Of a stretch of DNA of 64,000 nucleotides, positions 1 to 64,000 are shown piece by piece. The notes under the pieces were generated by a model. The model was not told the DNA's origin and searched no databases. It saw only the letters and a program-made list of their open reading frames with translations. Numbering within the stretch: the first letter of the stretch is position 1; every line of letters starts with the position of its first letter. Made by a program: the position numbers and the translations under genes. The DNA is from Macrocystis pyrifera. Lineage: Eukaryota > Sar > Phaeophyceae > Laminariales > Laminariaceae. Location: NCBI GenBank assembly GCA_031763025.1, contig JASSKH010000001.1, positions 15,787,142 to 15,851,141 of the forward strand, read 5' to 3'.

Positions 1-239
1 CACGCTGAAACGGCCGTACCATCACCATACCGTACTCGTTGCACGGGCAATGCTAATACCTGGTAGTATCTACCGCCGAACGAAGGAAAGCCATGAAAGG
101 ACACTTCAAGGAGCAAAAACGTGCCAAAATAAATAGCACGATAGATCACTACAGTACCAAAACCTACAGCACCAAAGAAAACAACGCACGCAAAACAACG
201 AGACGTGAACAAAACGGCACGCACAACACCCCGGACATC

Positions 240-405
240 AACACGCACCACATCAACAATACCAACACCAACACCAACATCAACACCAACAACGCCTCCA
301 ATAGCAACACCAATAGCAACACCAAAAGCAACACCAACACCAACACCAACACCAACACCACCAACAACACTATTAATAACACCATCATCAACTCCCACGC
401 CAGCA
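240..405. repeat. AAC/ACC-rich microsatellite
   Basis: CAACACCAA repeats on the plus strand, read as GTGTTGGTG on the minus strand just after the donor at 426. Confidence 0.85.
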
Positions 406-426
406 AGAACAGACACGCGCACTCAC

Positions 427-3400
427 GATGAGGGGGCTATCTAGCGGAGACTCGAGGCTGCGTAAAAAGTCCGGCGGCAGGTTTCGAGACGCCGTCAACG
501 CCTCCACCGACCCAGGCGGGGCTTCCCCCGCCGCACCGTTCGCCGCAGTGCCACCCCGCCCAAAACCACCGCCTCCGCCGCCGCCGCCGTCGCCATCCTC
601 CTGCCTAAGACGTCCGAACGGTACAAGGTGGGCAGAGGGAGAGGCGAGAGGGCCTGTTGTGTCCAATCCTTCGACGAGCTCGAAGGAGAGAGAGCGGGCT
701 ACTCCCAACATCACTTCCACCACCAACACTACCAAGACCACCACAACCGACTCCCTCAACCGCCGCCGCCCCCACCGCCACCCCAACCACCACCACCACC
801 ACCCCTGCCCCCACCCTTACCCCCAACCCCCCCCCCACCCCCTATCACCATCATATACCACTACCGACGATGCTACTATTACGGGGGACCATAGTAAATA
901 CGACCTACGCTACACACAAAAACCTATATAATTTTCTATTTCTACTAACAATACTTGGTCCTATTAACTATGGCCCCCCCCGTGATAGTGAAAGGGCCGC
1001 GGTTTTACCCGTTGACTGTCTCCCGCGTCACTGAGACCAGTATAATAAGGCCAATAAAAGCTTTGACGCGAATGCAAAAGAAGTTTATCCCTTGAATAGC
1101 ATATTTACCCACCACCACAACCACCACCACCAAACATTTTCGGTATGTAGCTAGTCTCACCGAACAGCCTATATACACAGCGTCACGGACTATGCAGTTT
1201 ACGAAACCCACCATCGTCACCAAAAAACCCTCGCAAGTCTCGTTGTTTCGGTGACCACATCACACAGAGCGTGCATCTAAAGGAAGAAGAGCCGGCACGG
1301 GTGGGTCACTGGGCGCGCGCGCTGGGTGACGATGAGTGGAAACAACGGTTGAGCCCTTAAGCTTGGGACCTCAGTGGCGAGGGGGGGGGGACTGACGACA
1401 ACAACTTACGATTGCTTCTGCCGCAGTAACGATCACCGCGCAAAGAGGGCATGAAACGAAACCAGTGTCCGAGTTACGCCGCAAGGACTCGTACGTACGT
1501 ACGTACGTGCGTACGTACGTACGGCATGGGTGCGCAACTCGACCCCTGCCCGTGCTGCTGAGGGCTCACGCTAGATGGTTGATAGCACCATAAGTTACCA
1601 ACCATCGTTTTGGTCGCTACATATGTCTCGGGTTGATTAGAAGAACACGCCGACTCCCCTCCCTCCCTAGGGTCATACGACTACGGCCATGCATGATAGT
1701 GAGTACACCTGCCCCCCCCAAAATTGTATATAGGTTGGGTTGGCGTCGGTTGGCAACGACACTGTAAAACATGCCGCTCACTACTTGAGCTGGACAACCA
1801 GGGTACCGTTTTTTTTTCCTTTCTTTTTTATTTGGCGGTCGGTCACAGCTGGTGGTCGAATTAGATCATTTGTGCGCAGTGAAGAACCTCTACTCCGCAC
1901 AAGGGGAATGGTCGTATCACGTAGTGTTCAAGGGAAGGCACCCAAGAGGCAGTTGCATAGTACTCCCATTGCTGTCTCTGGAAGTGGCTACACCGGAAAT
2001 TAAATCAACTAATTGAAGCTGTCATCCATATGCAAGTCCGACTCACAAGCGGTTCTTAGTAGGATGCAGCTCACCCTTCAAGCGACTTGCCGAACACCTC
2101 ACGGCGATTCGCGCTTGGTGCACGCACTGTATGCGTGGTCGGTGAAAACCCGACGTGCTCCGTCCCGGCATTGTAGGGATGCGAGGTTCTATGGTCATAC
2201 GACTACGGCCATGCATGAGATCGAGTACATTCCTCCTATCGAGTACACCTTTCCCCCCCCCCCCCCCCCACCAACACCGCGGCGAGAGAGGAAGGGGATA
2301 ACATTAGCAAAACATTTTCATGTAATATATGGAAACAACGTAATGGGCGGCCGAAATGTTGACGTGTCTCTACAAGGATTAGGAACGGTACTCCTCCGTC
2401 TCGAAAGGGATGCGTGGTCAATGGTCAAATTACTCAAGGCAAGCAAGAAATGAGTACCCACCCCCCCACCCCCCGACCCACACCTGGTGGCCATCATCCT
2501 CGTCGCCCCGTCGCGCATCTCCTTCCGCACCTCCTGGTCGAGCAGCTTCCTGTCCAGGTTAATTCGCCCCAGCGACTGCATCGCGGGCTCACGGAGAACG
2601 GGAAGGTCTCGCAAAAGTGCACCTTGCAGCTGCAGGAGGGTCATCAGACCCCCCTGGATCGCCTGCGGGTGGGCCACAATAAGACCGAATAGTCAGGGGC
2701 ATGTAGGGGAACAAAAAAGTACAAAGCGCAGGGGCAAAAGACCAAACAAGACCAAATTGCAGAGGCAGGGGACCAAATAAGACCAAATTGGAGGGGTAGG
2801 GGACCGGATAAGACCAAATTGGAGGGGTAAATAAGGGACCAATATTAAGACCAAATCGTAGGGGTGGGGGACCAAATAAGACAAAATTGCAGGAAGGGGA
2901 CCAAATAAGACCAAATCTCAGGGGGGGTTGGGGGTTGGGGGGAAAAAAAAGACCGATTGAATAGGTAGGGGACTCAAAACTAAGACCAATTCGAGAGTGA
3001 ACCACACGACACGAAGTTGCAACTATTAAAAGCGATCAGACGCCTTAATGACGTCACGCCAAGCCACTCCACGCCACCCCACGCAACTCCACACCACACC
3101 ACATCACACCCAGCCGTCGTATGCCTGGCAAAGCTCTTCAGAAATGCCTTGATAAAAGTATCCTGTTCTACATTAATGAAGGAGGGGTTTGTCACGAAAC
3201 TGAACGGGAATTTTTTGCAGATGGTGAGATTATTTCCGGTTTCGGCTCACGGCGGTTACCACCCCGACCCGGAAGTCTACCTCTAATTCCGACCCTAACC
3301 CTAACCAGCGGCGTACTTGGTTCGCGTGCCAGCTGGTCCTTATTCTTGGAAAGGCTCTATTTGCTGTTCGGGTACATCTAAGGGAGTTCGCCCGAATGGG

Positions 3401-6400
3401 CTGATCTACGCGAACACCACCACACCACACCGCACTACCCTACCCTACCCTACCCGACCCGATCCGACCCGACCCGACCCGACCCGACCCGACCCGACCC
3501 CACCCCGCCCAACCCCACCCCACCACACCACACCACACCACACCACACCTGCCGTCTCTCGATCTCGATGTCCTTAAGCTTGCCGAATAGATCGCCGAGC
3601 TTATGGCTGACCCCGCTCCAAATCCTGGCTTGCTGAGTTACGGCCACGCGATAGTTCATGTCAGCCAGCCACACGTCCGAGCGAGTTACATCTAGATGCC
3701 AGGAGAGAGAGACGAGGTGGGGGGGGAGGGAGGGAGGGAGGGAGGGAGGGAGGGAGGGAGGGAGGGAGCGACGCAGGGCGGGTGCTTGGAGTTACTCAGA
3801 GTTGGGCAGAGCCTGGCAATTTTCGAAACAAACTGCCGCGTAAACAGGCACGTATATATGACAAGTACCCCTCTGGCCGGAAAAAGAAGTCACTCGTTAG
3901 CTTCGTCTCAAGAGCATCTAAGGTAGGCTGTACTGTCGGCCAGCGTGGTGTAACTACGTGAGAAGGTTAACAACCGTCTTGACTCGATTTTAGCCGAGCG
4001 AACGCAAACAGTGACAAAATGCGGTCAAGCAAATCAAGCAGCCTTCAAGGCTAGAGCGTGCAGCCGGGCTATAGCCCCCTCCGACTTGATAACAGCATAA
4101 CCAGCCGCAAGAATAATGAACGACGCGGTCATACACATACATCAATCAGCCTTCTTCGTAGACTAGAAAAGAGCTTGAAGCGGAAAAGACTCTTGCCACC
4201 GTCATGTATGCGCTGTCTGCGCGCGTCTTTTTCACATTTCCCCCCTACGTCGAGCTTCGGAAGCAAAACCCCCTTTTCACCCCAGCATATACCCGGGCTG
4301 CTTGCTTCGTGCAGCCGATGCTGTAACCGTCATCCATCACCAATACGGGGGGGCATAGTAAATAAGACCTACGATATACACAAAAACCTAGTTATTTCCC
4401 TTTTTTTATCATGAACATTTGGTCCTGTTTACTATGGCCCCCCGTAATAGGGCTGGGCGAGCAATTTGTACTGGCAGTAGTAGTGTACTGATTGACCCGG
4501 CCAGTATATCCGCCAGTAATTATTGCCGTACGATATCATAGCACGGAAAACCCAACGAACGCGTTTCGAGAGGACAGAGGAGAGAGAGAAGAGAGACAGC
4601 ATACTGCTGCAATCCAGTATACTGATCGATTTTGACGACAATCTAGTTAGTCGCTATCGACCGAGTCAGCCAGTGCCCAGCCCTATCCACAAACCCACAG
4701 TATATATAGGTCAACAAAAATCTGAGCAAGCTTAAAAACGTTGTGACAAAACGAACGACATTGAGCGTAATAGACCATTGCACGTATGCATTCCCGTAAG
4801 GATATATAGGGTAGCGCTCGCCGCTGAGCACGATTTCGTACTCCAATTTTCTTAGCGTCCACCCAAAAAAAGCGAACCCATATTTTCTTATTGAATACCA
4901 CTCCGGGCGGAAATTTAAGGGCCGATTGGTCTTGGTATTAACGTATAAACAGTTCTTATATTTCCAACCAGAGCGGTACTAATAGGTTATGTCTTACTCG
5001 TGGGCCTTATACCATGGTACTAAATATGTGACGAAAATATAGGGGAGGCTTTCATGTGAATAGGAGGCCTGCTACGATAGAGGTATCTAGCACTTTTAGG
5101 CCAAACTGTCACTGGGACAGGGGTCCTCGACCCAATATCGCTGGAAAAAAACGAAAGTGTTTTTATTTTACTATATTTACTCGTGACGTACCTATTAATG
5201 GGCTTTGGGATTGATTGTTCGTCGGGTTCTTGCTCATCTTTTTAGCTTTTCTCGGAATCAGTTTTTGGGTGCTACCGCTGCAGGTATCGAGGAATTGATG
5301 TATTGAGCTCCTCAAGTAAGGAAGCCCCAGAAAACTTGGGAGCTCCCCCTGCCGAAGCACGCCTCGTTTGTACTCGAAACATTCCTTCTATTTTGGGGGG
5401 ACATAGTGGAATGATTTCGGAATCACACCTTTCATTCTTTTATCCAAACCCTTAACGCGTTCCTCTTTTTGCGAAATTAATTCACTAATCAACCTGATTA
5501 TTTACTGTAGTACGAAATGGTAACACTTCTTCCGTCAACCATGTATATATGTACACTTTTCGTATTTTTTTTTGCGACACGATTTTGGACATGACATTGA
5601 TGGCTTCGCGTTTTTTTTTTTTTTGTCGTATCGTGCCCCTTGAACCCCGAAGAAAAATATAATGTACCTGATATCATCTATTCTCTGCCTATAAGGCACA
5701 TAACTTATTTTTTCGGCACTACACTTTTCCCTCTTATCCACACCCTCAAGAAACGGCACACACGTTTTCCCAGACGAGATGCTCGGATTCAAGAGGGTCA
5801 CATTTTTTCAGTGGTGACCAAAGGGTTCACACCTCGCACAGATCATGATCTATCTACCTACAGATAGATCATCTATTAATAGTTCCTCCCCTGCCGTTGT
5901 CTAAGGTTGTGCATGACCTGTATAGTGCAGGTCACACCCAGGAAATATGTGCAACAAACACACAGTAAATCATGCAGACTACACGGCTCCCAGCCGGCAA
6001 GATGAGCTAAATCATACAGATCATACAGATCAGATAAATCAGGAATATATCTGGCCTGAGAGATCTACATCGTCAAGTGGGAATGGTCTACAGACTATCT
6101 GTCCGGAGTGGGAAACCCTCAAGAAACTGCACGCACGTTTTTCCGGGGCAAACTTAACTCGCGCACTCAGTCAGTGTCGCGATGATTTTTCAAGAGCAAA
6201 AAAAAAAAAGCTTCAAGTCTTTAAAGGCTTATTTGTTACCACTCTCTCCCGAAACGTGAAGACACTTCGTATACAGCAGTAGTGCCGGTCCCTCTCTACA
6301 ATAGTGCCGGTTGAGTAATGCCGGCTGCCTGCTATAGCGCCTGTGAAATAAGGCCTTGGCACGTACGGAATTCACCAGTCAGTGTGTATTAATAGTGTGC

Positions 6401-6598
6401 GGAGTAGTTAGTGCCGGTTGTCGCTATATATAGTGCCGGTATTGTCAGCTGGCGCATATATACCGGCACTAAAGAGGGAGCACTACTGTACTATTAATAG
6501 CAAAGGACGAACTCACCGCGAGCGGGGAGGGAGGAACGCAAGCCCATAGAAGAGTCGCCCTCCCTCGCGATGCTCGCCGTCACCACGTCCTGATACCT

Positions 6599-6631
<33 letters not shown>

Positions 6632-9600
6632 AAGCGCGGGCGCACAAAAAAAAAAAAACGCCGTGGTCAAAACGTGAAACTCCGATCATGAACTTGAGCT
6701 TCACAAACGCGTCGATGGTTCGGTCGTTCTACATATATGGCAGATCAGGTGACAACGCGGCTGATACACGGCGGAGGGGGGTACCCTCTCCTATGGTCAT
6801 ACGACTACGATCATGCATGATATCGAGCACACCCCCTCCCCTTTCCCCCCACCCCTCCCCCCGCTCCCAGAACCTCCGTATCGCATCTGACATCTCACCG
6901 CGCGTGAGCCTTGATCGAGTTGGTCTCAGCAGAGTGCATGAGTCTCAGGCAAGCGGTGCCTTTCCCCACCATCTCCGAAAAACGGTCATCCAACGCCTTC
7001 ACCACGCCCTTCAAGCTCTTCTCCACGACGCTTGCCGCCGCCATGTCGCACATGTCAAGGGTTCTGCTCAGATTAAACAGGCGGGGACGGGGGGGGGGGA
7101 CGGGGGGGTGTACTCGATACCATTCATGGTCGTAGCCGTATGACCATAGACCCTCGCATCCCCTACAGTACCGGGACGGAGCACGTCGGGTTTTCACCGA
7201 CCAGGCAGACAGCGGGGAGGCGTTTACTCATGCCATGCATGGCGGCAGTCGTATGGCCATAGATCCTCGCATTCTTACAGGTGCCGGGGCGGAGCACATC
7301 GGGTTTTCACTGGCCAGGCAAACATTGCTTGCACGGAGGGAGCGGGGGGTGTACTCGACATCATGCATGGCCGTAGTCGTATGACTATAGACCTTCACAT
7401 CCCCACGTGCATTGCCGGGACGGAGCACGTCCGGTTTCCACCGACCAGGCAGACACTGCTTGCGCCGAGCGAAGCCCCGTGAGGTGTTGGGCGAGTCGCA
7501 TGAAGGGGTGAGCTGCATCCTACTAAGAACCTCCTTTACGGCGGGCTTTCTTGCATTGGATGATGAACAGGTTCGAACTACTGATGTAAATTTGTTTTCT
7601 GGTGCGGACACTTCCAGAGACCAGCCATCAATAAAATCATGTACCTGCCTCGTGGGTGCCTCGCCATATACTCCGTACACACATTATACGATCATTCCCC
7701 TCATGTGGAGATAAGATTCTCCACCTCGCACAAATGATCTAAGCAAGAAGGAGGGGGGGGGTTCTGTTCACCGCGCGGCTGAGTTTTCCTCCATCGCGAC
7801 TCCTCCAGTCCGCTGGGCACACTGGGCTATTCATAGCAGCGGGATTTCGACTCTCGACATGTGTGGCAGTACTCTACAGTGGGGTAAGGGGAGGGGGGAG
7901 TTTGCTCACCGCGCGGCTGTGTCTTCCTCCATCACAAGCAGCCAGTCAAGTGCACTGGGCGGCTGCGGTGGTGGTACGGGCCCTCCTTTCCCCCCCCTTC
8001 AACAGCGCGCGGCGCCAGGATGCCATATGTGGCCATCAATAATCAGGGGAGAGAGGCACGACAGCGAAACGGGCAATGGGTGTGTTGGGTTTTAGGAAGC
8101 ACGGAGGCGAAGAGGGTGTGTGTCGGGGTGTACTCATTATCATGCATGGCCGTAGTCGGATGACCATAGACCCTCGCATCTCTACCATGCCGGGACGGGG
8201 CACGTCAGGTTTTCACCGACCAGGCAGACATTGCTTGCAACCAAGCGCGAAGCGCCGTGGGGTGTTGGGCGAGGGTCGGGGGGGGGGGGGGGTACTCATT
8301 TTGCTGCTTGACTTGGGTCATTTGACCGTTGACCACACATCCCTTTCGAGACGGAGCATGGTTCCTACTCCAATACAGAGACGCCTACAACGTTTGGGGC
8401 GCTCAACGCCTATTTTTTCCGCCATGTAGTACACATCAAGTAACGTTCGAAGGCTGACAAGGAAGCAGAAATAACGGAACTTCCGCCTATCGTTTAGGCC
8501 TGCGGAATGGGTTCCGTTCGCTCCCGGTGTCGGGTCCTCGCCCTCGCTTTCTCGTCCGCTCTCTCGCGGGTCGCGTCCCCCAACCTTCGTCGGGTCTATT
8601 CCCGCACGGGCGCTCTAGCGGTCGCCCGCCGCCACCGAACAGCGCTCGTTCCGGCGGATCTCGCGGAGATGGAGAAACATCGCGGTAGTGTCTTGGAGAC
8701 AGCTAGGTTCTCACGTACTATTTCTGGAGAAATCTGTTTCGTGCCGCGATCTCGTTTTCCTTTTTTTGTCGCTAGCTTTGATGTATCTTCTCTTCGACAA
8801 CTACATCTCGCGGTCGCGACCGCTTTTCTCCCGACAGCCTCCCTGGGCGGGGTCGCCTTTAGGCTCTTCCACCCCCTCCGTCTTGCTTCGTCGGGGTACG
8901 AGTACAGCAGTACTACGGCAGCAAGAACAGCAGTATTTGCGCGGAACAATACGACAACAAATACTCGGCTTACCTACACCAGGTATTATCGGTATTCTCG
9001 CTGGTTAATTCGTAAATTCATACCACGGTACCAGTTAGCTCCCTATTCGCAGTGTATTTACTGTATTGCAGCAGTATTAGTGCTGTACAGAGGAGTACTG
9101 CTGCAGTAAATCATACCTGGTACATACATACCGGTCTGTTCAGGGACTAGTCTCTGGAGAGGGGTGAGAAGCAGGTGCATACATAGGCTGCTGCTGTATC
9201 CAAGAACTGACCCTAAATGGTGGGGCGATAAATCAGACTTAGAACTGAGAAACTTCAGGAGGGGACGAAACATCAGATTGAGAACGGAAAAAAAAAAAAC
9301 AAAAACACACACACACTGGTGTGGTCAAGAATCTCTCATAAATGCGTCAGACCTGAGAGAGAGAGACGGGTAAAGGAATACCGCAGTAGTGCTAGTGTAC
9401 AGTAGCAGTACCGCTGCAGTAAATCATACCAGTCTGTTCAGAATCGAGCCTGAGAGGAGTGACACATAGATACATAAAATGCTGTTCTATCAAAGAACTG
9501 AGCCTCTCTGGTGGGGCAATAAATCAGACTTACACGTAGAACCGAGTAATTTCGGAAATGACGACAAATCAGATTGAGAATTTGAGAAAATAATTCAGCT

Positions 9601-12600
9601 GGAGATATAACAACATCATAAAAGGCGCCTGACTTGGGAGAGAGACTGGGAAAGGAATACCAGGGATCACAAACGAGCCTGAGAGACATGGGACTACTGC
9701 TGTGGGAGGGGGACAATCTACATGGTCTAGGACATGCTTCCTGGGTTGGATGCGTGCTGTGCAGATACACTCTTGATCTGTATGAGCTATCATGTTACCG
9801 GGGGGGCGGGGGGGGCGTACTCATTTGTTGCTTACCTTAGTCATTTGACCATTGACCACGCATCCCATTCGAGACGGAGCACCGTTCCTACTCCTAATAG
9901 AGACGCCCCCAACAGATGGGAGCTCAGCTCGTTGTTTCCATAAACTATTACGGGGGTCCATAGTTAATGGGACCAAATTTTGTTAGTAAAAATAGGTAAA
10001 TATATAGGTTTTTATGTATACCATAGATCCTATTAACTATGGACCCCCTTCCAGTTCCGCCGACTGTGGCCACCATCTATCTCCTAGGATAGCTTGCCGG
10101 GGGGGGGGGGGGGGGGCGCATAATCTGCATGATCAAGGACAGGCTTCCTGGGTAGGATCTGTACTATATAATACACAGATCCTGCAGCTCATCCAAAAAT
10201 CGCGGGTTAGGAACTAGATTATCTACTGTAGATCATGATCTATTTGTCCGAGGTGTACCACTGCAAAAATATATACCACTGTCCCTAAAGAGAACATTTT
10301 TTACTGTATGTTGGTACAAAAAATTTCTTATACTTAGGGACAGAGTGGCACCAGGTACTAAACAAACTCCAAGTATTTTGTGCCCATAACGTACATGGGT
10401 GCAGCTAGTTGTACATATGGAGGCGCTCACTTTCCGGGCGGCGGGGTAGTCGGAATGCGGTCGGCCGGGTTCGGCGGCGGCGGCCACTCCCTCTGGCCCT
10501 TCCTGTTCCTCTCCTTCCTCTCCTTCTCGCACCTCGTGCTGGTCGTACCCGCCTCAAGCCCGTCAATGTTATCCCTGAAACAACAAAAACAACGGAAACA
10601 ACGAAACGCGTCAACGGTCATATTTTAAGCGATTTTTTGTTCTATTCTATATATCACAAGTGTCGTGTTCCCTTTGTATATATCATCACGTCTTCTTTCC
10701 AGCTCAAATCGTGGGAGGTTTGTACACTCAACCTCTCTCTGGACCATCTACCGTCCACGGCTCTCTGGACAAACCGTCGTCACAGGTGTCGGCTTCCCCG
10801 TACAATACCAGGTAGCTAAGCAACTGGTACTTCATTGTTATCAAAAGTGGGTGGTTTAAAAGCAACCGTTTTCCCTTAGCCCACATACCTCCGCACAAAA
10901 AAACTGCGCCAATTCCAAGTATTCTCCCCCGAATGAGTAGGTGCAGTTCTAAAGTGCTCCCTCCGTTCACGCAACTCCCCAACCCTCCCACCCCCCCGCC
11001 CGCCGCATCATTCCTAGAGATGAACTCTCAGTCGCTAGGTATCCCATATACACCGCTCATACACCCTCCATCCCACCCGCCTCCCCGGGGGTGAACTCTC
11101 TGCTATCGTTGGATCTTGACAGTGCGTCACTCACGCAACCCCCCCCCCCCCCCAACCTTCTGCCTTGTCGGTGAAAACCCGACGTGCTCCATCCCGGCAT
11201 TGTAGGGATGCGAGGGTCTATGGTCATACGACTACGGCCATGCATGATAATGAGTACCCCCCCCAACCCGCTCGTCCGCCTCATTTCTATACGAAAACCT
11301 TCCGCGTTTTCGAGCGCCTGATCCTCGATTCTGCCCTTTAGACACCCGGCGGCTGGTCTCTTGAAAGACGGGGGGGGGGGGGGGGGGGGGGGGGTACTCA
11401 TTATCATGCATGGCCGTAGTCGTATGACCACAGATCTTCGCATCCCTACAATGCCGGGACGGAGCACGTCGGGTTTTCAACGACCAGGGGTGGGGGATAT
11501 AATTCGTCCTCTTGAGATGCCATGTGGTGACTGGTCTCTTGAAGGAGGCGGAGAGGGGAACGGGGGGGGGGGGGAGGGATACCATTCACCCCCCTGAGAT
11601 ATGTGGTGATTGGTCTCTTGAAGGAGATGGGGAGGGGGAGGGGTACATTTCATCCCCTTGAGACGACACGTGGAGACACTTCTCTTCAACGACGGGGGGG
11701 GGGGGGGGGGGGGTGCATCCCGATCCCTTGAGACGATACGTGGCAACTGGTCTGTTGAAGGAGCGGGGGGGGGGGGGGAGGTGCGTTCGTCATGTTGCGG
11801 CACGTGGCCAATGGTCTCTCGAAGGAGGGGGAGAGGGGGGGGGGAGGAGGGGGGGCATTTCGTCCCCGGAGATTTAAGACAACACATGGTGACTCGTCTC
11901 CCGGAGGAAGCCGAAGGAGGGGATGGGCGGGTGGAGGGAAAATATGCCGCCCCCTTGAGACAACGCGTGGTGAGTGATCTCTTTCTAGGTGGCTCTGAGG
12001 CAAAATATGTGTTTCACGCGCTATTACGGCGTACCTGATGGCGTAGAGGCTCATCGCGTACGTGTGGTTAGCTGTGAGCTTTTGCATGGCGTAGCTGATC
12101 GCGCGGCGGTTGTTGGCCTGGCTACGTCGGATGAGCTCGACGAAACACTTCCAGTAGAGGCTACGGGCGGAAAGGCAAGGCATTTTCGGACGCATGGAGA
12201 CAGGGAAAGAGGGAGGAGGGGAGATTTCGGTGAAATAGGACGGAGGACGGAGGACGGGAGGACGGGAGGGGGTTTGCAAGGCAATTAAAGGCAAGGCAAG
12301 GCAAAGCAAGTCAAGTCAAGTCAAGTCAAGGCAAGGCAAGGCAAGGCAACACGAGGCAACACGAGGCAAGGCAAGGCAAGGCAAGGCAAGGCAAGGCAAG
12401 GCAAGGCAAGGCAAGGCAAGGCAAGGCAAGGCAAGGCAAGGCAAGGCAAGGCAAGGCAAGGCAAGGCAAGGCAAGGCAACGCAAGGCAACGCAAGGCAAG
12501 GCAAGGCAAGGCAAGGCAAGGCAAGGCAAGGCAAGGCAAGGCAAGGCAAGGCAAGGCAAGGCAAGGCAAGGCAAGGCAAGGCAAGGCAAGGCAAGGCAAG

Positions 12601-12801
12601 GCAAGGCAAGGCAAGGCAAGGCAAGGCAAGGCAAGGAAGGCAAGGCAAGGAAGGCGAGCCAAGCCAATGTGGTCGGTTTGGTAGGTTCGTCTGTCCGTTG
12701 TCCGCCTCTCTGCCAAACCCTCACCTGTCGCTTTCAAACTTGTTGCCGAAGTGCTGGCTTCTCCTCTGCTCAAATAACCGCGTCTCGTCCAAGGCTGACA
12801 T
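427..12801 (-). CDS. F-BAR-domain-like protein, N-terminal 361 residues (10 exons, 3' part off the left edge)
   Basis: I rebuilt ten minus-strand exons: 12801-12725 (ATG), 12160-12035, 10574-10549, 8691-8636, 7962-7910, 7063-6899, 6596-6517, 3691-3549, 2662-2484 and 604-427. All joins are GT-AG and keep phase, giving exactly 361 codons. Donors include GTGAGT, GTGAGA, GTGAGC, GTACGC and GTGTGG. The start MSALDETRLFEQRR opens a long helical protein. Around residue 200, DVWLADMNYRVAV, then an LFGKLKDIEIERRQ helix and a RDLPVL segment match the D-W-x-x-E/D-x-x-Y ... K-x-x-E-x-x-R ... LP pattern of F-BAR domains, which bind and bend membranes. A Gly-rich linker follows. The 26-nt third exon and the fourth and fifth exons are the least certain; a GTGAGC donor at 10430 is an alternative for exon 3. 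Introns carry Rep-A, Rep-B, MITEs and satellites. The F-BAR call rests on pattern, not on a search. Confidence 0.62.
875..989. mobile_element. MITE-A copy
   Basis: The ends are inverted: ACTATTACGGGGGACCATAG at the left, CTATGGCCCCCCCCGTGATA at the right. The interior is AT-rich with ACACAAAAACCTATATA. About 115 bp, no coding capacity. Confidence 0.75.
1488..1523. repeat. (ACGT)n microsatellite
   Basis: About eight CGTACGTA units with one interruption; self-complementary. Confidence 0.9.
1671..1719 (+). repeat. Rep-A, 3'-end fragment
   Basis: Only the last part (GGTCATACGACTACGGCCAT, then GAGTACACC and C-run) is present, immediately upstream of a full-length copy. Confidence 0.7.
1733..2269 (+). 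repeat. Rep-A, full-length copy
   Basis: It starts GGTTGGGTTGGCGTCGG after a TATATA run, passes a T-run, and ends GAGTACACC plus about 17 C. It contains the conserved stem TTGTGCG...CGCACAA, the GGCGATTCGCGC-type hairpin and the 3' core ATGCGAGG...CATGCATGA. It lies in an intron of the F-BAR-like gene. Confidence 0.85.
2312..2475 (+). repeat. Rep-B copy (second poly-C-tailed family)
   Basis: GGGCGGCCGAAATGTTGACG, CGTCTCGAAAGGGATGCGTG, CAAATTACTCAAGGCAAGC and ATGAGTACCC plus a C-run. It shares only its GAGTAC-poly-C end with Rep-A. Confidence 0.7.
2690..2990. repeat. Minisatellite, unit about 30 bp (GGACCAAATAAGACCAAATT)
   Basis: About ten degenerate units of GACCAAATTGGAGGGGTAGG. On the minus strand they are pyrimidine-rich and sit upstream of the acceptor at 2663. 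Confidence 0.8.
3436..3548. repeat. (CCGAC)n and (CCACA)n pentanucleotide tracts
   Basis: On the minus strand this reads GTGTGGTGTGG starting exactly at the donor of F-BAR exon 8. Confidence 0.85.
3719..3769. repeat. (GGGA)n microsatellite
   Basis: About eleven GGGA units; CCCT on the gene strand, upstream of the acceptor at 3692. Confidence 0.9.
4341..4450. mobile_element. MITE-A copy
   Basis: AATACGGGGGGGCATAGTAA to CTATGGCCCCCCGTAATAG, same AT-rich interior with CACAAAAACCTA. Confidence 0.75.
4451..5869. other. AT-rich stretch without a recognised gene
   Basis: It lies inside the F-BAR intron between 3691 and 6517. No open frame with splice sites and no clear repeat unit. Confidence 0.5.
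5870..6070 (+). repeat. Repeat family F, copy 1
   Basis: TGCAGACTACACGGCTCCCA, GATCATACAGATCAGATAA and TATCTGGCCTGAGAGATCTA recur near 30.5 kb and 48.2 kb. AT-rich, no coding signal. Confidence 0.5.
6274..6490. mobile_element. MITE-C copy (GTGCCGGT family)
   Basis: The left end ACAGCAGTAGTGCCGGTCCC pairs with the right end GGGAGCACTACTGTA. Subterminal TAGTGCCGGT motifs recur in both orientations. About 215 bp. Confidence 0.72.
6599..6631. repeat. Poly-G of about 33
   Basis: As poly-C on the gene strand it directly precedes the acceptor AG of F-BAR exon 7. Confidence 0.9.
6791..6870 (+). repeat. Rep-A, 3'-end fragment
   Basis: TATGGTCATACGACTACGAT, CATGCATGATATCGAG and a C/T-rich tail; the 5' part is missing. 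Confidence 0.65.
7085..7745 (-). repeat. Rep-A, three copies head to tail (two 3' fragments and one long copy)
   Basis: Three successive G-tract/TACTC starts at about 7085, 7218 and 7346 each lead into CATGCATGG...CCGTATGACC and the GGAGCACGTCGGGTTTTCAC block. The third extends to the stem GATCATTCCCCTCATGTGG near 7735, so it is nearly full length. The serial 3' ends point to insertion of copies into the tail of earlier ones. Confidence 0.8.
7761..7835 (-). pseudogene. Degenerate tandem copy of exon 5 of the F-BAR-like gene
   Basis: The stretch at about 7765-7830 is a diverged duplicate of the exon at 7910-7962. Both contain CACCGCGCGGCTG, TTCCTCCATC and a CACTGGG/CACTGGGC end, and both lie next to a G-rich tract. 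On the minus strand the good copy reads DWLLVMEEDTAAR followed by GTGAGC. The duplicate has one extra base between GACTGG and ATGGAG, and GTGAAC at the donor, so it cannot replace the good exon in frame. I infer a local segmental duplication of about 140 bp and a dead exon. Confidence 0.4.
8122..8280 (-). repeat. Rep-A, 5'-truncated copy
   Basis: It runs from TACTCATTATCATGCATGG to the CAAGCGCGAAGCGCCGTGG hairpin, then stops at a G-run that begins a Rep-B copy. Confidence 0.75.
8279..8428 (-). repeat. Rep-B copy
   Basis: G-run, TACTCATTTTGCTGCTTGAC, TTTCGAGACGGAGCATGG and CAACGTTTGGGGCGC. It abuts a Rep-A copy. Confidence 0.72.
8507..9109 (+). other. Long open frame, doubtful as a gene
   Basis: A 200-codon plus-strand frame starts MGSVRSRCRVLALAFS. 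It overlaps the antisense of F-BAR exon 4 (8691-8636), and its last third is made of TACTGCTG-type repeats. It is more likely a by-product of GC-rich exon DNA than a protein. Confidence 0.12.
9075..9665 (+). repeat. Imperfect tandem duplication, two units of about 290 bp
   Basis: Unit 1 (9075-9385) and unit 2 (9395-9665) share GCTGCAGTAAATCATACC, GGTCTGTTCAG, AAGAACTGA, GGTGGGGCRATAAATCAGAC and a GACTGGGAAAGGAATACC-type end. Confidence 0.6.
9799..9925 (-). repeat. Rep-B copy
   Basis: G-run, GTACTCATTTGTTGCTTACC, ATTCGAGACGGAGCACCG and GACGCCCCCAACAG. Confidence 0.72.
9944..10050. mobile_element. MITE-A copy, right end worn
   Basis: ACTATTACGGGGGTCCATAG on the left; on the right ACTATGGACCCCCTTCC lacks the last TAATAG. 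Confidence 0.7.
10687..10795 (-). mobile_element. SINE body fragment
   Basis: TTTCCAGCTCAAATCGTGGG and CTCTCTGGACAAACCGTCGT match the SINE body; the tRNA head is missing. Confidence 0.5.
11160..11490. repeat. Rep-A, two 3' fragments in inverted orientation
   Basis: A plus copy (11160-11270) ends GAGTAC plus a C-run. A minus copy (11371-11490) begins with about 22 G and TACTCATTATCATGCATGG. About 100 bp of unrelated sequence separates them, making a potential large hairpin. Confidence 0.75.
11330..11990. repeat. Minisatellite of about 70-bp units with G-runs and GAGAC/GTCTC arms
   Basis: About seven units of TTGAGACGATACGTGG, then TGGTCTCTTGAAGGAG, then 8-20 G. Each unit can form a GAGAC...GTCTC hairpin. 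The last unit reaches the region of F-BAR exon 2. Confidence 0.75.
12283..12650. repeat. (GGCAA)n pentanucleotide array
   Basis: About 70 units, nearly perfect, with a few GCAAC and TCAAG variants. On the minus strand, CCTTG, it lies in intron 1 upstream of the acceptor at 12161. All frames are open, giving a false LALPC-repeat protein. Confidence 0.95.
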
Positions 12802-13019
12802 CGCCGTGCCCGACAAGAGCAGATGGACAGATCGACATCAGTTGTTTCGCGAGTCCATGCATGTTTCGTTCAAGTGTCGGCACGGTAGCGGACCGTACCG
12901 CGAGAGAACCGGGCAGGGGAGGGAGGGCGACACAAAATAAGCACAGGAACAAGGACAGGAAGGCGTCGTTAGCGAATGCGTTGGCAACGGGTAGCTGGGA
13001 TTCATAAACACACATATAG

Positions 13020-14550
13020 CTAGTCTTGTCCAATGCTAAGCTTCTTCCTGGCTACCTGGTAGGCGTTACGCACTACTTCTGTGGGAGGCAGGAGGGGGAG
13101 AGAATGAACGAAAGGTGCAAGTATGGCAGCGTCGTCAAACGAGACTTGATCAACAGTTTTACACCGCTTCAACCGGTGCAGTTGCTGTTGCCAAGGGGGC
13201 ACACAGCACGCACTCGTACAGCACACGTTCGTATTGTAAGTATTAGAGCAGCATCCATGTCGCGAACGTACTAACTGTAGGCGCGAGTGGTCGTTCATAT
13301 CACGCACATATCTGGTATTTATCTGTCAATAGTGGTCGCAGAAGTCAGAACATGAATAAACCTGCCACGACTATTATTATTTTATACTTATACTGTATAC
13401 TGGTACCGTTTATAGATTCATAGTGACGGTTACAGACTTTGCGGCTCTGCGGTTGGCGGGGCGAGCCGTTGGGCAGCACCAGACAGCAGGACTGCTGTGA
13501 TTGGCCGAACGGCATCGAGTCGTTTTTTTTTTCCCGGCTTGGCGCCTTCCCGCTTCCCGCCAAAAACAAATGATGAAAGCGACGCTCTTCTTCATCACAG
13601 CAGCACAGGTAGTAGACATGAATGATGAAGCACGCCTACTGTATACCTGGTACACAAGTATCAACACTAGACCTGGGCTCGTCGCATGGTAGGGTCAAGT
13701 ACTCTGCTGTGTGATTGTGGTGCAGCATACAGAAACAACTTGCTGGATGTTCCGGCATCGGACCAAGGGCAAAGAGACTGCTGCTGCCGCGTGGAAATTC
13801 TGTGATATGTCTGGGTCATGTACCAAGTGGAGTACGAAAACGGTATATACTCGTGAGCACTTATTTCGTACCAGGTACAAGGTATCAGGATGATAGATAT
13901 ACGAATTGCACAGCAGTCGTTACGCATCGTAATACTGCTGTACCAGGTAAGCTCTATCGCAGACCAGTCTGGTCATGACGAGGTGACACGTAACTAGAAC
14001 GTTGTGGCAACTGGCAGTAGACACTTTTTGCACCTTTACTCCTTCCCGTAAGCCTCGCGTCCGTCGTCGGCGACGCCGAGTCCCCCCCCCCCGCCCATGT
14101 TCCAGCAGACGCCTCCCCGCCGGGCACAACACTCCCAGAAGCGCTGCGGGGCGAACGCTTTGGAGGGACGGGAGGAGGGGGCGGCGACGTCGGCGGAGGC
14201 GTTAGCGATTCTTCGTGTCCTGCGCTGCCATTCCCAGTTGCTAGCTCTGCTGCTGGTGCTGGTGCTAGTGCTCCTGCTGGTGCCTCTGCTGCCGCTGCTG
14301 CTGTGGCGGTCGCATTCCTCGCTGGGACGGGAGGAGGACTTGTCGGAGTCGGCGGTTCGGTGGGAGAAAAATGTCCGTGACCGCCGCTGCCACCACCACC
14401 ACCACCACCATCGCTACCGTTCTCTGCAGCTACCGGGGTAGGTGGCTGTCCGAATGGGTTGACGTCTCGCGGTGGCGGGTGCGGCGGCTCCGGCGGAGCT
14501 GGTGGCTTCGAAGAATTTTGTACAACATCACCAGCCCAAGAGTTGTCCAT
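13020..14550 (-). CDS. Pro/Ala/Gly-rich protein with an NPF motif, two exons, 191 aa
   Basis: Exon 1 runs 14550-14034 from an ATG (MDNSWAGDVVQNSS) and exon 2 runs 13078-13020 to a TAG. The intron (14033-13079) starts GTGCAA and ends in a pyrimidine run plus CCCACAG. The phase-1 join makes GAA, giving RLTGRSK then EVVRNAYQVARKKLSIGQD. The protein is low in complexity: PP-rich blocks, a Gly run, and Ala-rich blocks. It holds one NPFGQP, the type of motif bound by EH-domain endocytic adaptors (known for NPF; its role here is inferred). The C-terminus is a basic amphipathic-looking helix. No enzyme fold or signal peptide is visible. Exon 1 alone would stay open to 13954, so a one-exon 198-aa form is the alternative. 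I do not recognise the family. Confidence 0.5.
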
Positions 14551-14599
14551 ATTCTCTGTTCTTGTGTTGAAATGTAAATGTGAGAATAAATTTGGATGA

Positions 14600-15540
14600 T
14601 TACGCCGCGTTTTCTAACTTCGTCGATGACCCACACGCGCGGTCCGCGATCTCCGGTGTATGTCGCTGTGCCGAAAATTGCCGAATAGGTCGAGTCGGTC
14701 TCTGAGCGAGACTAGCTGTGCACGGTCTTCAGATTAGCTCTTCTCTGCGCTGCGTAAGAGCGAAAAAGTAGTGAACCCTGATGGGCGGTGGATGAACGGG
14801 AGTTCAATGTCTTGTTAAGGCGTTTTTGTATTGGTGAAGAGGGGAAAACACCAGCTGGTGCGAGGCAAAGTTGGAACGATGGTTTTGCGAAGGGCGGCTT
14901 CTACTGCTGCTTGCCTGCTGGTGCATCGCGTCAGTGCCTTCGCTCCTCCTTGTGGTAGTGTTTCCATCCAGGTGATGTGCTCGATGTATGCATAACCCTA
15001 TGTGCATGTGTATATGCCGCACTGATATTTTTTATACAGCACCAGGTACCAGGTGTACGTACGAGTATCCCTTCTCACAAGTACAAGTATCAATCAGTCC
15101 TTGCTACAACTACAACTTGCAACTTGCACTACGCAGCTGGGGCACTGCTGTACATATCATACGTACCAGGTAGATGAATTCGGGCGATTTCGTGATACCA
15201 GAATGCTGAAACGAACTCTCGGTGGAATCAAACCTTTGCTTGCAGGCTTCTCCATAAATTTTAAATTTATTGTCAGCTTGGCTCACATGTTCGAAAGTTG
15301 TGATCACGATCTGTTCGGTGCTCGCCCTCAGGCTATGCACCTGCTTGCATACCAGGTATGCCGTTTACCCGGGATCGAACCATGCGAACTAATAATATCA
15401 CACACTTGCGAGAGCTTTTCTTACTCGTACAATCTGGTCGCTAGAAATGATGTCGGAGAACTGCCGGAAAGAGTACTTTTTTTTTTTTTTTAATCATAAC
15501 TATTTAATCAGTCGATTTCATAGCTGACGTATTTCAAAAT
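14600..15540. other. Intergenic stretch with scattered TACCAGGTA motifs
   Basis: No supported gene. It holds two exact TACCAGGTA sites (15164, 15350) and CAGCAGTA-type fragments. Confidence 0.5.
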
Positions 15541-15544
15541 TTAT

Positions 15545-15872
15545 AAAATCATCACTTTCACTTTCCAGCTTGTTAACTCGTCAGTCGTAGGAGGTTTTAC
15601 CCTCAGCGGTCTTCCTTCTGGACAAGTCGTGGTCACAGGTGTCGTACTTTCTTCCTGCCTTCATTTTTTGTCGCGCATATGGTTCAGCATTCCCACTGCT
15701 CGTCGATTTTCAGGGAATGTAGCTATTAATAACTCACGCTTTCGCGCTTTCCGCCAACAATCGATTTTTATGCAAGAAAAAAGTCGTTACGAGTATGCAC
15801 TCGGTGAGACTTGAACCCACGAAATTGATCTTAGTAGGCACGCGGACCACCTACTAAGCCACCGGGGTACTA
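15545..15872 (-). mobile_element. tRNA-derived SINE, second copy
   Basis: It reads on the minus strand: CCCCGGTGGCTTAGTAGG (a perfect A box), GTGGG-TTCAAGT-CTCAC T-arm, then the same body as the 46.95-kb copy in the same order. Ends are worn and the tail is AT-rich. Confidence 0.75.
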
Positions 15873-16552
15873 TTATATTAATACTATTATCTAGAAAACA
15901 TGTGCTTAGTATTTACGGGAGGAGTTGACCAATCAGATCAACACGGGTTGTGGAACAGTCGTATACCTGATAATCTACAAGGTGCACCCGAGGGGACCAG
16001 GTCTGTGCTGCAGCAGTTGACCCGCGATCGAGAGGACTAGGGATACATCCGATGTACATCAAATCATTTTCGGACAACAGTGTGTCGTGTGCTTCTGAAA
16101 TCCCCCGAACGCCAACTACAAGTTGCATCCCTGCTTGCTGCATGTCCTGCCCTCACCGATCTCATGTCCCGGCCGATACAAACTTTGTGCATGATTGATA
16201 ACGACGATGGTGTTGTCGCATTAGCTCGTTTTCCTGCAGAATAGCCCGTGGTTACATCAATCAAGCTGAAAAGCGTCTTGATATGGTAAAACGAAAAAAC
16301 ATGGCTAGCATAATAAGCGCACCACAGCAGTACCAGTACGCATCGCAACGATACTACGGCCTTTGATTTGGCATCCCGTATCGCTGCAAACTAGTAAAGA
16401 AAAATCGAAAAGTCCATGGGCACCAGAAAAAGGGAACCACACGTACCGATACGTTCAGAACGTGGGCTTTCACTTTGCTTCAGATAGGACCATACCAGGC
16501 AATAGGAACCCCACCAAAATAGTATAAACCCAAACGGGATGCGTGCAATGGA

Positions 16553-19500
16553 TCACGTTTTACCCACTCTGCAGCACAACGTAGTAAGGTGATCACGCCA
16601 CGCGAAGCCAACAAATCCTCCCCCCGTGGTCTCGTACGTGAAATGGTTTACTGCCTGTAGTTGCTGCCTGAACTCGTGAAAGGTAGCGTCGACGGGCCCC
16701 CGCAACATGTCGCAAACATCAGTCTCCGGTGCAAACACGCCGACCTTGTCAACCGCCATCCCGTCTTTCCCCGCCCAGTCCATGTCCTTCTCCAGTTTCC
16801 CCAGCCTGACGAACTGTTGAAACATGTTGTAGATTATGCAAGCCGTGAACCACGCAGTATCGACCTTCTCTCTCGCGCGTGCTGAACCAAGAACTGGTCT
16901 TAAAAAGCCTGAACCACCCCTTGACTCTTCCGAACACGCACTCGATGCCCTTACGTACAAACTTCAACCTCGAGGTCCATGTATCCTCCTCGTCATTCGC
17001 TGATACTTTCATCGGGCATATCAACAGGGGCACCCGTTGTTCGGCGAAAGAGAGAATAAACAAAACGGTGTGATTAGTCGACCCTACAAAATAAAACAGG
17101 AATAATTAATGTTTTCCCCACGTTGTCGGCTTTTAGATCACCTACGTAAACAAACATGCGTTCCTTGCGAATCACTCCTACGTCTGATAGTATAAGACGT
17201 CTGTCACCGATCCCGGCATGTGTTGAGCGATTAACAACAGCACCCAAGACATTTGAAGCATGCGCTCAAGGTACCAGTCACCGTCAACTACATGAATCGC
17301 TGTTTTCAATACAGCATTTGCGCGCACCAAAACGCAGTGCAGTGTGTACTGGTGTGCCTAAAGGATACATCAAAAGGCGAAACGAAAAAAACACGAAAGC
17401 ACCCTCGTTCTAGACCCATCCTTTGTTATCGGCAAACAAAGTGGATTTGCAGGCGAATTCTAGACGGTAATAGATTATACACTGTCTACTAGGACGCACG
17501 GAGTGTAAAGTACAAGGTAAAAGCGTATGTATGACCGGGGGTCTACATTCCCTGCAATCTGCGTCACTCTATTGTTATATTTGGGGTGTTTATAGATTTT
17601 CCAGCTGGGTCACGTCAACGTAACGGACAACCTTGTCCACCCCCCACCCCCGGGTTTCCGGGTGACTTCTAACCTCTGGTGTTGTCGGTAATTTTCTGTA
17701 ATACATGGTTCGATGGACCAAAGCCCTTTCGTAACAGGTGCTTATCACCCACCCGGTAATATCCCCCGTCGACAGTCAGCCAACCGCCCGCGTGCTCCGT
17801 TGCGGTGCCATTCAGACCGCGCACTTCGTACTTGTATAGCTCGCCCAGGGGTCGTCGTGCCCAATCCTGCGCACAGACAAGTCGCGCTTCATGATCGTCT
17901 TGTCGTTTATTTTTTTTCCGCCCCCGGGTATCGCTTCGTCGACGCGATGGTGCGGCCAGTATCTTCACAGTTCACCTCAAACGCGACCGACGTATATCTC
18001 TATTTTCCTTTGTGGTTGTTCGTTTCCGAAAAGAGACAGCGCTCCCATGCGACGTGAGTGCCGTCGGTCGATCCCTCCGCTCCGGGAAAGCCCAAATCTC
18101 TTTAGATGCTCTCGACTTTGTTTATAGGTCGTCGCCCTCAGGCAGTCGAACCCATTGGTGCCACAGGCCCGCCGAGAAACTGTCGCAGAATCGGTGGAAG
18201 GATTTCTCCGCAGTAGTACAGCTCATCAGAGAGAAATTCTCAACATCAGCAAAGAATTTCCTCTACCCAAGACTTGCAGCGCACCCAGCACCTGCATATA
18301 CAACCAGAAGGCGGGAAGTCGTACTCGTATCACAATAGGATAGGCTGCAGAGCGGTTGGTTCGAGTAGACGAAGCCACGATCGCCTTCTGGTAGGCGTGA
18401 AGGAACCAGCATCATGACAAACCTTCTATAAATATGTATAGCTACAGTAGAACATAGTATTTCTTGCTTTTGTCTCCCCCCTTAGCAGGACACTTGTCTA
18501 GGGGGAGGAAGGGCCTCTGAAACCAAGTGATCCAACATTTATTTATTTTTATTCAACTCATCCTGTGATGACAGCGCTCCGAGTTGTCTTTCATATCGCG
18601 TTTTTCATGTAAAGTATCGAAAAAAGACTGGTCCAAGCGCCCTCGCCGGTCTCCTGTTTTTTCCCAGCATGGAGTTCTTGCCATTTGAAAGTAGTCAGTT
18701 TACACCCAAAATCGGGACCTCCTGTCCCCATCCTTCGCACTTTGTTTTCTTCCTTGTGAGCGCAGCCGGCGGCGGAAGCCTGCCGCGGAAGCCGGCCGCG
18801 GAGCGAAGCGCCTTGTACCACGTACTTCGAAGTATAGGTATTCTTCTAGCGACGTGGCTATCAGCATTGTCTCATGACGAGCAATGAAAGGATAAGTGCG
18901 GTGTAATACGGAGGGTTTCTTCTCATACGTTCACAGGCCGCTGCTGCTATCTACGGTTATCTGCTCCTGCTCCTCCTGTTCCGTTCCGAACAGCGGTGTC
19001 ATTGCGCCTTTCGCTCGTACAAATTTCAAGTTCCGCCAGTACCAGCTGCTGTACGAGTAATATAAAACAAAACAAGCCATGGACGCTTCCTTGTATCGTA
19101 GAGACACAATGTTGAACACACGCCGTGAGCTGATGTGGCTGATTTCTCCCCCTGCAACCGTTGCGAACGGCAGCGTGTCTTCCTGGCGATCCTTTCGTAG
19201 AACCACACACACGTCGAGGTCGGTGGCTACCATCTATCAGACACGCCCGTTTTCAACAAACACGCATGGCTCATGAGGCGCACTTGAGTGGATCGCCGTG
19301 TCAAGCGCACAAGCGTTGTTTTACCGTGCCAATTTTCATGAACGTTCTTACCTGCTACACTACAGCAGTATCTGGCTACCAATTATAATATTGATATATA
19401 TCGTAGTTGCGTCGTGGTTCGCCTTCTGCGTCCGCCGGTGTCATATAATCGTACCGGTATGTATGCTACCTGGTGTGTACCGATAGCCAGGTGCCTGGTG

Positions 19501-20278
19501 TATATCAGGTGCACAGGTTACTCGTACGCCAGTACCTCGTACAGCAGTACTGACTGCTGCATTATTCAGCACCACTATGACCTGAAATTCACCCCCTATT
19601 CGGACTCTGATGTATCGATATAAATGGTTATTATGTTTCCGGTCGTAGTGGTATGTTGTATTAAATTACGAGTCTAACGCTGTTGTCGGTACCTGGTACA
19701 CACCTACGTGCCATGCCAGGTGCAAAGTGTAGTATGCAGATGCTGCAGTCTATGACGAACAGGTATGCAACGAGCTTCTTGCCAATACGGTGGTGGCATG
19801 GCTCGTGGGCATGGTTTTAAATCAAGCGCACCCTGAGTTCCAACGGCACGCAGTCGCGCCCGGTGATGTCATGGGTAGACGCGGGGAAGACAGGCCTGGC
19901 CATGTCGACGAAGGTTAGGAAGAACTTGTACGGAACGCGAAGGTCTCTGACCTCGAGGCCTTGGCTTCTCTGCGGTTGGTGGTCTAGCCGGTTCGTAGTT
20001 CGCAGGTTCTCCATCACCTTTAAGCGCCGTCCCCAGGCAGAGTCGAGGTAGTCAGGTCGCGAATGCGATTCGTCAGTCATCTTCGTGTGTTGAGTTGGAT
20101 TGCCATCGTCCCTATCGTCTCGCCAACGGCCTCGCGACGCGTCCACAACACCCCCATCTGGTCCCTCACCAATCAAGTGACCGAGGGTGTGACTCGTGGA
20201 CTGCAGCTCATTCACGGCAGTGGCTGCCTCGGCCATGAAGACCGCTTCTGCGGCGCTATCCTTGTCGTCCACGATCAC
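16553..20278 (-). pseudogene. Decayed PIF/Harbinger-type (DDE_Tnp_4-like) transposase
   Basis: The N-terminal part (20278-19832) is open and holds LRVPYKFFLTFVDMARPVFP and a VPLELRV end. It resumes at 18291 with VLGALQVLGRGN, so 18292-19831 looks like an intron (donor GTGCGC, acceptor TATATGCAG) or an insertion. Downstream, reading frames are broken by stops and shifts. STDGTHVAWERC and NNHKGK (about 18080-18000) hold the first catalytic Asp, TVDGGYY (about 17770) the second, and ECVFGRVKGWFRLFK (about 16950-16910) the Glu. They are followed in another frame by a TAWFTACIIYNM block. This order is typical of Harbinger/IS5-like transposases. At least one in-frame TAG, after NNHKGK, and two frame changes show that it is dead. 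No terminal inverted repeats were found. Confidence 0.65.
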
Positions 20279-20613
20279 CGGTTAGCTCGAGTGTGTGTGC
20301 GGGGGCTAAAATGCGGCCCAATTACTTTACGACAAGAAAGTGGCGGTGCGGACGCACCACCGTGTCGAGGTCGGCATCATGGCAAGTCACCCCTGACTGG
20401 TGCTATGGTATAGGGGGATACCTCCATTTTCGCTCCCGTGTTTACCTTACTCGAGCGAGTGACTCTGAACCTCGCCAAATATTGGATCCAACAACAATGC
20501 TTCTGGCAGAGTGACAAACAAATCCGATGACTGTGCGTATCGCGACATAAAAACAAAACTGAAACTGCACGAGGTCAATTTTAAACCCGTAGTACGCGCG
20601 ATCGAAGTATTAC

Positions 20614-20725
20614 TATTACGGGGGTCTATAGTTAACAGGACTTATGGCATACATAAAAACATATATATTTAGGTATTTTTAATAGCAATATTTGGTCCTG
20701 TTTACTATGGTCCCCCGTAATAGTA
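20614..20725. mobile_element. MITE-A copy
   Basis: ACTATTACGGGGGTCTATAG and TACTATGGTCCCCCGTAATA form near-perfect inverted ends around an AT-rich core. Confidence 0.8.
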
Positions 20726-22132
20726 TCGCACACAGCTTGCAAATATGAGTTTCGACGAAATATTCGATCTCACAGCTCTTGTTTTTTTTATTTTACAAAT
20801 ACAACGCAACGAAACAAAAAAACTGAATACTGCAAATAAATCTAGTACAGTAGTCACTCGGCCGAGTGGCTCTGATCGGCCGAAAGCTTAAGACGTAAAA
20901 AATGCCCCCCTACCGCAGCACCAATCCCCGTTTCGGCAGATTTACCGATTTTCGACATATTTAGGACCAACATCGGTCTCCATATGCGGGGTAAACCCGA
21001 TCTTGCTCGGCACCATCTTGCTGTAGACAAGGAAAAAAATGAAGTGGTACCATAACGTGCGGTACCGTGTAGACCCAAAGTACCGATCCACCTCGGTATG
21101 TACCCCACACCACAATCACACAAGAGATAAAATCTGCCCGTGGTGTCCGCCTTACATTGGCGTCGTCGGCGGGATACGATAGGTGTGGTCTTCGCTACCG
21201 TCCACGAACGTACTACGGTAAGTATTTACTTAAATGTGTGTACTTAGTGCGAGCATGCAGCAGTACGAGTAGCGGGGTCATGCTGCGCCCATGTCGTTCG
21301 ACGATTGCGTACGAGCACGAAGAACGACGAACTGTTAGTAGACGACGAGAAGGAAGAGAACAGGCGAGAAAAGGCAAGAGGCGTCCTGCAACCCTTTTAT
21401 TGATATAAACAGAACTCCAGCCACGTTTTGGGGGACACATTACTTGGAGCATCACTTTTTTTGCTGCAGTAATAGTGGCGGCCGGTAGGTCGGCGCCATG
21501 TGTTCGTGCTTTATGCCGTCCGCTAAGCCGCGTGTCCAACTGGCTCACACATCCCAACTTTCAAACCCCCGGCCTGGGGAAACCGTTCGCGTTGTCCCCG
21601 ATAAACAACCAGTCTACCATAGCTCGGTGTACCCCCCCCGTGCCGTGGAGATCTTGTTGGAATGATGCGTGTCGAGTGTTGGCTCTGTCTTCGTGGAGAA
21701 GAACGACGGAGGGTCACGCGGAAAGACAGACAGAGACAGGTTTATAGGCAAGCAGATAGACAGGCGAGCAGACAGACAGACGAGCAGGAAGACAGACAGG
21801 CAAGCAGAACAGGCAGGCAGACAACAAAGAGACAAAATGGCACACAGCGAGAAAGACACCAATACCCTTAGACTACACACAGAGAGGAATCACAGTTGTT
21901 TATTGCTGCATTTGCGTATATTGCGCTCTCAGCCTCGTCGGTACCCTAAGACTAGACGCAGAGAGAAATTGCGGTTTTTAATTGCTGAATTTGCGTGTGT
22001 TGCGCTCTTGGCCTCGTCGTTGCTCTTCCCTCGCCCATTCCTCCTTCGCAGACCTCGCTCGGTAGACGGCACGTCACGCTACAGCAACAGCTACTGCACG
22101 TGGCAAGCGGCAAGGGGGCCACTTCGACTGCC
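20726..22132. other. Region upstream of the HAD gene
   Basis: No coding evidence. It holds the tail of a MITE-A copy and an (ACAG)n-rich tract. The HAD promoter should lie in the last few hundred bases, but no TATA box is convincing. Confidence 0.4.
21720..21835. repeat. (ACAG)n-rich tract
   Basis: Repeated GACAGACAG and GGCAAGCAG units. Confidence 0.7.
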
Positions 22133-25100
22133 ATGGCTAGCGCCACTAGCAGCCAGACCTATGCGCTCGACTTTGACGGTTAGTCACATCCACCGTAACT
22201 CCGTAGTACTTCTGCAACACCCTACTGGAATACCTACTGGTACACCTACTGTTACCTCTACTATGCGTGTACCTGGTAATATAAGTCTACTGTAAGTATT
22301 GCTGGCTGATGACGTACCTCTTGTTCAGTATTAATAGGATGCCCAGTGTGCTTCTGTACCCTACTCGAATAACTGGAGTACCTATTGGGACCCATAGGTG
22401 GGTTATATTGGTGCCAGGTACTTGACGCCTGCTTGCCTGCTTGTCTGCTTGCCTGCTTGCCTACTTACCTGCTTGTCTGCTTGCCTGCTTGCCTTGCTAG
22501 CCTTGCTTGCCTTGCTTGCCTGCTGTCGTGCTTGCCTTGCTGGCCCTGCTTTCAACCCGTTCAGGACTGCAGTCCCGTTTGGGGCACAAATCACTCAAAT
22601 TCGAGTAGTTTGTCCCCAAAACGGGACTGCACTTCTAAATGGGTCTAACCCATCACTGCCGTGCCGGCTAGTTTTCTACAGTAAAACTATGCACAAACAA
22701 ACGTATCATGTATCGGGAATTTCATCCATGCTCGTAGGGTAGGGGGCGCACCTACTATACTAGCTTTACAGACACGAGTCTGTGGGAGAATTCCACAGGT
22801 CAGGCACTATACCAGGTATACTGATTTTAGAGTTGTTCCGTTTTTTTCGGAGGAGTGGTGGTGTACTTAAGTCATGCATGGTCGAAGTCGTCTGACTATA
22901 GACCCTTGTATCCGTACAATGCCGGGACGGAGCATGTCGGTTTTTTCACCGACCAAGCAAGCATTTCTTGCATCAAACGCGAAGAGAGAGGGGAAGGGTT
23001 AAACCCTACAAATCATAACCCTAAACCTATCCCTGAAACCCCCAACCCCACTAAACCCGGTATACTACTGTCTGACCGGCGGATTATCCCGCAACCTCTT
23101 GTCTACAAATAGTTACTGTCCATGGCGGGGACGGCGGCAGCGGGGGTGACTGATACATTATTGCGCGCCTGAAAATTTCGGACGCAGGGGTGATCTGCAA
23201 CAGCCAAGGCGAGAGCAGTCGCTCGGGGTTCAAGGCACTCAAGCGTGTCTGGCCGGAGTTGGGACAGCGGCTAGACGCTGAGCGCGGTGGAGAAGCGAGC
23301 GACGACGATGCCCCTGCCTGGTACGGTGGGAAGGTGTTTCGGATTTCGGTGGTGCAGTGGTGATAGTGTGATGGTCGTGGCGGTGGTGGTGGTGGAGGTT
23401 GCGGTGGTGATGGTGGGTTTGTTGATGGAGGTGGTGATGGTGGTGTTTGTAATCAGGTTGCTATATGTTGTTGTTATAGTGTCGTTGCTGGTGTTGGCTG
23501 GTTTGTTTTTGTTGTAGGTCGCTTTAGTTGTTGCTGTTGTTACTGTCGGTGTCGTTCATGATGTTGATGTGGCTGTTGCTTTTTTGCTGTTGTTGTTGCT
23601 GATGCCATTGTCTTGATTTCAATGTGGTTCTTGTTCTTGTTCTTGCCCTTCTCCTTATTTTTGTTCCTGTTTGTGCTCTTGCTCATCTTTACTTTGTGAT
23701 GTTTTTGTGCTTGTTTTGATTTTTTCAGGATGCTGGACAAGATGCGGGAGCTGCGTCCCATCATCGAGACTGGCTACGAGAACATCCTCCTGGCACGGCT
23801 CCTCGTCGAAGAGGTGACGTTTGGGGGGTGGTGGGCGTGACAGGGGTGATAGGGGTGGTCGTCGTGTTGGCAGTGCTGTGGAGGTGGTGGTGTTGATAGA
23901 AGCGGTGGTTGTGTCGGTGTTGGTGGTGGTGTTGGTGGTGATGGTGTTGTTGGTGATGGATATGTTGGTGGTGGCAGTGGTGTGATGGTGTTGGTGGTGA
24001 TGGTGCTAAATGTTGGGGATGGGTGTGGTTGTAGTGCTGGAGCTTCGAAACACAAAGACAATGTTGTCCCTCCTCTCCCCCAACCTACTCCCGCCTTTCT
24101 CCATCGCCTCCCGACCCTCAACGGCTGAGTCTATTGCCTTGCCCTGCCGCCCTTCACTCCCCCACCCCCCCCATCCTACCCCCCATCCGCCTGTTTCTCT
24201 ATCTGCGTCCATGCCGAAACTCTGTCAATATCGTCGTGTCAACGAGGGGGGATGTTTTAACCGATGTCGTTGACGTTGTCGTCGCTGTCCTTGTCGTCGT
24301 GTGCGGTTGGCGAACGGATGGTGCGATGGTTGGCGTAAATTCCGCCGCGTGATGGCGGCGTTATTCCGGCGCGTTTTGCTGGCGTTACTTCCGCCGCGTT
24401 TCGGTGTCAAGAGTCTGGGATCGACCCCTGTGGTGTCGGACAAGCTCTTGGAGACGTGGTGAGTCAGCCTCGCGCCGACGGCACGGTAGGGGTATCTGTG
24501 CCTTATGTTTACCGTCGCTGGAGGGCAGTGGGGGCTGGGGGGAGCAGCGAGAGGGGGAGAAGCGAGGGCGGCGAGGGGGAGTGACGGGGAGGGGGAGAGG
24601 GGACGGGGGGGGACGGGGGGGGGCAGAGAGAGAACGATGGATGAATGAAACGGCAAAGACAGAGAGAGAGGGGAAGGATGGGGGGGGGGGGGGTGAGACT
24701 ACAGTAACACACCTTTGCCTCCGTCTAGGCGAAGTTCGGAAGGGCCGCATCTTGCCGTGGTGGCCTTTTTCGCAGGCATTGCTCACGTTCCATGTTTGCT
24801 TCTTGCTTAACCTGTTTCTCCTTCAGCCACGTCTACTATGCTCGGGTTTCGGGCGCGGCTCTTGGGCCCCGCCATTGGTTGCAACCTCGAAAGCATGTTT
24901 CGGGGCACTGGTTGGCCGCTGACGTTGGGATTGCGCAGTGTTGTTTAAGTGGCAACTTTCTTCGATAGCCCTGGACGTGTCGAGTGTTTTTTTTCGTGGG
25001 GTATTTCCGTCGCTAACGTTGATGGAATTTCGTTCGTGGAAGCCAGCTCAATCGTTGGGAGGAGTCGAGCGAGTTGCTCAGGTGGGCCATTTTCTGCGCT

Positions 25101-28100
25101 GTGCGGTGGTTTGCCCCTGCTCTCACCCCTCCCCTCCCACCCCGCCCCTCTTTTCGCTGTCCTTGATCTCTCGATAAGGGGGCCCGAGGCCCGAGAGGAG
25201 CTTACCACGCGGTACGGACTCAGTCGGGACGAGCTGGTTGAAGCTTTCGGGCAAGCACGCGACGAGTGGATCGAGACGAACTTCGAGGGGTGGTTGGGGG
25301 CAAACAGCTTTTACGAGGTACGGTGGTGGTGGTGGTGGTGGTGGCGGTAGTAGTGGTGGTTGTAGTGGCCGTGGTGTTGGTGTTGTTGGTGTTGGTAGTG
25401 GTGGTAGTGGTGGTAGTGGTGGAGTTAGTGGTGGAGTTAGTGGTAGTGGTGATGGTGGTGGTGGTGGTGGTGGTGGTGGTTGTTATGGTGGGTGTGGCGG
25501 TGACGGTGGTGATAGACTGGGAATGTTGTTTGCCTTTTGGTCGGAAGGGTACGCCCGATGGTTGAATTCACACTGCATCATACAAGGGGGTTTACTTTTA
25601 CTCGGAGGATGCAACTTGCGGAAATAATAATGTCATAGGTTGATAGGAGATCGGAGATCTGTGGGTTGTTTTTGGAGGCCAAAGCGAACGCTGTTGCTGG
25701 ACCAGGCAACGTAGAGCGTTCTTTTTTTTGTGCGTCCGCCTGTTTTCCCTCGGTGGTGTGTGTATGTGTGTGTGCCCGGTGGCGTTGGCCGTGGGAGTTC
25801 AGCCGCCGCTCCGCCCACCATGGGTTTTGTCCCTGCACGTCAGAAGCTTCATGCGACGTTTGGCGCCTTCCGTTTCCGTGATCCTCACGACCACTTGTGA
25901 TAGTGATAGCGAGAATCGTTCCCCTTCCTTCTGCTCACGTCACCCTTGCCTCGTATAGAACCGTTGCGAGTACTTCTATTGAATGGCGAACAACTTGGCA
26001 AGTCGAAGGCTAAGGCGCAAGTTAAGATCTGCCGTGAGAACGGTCAAAGGCCATTTAGTTTCACGTCGGCAAAATCACCACAGACACACGTGCCCACCCC
26101 CGTCACCCCCCTTTTCCCGTCCCCGAGGCTGTCATCCCGAGATTTTTTTTTGCTCGAAACGCGATACGTCGCTACGATGAGTATGTATGATGCGTAAGCT
26201 GCTGCTACTACATACTGCCGCTACCATACTACTCTTTGCTTTTACTGCACCGTACTACTCGTTCGTGCTATCGTACTATTCATACCAGTGATGTTATTAT
26301 GCTATGCAGTACCAGGTGTACGGGCAGCACGAGTAAGTCATTGTTCTTGTTTTTGTCTTGTTTTTTTTTTTGTTTCTCGTCACCGACCGATCCTTGTGCC
26401 CCCCGTCCCGTCCCCCGTCCCGCCCCGCCCCCTGCCCGCGGGTGTGTCCGTTCGTGTTGGTGCGCTTGTGTATTTTGTCTGTGCGTGCCTATGATGCATA
26501 GGGTGTCCGCGAGGCGATCTCCGCTTGTAAGGGCGAGGTGTACGTGGTGACGACCAAGCAGCAGCGCTTCGCGAGCGCTCTGCTCGAGTACGCCGGTGAG
26601 TTGTCCTAGCAACTAGCCGAGACAAGCCAAGCCCTTTATCCCCCCTCCCCCCTTCCTATCCCCCCCCCTCCCTCCCCCCTCCCTCCTTCCCCCCCCCTCC
26701 CTCCCTCCCTCCGTCTCTCCCTCCGTCCCCCTCCCCCCCCCCTACGCTCGTGCCTTCTGCTATCTCTGCCTCAGCTTGCGTTCGCCCGCCAACACCATGA
26801 TTCCTTTATGCACTGCTTACTACTACTATTAATAGGAGCTGCATCACGCTCTTGGGGCTTGTATGCGTGCGGTTTTCTTCTCTACCAACATACCCAATAT
26901 TATATCGTACCTGGACCATTTACAACCCATCACGTTATATGCTTGACGTGTGCTGCGATGGCGGTGGACACCTTTGGGGCAAAAAAAAAAGAAACTGACA
27001 GACGGGAGGGGGCACCTTGACCCAATATTGATTTACGAAGATTTCTCCTTTTTACAAATATTTTCCGTTTTATACCTGTAAGATTATTCCTCGCCTTAAG
27101 TGCACGTTTCATTTTTTGTCATAAAAGTCCTTTTTTCGGCATATTTTAGAGCTCAGGAACCCTTTTAAGGCAGCAGTCCCGTTTTGGGGACAAACCACTC
27201 AAATACTAAGTAGTTTGTCCCGAAAATGGAACTGCAGTCCTAAAAGGGTCAAGGGAGGAAGAAGCCACCCGTACCGTAGCATGCGTCGCCTCTTTACATG
27301 TTGCACCCCCGACTGATTCAACCGTTGGGGGGCCATCGCGTCGCGTCGCGTCGCGCAGAAGTGAAGGTGCCGTTAGAGCGTATCTTCGGCTTGGGGACTG
27401 GGCCGAAGGCAGACGTTTTGGCCCAGCTGGCAGCCAAGCACAGGTGAGCCTCTTGGTGTACGTACGTAGCGTTTATTTTATTTTATGCAGTAAGCAGACA
27501 ATCAGCGCGCGTAAAGTGTTTGTTTTATGACGCGCAGCTGACAGTGCGCAATGGGGCGCTAAAAACCCTTGTGCTATACACTGCCAAACCTATGTATATA
27601 TATATGTATGTAGTCGCACTTAATCCGAGCAGTTTATCCCGAAAAAGAGTGGGTGCAGTTCCGACGAGGTTGGGTTAGCTCCCCCCTTGCAGTGGCATCT
27701 GCAGTTGTGTGACGTGTGGCCGTATCGTACCCCCGTAAGTTTCGCCCGCACGCTCGCTCGCCCGCACAGCGGCTCAACGCTTCACTTTTTCGAGGACCGA
27801 GTGGAGACGCTGGAGGTCGTGTGCGGGGACAGCAGGCTGGAGGTGAGCACGTAGCAAGCGCACAACTTGTACTTGTACTTGTGCATCTCTTGTTTCCTTG
27901 GAGAAAGGAAAAACAAATATTAGATTACTAGATATTGGGAACTGGATCAAGAATAATACGTGATTTGATGGTTCCTGTTTCTTTGAGAAAGGAGGGGGTT
28001 TAGTAGAGATACAGGGAACCGAGCCAAGACTCACCCCGTAGTTTTGCTGTATGCGATCATGAGGCGTCTTGGTTAAGGGGTAGACATGTCAGCCGGCCGG

Positions 28101-29495
28101 CAGCTCTCCCTGACCCACCACAGAAAACGATAACTATCTAAAGCCAATTCGAACGACCGATATTGTGTATAACGACAAACTTTCCTTGAGGGATGTGGTC
28201 TGTAGTCTGCTACGTACCCTTTTGGGCATGCAGGGTGCGCCGCTGCGACGGCCCTCGTGGAGGGGGGTGAGCGACGGCATCAGTGTCCGCGCTCTACGAT
28301 AGGAGTCACCTTTCTTTGGCCAAGATTATTTATGACTGACTATGATTTTGCTTCTCAGCTGGGGAATTACCCAATACCAATAAGGCAAAAATAAGGCATG
28401 CCTTATCGCTGGGATATCATGTACGCTTTACACTTTCTTTCGATATATACCCAATGTCAGTGGAATATCAGGTGTTCGTCGGGTCGTTGCACTTATATAC
28501 CTGGTACCACTTTTGTCAAATGCCAAGGGGTTAGGGCGTCTTGTTAATAGTACTACTAATAGTATAGAGTTCCTCACGTGTTTCCCGCTTTCGTTGCATG
28601 CATTTGGTGTGCTCTGGGGGCAGTGCTACGCTCGAGCGTTTTGCGTCGGGAGTGGCTTGCTCTCGCCCCCTGTGCGTACGCGATCGAGGGCTGCTTAGTT
28701 TTTGTTGTTGGCCGAGATGCATTTGATATACCACCCCAGTCTGTCTGTCGAGAATTGTTGGAAGTAGAAAACCATTCGGGTAATGATGGAAGTACCTGAA
28801 CGACCCTTATATTTATGGTCAGAGCGTTGTGTAGGCGCTACCAGTACGTGTCAGCACGAGTGCATACGCATCTAACATGTCTGATTAGTTGCACGCTGAA
28901 GGAAAGGTGACAATGAAACAAAAGTCACGCCACCGTGAAGCGATCGCCTCCGAGAATGCGACTATCCAAATACCTGGTGAAGAATAAATAGCAAAACACT
29001 GTTGCCACATGCATGCGTCTTGTCCCTTTGGGAAACCCTTTTGTAGGCTGTCTTAGGGTGAAAAGGGGGGGGGGGGGTGAATGCCGCTTATTGTACGTGT
29101 TTGTGTGTTAGGTCAACGTTTGATTCCCCCCCCCCCCTCCCCTACGCCCCCTGCTCCCTACAATGCCGCACAATAAAAGGCCTTGCGTGTTAGATAAGCG
29201 CTTGACCCCCCCGCCCTTGCCGGGCGCGCCCCCCCCTCCCCTTCTCCCTACTGATAATGCCGCACAGTCGAAACCCATGACATTCCTGACGCACCCTCTA
29301 ACATTCTCCTCGCCCTGCCCTACCCTGGTTTATCCGCATGTGGTGTTTACGACAACACAAAAGGCTGTTCAACTCTACCTGTGCGACTGGGGATTCAACA
29401 CCGCGGCCCAGAGGGCCAGGGGGGAGGCTAACCCTCGCGTCCGGCTTGTCGGCAAGGACGACATAGGGGGCGCACTTTCTTCACCTGTCTCCTAG
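22133..29495 (+). CDS. HAD-superfamily hydrolase of the plant/algal type, complete, 9 exons, 277 aa
   Basis: Exons: 22133-22178, 23188-23320, 23729-23813, 24412-24458, 25179-25317, 26502-26595, 27359-27443, 27770-27842 and 29364-29495 (TAG). They sum to 834 nt with every phase matching. Motif I is ALDFDGVICNS (nucleophile and acid Asp at about residues 13 and 15). Motif II is VYVVTTKQQRF (Thr), motif III the Lys of GLGTGPKADVL, and motif IV the acidic pair of LHFFEDRVETL. Conserved blocks ETGYENILLARLL, RDEWIETNFEGWLGANSFY and LYLCDWGFNTAAQRA align from memory with an Arabidopsis HAD protein of this family (At2g45990-like). The substrate is unknown; phosphoester hydrolysis is the family role. 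The ATG is the only one in the open part of exon 1. A plastid transit peptide is not evident. Introns 1 and 6 each hold a MITE-D copy, and intron 1 also a Rep-A fragment. Confidence 0.88.
22425..22545. repeat. (CTTGCCTG)n array
   Basis: Degenerate CCTGCTTG/CCTTGCTTG units in HAD intron 1. Confidence 0.8.
22555..22645. mobile_element. MITE-D copy in HAD intron 1
   Basis: A near-complete palindrome of about 90 bp: ACCCGTTCAGGACTGCAGTC ... GACTGCACTTCTAAATGGGT, with a TTTGGGGCACAAAT/AGTTTGTCCCCAAA inner pair. Confidence 0.78.
22855..22990 (-). repeat. Rep-A, truncated, in intron 1 of the HAD gene
   Basis: It has the diverged core CATGCATGGTCGAAGTCG and GCCGGGACGGAGCATGTCGG, and ends in the CATCAAACGCGAAG region. 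Confidence 0.7.
25318..25510. repeat. (GTG)n array beginning at a donor
   Basis: GTACGGTGGTGGTGGTGG starts at the first base of HAD intron 5 and continues as GGT/AGT triplets. Confidence 0.85.
27159..27249. mobile_element. MITE-D copy in HAD intron 6
   Basis: ACCCTTTTAAGGCAGCAGTC ... GAACTGCAGTCCTAAAAGGG, the same size and inner palindrome as the intron 1 copy. A half-copy (GCAGTTTATCCCGAAAAAGA) follows near 27630. Confidence 0.78.
29050..29270. repeat. Tandem units of about 90 bp with C-runs
   Basis: AATGCCGCA, GTGTTAG and ACGCCCCCTGCTCCCTA recur; C-rich, upstream of HAD exon 9. Confidence 0.6.
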
Positions 29496-29569
29496 CACGG
29501 CTCCTGCTGCTGTAGCTCCCAAGCTTATACCACCATCTCTTGTAGGGATGGTTTTGTTTCAGCCGTCGT

Positions 29570-29680
29570 ATGTACTTTTCCAGCTCAACATGTGGGTGGT
29601 TTCATTTTGCTCCCACCACTTCTATCTTCTCTACGCACGAGCCGTGGCCCACAGGTGTATTTTCCCCTTCGCCTCCTCCT
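29570..29680 (-). mobile_element. SINE body fragment
   Basis: TTTTCCAGCTCAACATGTGG and GAGCCGTGGCCCACAGGTGT match the SINE body. It lies just downstream of the HAD stop codon. Confidence 0.45.
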
Positions 29681-30111
29681 CGATACCTCCCTTCGTTGTT
29701 TCGCTATTTTTTTCGCATACCGGTAGCTCCTAGAGCCTTTCAGTAGGTTCCAAGCTTAGACATGAGAGGCATAATCTTGACAGCAATTGTCCTAACCCCC
29801 CATTCACACCACGGGGGAGTCTACACTAAGGCCCCCTGGAAAAATGATTGGAGAGGGGGGGCAGGAGAGGTTGAGTTTTTTGGGGTATTTGGTCGGGAAA
29901 ATCCTGTATCCATACGGTACGAGTGGTCGTCATGGTTGTTGGCAAGTCCCCCAGATAAATTTCAATCAGTATGTGGCACCAGTCAGTGACGACAAAGAAA
30001 TATATTGATGAAATTATTACACGAGTATGAGTAGGGAAAAAGAGGAGAGGCTTTGTTCAGGTATTTTTTTGTCCGACTAATTCACCGCCCGCATGATTTC
30101 AGCCCGGACTG

Positions 30112-30360
30112 CTGCATGGCCGTAGTCGTATGATCATGACCCTCGCATCCCTATATGTACGATGCCGGGACGGAGCACGTCGGGTTTTCACCCGGCCAGG
30201 CGGACATTGCTTGCACCAAGCGCGACGCGAAACGTGGGGTGTTGAGCGGATCTCATGAAGGGTGAGCTGCACCCGAGTACCTAAGAGCGCTTGTGAGGCG
30301 GACTTCGGCACCGTGTGTGTGCTTTCTTGCATTTGGATGACAGCGTCGAATTGATTTGCT
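30112..30360 (-). repeat. Rep-A, partial copy
   Basis: It lacks the poly-G edge; it runs from CATGGCCGTAGTCGTATGA through the CACCAAGCGCGACGCGA hairpin to the GATGACAGCGTCGAATTGA segment. Confidence 0.7.
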
Positions 30361-30474
30361 GCTGGGGGTACTTGGGACCCGTACACGAGTACTACAAAGC
30401 AAAGACGGGGTTGTGAGATAAGACACGCGTATCGCATGATGTCTTCGCGACAGATCGTCGATTCCCTCTTCATG

Positions 30475-30665
30475 ATCTAGATCTTTCAGGGCAGATAGAT
30501 TCCTGATCTGTATGATCTGTATGATCTAGCTCATGTTGCCGAGTGGGAGCCGTACGATTTGCATGCTCTGTTAGTAGCACAAATGTCCTGGGATGGGCCT
30601 GTACTGTACAGATCCTGCGCGTCTTCTCATAACGACAGTTAGGATCTAGATGATCTATCTGTAGA
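30475..30665 (-). repeat. Repeat family F, copy 2
   Basis: The reverse complement contains TACGGCTCCCACTCGGCAAC, ATCATACAGATCATACAGAT and CTGCCCTGAAAGATCTAGAT. Confidence 0.5.
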
Positions 30666-32310
30666 TGATCTTCCCGTCTGACGTGTGAAGTGTTTCATTA
30701 ACGGTTGATGAGACCGCACTGACTGGTCATATTTTTGGTCACTCTGTAAACCGGATCCCTCCCAAAAGCAAAAGTATGCTCTATAGGAGAGACCAAGATT
30801 TTGGAGCGCGTTGATTTTCCCCTTTTGAGAGCTGCATGCTTTTTTTTCGGCGGGGCGGGACAAAACTGCGTGGGATTTTAGAGTTGGACACATCTTGCAG
30901 CAGTAATATGATTAACATACTACGGGTAGTTTTAGTATTGAGGGGCGTTCAGTCAAGGGGTCAAACCGCAATCTCCTGGCATATTCTATTTTGTCCAGAA
31001 AGGTTACGCTTCCGCGATTAGAACAAAGGGCGAGCGAGGAGCATGTGGCCAAGACGCAAGCCGAAACCTTTTTTTGTACGTGAATGGTTGCAGCCGGCGT
31101 GAAAAGGACTTCGGTGTGCGGGCTTGCGGGCTTGTCCCGGCCGCTCGGCTGGAGTTCGACATTGCGAGGGGGAGGGTAGAGGGAGGAGGGGCACGATGTG
31201 GTTTTGATTGGCCACGACGAGGGGCGGCGAAAAGGGAGCACGAGCGAACGCCCCCCTTCCGCAAAAAGTTGTACCCAATTGTTGTGGTCTGATTTTTTTG
31301 TTTGTTTCGTTACGTTGTTGGCGGGTCGATTGTTGAATAATAGGACGATCTCGAATTACAAAGTCCTGTCCCAGGGAAAGAAGCAGACATCGCCCTATAT
31401 AGTAGTTGAAGGAGAGGAGAGGACACGAGAGTTTTTTGGGGGAGAGTATATGGTTGGACAGTTGGTGAGAGAGGCAACGAAATTTCTGTGCCGTGTGCTT
31501 TGCTACTTTTTGGGGGGAGGGGGGGGGGGGAGCAGGGGCAGGGAGAGCTTAAGCTTTCGCTCTTTTTTTAGGGGTGGGTCACTGTTTCGACAGGGGTGTT
31601 TCGGGCGAAGCATAACCATTACAGTGGAACGGTTTATGTTGGGCGTCGATTTTGTCTTGTCTTCCCCTCCAACTGGTACCACTCTGACGGGTAATATCAG
31701 GTCCCAACGCGTACTATAGTTTCGACCAGATTGGTAAGACTTGCCAGATGTGTTGTAAAGGATATACGTGCACGAGAGAGATCCTCATTTTTATTCAATG
31801 TGATTCGATTGCTGCAAAACGGATGTCCATCCATCCGCCCGTCATACGTGCAGACAGGGAAGGGGCAACTACATGGTCGCACACTTGTGTAGGTCCTGCG
31901 TTTCGTACCCAATACGTTCAGCATGCAATGTATTTTATCTGTCTCGTACTGTGCCTCGTGCCGACAGAGCTGGTATCTCTTAAGGATGAAAAACCAGCGC
32001 GGACACCGGATGGCCATGGGTAGAAAGAACGATTAATGTGAAGAAAACACACGCGCTGTACGTAGGAAGCGCTGCTGTTCACGCTGCTATTCCGCACTAC
32101 TGCTGGTACGTACCTCATCTCTACAGAAAGACACAGACAAATATACTCGATGTGTATTCACAATTCGGCCCATGCCTCCGCAAGGTAGTACAAAACCACG
32201 GTGATACAAAGGACGCGTGTCTCCTCTCGTGTAAACGGAGCGGAGGTGGGGTGCGCACGACCTCTGATCAAGCCCCTGAGCCTCTGATCAAGCCCCCACC
32301 CCCCTTCACG

Positions 32311-32766
32311 CGAAAAAGGATGCAGCTCACCCTTCATGCGACTCGCCCAACACCTCACGGCGCTTCGCGCTTGGTGCAATGTCTGCCTGATCGGTGAAAA
32401 TCCGACGTGCTCCGTCCCGGTATCGTAGGGATGCGAGGGTCTATGGTCATACGACTACGGCCGTGCATGATCATAAGTACACCCATGAATACTACCCCCC
32501 GCCGCCGCCGGAATTGTAGGGATGCGAGGGTCTAGGGTCATATGACTACGGACATGCATGACGTAAGTACGGCCCCACCCTGGGCGTTATAGGGATGCGA
32601 GGGTCTAAAATCATATGACTACGGCCGTGCATGACACGAATAAGCAATGTCTGCCTGGTCGGTGAAAACCCGACATGCTCCGTCCCGGCAATGTAGGGAT
32701 GCGAGGGTCTATGGTCATACGACTACGGCCATGCATGAGATCGAGTACATCTCTCCTATCGAGTAC

Positions 32767-32820
<54 letters not shown>
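32311..32820 (+). repeat. Rep-A with four tandem 3' cores and a poly-C tail of about 53
   Basis: From GGATGCAGCTCACCCTTCAT the element reaches its 3' core, then repeats GGGATGCGAGGGTCTA...CATGCATGA-like cores three more times (near 32517, 32590 and 32695). It finally ends GAGTACA plus a C-run at 32768-32820. Confidence 0.85.
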
Positions 32821-32822
<2 letters not shown>

Positions 32823-33682
32823 CCTTGTCCAGACAAGTCTACAGTCGCGGCGACCCCACCGCCGCTTGCCTTTGGCGCACGCGACGCCGAGATCATGGCG
32901 CGGCGCGTGCGCGAAAGAGGTATTTGTTGGACCCGCAACTCCAACAACCAGTTTTTTCACAATTTTTTATTCGTACTTACGAGACCGACAAGCCTCTCGA
33001 CAACCAGATGTTACGATTTCACGGTGTTTGTTAGACTCACAGCCCCAAAAACCAGATTTTATTACGATTTTACATAAAAGTACTGATGTATACGTTCGAC
33101 TCACAACTCCCGCTACTAAATACCAGTACCATGTTTTGCGATTTTACAGGTGGTTACTTGACGCGTAACACCCCACAACCAGCTTGTTCGATTTGTTTTA
33201 CAAGCAGTATTAATTTGACTCACAACTTCAACTATCAGTACCAAATTTTACACGTCTACTTTCTTTACCGCGACGACTAGTTGGTGACCCGCGCTCGCTT
33301 CTTCACTTACGAGGAAAATGGTGATTTTTCCGGACACACTAAGCCACACCGAATATCACATTAATTCGCCGGATACATCATATATAGACTGTAGAAAGTG
33401 TTTCCCCGCGTGCCCGCTAAGTTGTTTGAAGCAGCTCTTGAAGCGTTTCGGGCGTCTGCCGCGAGCGTATCCACCCCCCCCCGGTCTGCGCCCCGAGCGA
33501 CAATGCCCTCCTCGCCCGCCCCCTTTTTCTCTTAAGGTTATCATGAGGGCCTCCCCCACCTGCCGCCGCCGCCGTCGCCGCCGCTGACAGCGCCTGCGCG
33601 GGTAACATCGGAAACCTCTCCGAAGTCTCACTCCGTCCTCTTCTTCCTTCTCCATTTTGATCTGCTCCGCCATTTTTGGGGC

Positions 33683-33933
33683 TTAACGTTGTTGCCCACA
33701 AGGTTTCACTTCTGCCTTGGGCCACCGTAGCTGCCACACCGCCGCCGCCGCCCGCGGCTCTACTCCGAACGATATTTTGCCGGAATTTATCAACCTGCTT
33801 CCCGGAGGCGGCGACATACCGTTGTTGGCGATGCCGCCGCCGCTACCGTATCGCGCGTCGTCTGCAGCCTTTCGGCGGACTGATCCTGGTCCTCCATATC
33901 GAGGGGGACTGAGGCCGTGACCCATGGTCTCGC
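33683..33933 (-). CDS. Candidate terminal exon of an unknown minus-strand gene
   Basis: Acceptor CCCCCGCTAG precedes an open stretch that includes MGHGLSPPRYGGPGS and SPPPGSRLINSGKISFGVE and ends with TAA at 33683. Composition is Gly/Pro/Ala-rich with coding-like GC at third positions. It lies downstream of the scattered exons at 35-43 kb on the same strand, so it may be their last exon. Alternatively the ATG at 33925 starts a separate gene with a donor at GGTATGTCG. No family is recognised. Confidence 0.3.
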
Positions 33934-34479
33934 CTAGCGGGGGTGGGGCCAAGTGCTTCCGAGCAACGGTTGGGGTCACGAGGCGGCTGACCCGGTCCTA
34001 AAGTATGTCGTGGACAGCCAGCAGGCACACACAAGGTTTTGGCGGGGTATTGAGCATAGCCAGAGAGAGGGGGGTGAAGAGTCGATCGGGAAGGTAGAGG
34101 AGACATTCACGTAAGCTCAAAACGTTTATGCGTGGTTCTCTCTTCTTTCGCTTTCTTAACAAGTATTTTTTTAGCTGGGATGGCCGAACCCGGAACTTCG
34201 TCTCTTTGGGCGTGTAGAGACAACAAGCGAGAATATTTCTTCTTCGCTCGAGAGTTTCGGAAAGGACAGAAGCTGCCGCTAGGCAGGTGTACGGGTTATG
34301 TATGGGGGTCTGCAGCACCGCTTGCGGAAATTCACCAAGCACTGCCGGGCGACCGCTTTTAGCGATCATCGATCCCAACCCCCGTTACCGCTGCTGCCAG
34401 CGCAATGAGGGAGGAGCGGCTCCTTCCCAGTTTGCCGAAACACAGAAATTAGGTGATGTTCGTCCCCAAGTGCAACCCA

Positions 34480-35064
34480 CCTTCGCCCTTACCCCCGCCC
34501 ACACCCTTACCCCGACGCTTGTCCATGCGATCAACCCCACCCTTACCCTGACCCGTACCTTTTCGTCCACCCTTGCCTTTACGTTTACCCTGGCGCTTTC
34601 CCCTTACCCTCACCCTTACCCATACCCCCACCTATATCCCCCCCCCCCCCCCCCCCCCCTTAACCTCACTCTTACCTTTACCCTTACCGTTACCCTTACA
34701 TTTATCATGACCCTTACCCTTACCCTTACCCTTACCCTTACCTTACCTTCATCCTTATCCTTACGCTTACCCGTACCCTTACCCTCACCCTCACCCGTAC
34801 GCTTACCCATACCCTCACCCTTATCCGCAGCCGTCCTTACCCTTACCCTTACCCTTACTCCTACCCTTACCACTACCCTTACCCATACCCTTACCCAAAC
34901 CCCTACCCTTATCCTTACCCGAACCCTTACCGTTACCCATACTCCTATCCTTACCCTTTTACCCTTATCCGTACCCGTACCCGTACCCTTACCCTTACCC
35001 TTATCCCTACCCTTACCCTTACCCGAACCCTTACTTTTACCATTACCCGTACCCTCATACTTAC
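34480..35064. repeat. (CCCTTA)n degenerate hexamer array
   Basis: On the gene (minus) strand it is GTAAGGGT repeats beginning at the GTAAGT donor at 35064. It resembles but is not the TTAGGG telomere repeat (CCCTTA rather than CCCTAA). Confidence 0.85.
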
Positions 35065-38000
35065 CCTCGGACGGCGCTGTCCCGGCTTGGACTGCAGTCC
35101 GCGTCGCTGCCTGGGACCGAGTCTCCGCAGCAGGGGCGGCGGAGGCACGGGCCTGAACGCTATGGCGCCCCCGCCGGCGGCAGCTCCCGCGCCTCCGTTA
35201 CCGACACTGCCACCCTCTTTGTAGAGGCGCCAGTGAGGATCGTTTTCGGGGTCGTCGTCATCTAAAGAGAAGGGAAGGGAAGGAGCCGATGGATAGAGGC
35301 CGGCTTTCGTTAGCCGCGAATTGAACTTTAAAAATACGCGAGGATCATTTTCCGTGATCACGTCATCAATCGCCTGCATCAGTAAAAGCGAGAATTTGAA
35401 TAGGCATGCGGATACTAAGAGGACAAAATATAAGCTCCGAAGCCGTCACACTGAATAAAGAGTAGAATGCACTATTGGCCAAGCACTGAAACCAGCCTGA
35501 GCCAGCATTCCTATTTGTTACTTCGTTGTCCTGTAATGTGTCAGTGTCATACTTCGTACCTTGGTACGCCACCGAGCTTATATCTCTCTAGGATGAAGAC
35601 CCACCGCGGACACTGGGTGCGGTGGATGTCGACGGGGGGAGAAACAACGGTTTAATGTGAAAGACACAGACACAGGACATACCTGTCGTCATTGTTGTAA
35701 ATTATTGCATGATTGAAACAGTTAATTCCGATGTTTGATACTGGTATATTGCACTCATCCTTTAGGTGTCACCCATGGTTCCGCTATTTTCGTTAAACGG
35801 TCTGATCGATCTCGGGCGCGGCTGATCCCTTCTTAGATCTCGGTCCCTTGCAACTCAGCAAACCGAAACGCGAATTAACTCTCCGCTCCTAGCACAGCTT
35901 CAACCCCGTCGACAAAATGCGGCTAGCTGCAGCTGTGTAGCAGCAGCGGAAACGGCAACAGCAACAACAACCACACCACCATACCCACCACCACCACCAG
36001 CAACAGCAACAACAACAACAACAGCAACTAATAACACCAACACCAACACCATCAACAACACCACCAACAACAACGTTCGCGAAGCCCAAGACTTCCTCGA
36101 CTAGGAACGCCCTTTCACCCGGTCTCAAATATGTCTTCGACTCCACCGACAGCTCATAGCCACACGCTGCTGTGCACTCACCGACGCCGAACCCTTCCGG
36201 CCCCTTGCCACCGGATGACGAAAAACGCCTCCCGTCATACCCTCCACCTCTTTCTCCTCGGCGGTAAGAGTCTAACCTCCGCGTGGCCCCCGAAAGGGGG
36301 TCGAAGGTCCCGACGGTGTCGGCTAAACCGACCCTAGCCGACACCGGCGTGGGACCACTCCACCCCCCTCCTCCTCTTCCTCGCCGTCCTCCTCCTCCTC
36401 CTCTTCCTCCACCCCTCCTTCCTCTCACCCCTCCGTCTCCTTCTCCTCCTCTTCTCATTCCTCTTGCCCCTCCATCTCCTCCTCCTCCTTCTCCTCCTCC
36501 TCCTCCTTTTCCTCCTTCCCCCCTCCTCCTCCTTCTCCTTCTCCCCCGCTAGTTTCCACCGCTGAGGAACTAGAGAAAATCGGAGGTGGACGGTGGCCGG
36601 AAGGGAAACGAGAGGAGCGAGATAGAGTCGACGTTGGAAGGGTCGAGAAAATATTGTTAAGAGTCGGGGAGGGAGCAGGGGGACCGAGGGGGGGGGGGGA
36701 GGGGTGGGTGGCGCCGGAACTTCGGGAAAATATAAGAGCCATGGGAGGGAGGCGGGGGGGGGGGGGGGGGACTCATTATCATGAATGGCCGTAGTCGTAT
36801 GACCATAGACCCTCGCATCTCTACAATGCCGGGACGGAGCACGTCGGGTTTTCACCGACGAAGCAGACATTGCTTGCACCAAGCGCGAAGCGCCGTGAGG
36901 TGTTGGGCGGGTGGCATGAAGGGTGAGCTGCATCCTACTAAGAACCACTTCTGAGGCAAATTTTCTTGCTTATGGATGACAGAGTCAATGAAGTGATTTA
37001 ATTTCTTGTGTGGCCACTTCCAGAGTCAGCCCACTGTGCAACTGCCGCGTGGGTGCCTTACCATACACACACTACGTGATACGATCATCCCGCTTGTGAG
37101 CTAAGGTTCTCCCCTCACAAAAATGACCTAACTCGACCACCAGCCGTGGTAACCTACAAAAACATAAACTGTACCCTGGTTGTCTAGCTCACGCAGCGAG
37201 AGGCGTTTTTTACAGCGTCGTCGCCAACCGACGCCAACCAAACCTATAGATACATATACCAGGTATATAATGAGGAGGGGGGGGGGGGGGTGAACTCATT
37301 ATCATGCATGGCCGACCATAGACCCTCGCATCCCTACAATGCCGGGACGGATCTACGTCGGGTTTTCACCGACCAGGCAGACATTGCTTGCACCAAGCGC
37401 GAAGCGCCGTGAGGTGTTGGGCTGTCGCGTGAAGGTTGAGCTGCATCCTACTAAGAACCACTTTTGAGGCGGATTTTCTTGCAAATAAATGACAGCGTCA
37501 ATCAATTGGTTTATTATTTGGTAGCGTGGCCACTTTCAGAGACAGCAATGGAAATATCATGTAACTGCCTCGCGGGTGCTTTGCCATATACACACTGCGT
37601 GATACGATCACCGACCAGGCCGACACGGACTTGAAAATAGTTTGTTGGGTGGGGGTGTAAACAATCCGACGGGGAGGTACATATGGCGAAACCTAAATAA
37701 GCGCACACGCTCAAGTCGGCAGAGGAATAAGGTAATCGCTCGTCCAAATGGTTCTGCGCGGCTGACAAGAAACAAAACGGAAGTGAGTTCCCTACCGCAG
37801 CACCGATCGATTAAAACAAAATATTTCCGAGCAGTATCAGGAGCGATTTTCCTCTCACCGACCACGCTCGATATCAAGCGATACCATGTTGCGTGCAAGT
37901 GCGCCAGCGTTTTCGACACTCGTCGTAGTCGACTTCATAGTTGCGGGCGAGGGAGAATTTCCCAGGTAGGCTTTCCCACCGGGCGGCGGGCGTGTTTTTC

Positions 38001-41000
38001 TGGTCCTTTTCGTGGGGCGCACGGGAAGTGAGATGCGACATCAACAACGACAAGCGTGAGCGTAAGCGTGAGCGTAAGCGTAAGCGCAAGGGTAAGCGTA
38101 AGCGTAAGCGTAAGAGTAAGCGCAAGCGTAAGCGTAAGTACGCTTCAGCGTAAACGAAGGATAAACAAAAAATTGTTGCCCCCCTCTTTAGCGAACGCAC
38201 GCGGTCAACACTCGAGTGTATGTCGCGCGATAGACGGGGGGGGGGGGGGGGGGACGGGGGGTAATCGATATCATGCATGGCCGTAGTCGTATGACCATAG
38301 ACCCTCGCATCCCTACAATGCCGGGACAGACCGCGTCGGGTTAGACCGACCAGGCAGACATTGCTTGCATCAAGCGCGAAGCGCCGTGAGGTGTTGGGCG
38401 AGTCGAATGAAGGGTGAGCTACATCCTACTAAGAACCGCGTGTGAAGCGGACTTGCACATGGGTGATAGCTTCAATAAGATATTTTATTTTCCGGTGTGA
38501 GACAGCAATGAGGGTACTATGTAAATGCCTCGTGGGCGCCTTGCCATAAACACTACGTGATGCGATCATTTCCCTTGTGCGGAGTAAATATGCTCCACTC
38601 CTCACAAATGATTTATGATCTATATCTCGATCGCCAGCTGTGACCAACCACCAAAAACAAATCGAAACAAACGATACCTGGTTGTCTCGCTCACGTAATG
38701 AGCGGCATGTTTTACAGTGTCGTTGCCAACCGACGCCAACCTAACCTACATACCAGGTATAATATATAAGGGGGGCACGAAGTAGTATGCACACGGTAGC
38801 CACGCGGCTGCCGATTGCGTCTGTACACCAGATGCGCCGTCGGCTGCATCCCGACAGCAGCAAAAGTACCGTAGTAGTTCATGCTACTGCAGGCCGGATC
38901 GAGCTCCCTCCCCCCCCCCCCCCCCCCCCTCTCCCCAACCCCCACCCGGGAGGCAGGCATGCTTCAGAATGATCCTCAAACTCCTCAGATCGAAAATAGT
39001 CGTCAATTTTTTCACCGCTGCCGCCACCGCAACGGCCTCCGCTGCTGCAGCTTCTCTGCCCACATTAAGGCCTCCTAAGAACGCCCTTCTGTACGTACGG
39101 TGTGTACGACCGGGACTAACCCGTGCATCGTGTGTTTGGAGGACCGTCGTAACAGATGGTAGACTCGAGAGTGCTACGATGGGATTAAGCGTAGCAGCCC
39201 CATGTTTGTGAGGCTCCTTCACCCAAGAAGCTCTACCACCGCCCGGGTACCCACCCAACAGCCGCCTTTTTGACACCAATTGTAAGCCAACTGCGATGCA
39301 CAATTCCATACATGGGGCTAACCAGGCATCTCAAAAAACAAATGTCGCTTTAAGGTATGTATACTCAACTGATCCAAACCATGTGTTGGTACGTAGCTTC
39401 TCACTGGTCCGTCAAGTAGAATTTTTCACGCTGAAAAAGTGCAACCCTCACCGGCACGCTCGCGAAATCATGCGCCCAACGTCAGAGTGTTGACAGCTTA
39501 CAGTGAAGTTTTATTCAGACGAACGGATGCGCTTTCAAAGAAAACGTGAACATGTTCGGCTTTCGTTCGGTAGAGTGGCCCGCGTTAAGCCATTTGTGAG
39601 GCGCTGGGAGCAGGGCAGACCAGATCGATCAAAATCAAAGAACAAACGGGCTTTGTAATATTTTGAAGCCGTGTTTTCTACCCCTCCCTGTCCCCCCACC
39701 CCTCTGTTACCTCTTCGAAAGCAGGGCCTCGCATCTCATCCACTCCCTCATGGACAAGGACTCCGGGTTGTAAATTCAAGCTATCGAGCAGAGGCGGCTT
39801 GATTCAGAAGAAGAGAGAGTTACATAGCGTTACACGGAACGTTTTTCGAAGAACACCAGAGCGCGCGGGGGAGCGGGGGCGGGGGCGAGGGGGGGAGAAT
39901 GGAGGGCGGGGGCGGAAGTGGAGAGGGGTGGGGACTCATGTCACGCATGGCCGTAGTCGTATGACGGGGGGATATAGGGGGTAAAAGCAAAAACGTGACG
40001 CTAGAAGGCGTGATTCTGGAATCGGTTCAAGGTTATCGAGGCCGTACGATAGCTTTCTGCAGGGTGATACTAACCAAAGGCACGCTGTCGACAAAAGAGG
40101 GAGCTCCTTGCGGCGGGGGGAGGGGGGGGGTACAGTTGCCTCCGGTGCCCACCCTTCAAAGGAAATCGATGTTTGGCACTGCCACTCTTATAAAAAAAAT
40201 CGAGCTGTGTCAAGCCGTCAAACAGAAAGGCCCGAAGGCGACAACAGTACACAGCATAAATGGCTTGTCGTTGCGGGAGGGCACCTGGAACGTTGCGGAC
40301 ACTTTGAAGAAGCGGTCTGGACGGACACTCTTCTTCCTTCTCCTCCTCCTCCTCCCTCCGCCTCCCCCGCCGCCACCACCACCGCCGCCCCCGCCGCCAC
40401 TGATAGAGTTGCTGCGCTTTCTTGCCCCGCCTCCACCCTCACCCTTTCCGTCCTTCCCTCTTCCTCCTCCTCCTCCTCCTCCTCCTCCTCCTCGCGAAGC
40501 CTCGCTGCCGTCACATTTCTGCTGCCGCGATCCGGTTATGGTGTGGGTAGAAGACGCGGAGTTTGCATCGCCGCCGCCGTCGTCGGATTCCCGTGTCTTC
40601 CCCCCCTCAGCCGCCGACGGGGGCACTCGAACCGCAAATCGGGGCATGACCGGCACGGGAAGCTTCTCCTGCGACAAGAGGTCGGTCACCAGGATCTGCC
40701 AGAAATGGTAGGGAGGAGGGAGGGGGTGGGGTTGGGGGAAGGGGAGAGGGAGCATGGGGGCACGGTGGTGGGTGGAGGGACGGTGGTGGGTGGGGTAGAG
40801 AGTGGGTGGTGGGGTGGGGTGGGGAGTGGGGGGAGGGATTAGGAAGGGGTTAGAGTGAGGGGGCGGGACGGGGGGGAAGGGGGGGATGGGAGGGGGGGGG
40901 GGGGCAGGTAGGTGGGGAGGGAACGTGCTTTCGGTGTCGAGCGCGAGGTTGTCCAGGATCTGCTTTGTTTCACGGGTTTCGAAGATATGCCGAGGGGTGT

Positions 41001-43240
41001 GCGCTCTGTGATATCCGGGTGAATTAAATTTTGGCGTTTTGGAGTAGGTTCGGATCGCATCGCTTGAGAAAGACGTTTTAAACTAGAGCGATACACGGGT
41101 TGGACTTCGTACGTAGTATATCGGAGATATGTCTGTTGCCACCACTGCGGTTGACGGCACAACTTCGGGCGTTATCAAGTTACTGGCTGAAGCTACCGCA
41201 GTTAGCCGCTGGATTCGATCCTCGAATCTGTCGTATGACTCGTCCTGCAGAGCCGCGGCATGCCGAACGTTCTCTTTCCGCCTCATGCCGTCTTGCAGTC
41301 GTTCCCACGCCGTCTTACGACCGTTCTTACGCCGTATTGTCAATCGTTCTCACATCGATTGGCGATCATTCTCACGGCGCTTTGAGATCGCGCTCACGCC
41401 GCCCTAGTTTCGCCTCTCATGGTGCGTTACGATCGTTCTCGCATCAACTTTATGCTTGTTCTCATGCTGCCTTATGGTCGTTGTCGTGCTTCTTTCTGAC
41501 CATTTATCATGCCGCTTTACGATCGTTTTTACGCCGCTACGCACACGATCGCTCTCACGCCGCTTCAAGACTGTTCTCGTGTCTCTTCAACCTTTTTAGT
41601 ACGGCACTGCGCAGAAAGGAATATTTAACTCTGATTCCGAGTTATGCTTCGCCAAAACAGGAGCGCAGTTCAAAAAGGGCTAAGGTCGTTTTCATGCCGC
41701 TTTTACGATGGTTCTCATGTTGCTTTCCGACGGTTCTCGCGCCGCTTGTATGATCGCTTTCTTTCCTTACGATTTCGTGCTCTTCCCGTGCTCCACGATC
41801 GTTTTCGTGCCGTTTTGTGATTGTCGTGGTGCCGCTTACGATCGATCTCGCACCGCTCTACGATCGCCAAGAGCAGCGGTGCATCGCGTGGCCGACGAGT
41901 ATTAATGTTCCCAAATATTAAATACTGGATGCACCGTTCGGCTGATGATTCATGGGCAGTGAGCGTCAGAGCTCTCAACCACCCCACTGAAAAAAAAAAA
42001 CAAAAAAAAAACAGGGGCACACAAATGCAGAACACAGCCAAATCAAACCAAACCAAACCAAACAATCCTCGTAAAATACAACATGAAAATACTTTGTGTC
42101 AAATGGACCAGGTGCATGCCGCAGATAACACAAAGTTATGACAGGACATATCATAGATAGGTAAACCAAATATATGAAGAGAGGGGAAGGCGAAGACATC
42201 CTCGATCGGTCCTCTACACCCTCTCTCCCCCCCACCGCACCGCACCGCACCGCACCTCTCCGTCGCGCCCCCAGATCCAGTTCTTGCCCTTGAGCTCCTT
42301 CATCAGCCTTGCCGTCTGTTCCTTGGCTTCCTTCTGCTCCCGCTCGAGACGCTCCTTAGCGTTCGCCCTCTCCGTCGCGCGGAACTCTTCCCGCGCTCTC
42401 AACCCCTGCGGTCGAGGGTTGGGTTGGACGGTCGAATAAATGAGAACGAAAATATAAGGGGAAACGAAAGTATCTCCGAAGACACACCCCTATTTCCGAG
42501 ACCTTTGTATATATAATATCAGGCAGAGGAGGAGGGGGGGCTCATAGACGCAAATAGTACCAAATAAAGCGAAAATAAAAAAATACAATGCTACCAGTAC
42601 TCAGAGCCAAAGCGGCTGAAGAGATAGAATTTTGGCGGCGTCAGACCTCGAGAAAAGCGTTTTCTTCCTGGCGCCTCCCTCGATCGATCGCGTCCCCAAT
42701 GCCGCCGCTGCCGGCCAGCGTCAGCTCTTCTTTGCTCCCGAACAGTGTTGTCAGACCCAGACCCATCTCCTCCCCGTCCTCATCCGCACCTCCCCACGCC
42801 CGCCCATCATCCGCACCCGCCCCCTCGCCCTCGTCTCCCACCCCTCTATCCCCGCCACCGCCTTCGCCGTTTGAAACCCCCGGTTTATCCCTCCCGCCGC
42901 CAAATGCGACACCCTCGACGACGCCCCCACCCGAGGCCATGGGCATGGTTTCGATTTCGACCCCGCTCTGACCGGCGTTGAGAACACCAGCGCCAGCGCC
43001 AAGAGCACCCCCCTTTTCTTGTTCTGCGGAGCCGAACGGTGAGGGGATTGCCTCTGCGGAGTGGTCATCGGCACCCGCCATCATCGACGGTGTCAGTGGT
43101 GGCGACGCCGGTCGTGGTGATGTTGGCGACTGATGCTGCAGCTGCTGCGGGGGCTTGCAGGGAATGGCACCTCTGGCCCAAGCGTCTATCGCGGGCGGGA
43201 AGGGCTCCGGCTCCGGCCGGCGGCATCCGCCTGGTGGGGG
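35065..43240 (-). CDS. Multi-exon gene of unknown function, coiled-coil plus low-complexity (partial model)
   Basis: Well-bounded minus-strand exons are 43240-42647 (acceptor CTGCGCAG, donor GTCTGA), 42405-42256 (acceptor GACCGCAG, donor GTGCGG) and 35373-35065 (acceptor GATGCAG, donor GTAAGT). Two more are clear at one end: 40695 to about 40495 (acceptor TTTCTGGCAG; starts ILVTDLLSQEKLPV) and about 36360-36075 (ends LVEEVLGFAN before GTTGTT). The first is Gly/Asp/Glu-rich with an internal ATG pair (MMAGADDHSAEA) that could be the true start. The second is a charged helix, REEFRATERANAKERLEREQ, ending KGKNWIWGRDGE. The last reads AIDDVITENDPRVFLKFNSR and DPHWRLYKEGG. Phases agree at 42647/42405 and 36075/35373. 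The KGK ... DG ... LP layout resembles some axonemal coiled-coil proteins, but this is only a hint. Two full and one truncated Rep-A copies lie in the large intron. Confidence 0.42.
36756..37262 (-). repeat. Rep-A, full-length copy
   Basis: G-run, ACTCATTATCATGAATGG, the complete body, then GCCAACCGACGCCAACC and a TATACCAGGTATATA edge. It lies in the large intron of the unknown minus-strand gene. Confidence 0.85.
37278..37612 (-). repeat. Rep-A, truncated copy
   Basis: It starts with a G-run directly after the previous copy and stops at GTGATACGATCACC, so the far end is missing. A deletion of GTAGTCGTAT is visible near 37312. Confidence 0.8.
38055..38152. repeat. (AAGCGT)n hexamer array
   Basis: About sixteen units of GCGTAA/GCGTGA. 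Confidence 0.85.
38236..38756 (-). repeat. Rep-A, full-length copy
   Basis: It runs from a G-run to GCCAACCGACGCCAACCTAA and a TACCAGGTA edge. The conserved stem is present as CCTTGTGCGGAGT ... ACTCCTCACAA. Confidence 0.85.
39930..39968 (-). repeat. Rep-A, very short 3' remnant
   Basis: Only ACTCATGTCACGCATGG and CCGTAGTCGTATGAC remain. Confidence 0.5.
41240..41885. repeat. Degenerate minisatellite of about 21 bp
   Basis: Units such as CGCCGCTTTACGATCGTTTT recur with variation. Because 21 is a multiple of three, a long plus-strand frame stays open through it. Confidence 0.65.
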
Positions 43241-43251
43241 CTGCGCAGCGC

Positions 43252-43560
43252 AGGACAAGACAGGACAGGACAGGACAGGACAGGACAGGACAGGACAGGA
43301 CAGGACAGGACAGGACAGGACAGGACAGGACAGGACAGGACAGGACAGGACAGGACAGGACAGGACAGAACAGGACAGAACAGGACAGGACAGGACAGGA
43401 CAGGACAGGGCAGGACAGGACAGGAAAGGACAGGACAGGACGGGACAGGACAAGACAGGGCAGGACAGAACAGGGCAGAACAGGACAGGACAAGACAGGA
43501 CAGACAGGACAGGACAGACAGGACAGGACAGGGCAGGGCAGGGCAGGGGACAGGGCAGGA
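43252..43560. repeat. (GGACA)n pentanucleotide array
   Basis: About 60 ACAGG units, becoming GGGCA at the right end. On the minus strand, CCTGT, it leads into the acceptor CTGCGCAG at 43241. Confidence 0.95.
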
Positions 43561-43776
43561 CAGGACAGTGCAGGGCAGGGTAGGGAAGGGTAGGAAAGGG
43601 TAGGGAAGAGCAGGGCGAGGCCGAGTCGGTTGGTTTCGTTTCGCGTTTGTGGAGAGCGGAGCGGCAAATGGGGGGCATTAGAGCTGGGCAGGCGGGCGGG
43701 CGGGTGGGCGGGCGGACGGACGACGACTAGGCGGGTTGCGCAAGGTGCACGGGTTAGGAGAGGGATGAAAAGGATG

Positions 43777-45686
43777 CACACCTCGGATAACGTAACACTC
43801 GGATAACACTTATCTACGTTATGGGGCCTAACACAGGAACGTGGTAACGTACTAACATAGTGTTAGCACTAGAGGAGCGATCACGGTAACGCAGTAACAC
43901 AGTGTTAACTGGAAACCCACGAACGTGCACGAGCCTTAACGTTATATTGCTGCTTGGTCTCGTCCAGCTCTGGTACAGTAACATTATGTTATGCCGTGAT
44001 CAGTCCTTGAACTAACACCGTAACACAGTGTTAGGCTTTGACCAAACACGTACGTTATCACTCTAACATTCCCAGATCGATATCCGCATATTTACTAACA
44101 CGATAACATAATGTTATTGTCGACGCAGCGTTAGACGTAACACAATAACATTATGTTACCCGTAGGAGGAGTGTTATACATAACACCCTAACATAACGTT
44201 GCCATGTTCGCCAGCACTACTAACACATAACATTGTGTTACAGATAACACACTAACGTAACACAACGCAATGACCAGCACTACTAACACTACGTTATCTG
44301 GACCCCCCATCTGATTGCGTTAGGGTCAGATAACGTAACACTTAACGTACGTTAGATACGTTACAGTCTTAGCCGGCCCACACGAAACATTATGTTAGGA
44401 TGTTAGCCTAAATGCGGAAGTCCCTGTAACATTATGTTACGGTGTTACCGTCAGTAAAGATCTGATGGTAACATTCGGTTACCGTGTTACCATAAAAACC
44501 AATCCGGGTCTAACTTTATGTTACTGAGTTACCGTTGGGGCCGAAGTCGTTCTAACGTAATGTTACTACGTTACCCTTTGGATCTTCCCGAGATCTAACA
44601 TGTGTTACCTGTGTTAGTGGTAAAGCGGGCGTGTGGGAGTAACACAGCGTAGCCGTGTTATCCAATTTCGCCGACATCCCAAGAGGGGATACCTACAAAA
44701 ATATCCCCGGGGGGGAGGATAGCATGGCATCCCCGGTAAAAAACGCCTCTATATTTTAAAACCCCAAAACAGGGGATATTTAGGAGGGATCCCCGCAAAA
44801 AACGCCTCATTTTTCTTTGTGGAAACCCCGCCAGTACGTTATCCATCTATACACATTACGTTATCCATCTATAACGTAATCTGCACACTCGCACGTACGA
44901 GTTAACACGGCAGTAACATATTGTTGACTTTAGATTGGGGGTGTACGTTATCAAATAACTTGTGTCACTACATATATTGCATACGAGTTAACAACATTAA
45001 CTTAATGCTATTAATAGTGTTTTATCGATCATATACGTTATCCGTTTGACGTATGTTATGTTGTTATGGTAGCAAGACTTCCGTAATAATACCCTCACAT
45101 AACGTCGCTCGAAACGGACTGCTGCTGCGGCTGATACAGTAACATACTGGTAATGACAACGTGTTGACCATACACGCCATCTCTCTAACGTGTGTTACGA
45201 TAGCCCCTAGGAATTTCACTAACACACTAACATAGAGTTATGTACGCGTTTATATGGCCGTGTACGTTATCCGTCGAAAGGGTGTTACGGTAGCACGAAG
45301 AATCCCGCTGACACACTAACATAACGTTACTCGCTACGGGCTGATGTCGCTAACACGGTAACATAATGTTATCGTTTAAGTGACCATGTACGTTATCCCT
45401 TTAACGTGTGTTACGGTAGCCACCAGGAATTCCGCTAACACGCTAACATAGTGTTACTCGCTATGGGCTGCATACCCTAACACCGTAACACATATACTGC
45501 GGTCACTACGAGATCAAGGTACACTCTAACATAATGTTACGCGATCGCCGGCAATATCATGACACACTAACACCATGTTGTCACAAAATCCAGAAAGTAG
45601 TTAACGTAGTAACGTAATGTTACGTGTTTTTTCGATGACGCCTAACATTAACATAAAACGTTAAGTGTTACGTTATCCGAGGTGTG
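43777..45686. mobile_element. 1,910-bp non-autonomous DNA transposon (hAT-like) packed with TAAC/GTTA palindromes
   Basis: Both ends carry a perfect 23-bp terminal inverted repeat that begins CACACCTCGGATAACGTAAC. The flanks are an exact 8-bp direct duplication, AAAGGATG, at 43769-43776 and 45687-45694. An 8-bp duplication with CA...TG ends is typical of hAT elements. There is no transposase. The interior is a dense field of TAACAT/ATGTTA half-sites in both orientations, often fused as GTAACATTATGTTAC-like palindromes, about one TAAC or GTTA every 12-15 bp by eye. A core at about 44655-44850 is different: it has ATCCCC/GGGGAT blocks and a repeated AAAAAACGCCTC. Confidence 0.9.
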
Positions 45687-46331
45687 AAAGGATGATAGGC
45701 GTTAAGGCGAACGTTCCGAGAAGACGGGGGGATTTCTTTGACAGCAGTAGTAGCATAGTCTAGCAGAACAGGGCTCGGCACGTATTGCACCGTTTTTCTT
45801 TGTAGTTTTTTTGCGTCTTTTCCCCCACCTTTTACCTTGCACCATACTCAAACAGAGCAGCCAGGTATATGCGGGGATACGGTATACCAGGTACTATCTA
45901 ATTTGGGAGTGGAGCTACTGTTCACACGGGAAATGTTATCTGTCGAACGTTAAAGCCGCGGTACACTATGTGCGAAAGCTTATCGGTGATGTGCTTATGT
46001 ATAGTCACGTGACTTACTATATATACTAACTGCTTGATGTGGGTACCGCAGTGCTATAAACGCAGTTGCATGTATCCGGCAAGTCCTTACGCACGTCCTT
46101 AAATATGATGCCTCTACGAGAAGATGGGTTTTACCCGGTAGACAATCTAAATATTTTTACGGCTTTCAGTCAGGCATCATTCGATTCCTGTGTCGCCGAC
46201 CTCTCTTCGTCCTTTTGTTTTTGAGGTATATCAGTATCACTCACGCTGCACATTTAGGGTTGCAAATAAAATATGAATGCGATGATCGTTCGAAAGTATG
46301 GTGGTGGCGCACGAGCGAAACAAGAACGAAC

Positions 46332-46479
46332 CTGGTCCGGCGCACGATCGCAACCAAGGCTGCCCCACCGCAGGAGCGGCACGAGCTCGGAAAAGACGGT
46401 CACGGCGGCTCCGACGGACAAACTCAGCTCCGTGAGGGCGAGATCTCTCACCGCTTCCTCCGCTTGATCTCGGACAACT
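46332..46479 (-). CDS. Candidate internal exon, unknown protein
   Basis: This is an open minus-strand block between acceptor GAATTACAG and donor CAG|GTTCGT, in phase 2 and out phase 0. It reads VVRDQAEEAVRDLALTELSL and VFSELVPLLRWGSLGC, a helical pattern that looks coded rather than random. Its out-phase matches the exon at 43240 on the same strand, so it could be an upstream exon of that gene across the 1.9-kb transposon. No family is recognised. Confidence 0.35.
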
Positions 46480-46951
46480 CTGTAATTCAATGCAATCGTA
46501 GAGCAAGGGGTGTACAGGGCTGTACGGTGGCAGACTGGTATATTTTGCCGACTGCTACTGTACGTCGATAATAGGCGACTAGGTATTGCAACACTCCATT
46601 TAGACGTAATACTGCATTGAGAGGTTTTCGACACCTTGATATGGGGGTTGGGGGTCCCGGCCACCTGTGAAAGTTACGTAGCTGCGTGCGGTAGTTTGCG
46701 GAGGTTTGCATTCCTTAATATATATACTGTATATGTGTGTGGCTGGCATGTTTGCTCGTGGCTCTACGAGTTTTTTTTTAGTGGTTAAAAAACTGCTTGC
46801 TGAATGACGCATGCCACGGTTTAGGGGTGCACCGAAATTTTTTATGAGGTTCCTCAAATGAAGCGCTGTCTAGTTCTCTACATGTCTCACCCAAAAGCTT
46901 ACAAAATATGAATAGGAAATAAACCCTCAGTTAGTAGACTCTATGATACCG

Positions 46952-47290
46952 GCGTCCCCGGTGGCTTGGTAGGTGGTCCGCGAGCCTATCAAGATCAATT
47001 TCGTGAGTTCGAGTCTCACCGAGTGCATGCTCATAGGGACTTTTTCTTGCATAAAATTGATTAGCGGAAAGCGCGAGAGCGTGAGTTGGCTGTACATTCG
47101 ATGAAAATCGACGAGCAGTGGGAATGCTGAACCCTATGCGCGATAAAAACTAAAGGCACGTACCGGGGGGGAGAAGGGACGACACCTGTGACCACGGCTT
47201 GTCCAGAAGATCGTCGAGGGTAAAACCTCCTACGAGTGGGCTGGAAAGTAAAAGTGATGATAAAAAAAATAAAATAAAATAAAAAATGTT
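46952..47290 (+). mobile_element. tRNA-derived SINE
   Basis: The head (46956-47026) has an A box TGGCTTGGTAGG and a perfect T-arm, GTGAG-TTCGAGT-CTCAC, but no acceptor stem that pairs. A body of about 250 bp follows with GAGCAGTGGGAATGCTGAAC and GACACCTGTGACCACGGCTT, ending in an A-rich ATAAAATAAAAT tail. The Pol III boxes and A-rich tail define a SINE. Confidence 0.75.
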
Positions 47291-48114
47291 GACGGCTGTT
47301 TTGACACGCTTCTTTCATAATAAATCAAGGTGAACAATGCCATGTCATCGCCAAGACATACAACGAACGGGGCATGCCTTGTCGTAAAACACTGATGACA
47401 TTCCCAGTGGCATTGCGTAGTTCCTCAGTTTAGAAGTTCCATAGGTCATAAATGTTTTAGACAAAATGTGCTACTTCGATACCCGTATCTATCGCAGCAC
47501 GCGGATCTGTTGCTGTCAAGTCAGTTCGGCTTATTTCGCCACCCAAGTGCTGCTCTTTGCTTTGATTACTCTTACGGGGGAGTACGGTATTCAGGACACA
47601 TTATGCTTAGTGGAGATACTGGAATGCACCCGGTATAGGTTTTTGTGTATATGATGGGTCCCGATTATATCGTCTCCCAATAGAGCCGTGAAGTCCAGCC
47701 AACTAAAAGAGAGGCGAGAAAAGAGAAAATCGCAGCCCTATGTTATGGTACTGCTTTGAATGAGACTGAAAGCCCGAGAATTACCTGGGTTCAGGTACTA
47801 TATTGGGATCGTATTTGTAGTACTTGGGAGGCGTATCTTAGATGGAAAGCCAGGGGTTTTCCCGGCGAGGCGCGAGTTTTGCTCTCAGTCTCCCCGTGCA
47901 CGCCGACCTTGATCCTAACACCTACGTACAATAAGCAAGGAGACGTGAATTCTACATGCGGTTTGGGGACGAACAAACTCTATACCTGGTACGTGCGTAC
48001 GTGTCGTATGGATGCTTTTTTTTGCGAAATGTACGTGTAAGAAAAAGTGTAAGTCGGACAGATTACGGTCTACAGTCTACAGCAGCAGCAGTAGATCATA
48101 CAGATCCTACCTCT
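47291..48114. other. Stretch without a supported gene
   Basis: Mixed composition, one TACCTGGTA at 47983, and no exon with good borders. Confidence 0.45.
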
Positions 48115-48325
48115 TGTACTGCTGTAAACTGCCGTCGTGACATGCTGTGCAGGATCCGTATACTGCCGCACAGAGTAGTGCAGCAGTCTCAACCACAAGG
48201 AATCATGTGGTACAACTACAGCATGCAGATGATACTGCTGTACGGCTCCCACCACGCTACACGAGCTGTACACTAAGACCTGTAGACCACACAGATCAGG
48301 AATGAACGTATCTGGCCTCAAAGAT
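48115..48325 (+). repeat. Repeat family F, copy 3
   Basis: CTGTACGGCTCCCACCACGC, CACACAGATCAGGAATGAAC and TATCTGGCCTCAAAGATCTA match the other two copies. Confidence 0.5.
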
Positions 48326-48644
48326 CTACCATTCTGTCTCTAAATTTGTTTGGAAATTTTTATATTGATATTCAATCTAAACCGTCCTTACATTCAGGGA
48401 CAGAGTAGTAGATCAACAAGTGGGGATCGGTAATGATATATTCGACGCGTCAAAGCTTCTGGGACTTCATCAGAGAGGGGGGGGGAAGCGGCGACGAGTA
48501 ATACCTACTGCTGTACGTACGTAGCGATTTCAGCATCGACCACTCACTAACTGCTTGGCTGGAACATGAGAGCCAAACTTGGTGCCCTAAAATACAAAGC
48601 AACAAGGACTCGTAAAACGCGGGTGGGTGCGGTGCAGCGAGGTA

Positions 48645-48765
48645 TGTACATGGCGACCCCCACGGCGTACCATGGAATCCTATGCCACGCCATGGGATGC
48701 CGTGGTGATGCCATGGTATGCCATGGGCGGTACCATGGCATTGCCACGGCATGCCCACGACAAGG
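48645..48765. repeat. CCATGG/CCACGG-rich palindrome cluster
   Basis: ACCATGG, GCCATGG and GCCACGG repeat at short spacing, with ATGCC between, in about 120 bp. Confidence 0.7.
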
Positions 48766-48917
48766 TCAAATAGTGTAGAACCCTGGGTGCAGCCTGATCC
48801 TATACCCGTGCTGTTGCGGGCTCGTGCTACTGATAGACTGTTGATCAGACCAAACGTACGGTATCAGTTAGGGTCGTTTGGGCGCAAGCTCTGAGTCTTG
48901 ATGTCGACGAAGACTAC

Positions 48918-49427
48918 CTATGTACGTACGACGAATAAAGGACGTTGCATGAGCCGCATGAGCCGCATGAGCTTAATGAGAACCACGTCGAGGCTTTGTT
49001 CTCCGCAGGAGGAAAAACATGTTAACAGAAATGCCGCTTCTGTCGGTCGCTCATGGAGCGCTGGGTACATCAGTAGTTGTAGCAATGAGAGAGAGTTCGA
49101 GGCAGTAGTCGGTCTCGCGCTGGAGAGAGAGGTCATGGTTTGGGTATTGTTCTTGCCAACGGCAAAAGGACTGCTGTGTCGGATGTTTTCGAATCGCAAG
49201 AAAAGTTCACTGTACGAGAACGCTGTTCGTCCGTACCGGATCACGGCGTCCACTTCCTCCTCTCCCTCTCCTTGCGCGCTCAGCTCCGCCAAGCACTCCG
49301 GCAGCGGATTGTATCCTTCGAGGGACATTCTAGGCAAGCGTGGGCACAAGAAGTCATGTAAGGTCTTCGTGTCTTGGTCGTCCTTTTCTCGAGTAGCGTT
49401 CTCCTCTTGCTGATCTCCTCGAATTTA
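48918..49427 (-). CDS. Candidate coding stretch, unknown protein
   Basis: The minus strand is open from just after a TAA at about 49430 down to 48918. It contains MSLEGYNPLPECLAELSAQG followed by an acidic run and VIRYGRTAFSYSELFLRFEN, which is natural protein composition. The final part (LMRLMRLM) is a short repeat and may not be coding. The plus strand is also partly open here and has a good donor (CGACAG|GTAAGC at 49436), so strand is uncertain. Confidence 0.28.
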
Positions 49428-50609
49428 CGACAGGTAAGCAAATAAGTTCCCCTTCATGTTTCCCATGTTCCCCTTCGCGCGAAGAATTACGCCGCGTATT
49501 TTGAAACGGGTTTAAACGGGATATGCCGCGTGCCGCCGAGCAGAAGGAAATGCGAGCTGATAATGGTCCAGAATGAAATGTCCTGCTGATGCTCTGGGAC
49601 GTTTTGGCACGTGGAGGGCGTCAGGGCCCAGTCTCGGCGGCGAAGAGATGTACCACAGCAGCCACGCCGGGCTGAGCGCGGAGTCGGGGCGGTTCCCTCG
49701 GAATCTGCTAAGCTTTGGGGATGGAAGGACATCCAACGGAGCGTCGGTGCGTGATATGTACTCATACAACAAAACAGCAGTAACTGCTGTTTAGTTGTTG
49801 CTGCTGCGGCGAACCTACGGTATGGAATCGACGGCAATGTCCCCCTCAATGCCCCCCTCATTGAGAGGGCTGTACAGTAGTGGTCCTCTGCTAGCCGTTT
49901 GGTACTATAATATCACCCAGGGGGGGCACCGACCTACATTATATCCTTTATGAGGTCATGCGCAACCGGTGTTGTATTATACATGATCGAAGTATCACAC
50001 GCAGCTTGCGGTGGAATCCTCGATCTCTCACATCACAGTAGCTGAGGTGTCTTTCCATCACCTGGTATTTATTGCGCGTCGCCGAACGATAAAAAGAACA
50101 TGTCCTGTATAGGTACGTGTACGAGTACGTAGCCCCGCGCCGGTCTAACAAAACTGTTTGGGGGCTTCGTGGTTGATGTACTCAACAACTTGTACCAACT
50201 CTGCGGTATCTAACCACTCGCACGATTCTTGTAGGCGACCCAACGGCGCGTCTATGTACTACAGGATGCAAGTACCTGGTATAATGAGTTTGAGCTTGAG
50301 ACGCCGTGTATTGCTGTCTTTGATACTGTAGGTGGGCGTATTCTCTGCTCGAGAGACTACGACAATGACCGCGTCTCAAGTGTTCTTTGTACGTCGCAGC
50401 CGCGTCGTTCAGCATGTATAAGTATGTGCCCGATACGTACGTACGTCCTCCTACGACAATTTCGTGCCTACAACTTCTACTGTCCAGAGTACTACTGTAT
50501 ATACGAACTTCCAGGTGCAGTACTAGTATGCTACTACTATACTGCTACTACTGTACTACTACTCCTACTCCTACTCCTACTACTATTGTGTACGGCTACA
50601 ACCGCCGTA

Positions 50610-50940
50610 TGCACACACGCGGCCGTATATTCACGAAATGCCAAACCTTCCGTGGGCTCGATCGATAACGCCCTCGTGTTGTTATCCCGTATCCTCCAGC
50701 GTATCTACGTATGTAGACGTATTTTACAGACGCCCTCCTCTCTTACAGTATCGTGATACAGCTATCGTACTACCGTACGCCACACACACACGGCTGCGTG
50801 CATACACGAAACGCAAAAGTTTTCGTGGGCCGCAAGCACGCAAGCATACAAGCACGCAAGCACGCGGCCGTGTACACATATGACCGAAACACAAAAAAAA
50901 GAGTTTCGGGGGCTCGATCGATCGACGACGCCCTTGCGTT
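50610..50940. repeat. Three degenerate direct repeats of about 100 bp
   Basis: ACGCGGCCGTRTA, CGAAAYRCCAAA and GTGGGCTCGATCGAT recur three times upstream of the acceptor at 50988. Confidence 0.5.
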
Positions 50941-50988
50941 GTTTATGTCGCTACTGTACTCCTTACCGGTATTGTTCACATTCTTCAG

Positions 50989-51315
50989 CATATATATGGA
51001 GATGGCGCCTATCAAGCTGGACAGTACCCATCGCCCTATCAGGCCCGACATCGCGTCCACAGCAAGCACGGGAGTCGGGGATACAAGCGCAGAGCCAACT
51101 CGAGTGCCGGCGGCGATGGCGTCGCCGCGGCGTACGGAGCGGACGGTGGGGGCGCGGGCGGGGGCGGGGCTGGGTCTGGGTCTGGGCTAGGGTTGGCTTC
51201 GTCGAGCTCGCACCCTCGAGGGAGAAGCGAGCGCGACAGGTTCCTGGTGGACATCAACGGCGGAGGGCAGCGAAGCGGAGCGACGCCGAACGCGCTATTA
51301 CATGCCAGAACACAT
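50989..51315 (+). CDS. Orphan internal exon, 109 codons, unknown protein
   Basis: A pyrimidine-rich acceptor (TTGTTCACATTCTTCAG) and a GTGAGG donor enclose exactly 109 open codons, phase 0 on both sides. It starts HIYGDGAYQAGQYPSPYQAR, continues through a Gly/Ala run (GGGAGGGGAGSGSGLG) and ends DRFLVDINGGGQRSG...NALLHARTH. The composition suggests a Gln/Tyr-then-Gly linker region of a larger protein. Partner exons were not found. The opposite strand is also open here but lacks matching splice sites. Confidence 0.45.
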
Positions 51316-52726
51316 GTGAGGGGGGCTGTGTGGCGCATGGCATATACTGGCACGTGTCACGCCCTTGGGGACCTCGAGCAAGCGACCAAAACAATGGTTG
51401 GTAGTTTTTGGTGATATCAACCGTTTACGAGCAGCGTGAGCGCCCAGAAATACGGGTAGAGAGGATCCTGTTGCCCCCGCGCCGTACGACTCCTGACGTT
51501 GTAACTCGAACACCAAATTTGTATCACTCCCCAATCACGCAGTGGCGGTCGCGATAGTTGTCGTTCTTTATGGTCGATGTTCCCCTCTGAAGTCCCATGC
51601 TGCAGTGTATGGGCGTGCTCAGCAAGAATGTAGGAAAGGCGCGACCGCTGCACCGCGCAGCTTTGCAAAAGTTGAGTATCGACCTACATACCGGGAGACG
51701 CCACAGCTGACGACCCGTAGTTTTTCTTGTGCATATATGGTATGTTTTCCTCGTATCTCTATGATCGGTGTGTTGTTCATCGTCTTTCTTCTAACATTGT
51801 GTCAACACACTTCTTGCCGACAAGCACGATGGCCGCATGCATCATACGTGTGGCATACGCCAACGCGCGTAGGGGGGGGGAAAAATGCTACCCACAGGTG
51901 TCCTCTCCTCTACTGCAGTTATTTTTTTGCACGAGTTCGGTAAAAAGGTAGCTTGCGGCGTTGGGGCTATTTGTGCACGCCCAGGGCATCTACCGAGACA
52001 ACCAACACACGACGACGGCCAATGTGGAAGCAGCGCGGACTCCTTTGAAGTTCTTCGTTTTTCGTGCCGATGACCTTAAAGCTCGCAAGCGCCAAACAAT
52101 CGGTCAATTCTGCCGATAGGTTTTGCAACCTCCTGTACAAAACTTGCAGCCACCATACGATTGGACGCGGCCAATCATTACGCGGTATCTTTTACAACCT
52201 ACGGCAAAAGCCATAGACCTCAAATTCCCGTTCGCATACGAGTCTCCGTGCGGCAGTAAGCTCCAAAACCTGAAGAAGATTTTACACAATCGTCCTGTTG
52301 ACCTTTGGTGTTGCGTTCGTGAACAAATTACAGAACGCGCAGCGAATTTATCGTTCAGCTATGAAAGCTGGTTGTATCGACCAATTCTATCAAAAGCCCA
52401 TAGCTGACGCCTTTTTGTAATATCTTGAAAATGAAAAACTGGAAGCAAACCGGTAGAGCTATAAACCTGTGCATCCCAGTCACGGTGAAACACTCCAGGC
52501 CCTCCCCTCCCTCAAGTTCAAAAATGCGAACACCTAGATGCTATCAGTGTGGTGGGCTGATGGATACGAGACCGACAGACACGTCAGTTGATTGTTTCGA
52601 TCGCACTCCACATGATGAGAACGCCCCCATCCAAGCGGACAAACTCCTGCCGTACCCCCCTACGTACTCTTCCCCCCGCCGCCTTGGCCGGCTACATACT
52701 GGTATGGATATATATGTGCGTTAAGA
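51316..52726. other. Stretch without a supported gene after the orphan exon
   Basis: The partner exon of 50989-51315 should lie here or beyond. A weak open stretch at 52123-52407 has no clear borders. Confidence 0.4.
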
Positions 52727-53565
52727 TGGGGTGTCGGCTGGCAACGACGCTGTAAAAAACACGCCAACCACTGCGTGAGCAAACCCACCAGGGTACCGTT
52801 TTTTTAATTCGTTTTTGGTGGTCGCCGTGGTTAGCGGTCGGGTTATATATCGTTTGTGCGGAGTGGAGAACCTTTACTGTGCACAAGGGGGGTTTTCGTA
52901 TCACGTAGTGTTTATGGTGAGGCACCCACGAAGCAGTTACATAGTGTAACCGTTGCTGATTGGGATGTGGCCACACCGAAAAAAAATCAGGTAATTCGAC
53001 GTCATCATCAGTATGCAAGAAAGTCTGCCTCACAAGCGGTTCTTAGTAAGACGCAGCTCGCCTTTCGTGGGACTCGCCCAACACCTCACGGCGCTTCGCG
53101 CTTCGTGCATGCAAGCAATGTGCAGGTGTTATCACTGAGCTATAGGGGTAAAAGATCGATCGATTGCCCAGCCCGGGGTAATCCTTGTAACACTCTCCTC
53201 CCCTCTGAACGGTGGGATCTTTTGGGCGTCAGAACCTTATACGTCTGTACGCTGACCTACCCGCTTCGTTTCATTACCTGGGGAACCAGGGACATGTGTT
53301 TCTTTTTTTTTGAGGCACGCGCAGGCGTTTCTGTAAAAGAAACGTTCGAGATGAGGTTCGAACCCCTGACCTGGACAACGTCAAATGTGAAGGTGTTACC
53401 TACTGAGCTATAGGGGTAAAAAATCGCTCGATTACCCAGCCCAGAGTAATCCTTATAGCAAGCAATCAATGTCTGCCTGTTCGGTGAAAATCCGACGTGC
53501 TCCGTCCCGATATTGTTGGGCTGCGAGGGTCTACGGTCATACAACTGCAGCCATGGATGACACGC
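52727..53565 (+). repeat. Rep-A, full-length copy split by a later insertion
   Basis: The 5' part (52727-53119) and 3' part (53458-53565) join perfectly once the insert and one GCAAGCAAT are removed. The 3' end lacks a long C-tail. Confidence 0.8.
53120..53457 (-). mobile_element. Retroposon with tRNA-like promoter, flanked by a 9-bp duplication
   Basis: The insert interrupts a Rep-A copy and is flanked by GCAAGCAAT on both sides (53111-53119 and 53458-53466). On its minus strand a tRNA-like stretch has A box TAGCTCAGTAGG and B box GGTTCGAACC. A block of about 60 bp (GAGCTATAGGGGTAAAA ... CAGCCC ... GTAATCCTT) occurs at both ends in the same orientation, as if a dimeric transcript had been copied and cut short. 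Confidence 0.7.
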
Positions 53566-53663
53566 GCACGCTCTCTCCTTCCCCGTACTGAGCCTAATTT
53601 TATCAATCATACCACCAAAACAGCCTCTTGCAACGCATACCATCGCTACACGGATAGAGGAAT

Positions 53664-53740
53664 TCAGCAGTGAGAATGCTGAACCCACTCACCCCAGGTA
53701 CAAATCAAGGCATGTACTAGGGCGGAGAAGGGCAGATAAC
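53664..53740 (+). mobile_element. SINE body fragment
   Basis: CAGCAGTGAGAATGCTGAAC followed by GGCGGAGAAGGGCAG resembles the middle of the SINE body. Confidence 0.4.
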
Positions 53741-54941
53741 TTACTAATAGAGCGGCGATTGAGGCAAGGTGGCCTCGTACTTGCAGCAGGCCGTACGCCT
53801 TCGAAGAGAGTACCAAGAAACGAAATGCGAGACTGCCGCCGGCATTGGACACATACAACACCAAAGCCACCAAAACACAGCATCGTGGGGACCGTGGCTA
53901 ACTCGACACGGCTTGAGACGGAACAACTCCCACGCGTTAGCGGCATCTCGCCCGCTTGTGTAGACGCCGGGTTTATGGGAACCGGTCACGTGCAGCTCTC
54001 TCTCGCAATCAGTGACGTAAGAACGAAACTGTCACCGGCAGACCGTACATCGCAAACAAACAGCCAGGCCCTTGAATAATATTGGAAGCCTGTACGCACC
54101 CCGCTACTACGTATCAAGGGTTGCTTTATGTTTATAGGGGAAAAGCGACCTCGTCTCATTTTTTATCCGATCATGACTCTTGTAGAAGATTATTCTATGT
54201 AAGCAGAGTAAGAGCAGAGGAGATATTTGCATGGGGTAAATCGGGGTCGTGCAAACTACGCAGCACAAAACACCAACAACAACCCTCTCCCACCCCCGGC
54301 TGCCACTCGGTCGGCTTCCAACCGACACCAGCCTAACAGCGAAGCGGGGGGAGCAGCGAGCGGAGCAAGCATGTGGCTTCCCTCCTCCGCTTCCTCCTCC
54401 TCCTCCTCCTCCCACCGTAGCACCAGACTCACCGGCGGCGGCGGTGGTGGGAGAGCAGGGGTAGCAGCCTCAGTACAGCGCTCGGTTGCATCCAGCATCT
54501 TCGGTGGTGGAGGCGGTGGAGGTGGAGGCGGTGGGGGGGGGGGGGGGGGGGTGGAGGGGGCTCCGTTGTCGAAAGGGGGCGGTCGGGCGGGTTTTCCGGC
54601 GGCGGAGGCGTTGTCGGAGGCATCGCCGGAGGCGCAGAGGGGTGTGTGGGCAGCAACCGCGGGAGGATGACAATTCCACAGCGATACAACCGGTCAGGGG
54701 GACGACAAGATAGCAGCAACGCTGCCGCACGCCGATCCGGTCGATTCCGAGGGTTTGGGGGGGGGGTGGGGGGGAGGGGGGGGGGAGGGGGGGGGGGGGG
54801 GGGGGGAGAAGGCGGGTGTGGCTGGAAGGCTTCCCTTTATCGGGGCGGGTGGGGGCAGTAGAGGTCAGGAAGGGGGTATCGGGGGGTGGGGGTGGGGGGG
54901 GAGGGGGGGGGGAGCGGGGGCGTCGGGGCGGGCGGGGGCAG

Positions 54942-57900
54942 AGCGATGCACCCGAAAGTGCAGCAGTTTGGGAGGGGCCGAGGGAAAGGAGCTGGTAGTG
55001 CGCGAGGAAGGGTGCGAAATTAGCGGTGTGTGTACAATACAGGTGAGGGGGAAGTGATCACGCATCGGATAGATCAGATCAGGTCAGATCAGATCAGATC
55101 CCCAATTCATTCCAATGATGTACGGGATCCTTCGCGGCAGAGACAGACCCTGATTTAGACGGTTTGCACGATCTGGATGAGGTCTCTCTACATGAAACGG
55201 CTATTGCGCCAAATATTTGCCGGGAAAGGGGCTGATACGGCTCCTCCACAGCATCTCAGAACGGAAAACATAGGAATTACTAGTAGATTATCTAAATTTT
55301 ATAGATCGTGATGTATTCAAAAGTGTAGAACCGTGCCAAAAAAGGGCAAAAAAAAAGGCTCTGGATCGTTTTTTTGTTTTGTTTTTGCAGTAGTTTTCTT
55401 AAATTTGGGGAAAACAGATCTTGTTTGCAAATCCTTTTACTCTATGTCCAAGTCGGTCGTACATATAGGTCCTGGCGAAACGCCTACTAGCGACTACTCA
55501 ACAACATATTCCGCAGAGGTCCCGCCGTGGCCTTAACCACGGCCAGAACGTATCTCCTACTCTAAAATTCCAGGTAGGTTTTTGTCCCTCAACGCGTGCT
55601 CGCAAGACGGGAAGAGGCAGTATTGGCAGTCAGAAAGAAATCGGCACGGATTTTCTATCTTAGCCCATCGGTCTGTCCCCTCTCTACGCAAACAAATTGT
55701 ACCGGCATCCCGAACCTCATTTTCTTTCACGGGGCGAAGCCGCCGCCCCTGTCTGGCCTCGCCACAACCCTTGTTGTTTTCCAAGGCGCCAGAAACACCC
55801 GACGCGACTGAGGTGTGACAATAAATCATATATGTACAACTTTTCCTCCCCCCCCCCGTCTCCACCCCCCACTCCCCACCCCTCTCACCCCCTCGCCCCC
55901 CCTCCCCTCTCTTGTCGATGAAAACCCGACGTACTCCGTCCCGGCATTGTAGGGATGCGAGGGTCTATGGTGATACATTTTCAGCCATGCATGACTTAAG
56001 TGCACCCCCCCAACCCTCCTCCCCGGAAACGCTCGCAATCACAGGGCTTCAAGCCCAGCAACCCTAGGTGGGAAAACCAAGACAATTACGTGATGAAGGA
56101 GGAGCTGGGCGGATTGGGGGTCCGTCTATTTGTCATGCTAGACGGCCACGGCGAGGTCAGTCCACACAACTGAAAAAAAAAAGAGTATAGGGTAGCTCGA
56201 AGTATACTACAACGCGCGCTGGTAAAAGCTCGGGTTCGGCGCGAAGCCCGAGGGAAGCATAAGCATTCGGAGCATTTTTTTTCAAGACGCGTTCTATACG
56301 AGATAGGGGTAGCCCGTGTTTTAGACCCAAGTGTTTCTGATCTTGACGGGATTCCTCGACTTAGGAACTTACAGCGCACTCGGGAGCCAAGGATTCGGAG
56401 CTGGGAAGCGTTCGGAGCACAGACGTAACTCGTTTTCGGAGATGAAGGATGTCGGAGCGAAGCATCGGGAGCGCGAAGCAGAACGTATAGGAGAAGCGCC
56501 CATGAAATTCGGCACCGGTGCGGTCCAGTCCACCCTTGTGGTGTTCGCGAGTCGTGCATGCAGTACGTTCGTTCAATCCAAGAGGCGTGCCACGGCTTAT
56601 AGGTGTCGCGCAAAAAAAAAGTTCATGAGGTTTCTCGCTCGAAGATCTATATCTACAACCTTAGCCTCGCCCCGCAACAAAAAACAACTTAGATTTTTTT
56701 TCTAAATGTAGGCATATATACAGCGAATGACATCGTACAATTTACTGATGTAACTGGGATTGAAACGATATTGGGTAGGGTTTCCTCGGTTCAGGAGGCC
56801 CGGCAGTCAGATTTTTTTACCAAAAAGTGCTACCCCAGTCGTACCCCGCGCCTTAAGGTGTACCTCTCCTTGGGTCCAAGCGATTCGACGAAGGGGCCAC
56901 AAGACGACGCTGATCAGCCTTCCGATGCCCCGGGGATGTTTACATCTTGATCCGGGGGCCAGTACCCACGGGCAGTGACCAGACAAATCAGTTTTTCCCG
57001 GCCGCATATATCAGGGGACGAAAATGGAATATCGCCGATGTAAATTCGCGTGGACGTGATAGAACATAGCCCATTCGTCAGATAAAACACGCGTTGAGCG
57101 TCGTAGTCAAGAGCTTGCAGTCCTCCCAACGCCCACCCCGCCCCTCCCGGCTCCCGCCCCCGCCCCCGCCCCTGCCTCCCGCCCCCCCCCCGCCCTCCGC
57201 CCCTGCCCCTCTCCCCCTCCCCCTCCCAACCTCCCGCCCCACCCCCCATCCCCCGCCTCCCGCCCACTCTCCCCTCGCTCCCCACCTCCTGCCCTCCCCC
57301 CCCCCCCCCCCCCCCCCCGCCTCGCCCCCTGCCCCCCGATGCTTTGTAGCTGGGTCATCTTGTGAGCCGAAGATGCGCCGAACACTTCCCCAAGATAGTG
57401 ATTGATTCCAACTTGAGCGTGGCGCGGGCTATCCTTAGGATATGCGAGAACTTGAAGAGCTGCCCCGTGGATTGTTCTTCAAGCGGGGCGACGTGCGTGC
57501 TGACCACCATACAGGCCGGGAAGGTATTAACAATCGGGAGGGGGTGAAGTTAGCGTTGGGGAATAGGGGTTAGAGTTGGCGGTTCGGGGTTACTTTTTGC
57601 GGGGGTTGAGACTAGGGATTAGGGGTTAGCGTTAGGCGTATGGGGTTAAATTTTGGGGGGGAAGTACGGGGGGCTTTACAGGGGTTAGGGGTAGAGTTCG
57701 TTTCAGGAGTTAGAGATAAGTGCTAGGGGTCCGGGGTTGGTTTGAGAGCGCCTACTGGGGATTAAGATTAGGGTTAGGTATTTTGGGATTTTAGGTTCAG
57801 GGGCTGAGACTAGGGGTTAGCGTTAGGCGTGTGGGTTTAAGTTTTGGGGGGAAATACTGGGGGCTAGGGTTTAGGGGGTAGGGTTTTTTTTTTTTTTAGG

Positions 57901-58965
57901 GAATAGGGGTCAGTGTTGGTTCGGGGTCAGGGTTTGGGGCAAATGTTGGGGACTAGGGGTTCGGGTTAGGTATTTGGGGTTAGGTTTGGGGGCTGAGACT
58001 ATAGGGGTCAGGGGTTAGCGTTAGGAATTTGGAGTTAGGTTTGGGGACGAATACAGGTTAGCGTTAAAGATTTGGGGTTAGCTTTAGGGGTAGCATTTGT
58101 GATTAGGTTCAGGTAGTGCTACGTACCTTGTCGCTGTTTGCTTGTTGTAGTCGAAATTGCTGCAGTTCGTTGTTTTTATATCAACTCGTCGCTGTATTAT
58201 AATATGTGGTCGCAAGACAGGCTTGAATACCTCTGAAGTGAGAGAACACAAGCAAACCAGGAAAAAAACTCAACCACCTTAGGCAAATCTGTGTGCAACC
58301 ACCAAACAGCGCACTGTGCAGCTACTGCCCGTATTAATCAAGTACCCCCCCCTTTTTCCGCTGCCCCCCCCCCCCCCTTGAATAATCCTTCCTCTCCCTT
58401 CCCTCACTTATGTGGTCCTTCTGATGGAGCTTTTCCGTGCCGCGGTACTAGCTGTTAGCGCTATTAATACCTGTCAGTTGCTGTCAGTTTTTGGCTGTAG
58501 TAATCCCTTACTTTCCTTTCACTTTATTTCCCTTCCCTCCCCTTGACGCACCTCTCCTTTGTTTCCTTTCCCCAACGAACCTTTTCCTTGCTTTTCCTTT
58601 CCTTCCTTTCTCTTTCCCTCTATCTTTTACTTTCCCTTTTTCCTCCCCTTTCCCTTTCGCTTTCTTCTCGCTCCCCCCCCCTTCCCTCCTCCCTTTCTCT
58701 TCTGCCTCTTCTTTTTTTTTTTCTCTCGTGTCATAAGATATGCGTGGCCAACCTGGGCGATTCTAAGTGCGTGCTGGCGACGCTGGTGAACGGTCAAGTT
58801 TGCGCCGTGCCGCTATCGGAGGACCACAAACCCGACCGTCCAGATGAGAGGCAACGGATTCTAGCCTTAGGGGGTCAGGTAACGCGGACAATTTTCGGCG
58901 TTGTTGCTGCTGCTACTTTTACTGCAGTAGCTGTCGTTTGCTGTTGTTGCAGTTGTTGCTGTTGC

Positions 58966-58996
<31 letters not shown>

Positions 58997-61900
58997 CTTA
59001 TTCTTCTTGTAGTTGTTGTTCTTGGTGATGGTTTGCTTTTTTTTTCCAGCAGACGGATGCTGCGTTGGTGGTCACCCCACCATCACCACCACCACCACCA
59101 CCACCACCATCACCACCAAAACCAACATCACCTATACCACCACCATCGCCACCGCCACCGTCAACACCAGCACTAACACCAACACCGCCAATACCAATAC
59201 CAGTACCGACACCACCAACACCACCACCACCACCAACAACAACAACATCACCTATGCCACCGCCACCGCCACCGCCACCGCCACCGTCAACACCAACACC
59301 AACACCGCCAATACCAATACCACTACCGACACCACCAACACCACCACCTCCACCACCACCACCAACATCACCTATGCCATCGCCACCGCCACCGCCACCG
59401 TCAACACCAACACCAACACCAATACCGACACCAGTACTGACACCACCAACCACCACCACCACCATCACCACCATCACCTATGCCACGCCACCGCACACCA
59501 ACACCAATACCAACACCAACACCGCCAACACCACTACCAACACCAGTACCAACACCACCGACACCACTAACACCAATACCAACACCAGTACAACCAACAC
59601 CACCGCGCCCGTGTCGCTCATCAATCGAACACGATTGTTAATCGAGAGCAAGGAACCCAACGAGCAACGTACCTATTAATAGTAATTGCAAGGGCACGAA
59701 CCACAGCACAGGCTAAACAAAGGTTTTAAATCAAAACTGCAAATGTACGCACGTCGGGGTTATAGGTTGGCCGAGCCGGAGCCGCTCCAAATATCCCGAA
59801 TAATTTACTTTGGGCGTTTTTTCCGCTGCGCTTTTCGATCGACTAGAAACCAAAAAGTCAACGAGTGCTATGATTAGGGTACACAGTATACCTGGCAGCA
59901 TTTTCTGACCGACGGATTTCCTTCCCCGAGGAAACCACACTCCTATGGTTGGAACTTCCCTTTCGCCATTTTTTTCATGTTATTGTTCCCGCTGCATGGC
60001 CCACCTACGCCATTTTTTTATTGTTCACACGTTCTTTTGCACCATAAACTCATTTTTTGGGGTTTAAGGTTCCTACGGAGCTCCCTAAGGGAGGAAGCAG
60101 GCTCATAAAAAAAAACACCTGGTACTGGTAGGTGCTATTAAAAATTACCCCTACCTATCGTAGCATGCGTCAAAAACCATCCAACACGCGTGCCGTAAAA
60201 TGAGCAGGATAAAACATCCCGTGGTATATTTTTTCCCGAGACGAGGTTTATCCAAAACAAGCGGGAGGAGGGCACACACACGAAAAGGGACACATACGTG
60301 GCTTTAAAAATGTGTTGCCGAGATTTTTCCGGAAACGTATAGCATAATGCCGCTCGGTGTTTTTCTTCCCTGTCCCCATGATTGTCGAGAAAAGCCTGGA
60401 AATTCGTCCAAATAGTGTGTTGTTATCTTGCGCGGTACAGCAGTGCACGATATCGTTTCCCTCTATTGCCGAAAAATAATTAATCCACACTCGCTCAAGT
60501 CCTTAATTAATTAATATAATATACCCCTAACCCTGTAAAAAAGTTTTCTTGTATCCTTGTAAGACAGAGACAACGAAAAAAGCATGGTGCGGTATGTAGG
60601 CGTGCATCTGGAATTTTTCTTGGGGCTCCTCGCTTCGGGAGGAGCTCCATACCTCAACATCTGCAGACTTTGTTTTTTGGATAACGTGTACCAGGCAGGC
60701 TTAACCCGACAAGCAATTATATTGCCGACTGGTAAGTGCTACCGAAAATTATTGTGCAACACAAACTAACTAACAGGACATACAAGGCGCTTGGCTCCGC
60801 GAGCGGTCTACGCCGTCCGCTACGCTCGCCCAGGAAGGAAAAGTACATCAAATTATGCTAAGCGGACAGAGGTCCATGTTTGAATATAGTTTTTTATGAT
60901 TGTAGTTGCAAACTGGCGCCTTGATAATGCCTAAAGTCCCGCCCCCATGCTTCAGGAGAAAACAGCTAGGACGCCACATACGCTTCGCGTCGCGGGCGGT
61001 TCCGCCAGTTACGCTCGCTCACATGTTGTACGTACATACCCCAGGTAGGGTACTTATTTGCTTCTTTTTATATGCTGTACCAGGTATGTCTGTACTCGTA
61101 TGCACGAAAGAGGAAGCACAGGAGGCACAACAGCACCGCGAAACAATGAAAATGAAACCGAAAATTTCGAAAAGAAAAGAAAAATCCTAGTCACCTCTCG
61201 CGTAATAATTTCCTGCCTGATAGAAAAACACCTTACACCGTACTCGTACACCGGCCAACCAGAAAAAAAAAAAAATCGAACAGCAGAGCTTCTATCTCAG
61301 CCTCGTACGCCGCCCCGCCCCTCTCGCGACCACCTCGCCACCGATTCGGTCCGGGTAAAGTGTTCCTCCCTCTCTGCCACAGTGAGCCCCGTCGCCCGCC
61401 TCGCGTGAAGCCCGGTGCTCACCGTGGACCTCGTTCGCCAGCTCGACAATGTTGGTGTGCTCAGACTGCGTAGCCCTCTCTGTGAACTCCACCTTGGTCG
61501 CGAAAATAAGCACCGCTTGAATTTTATTTTGCATGTCGAAACGACCGTTATAGACTCGTACATAGTACAACTGGAGCCACACCAGGAGGCCAGACAGAGC
61601 CCATTCCTGCTTCCCTCGAGTCTCGAGGCACACGCGACGACTAGCCACGAAAACGGCGACCGCGCTCCTTGCAACCCCCCCTTCACCCGCCATCACCCGT
61701 TGACACCCGCGACGGTGCCGCGCTCGCCCGCGGCGCCGTGCTCGGAGTACACGCACGCACACAAAACGAAAGAATAAAAGAGGAAAAAAATACTGAAAGT
61801 GCCAAGAGAACTGGAGAAAACAAAGAACCGCTGGAAAGGTCCGGCAAGTATTCAAAGGAGGCGATGTCCAAGTGGGAGCTCTGAGAGGCCAGGGATGTAC

Positions 61901-64000
61901 CAACCAAGCACGCTCAGAGAGTGAAATATCTGTAAGTAGTTCTATATGTGTACCAGCTAGGTAGTTCCTCAGTTGAGGGGCTGAGTCGGTCAGAAATGTT
62001 TGCCTTGGAAGGCAAAAAGTGTTACATATAATACCCCTACCGTATGTATCCATATTAATATCAATTCACATCAATAGAACGCATCGAGAAGCAGAGCCTT
62101 AAAAGAGGGACTCTCAATTTTTCGTGTCTATCCTGTTCCCGGGTCAACTATCAATCTCCGGGTGCAATAAAAAAACGCGGCGGAACCAAAGAACGCAACG
62201 GCGACGTCACCATTTAAGAAAACATTGTTTTGGGCCAGGGGCTCAACTTTCTGCTCACGAGCATGTGAAGCAGGGTGTGTCTTGCTTAAAGTTTAATGTT
62301 TTTTTTTTGTTTTTCTCCCTGTGTCCGGCAATGATCTCTCTACGCATAGTGCCGGTATGCCCCAGCCGACAACAACCGTTTCTATAGCGGCAACCGGCAA
62401 TACTCCGCACATTGCCACACTCGTCAATCCCATATGTGCCAAGCAATTTTACAGGCACTTAAAGCGGGCAGTCGGCACTACTCAACCGGCACTATAGAGG
62501 GATCACTGTTGTATTGTGCAGAAGCCGAGCCAAACTTTCTCAATTCCCAACTTCTTCAGTGCTGTCGCCTACTGGTTTTTTTAATAACTTTCCCCCGTCC
62601 CTCCCCTCCCCCCCCCCCCGCCCTATTATATATATATATATATATTATACATGGGTTGGGTGGGCGTCGGTTGGCAACGACACTGTAAAACATGCCGCTC
62701 ACTACGTGAGCTAGACATCCAGGGTACGTTTTTTTTTTTTTTTTTTTTTTTTTTTTGGCGGTCGCCCACAGCTGGTCATCTAACTAGATCATTTGTGCGA
62801 AGTAAATAACCTTTACTCTGCACAAGGGAATTGATCTTATCACGTAGTGTTCAAGGTAAGGCACCCAAGAGGCAGTTACATAGTACTCCCATTGCTGTCT
62901 CTGGAAGTGGCCACACCGGAAATTAAACTAACTCATTGAAGCTGTCATCCATATGCAAGAAAGTCCGCCTCACAAGCGGTTCTTAGAAGGATGCAGCTCA
63001 CCCTTCATGCGACTCGCCGGACACCTCACGGCGCTTCGCGCTTGGTGCAAGCAATGTCTGCCTGATCGGTGAAAACCCGACATGCTCCGTCCCGGCATTG
63101 TAGGGATGCGAGGGTCTATGGTCATACGACTACGGCCATGCATGAGATCGAGTACATCTCTCTCATCGAGTACCCCCACCCCCCCCCCGCCCCTACCACT
63201 TCTGCTACCTCCTCCGTTAGCGCCTCCGCTACCCTCGCCACTGCTGCCACTGCCGCTGCCGCTACCGTTACCACTACCGTTACCGCTACCGTTACCGTTA
63301 CCGCTACCGTTGCCGTTACCGCTACCGTTACCGTTACCGCTACCGTTGCCGTTACCGCTACCGTTGCCGTTACCACAGCCATTATCGCTACCCCTACCGC
63401 TGCCGCTACCGTTACCGCTACCGCTACTGTTACCGCTACCGCAACCATTACCGTTACCGCTACCGTTACTGCTACCACAACCATCACCGTTACCGCTACC
63501 GTTACCGTTGCCATTACCGCTACCGCTGCCGTTACCGCTACCGTTGCCGTTACCACAACCGTTACCGCTATCGCTACCGCTACCGCTACCGCTGCCGTTA
63601 CCGTTACCGCAATCATTACCGTCACCGCTACCGCTACTGCTACGGTTACCGCTACCACAACCATTACCGTTACCGCTACCGTTACCGCTACCATCACCGT
63701 TACCGCTACCGCTGCCGTTACCGCTACCGTTGCCGTTACCACAACCATTACCGCTACTGCTACCGCTACCGCTACCGCTACCGCTACCGCTACCGTTACC
63801 GCTACCGCAACCATTACCGTTACCGCTACCGTTACCGCTACCGTTACCGCTACCACAACCACTACCGTTACCGCTATCATTACCGCTACCGCTCCCGCTA
63901 ACGCTACCACTGGCGCCAACCTCGCCGCCCATCAACAAACGGCTGAAGGTGGGTTCTCGGCATCTGGTGGTCGGGTCGAGCCCCTCTGGTCCCGTCCGCA
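54942..64000 (+). CDS. PP2C-type protein phosphatase (PPM family), partial, 5 exons seen
   Basis: Exons: 54942-55042, 56045-56155, 57350-57523, 58738-58878 and 63949 to beyond the window. Donors are GTGAGG, GTCAGT, GTATTA and GTAACG; all the joins seen are phase 0. In order, the protein shows [15 protein letters not shown] (the NQD motif near the start of the PP2C domain), VMLDGHGE (metal-binding DGHG), [35 protein letters not shown] (GDS) and PLSEDHKP with a final LALGGQ. The edge exon adds [17 protein letters not shown], which fits the GGxV segment before the RVW and SRSLGD motifs expected outside the window. PP2Cs are Mg/Mn-dependent Ser/Thr phosphatases. The N-terminus is uncertain: a Ser/Gly-rich open stretch at 54371-54650 (starting MWLPSS) could hold it, but the frame through the G-runs does not join. 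Intron 4 would be 5,070 bp. Confidence 0.8.
55915..56010 (+). repeat. Rep-A, 3' fragment next to a PP2C acceptor
   Basis: GATGAAAACCCGACGTACTC to CATGCATGACTTAAG plus a short C-run. It ends about 35 bp before the acceptor at 56044, so its C-tail lies where the polypyrimidine tract would. Confidence 0.75.
57524..58115. repeat. Degenerate GGGGTTAG repeats, telomere-like
   Basis: GGGGTTAGCGTTAGG and variants fill the first half of PP2C intron 2. Units are too irregular to be a telomere. Confidence 0.7.
59068..59610. repeat. (CCA)n/(ACCAAC)n array
   Basis: The array is open in the frame that follows PP2C exon 4, but no PP2C motif is present, so it is taken as intron. Confidence 0.85.
59680..62320. 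other. Interior of the large PP2C intron
   Basis: AT-rich, no exon-like block and no repeat shared with the rest of the window except one TACCAGGTA at 61078. Confidence 0.5.
62325..62516. mobile_element. MITE-C copy
   Basis: In reverse orientation it matches the 6.3-kb copy over most of its length, including GTGCCGGTTGAGTA, GTGCGGAGTA and CATACCGGCACTATG. Confidence 0.72.
62655..63190 (+). repeat. Rep-A, full-length copy in the large PP2C intron
   Basis: A TATATA run, GGGTTGGGTGGGCGTCGG, a T-run of about 27, the complete body, and GAGTACCCCCACCCC. Confidence 0.88.
63190..63930. repeat. (CCGCTA/CCGTTA)n hexamer array
   Basis: About 120 hexamers, C/T-rich on the gene strand, ending about 20 bp before the acceptor at 63948. 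Confidence 0.92.

Follow-up and report, generated by a model that had tools for sequence, protein, structure and literature searches.

A non-autonomous transposon family of the brown alga Macrocystis pyrifera with a phased array of putative binding sites

The element and its termini

The window analyzed here, the whole stretch of 64,000 bp from contig JASSKH010000001.1 of Macrocystis pyrifera, contained a transposable element of 1,910 bp at positions 43777–45686, coordinates that were exact when checked. The element was bounded by 23-bp terminal inverted repeats (TIRs), CACACCTCGGATAACGTAACACT on the plus strand at 43777–43799 and its minus-strand counterpart at 45664–45686, which matched at 23 of 23 positions; the ends start with CACACC, and two TAAC half-sites lie in the inner part of the left repeat. 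The 8-bp target site duplication was exact, with the left copy at 43769–43776 identical to the right copy, AAAGGATG, at 45687–45694. The perfect inverted ends and exact duplication given in a preliminary description of this DNA were thus borne out. No stop-to-stop frame of at least 110 aa lay wholly inside the element, and one minus-strand stop-to-stop frame overlapped its first 86 bp; the element contains no transposase gene and is non-autonomous. Elsewhere in the window, a (CAGGA)n-type microsatellite array at 43245–43616 ended 160 bp to the left of the element, an exon of a PP2C protein phosphatase (Pfam PF00481, E = 4e-13) was located at 58504–59025 on the plus strand, and a dispersed repeat recurred many times, for example in the open reading frames at 32644–33168 (+), 36334–36969 (−), and 37874–38425 (−), the translations of which share variants of one peptide.

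The element was rich in the half-site TAAC and its complement GTTA, with 62 and 52 occurrences, respectively, giving 114 half-sites in 1,910 bp. Against 200 dinucleotide shuffles (mean 34.6, sd 5.9, maximum 51), this was a 3.3-fold excess, and the rate inside the element was 13-fold that of the remaining window, at which 8.6 half-sites would be expected. The enrichment noted in the preliminary description was confirmed, with one half-site every 16.8 bp and not every 12–15 bp as claimed there. Its picture of a body made almost entirely of half-sites was not upheld, as about one quarter of the bases were covered (466 of 1,858 aligned non-end positions in the window copy), and the segment at 44661–44837 contained none. 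The half-sites were not scattered; many belonged to modules (spacings of 8 and 9 bp) that recurred with a phase of about 42 bp.

Modular organization of the array

The module was 21 bp long, with the form TAACAC-nn-TAACAT-n-ATGTTA, in which a direct half-site is followed by the 13-bp palindrome TAACATnATGTTA, and it was found in both orientations. The commonest distances between half-sites in the window copy were 42, 8, 34, 51, and 9 bp. At a lag of 42 bp, 37 pairs were counted against approximately 7 expected per lag, and the family consensus contained 51 such pairs.

Modules were forward in the left part of the element, reversed in the middle, absent in the core, and forward again on the right. 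The left array occupied 43845–44265 (+), mostly at a spacing of about 42 bp, and the reverse-orientation array occupied 44343–44660 (−), with modules 42–44 bp apart. The 177-bp core at 44661–44837 (element positions 885–1061) was free of TAAC and GTTA, and the right array at 44838–45663 (+) combined forward modules with ACGTTATCC words, complementary to a word of the inner TIR; it was less regular at first and best phased from approximately 45087. Near the orientation flip, at 44326–44348 (+), lay an internal copy of end-proximal sequence (GATAACGTAACACTTAACGT type) that was 96% complementary to 45658–45680, and in the family consensus this internal end-like sequence matched the right end of copy L057 at 23 of 23 positions. 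Growth by duplication was still visible in a higher-order tandem repeat of about 127 bp (approximately 3 × 42) within the right array at 45247–45490 (+; 1.9 copies, 80% matches), as well as in other direct and inverted duplications.

The 18 informative module columns were 0.70 identical across 30 units of the window copy, while the 21 spacer columns were 0.272 identical, against 0.251 expected from base composition. The units were chosen by module score, which itself raises module identity; the spacers had no part in the choice. Across 26 units of a consensus of seven copies, module identity was 0.783 and spacer identity 0.282. A few pairs of units still had related spacers, a trace of recent duplication. 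The highest module score elsewhere in the window was 12 of 18, compared with up to 18 within the element. As the spacers were near random and the words were kept, the array is a series of conserved words placed at regular intervals; a neutrally diverging satellite would have kept both alike.

The family in the M. pyrifera genome

The genome searched comprised 537,376,219 bp in 223 contigs, and the accessible text of the assembly report likewise gives 537 Mb and 223 contigs (PMC10498591). The exact 23-bp end occurred 531 times (271 + 260), and a reversed control occurred 0 times. The listing covered 100 of the 531 exact-end places, and the loci retrieved were 20 with paired ends, 20 with mostly unpaired ends, and six further places. 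Target site duplications were compared in 36 pairs, including the window copy, with ends at no more than 3 mismatches and 0.8–8 kb apart, single-end loci being dropped. Thirteen pairs had a perfect duplication, 13 had one mismatch, and 10 had a worse one or none. Nine of the 26 duplication-bearing pairs (L009–L015, L026, and L037) shared one site, leaving 18 independent sites. These nine loci were one 1.6-kb copy with the same GAAGTTTG duplication, six of them on contig C126, and this copy has been multiplied together with the DNA around it. Two pairs retrieved later stood outside the 36-pair count, L057 without a duplication and L058 with the perfect duplication ATCTATTT. The consensus of the 18 independent sites was NAANNTTN, with A2 in 16, A3 in 14, T6 in 13, and T7 in 17.

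An empty paralogous site was found for L024, which lies inside another repeat. Its flanks, joined with one copy of the duplication, matched other copies of that repeat, and 40 of the 51 matches listed ran through the join, the remaining 11 being short and on one side only. This search scored 40 of 3,269 candidate places, and the site is paralogous, not allelic. The repeat hosting it is small and very abundant (the same 3,269 candidate places), with ends like GGGGGACCATAGT / ACTATGGTCCCCC, and a relative of it was also present within the 1.6-kb version of the transposon.

With inverted ends, 8-bp duplications at 18 independent sites, and an empty site, the family is a TIR DNA transposon that has moved in the past. 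A genome search for duplicated ends had been proposed in the preliminary description, and its outcome, with many copies, independent duplicated sites, and an empty paralogous site, agreed with the non-autonomous transposon family envisaged there and ran counter to a single copy with no empty site. The suggestion of recent movement gained partial support; the ten 1.9-kb copies averaged 3.8% divergence from the consensus, and many duplications were degraded.

The phased-array pattern was detected at 287 places genome-wide and at 0 in the control. Fifty of the 287 were listed, and 20 of these were compared with the consensus by script. The spacers of 19 were well above shuffles, while those of the twentieth (C129:2940912) did not score clearly above them, but it lay inside the family copy L037. 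All 20 places compared thus belong to the family, and a plain satellite outside the inverted ends was not seen among them. Several array places were away from any listed exact end and are presumably decayed copies.

Ten 1.9-kb copies carried 82–118 half-sites each, and the family consensus carried 124, above every one of them. Words resembling binding sites are spread over most of the element, as the preliminary description had proposed. Ends with unusual next bases numbered 12 and 22, and the five retrieved (L049–L052 and L058) were of the same family. At 1,348 bp, L051 was without most of the right array, yet its ends and its duplication were both perfect. The missing part may therefore not be needed, provided that the deletion did not follow insertion. 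In other collections, from which records near this genome may be left out, viral contigs gave 0 matches for the end and the array, and genome contigs gave 0 for the end.

Probable constraint on the half-sites

When the ten 1.9-kb copies were compared with the consensus, which was built from seven of those ten with the window copy included, half-sites had changed at 3.83% of positions (177 of 4,620) and spacers at 3.75% (519 of 13,853). This equal decay indicated that mutation does not spare the half-sites and that inserted copies decay neutrally. Variation among eight copies of the family was 0.063 in half-site columns and 0.074 in spacers, which was not significant, as 185 of 1,864 label shifts were as extreme.

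Comparison of the consensus with two old copies gave a different result. Against L041 (68% identical, left 900 bp only), 35 of 198 half-site positions and 183 of 483 spacer positions differed, and 0 of 680 label shifts were as extreme. When the half-site labels were taken from other copies, the difference from L041 persisted, at 22/139 versus 199/553 with labels from L025 and 21/126 versus 200/566 with labels from L042, with 0 of 691 shifts as extreme in each. The full-length comparison with L042 gave 51/426 for half-sites and 242/1282 for spacers (1 of 1,707 shifts); it was weaker with labels from L025 (43/328 versus 248/1380; 40 of 1,707 shifts) and, in the left part, with labels from L041 (15/114 versus 137/684; 55 of 797 shifts). 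Half-sites in these two oldest copies tested had diverged at approximately one half to two thirds of the spacer rate. The ratio of half-site to spacer change departed from the within-family ratio with p = 0.004 (L041) and 0.006 (L042), values that are rough as cells were pooled over related copies. The alignment filter discards badly aligned spacers, a bias that runs against the constraint effect. For L025, the counts of 25/430 and 114/1282 (57 of 1,711 shifts; 153 of 1,711 with labels from L042) were suggestive only.

No constraint was detected in L035, which is also diverged (half-sites 57/302, spacers 169/1018), in L048, L017, or L016, or in the 1.6-kb type (20/268 versus 68/1116 with third-party labels; 1101 of 1383 shifts as extreme). 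We read the unconstrained copies as decay, since a history spent mostly inserted and decaying would look alike; this interpretation was made after the data were seen, as was the decision on which copies count as lineages. The slower divergence of half-sites against L041 and L042, both old single copies, suggests that half-sites are probably kept by selection. The comparison of equal decay in young copies with constraint between lineages offers a means, from sequence only, of seeking selection on mobility in non-coding transposons.

Superfamily and search for an autonomous partner

The preliminary description called the element a hAT relative. The hAT dimerization domain (PF05699) had at least 150 matches in the genome (150 of 317 candidates scored), and inspection by eye placed two of these within 10 kb of listed ends, on contigs C189 and C132. 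The gene near C189:3155072 was rejected as a partner, as it is the neighbor of the complete copy L057 and outside the element; the pieces of hAT transposase at L057:2945–5065 lie in minus-strand frames 2945–4129 and 4463–5065, approximately 1.5 kb from the array element and outside its ends. The match on C132 lay approximately 7 kb past the right end of the element in L019. No hAT gene lay within these ends among the listed ends compared with the scored PF05699 matches, and a search around four other hAT genes for half-site density and TIR likeness yielded nothing.

The longer end pairs were also inspected. Open reading frames read by eye in L015, L023, and L016 showed no transposase; L023 appeared to contain retroelement pieces, and the copy in L015 contained a nested open frame of 1,249 aa (L015:872–4621) that reads by eye as a LINE endonuclease with reverse transcriptase. 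The longer elements L011 and L019 were compared by BLAST only, and nothing was recognized among the frames in the L035 inserts. L041 was rejected as a coding relative, with no Pfam match reaching the cut-off in the 10 of 33 listed frames tested; 1,501 bases of its interior gave self-matches only, except at one edge, where a common repeat lies, and in a single weak hit. At L041:401–1330 lies a relic about 30% diverged with an exact left end, and the DNA past its array, which is close to single copy, may be what remains of a longer ancestor.

Target preference varies within hAT, and the A2/T7 preference of the kelp family does not therefore exclude that superfamily. T2 with A7, the Hermes preference, occurred in 0 of the 18 sites. 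A six-frame genome scan for the Kyakuja-Dileera-Zisupton (KDZ) domain PF18758 gave 0 matches with an equally silent control, and KDZ genes can have 18–31 exons according to the available text of one report (PMC9297572). An autonomous relative, which the preliminary description had suggested looking for, was not found among the loci examined. Its assignment to hAT went unsupported, with no hAT gene inside the ends, a target consensus opposite to that of Hermes, and an 8-bp duplication that is not diagnostic, as Zisupton/KDZ elements make it too. Membership in hAT is possible.

Candidate reader of the array

The inner half of the 23-bp end consists of array words (GGATAACGTAACACT). In the consensus interior, the TIR words ATAACGTA, GATAACGT, and CGTAACAC occurred 11, 9, and 7 times, respectively, while the outermost 8-mer, CACACCTC, occurred 0 times. 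Matches to the complete inner end, with 4 mismatches allowed at most, numbered 8 in the consensus interior against a mean of 1.0 and a maximum of 6 in 40 shuffles, an excess that was only moderate. In many transposons, cleavage occurs at the tip and protein binds the inner part of the end. Since the array and the inner end are built from the same words, the most economical candidate for the protein that binds the array, and the most likely one, is the end-reading transposase, supplied in trans. We consider it reasonably probable that the family is a non-autonomous cut-and-paste transposon with binding sites arrayed in helical phase along its body.

The 13-bp palindrome would suit a dimer, with the third, direct half-site 8 bp away. 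A repeat of about 42 bp corresponds to four turns of B-DNA, so successive units would face the same side of the DNA, which would favor cooperative loading. Loading along the body could raise the local concentration of transposase, and a regular protein coat lining the element might aid pairing of the ends, allowing the element to compete well for transposase encoded elsewhere. Selection on transposing copies would then keep words and spacing, leaving spacers free, while each inserted copy would decay neutrally. We infer the identity of the binder, dimer binding, the coat, and the gain in mobility from these features. We advance more tentatively the full form of this proposal, in which nearly the whole body is a helically phased scaffold for a transposase that the element does not encode, with the four-turn spacing selected for mobility and the phase of the sites heritable.

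Several other readings of the array were weighed. The strongest is an anti-silencing function, in which the words would bind a transposon-encoded factor like VANC and keep chromatin open for transposase. As described in the available portion of the source, VANC motifs are short and densely packed, multiply in tandem within non-coding regions, and differ from one related element to another (PMC5735166), and spread over the whole body fits such a factor as well as it fits an end-reading transposase. However, the words make up the inner part of each terminal repeat, and a sequence nearly identical to the end lies at the orientation flip, which points to an end-reading protein; VANC motifs run in one orientation, and regular phasing or palindromes are not described for them in that portion (PMC5735166). 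We regard anti-silencing as unlikely. Phasing at four turns would be compatible with any DNA-bending protein that binds cooperatively, including a host transcription factor or chromatin protein, either because the element was co-opted or because it uses the host protein for nucleosome placement or expression. An element with no gene of its own to express, whose array words are also those of its ends, makes this very improbable.

The visible tandem growth, in the 127-bp repeat and in direct and inverted duplications, would also be expected if a small transposon had captured a plain central satellite whose words have no role, and tandem repeats do occur inside transposons, Tetris and Galileo being examples in the texts available. 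We rejected a plain satellite, as spacer identity of 0.27–0.28 against 0.25 for random sequence means that the monomers are not homologous throughout, whereas the words were 70–78% identical. Half-sites also changed more slowly than spacers against the two old copies, yet mutated equally in young ones, and no array outside the family was seen in the 20 listed places compared; capture of a satellite is thus highly unlikely. The preliminary description had raised a decoy that soaks up transposase, and the half-sites of each of the ten copies, multiplied over hundreds of copies, could indeed bind much protein and lower the mobility of relatives. Selection favors what helps the element itself, however, so that any titration would arise as a side effect; the family has expanded, and its sites seem to have been conserved in the lineage that transposes. 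A decoy or self-limiting element as the selected function is accordingly hard to credit.

If binding by a transposase supplied in trans is the correct reading, the cargo of the element would be a binding array, the sequence between sites would be free, and phase would be a heritable trait. It is an open question why certain elements without genes outcompete the autonomous ones from which they derive. The kelp family separates the sequence of the sites from their spacing and from the spacers, and it is present in hundreds of copies, which makes the effect of site number and helical phase on mobility directly testable.

Comparison with known systems

Binding sites in subterminal regions, transposons carrying tandem repeats, and arrays of motifs each have precedents. 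A gene-less element with a body given over largely to a phased, apparently selected site array was not found in the literature surveyed, some of it available in part, which does not prove its absence from print. Non-autonomous hAT elements such as those of Ac/Ds and Hermes resemble the kelp family in their 8-bp duplications and the short repeated words near their ends. For Hermes, the available text of one study describes a quasi-palindromic pair of sites bound cooperatively, with exact phasing of subterminal sites being important, and casts doubt on extra transposase binding in cells at sites far inside the ends (PMC10368747). As described there, Hermes sites concentrate toward the ends, unlike the 42-bp array over the whole body of the kelp element. 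The Hermes target preference is given as T2/A7 in the accessible part of another report (PMC8721813), unlike the A2/T7 of the kelp family, for which no linked transposase was found.

The KDZ group shares 8-bp duplications, reported for Zisupton in the part of the source at hand (PMC12730594), and in Ectocarpus, another brown alga, 6,403 KDZ copies were counted against 128 hAT copies, as far as the available text goes (PMC12477816). Within such texts, no array of this kind is described for KDZ elements. The VANDAL/VANC system, which belongs to MULE-type transposons of Arabidopsis, is alike in amassing a short motif by tandem duplication in non-coding transposon parts, by the available account (PMC5735166), but the kelp array lies in a gene-less element, is phased and palindromic, runs in both orientations, and is common to the terminal repeats. 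Tetris and Galileo are alike in having tandem repeats within their terminal inverted repeats. In the accessible descriptions, those are presented as repeats or satellite seeds, whereas in the kelp element only the words persist, set between spacers that bear no relation to one another.
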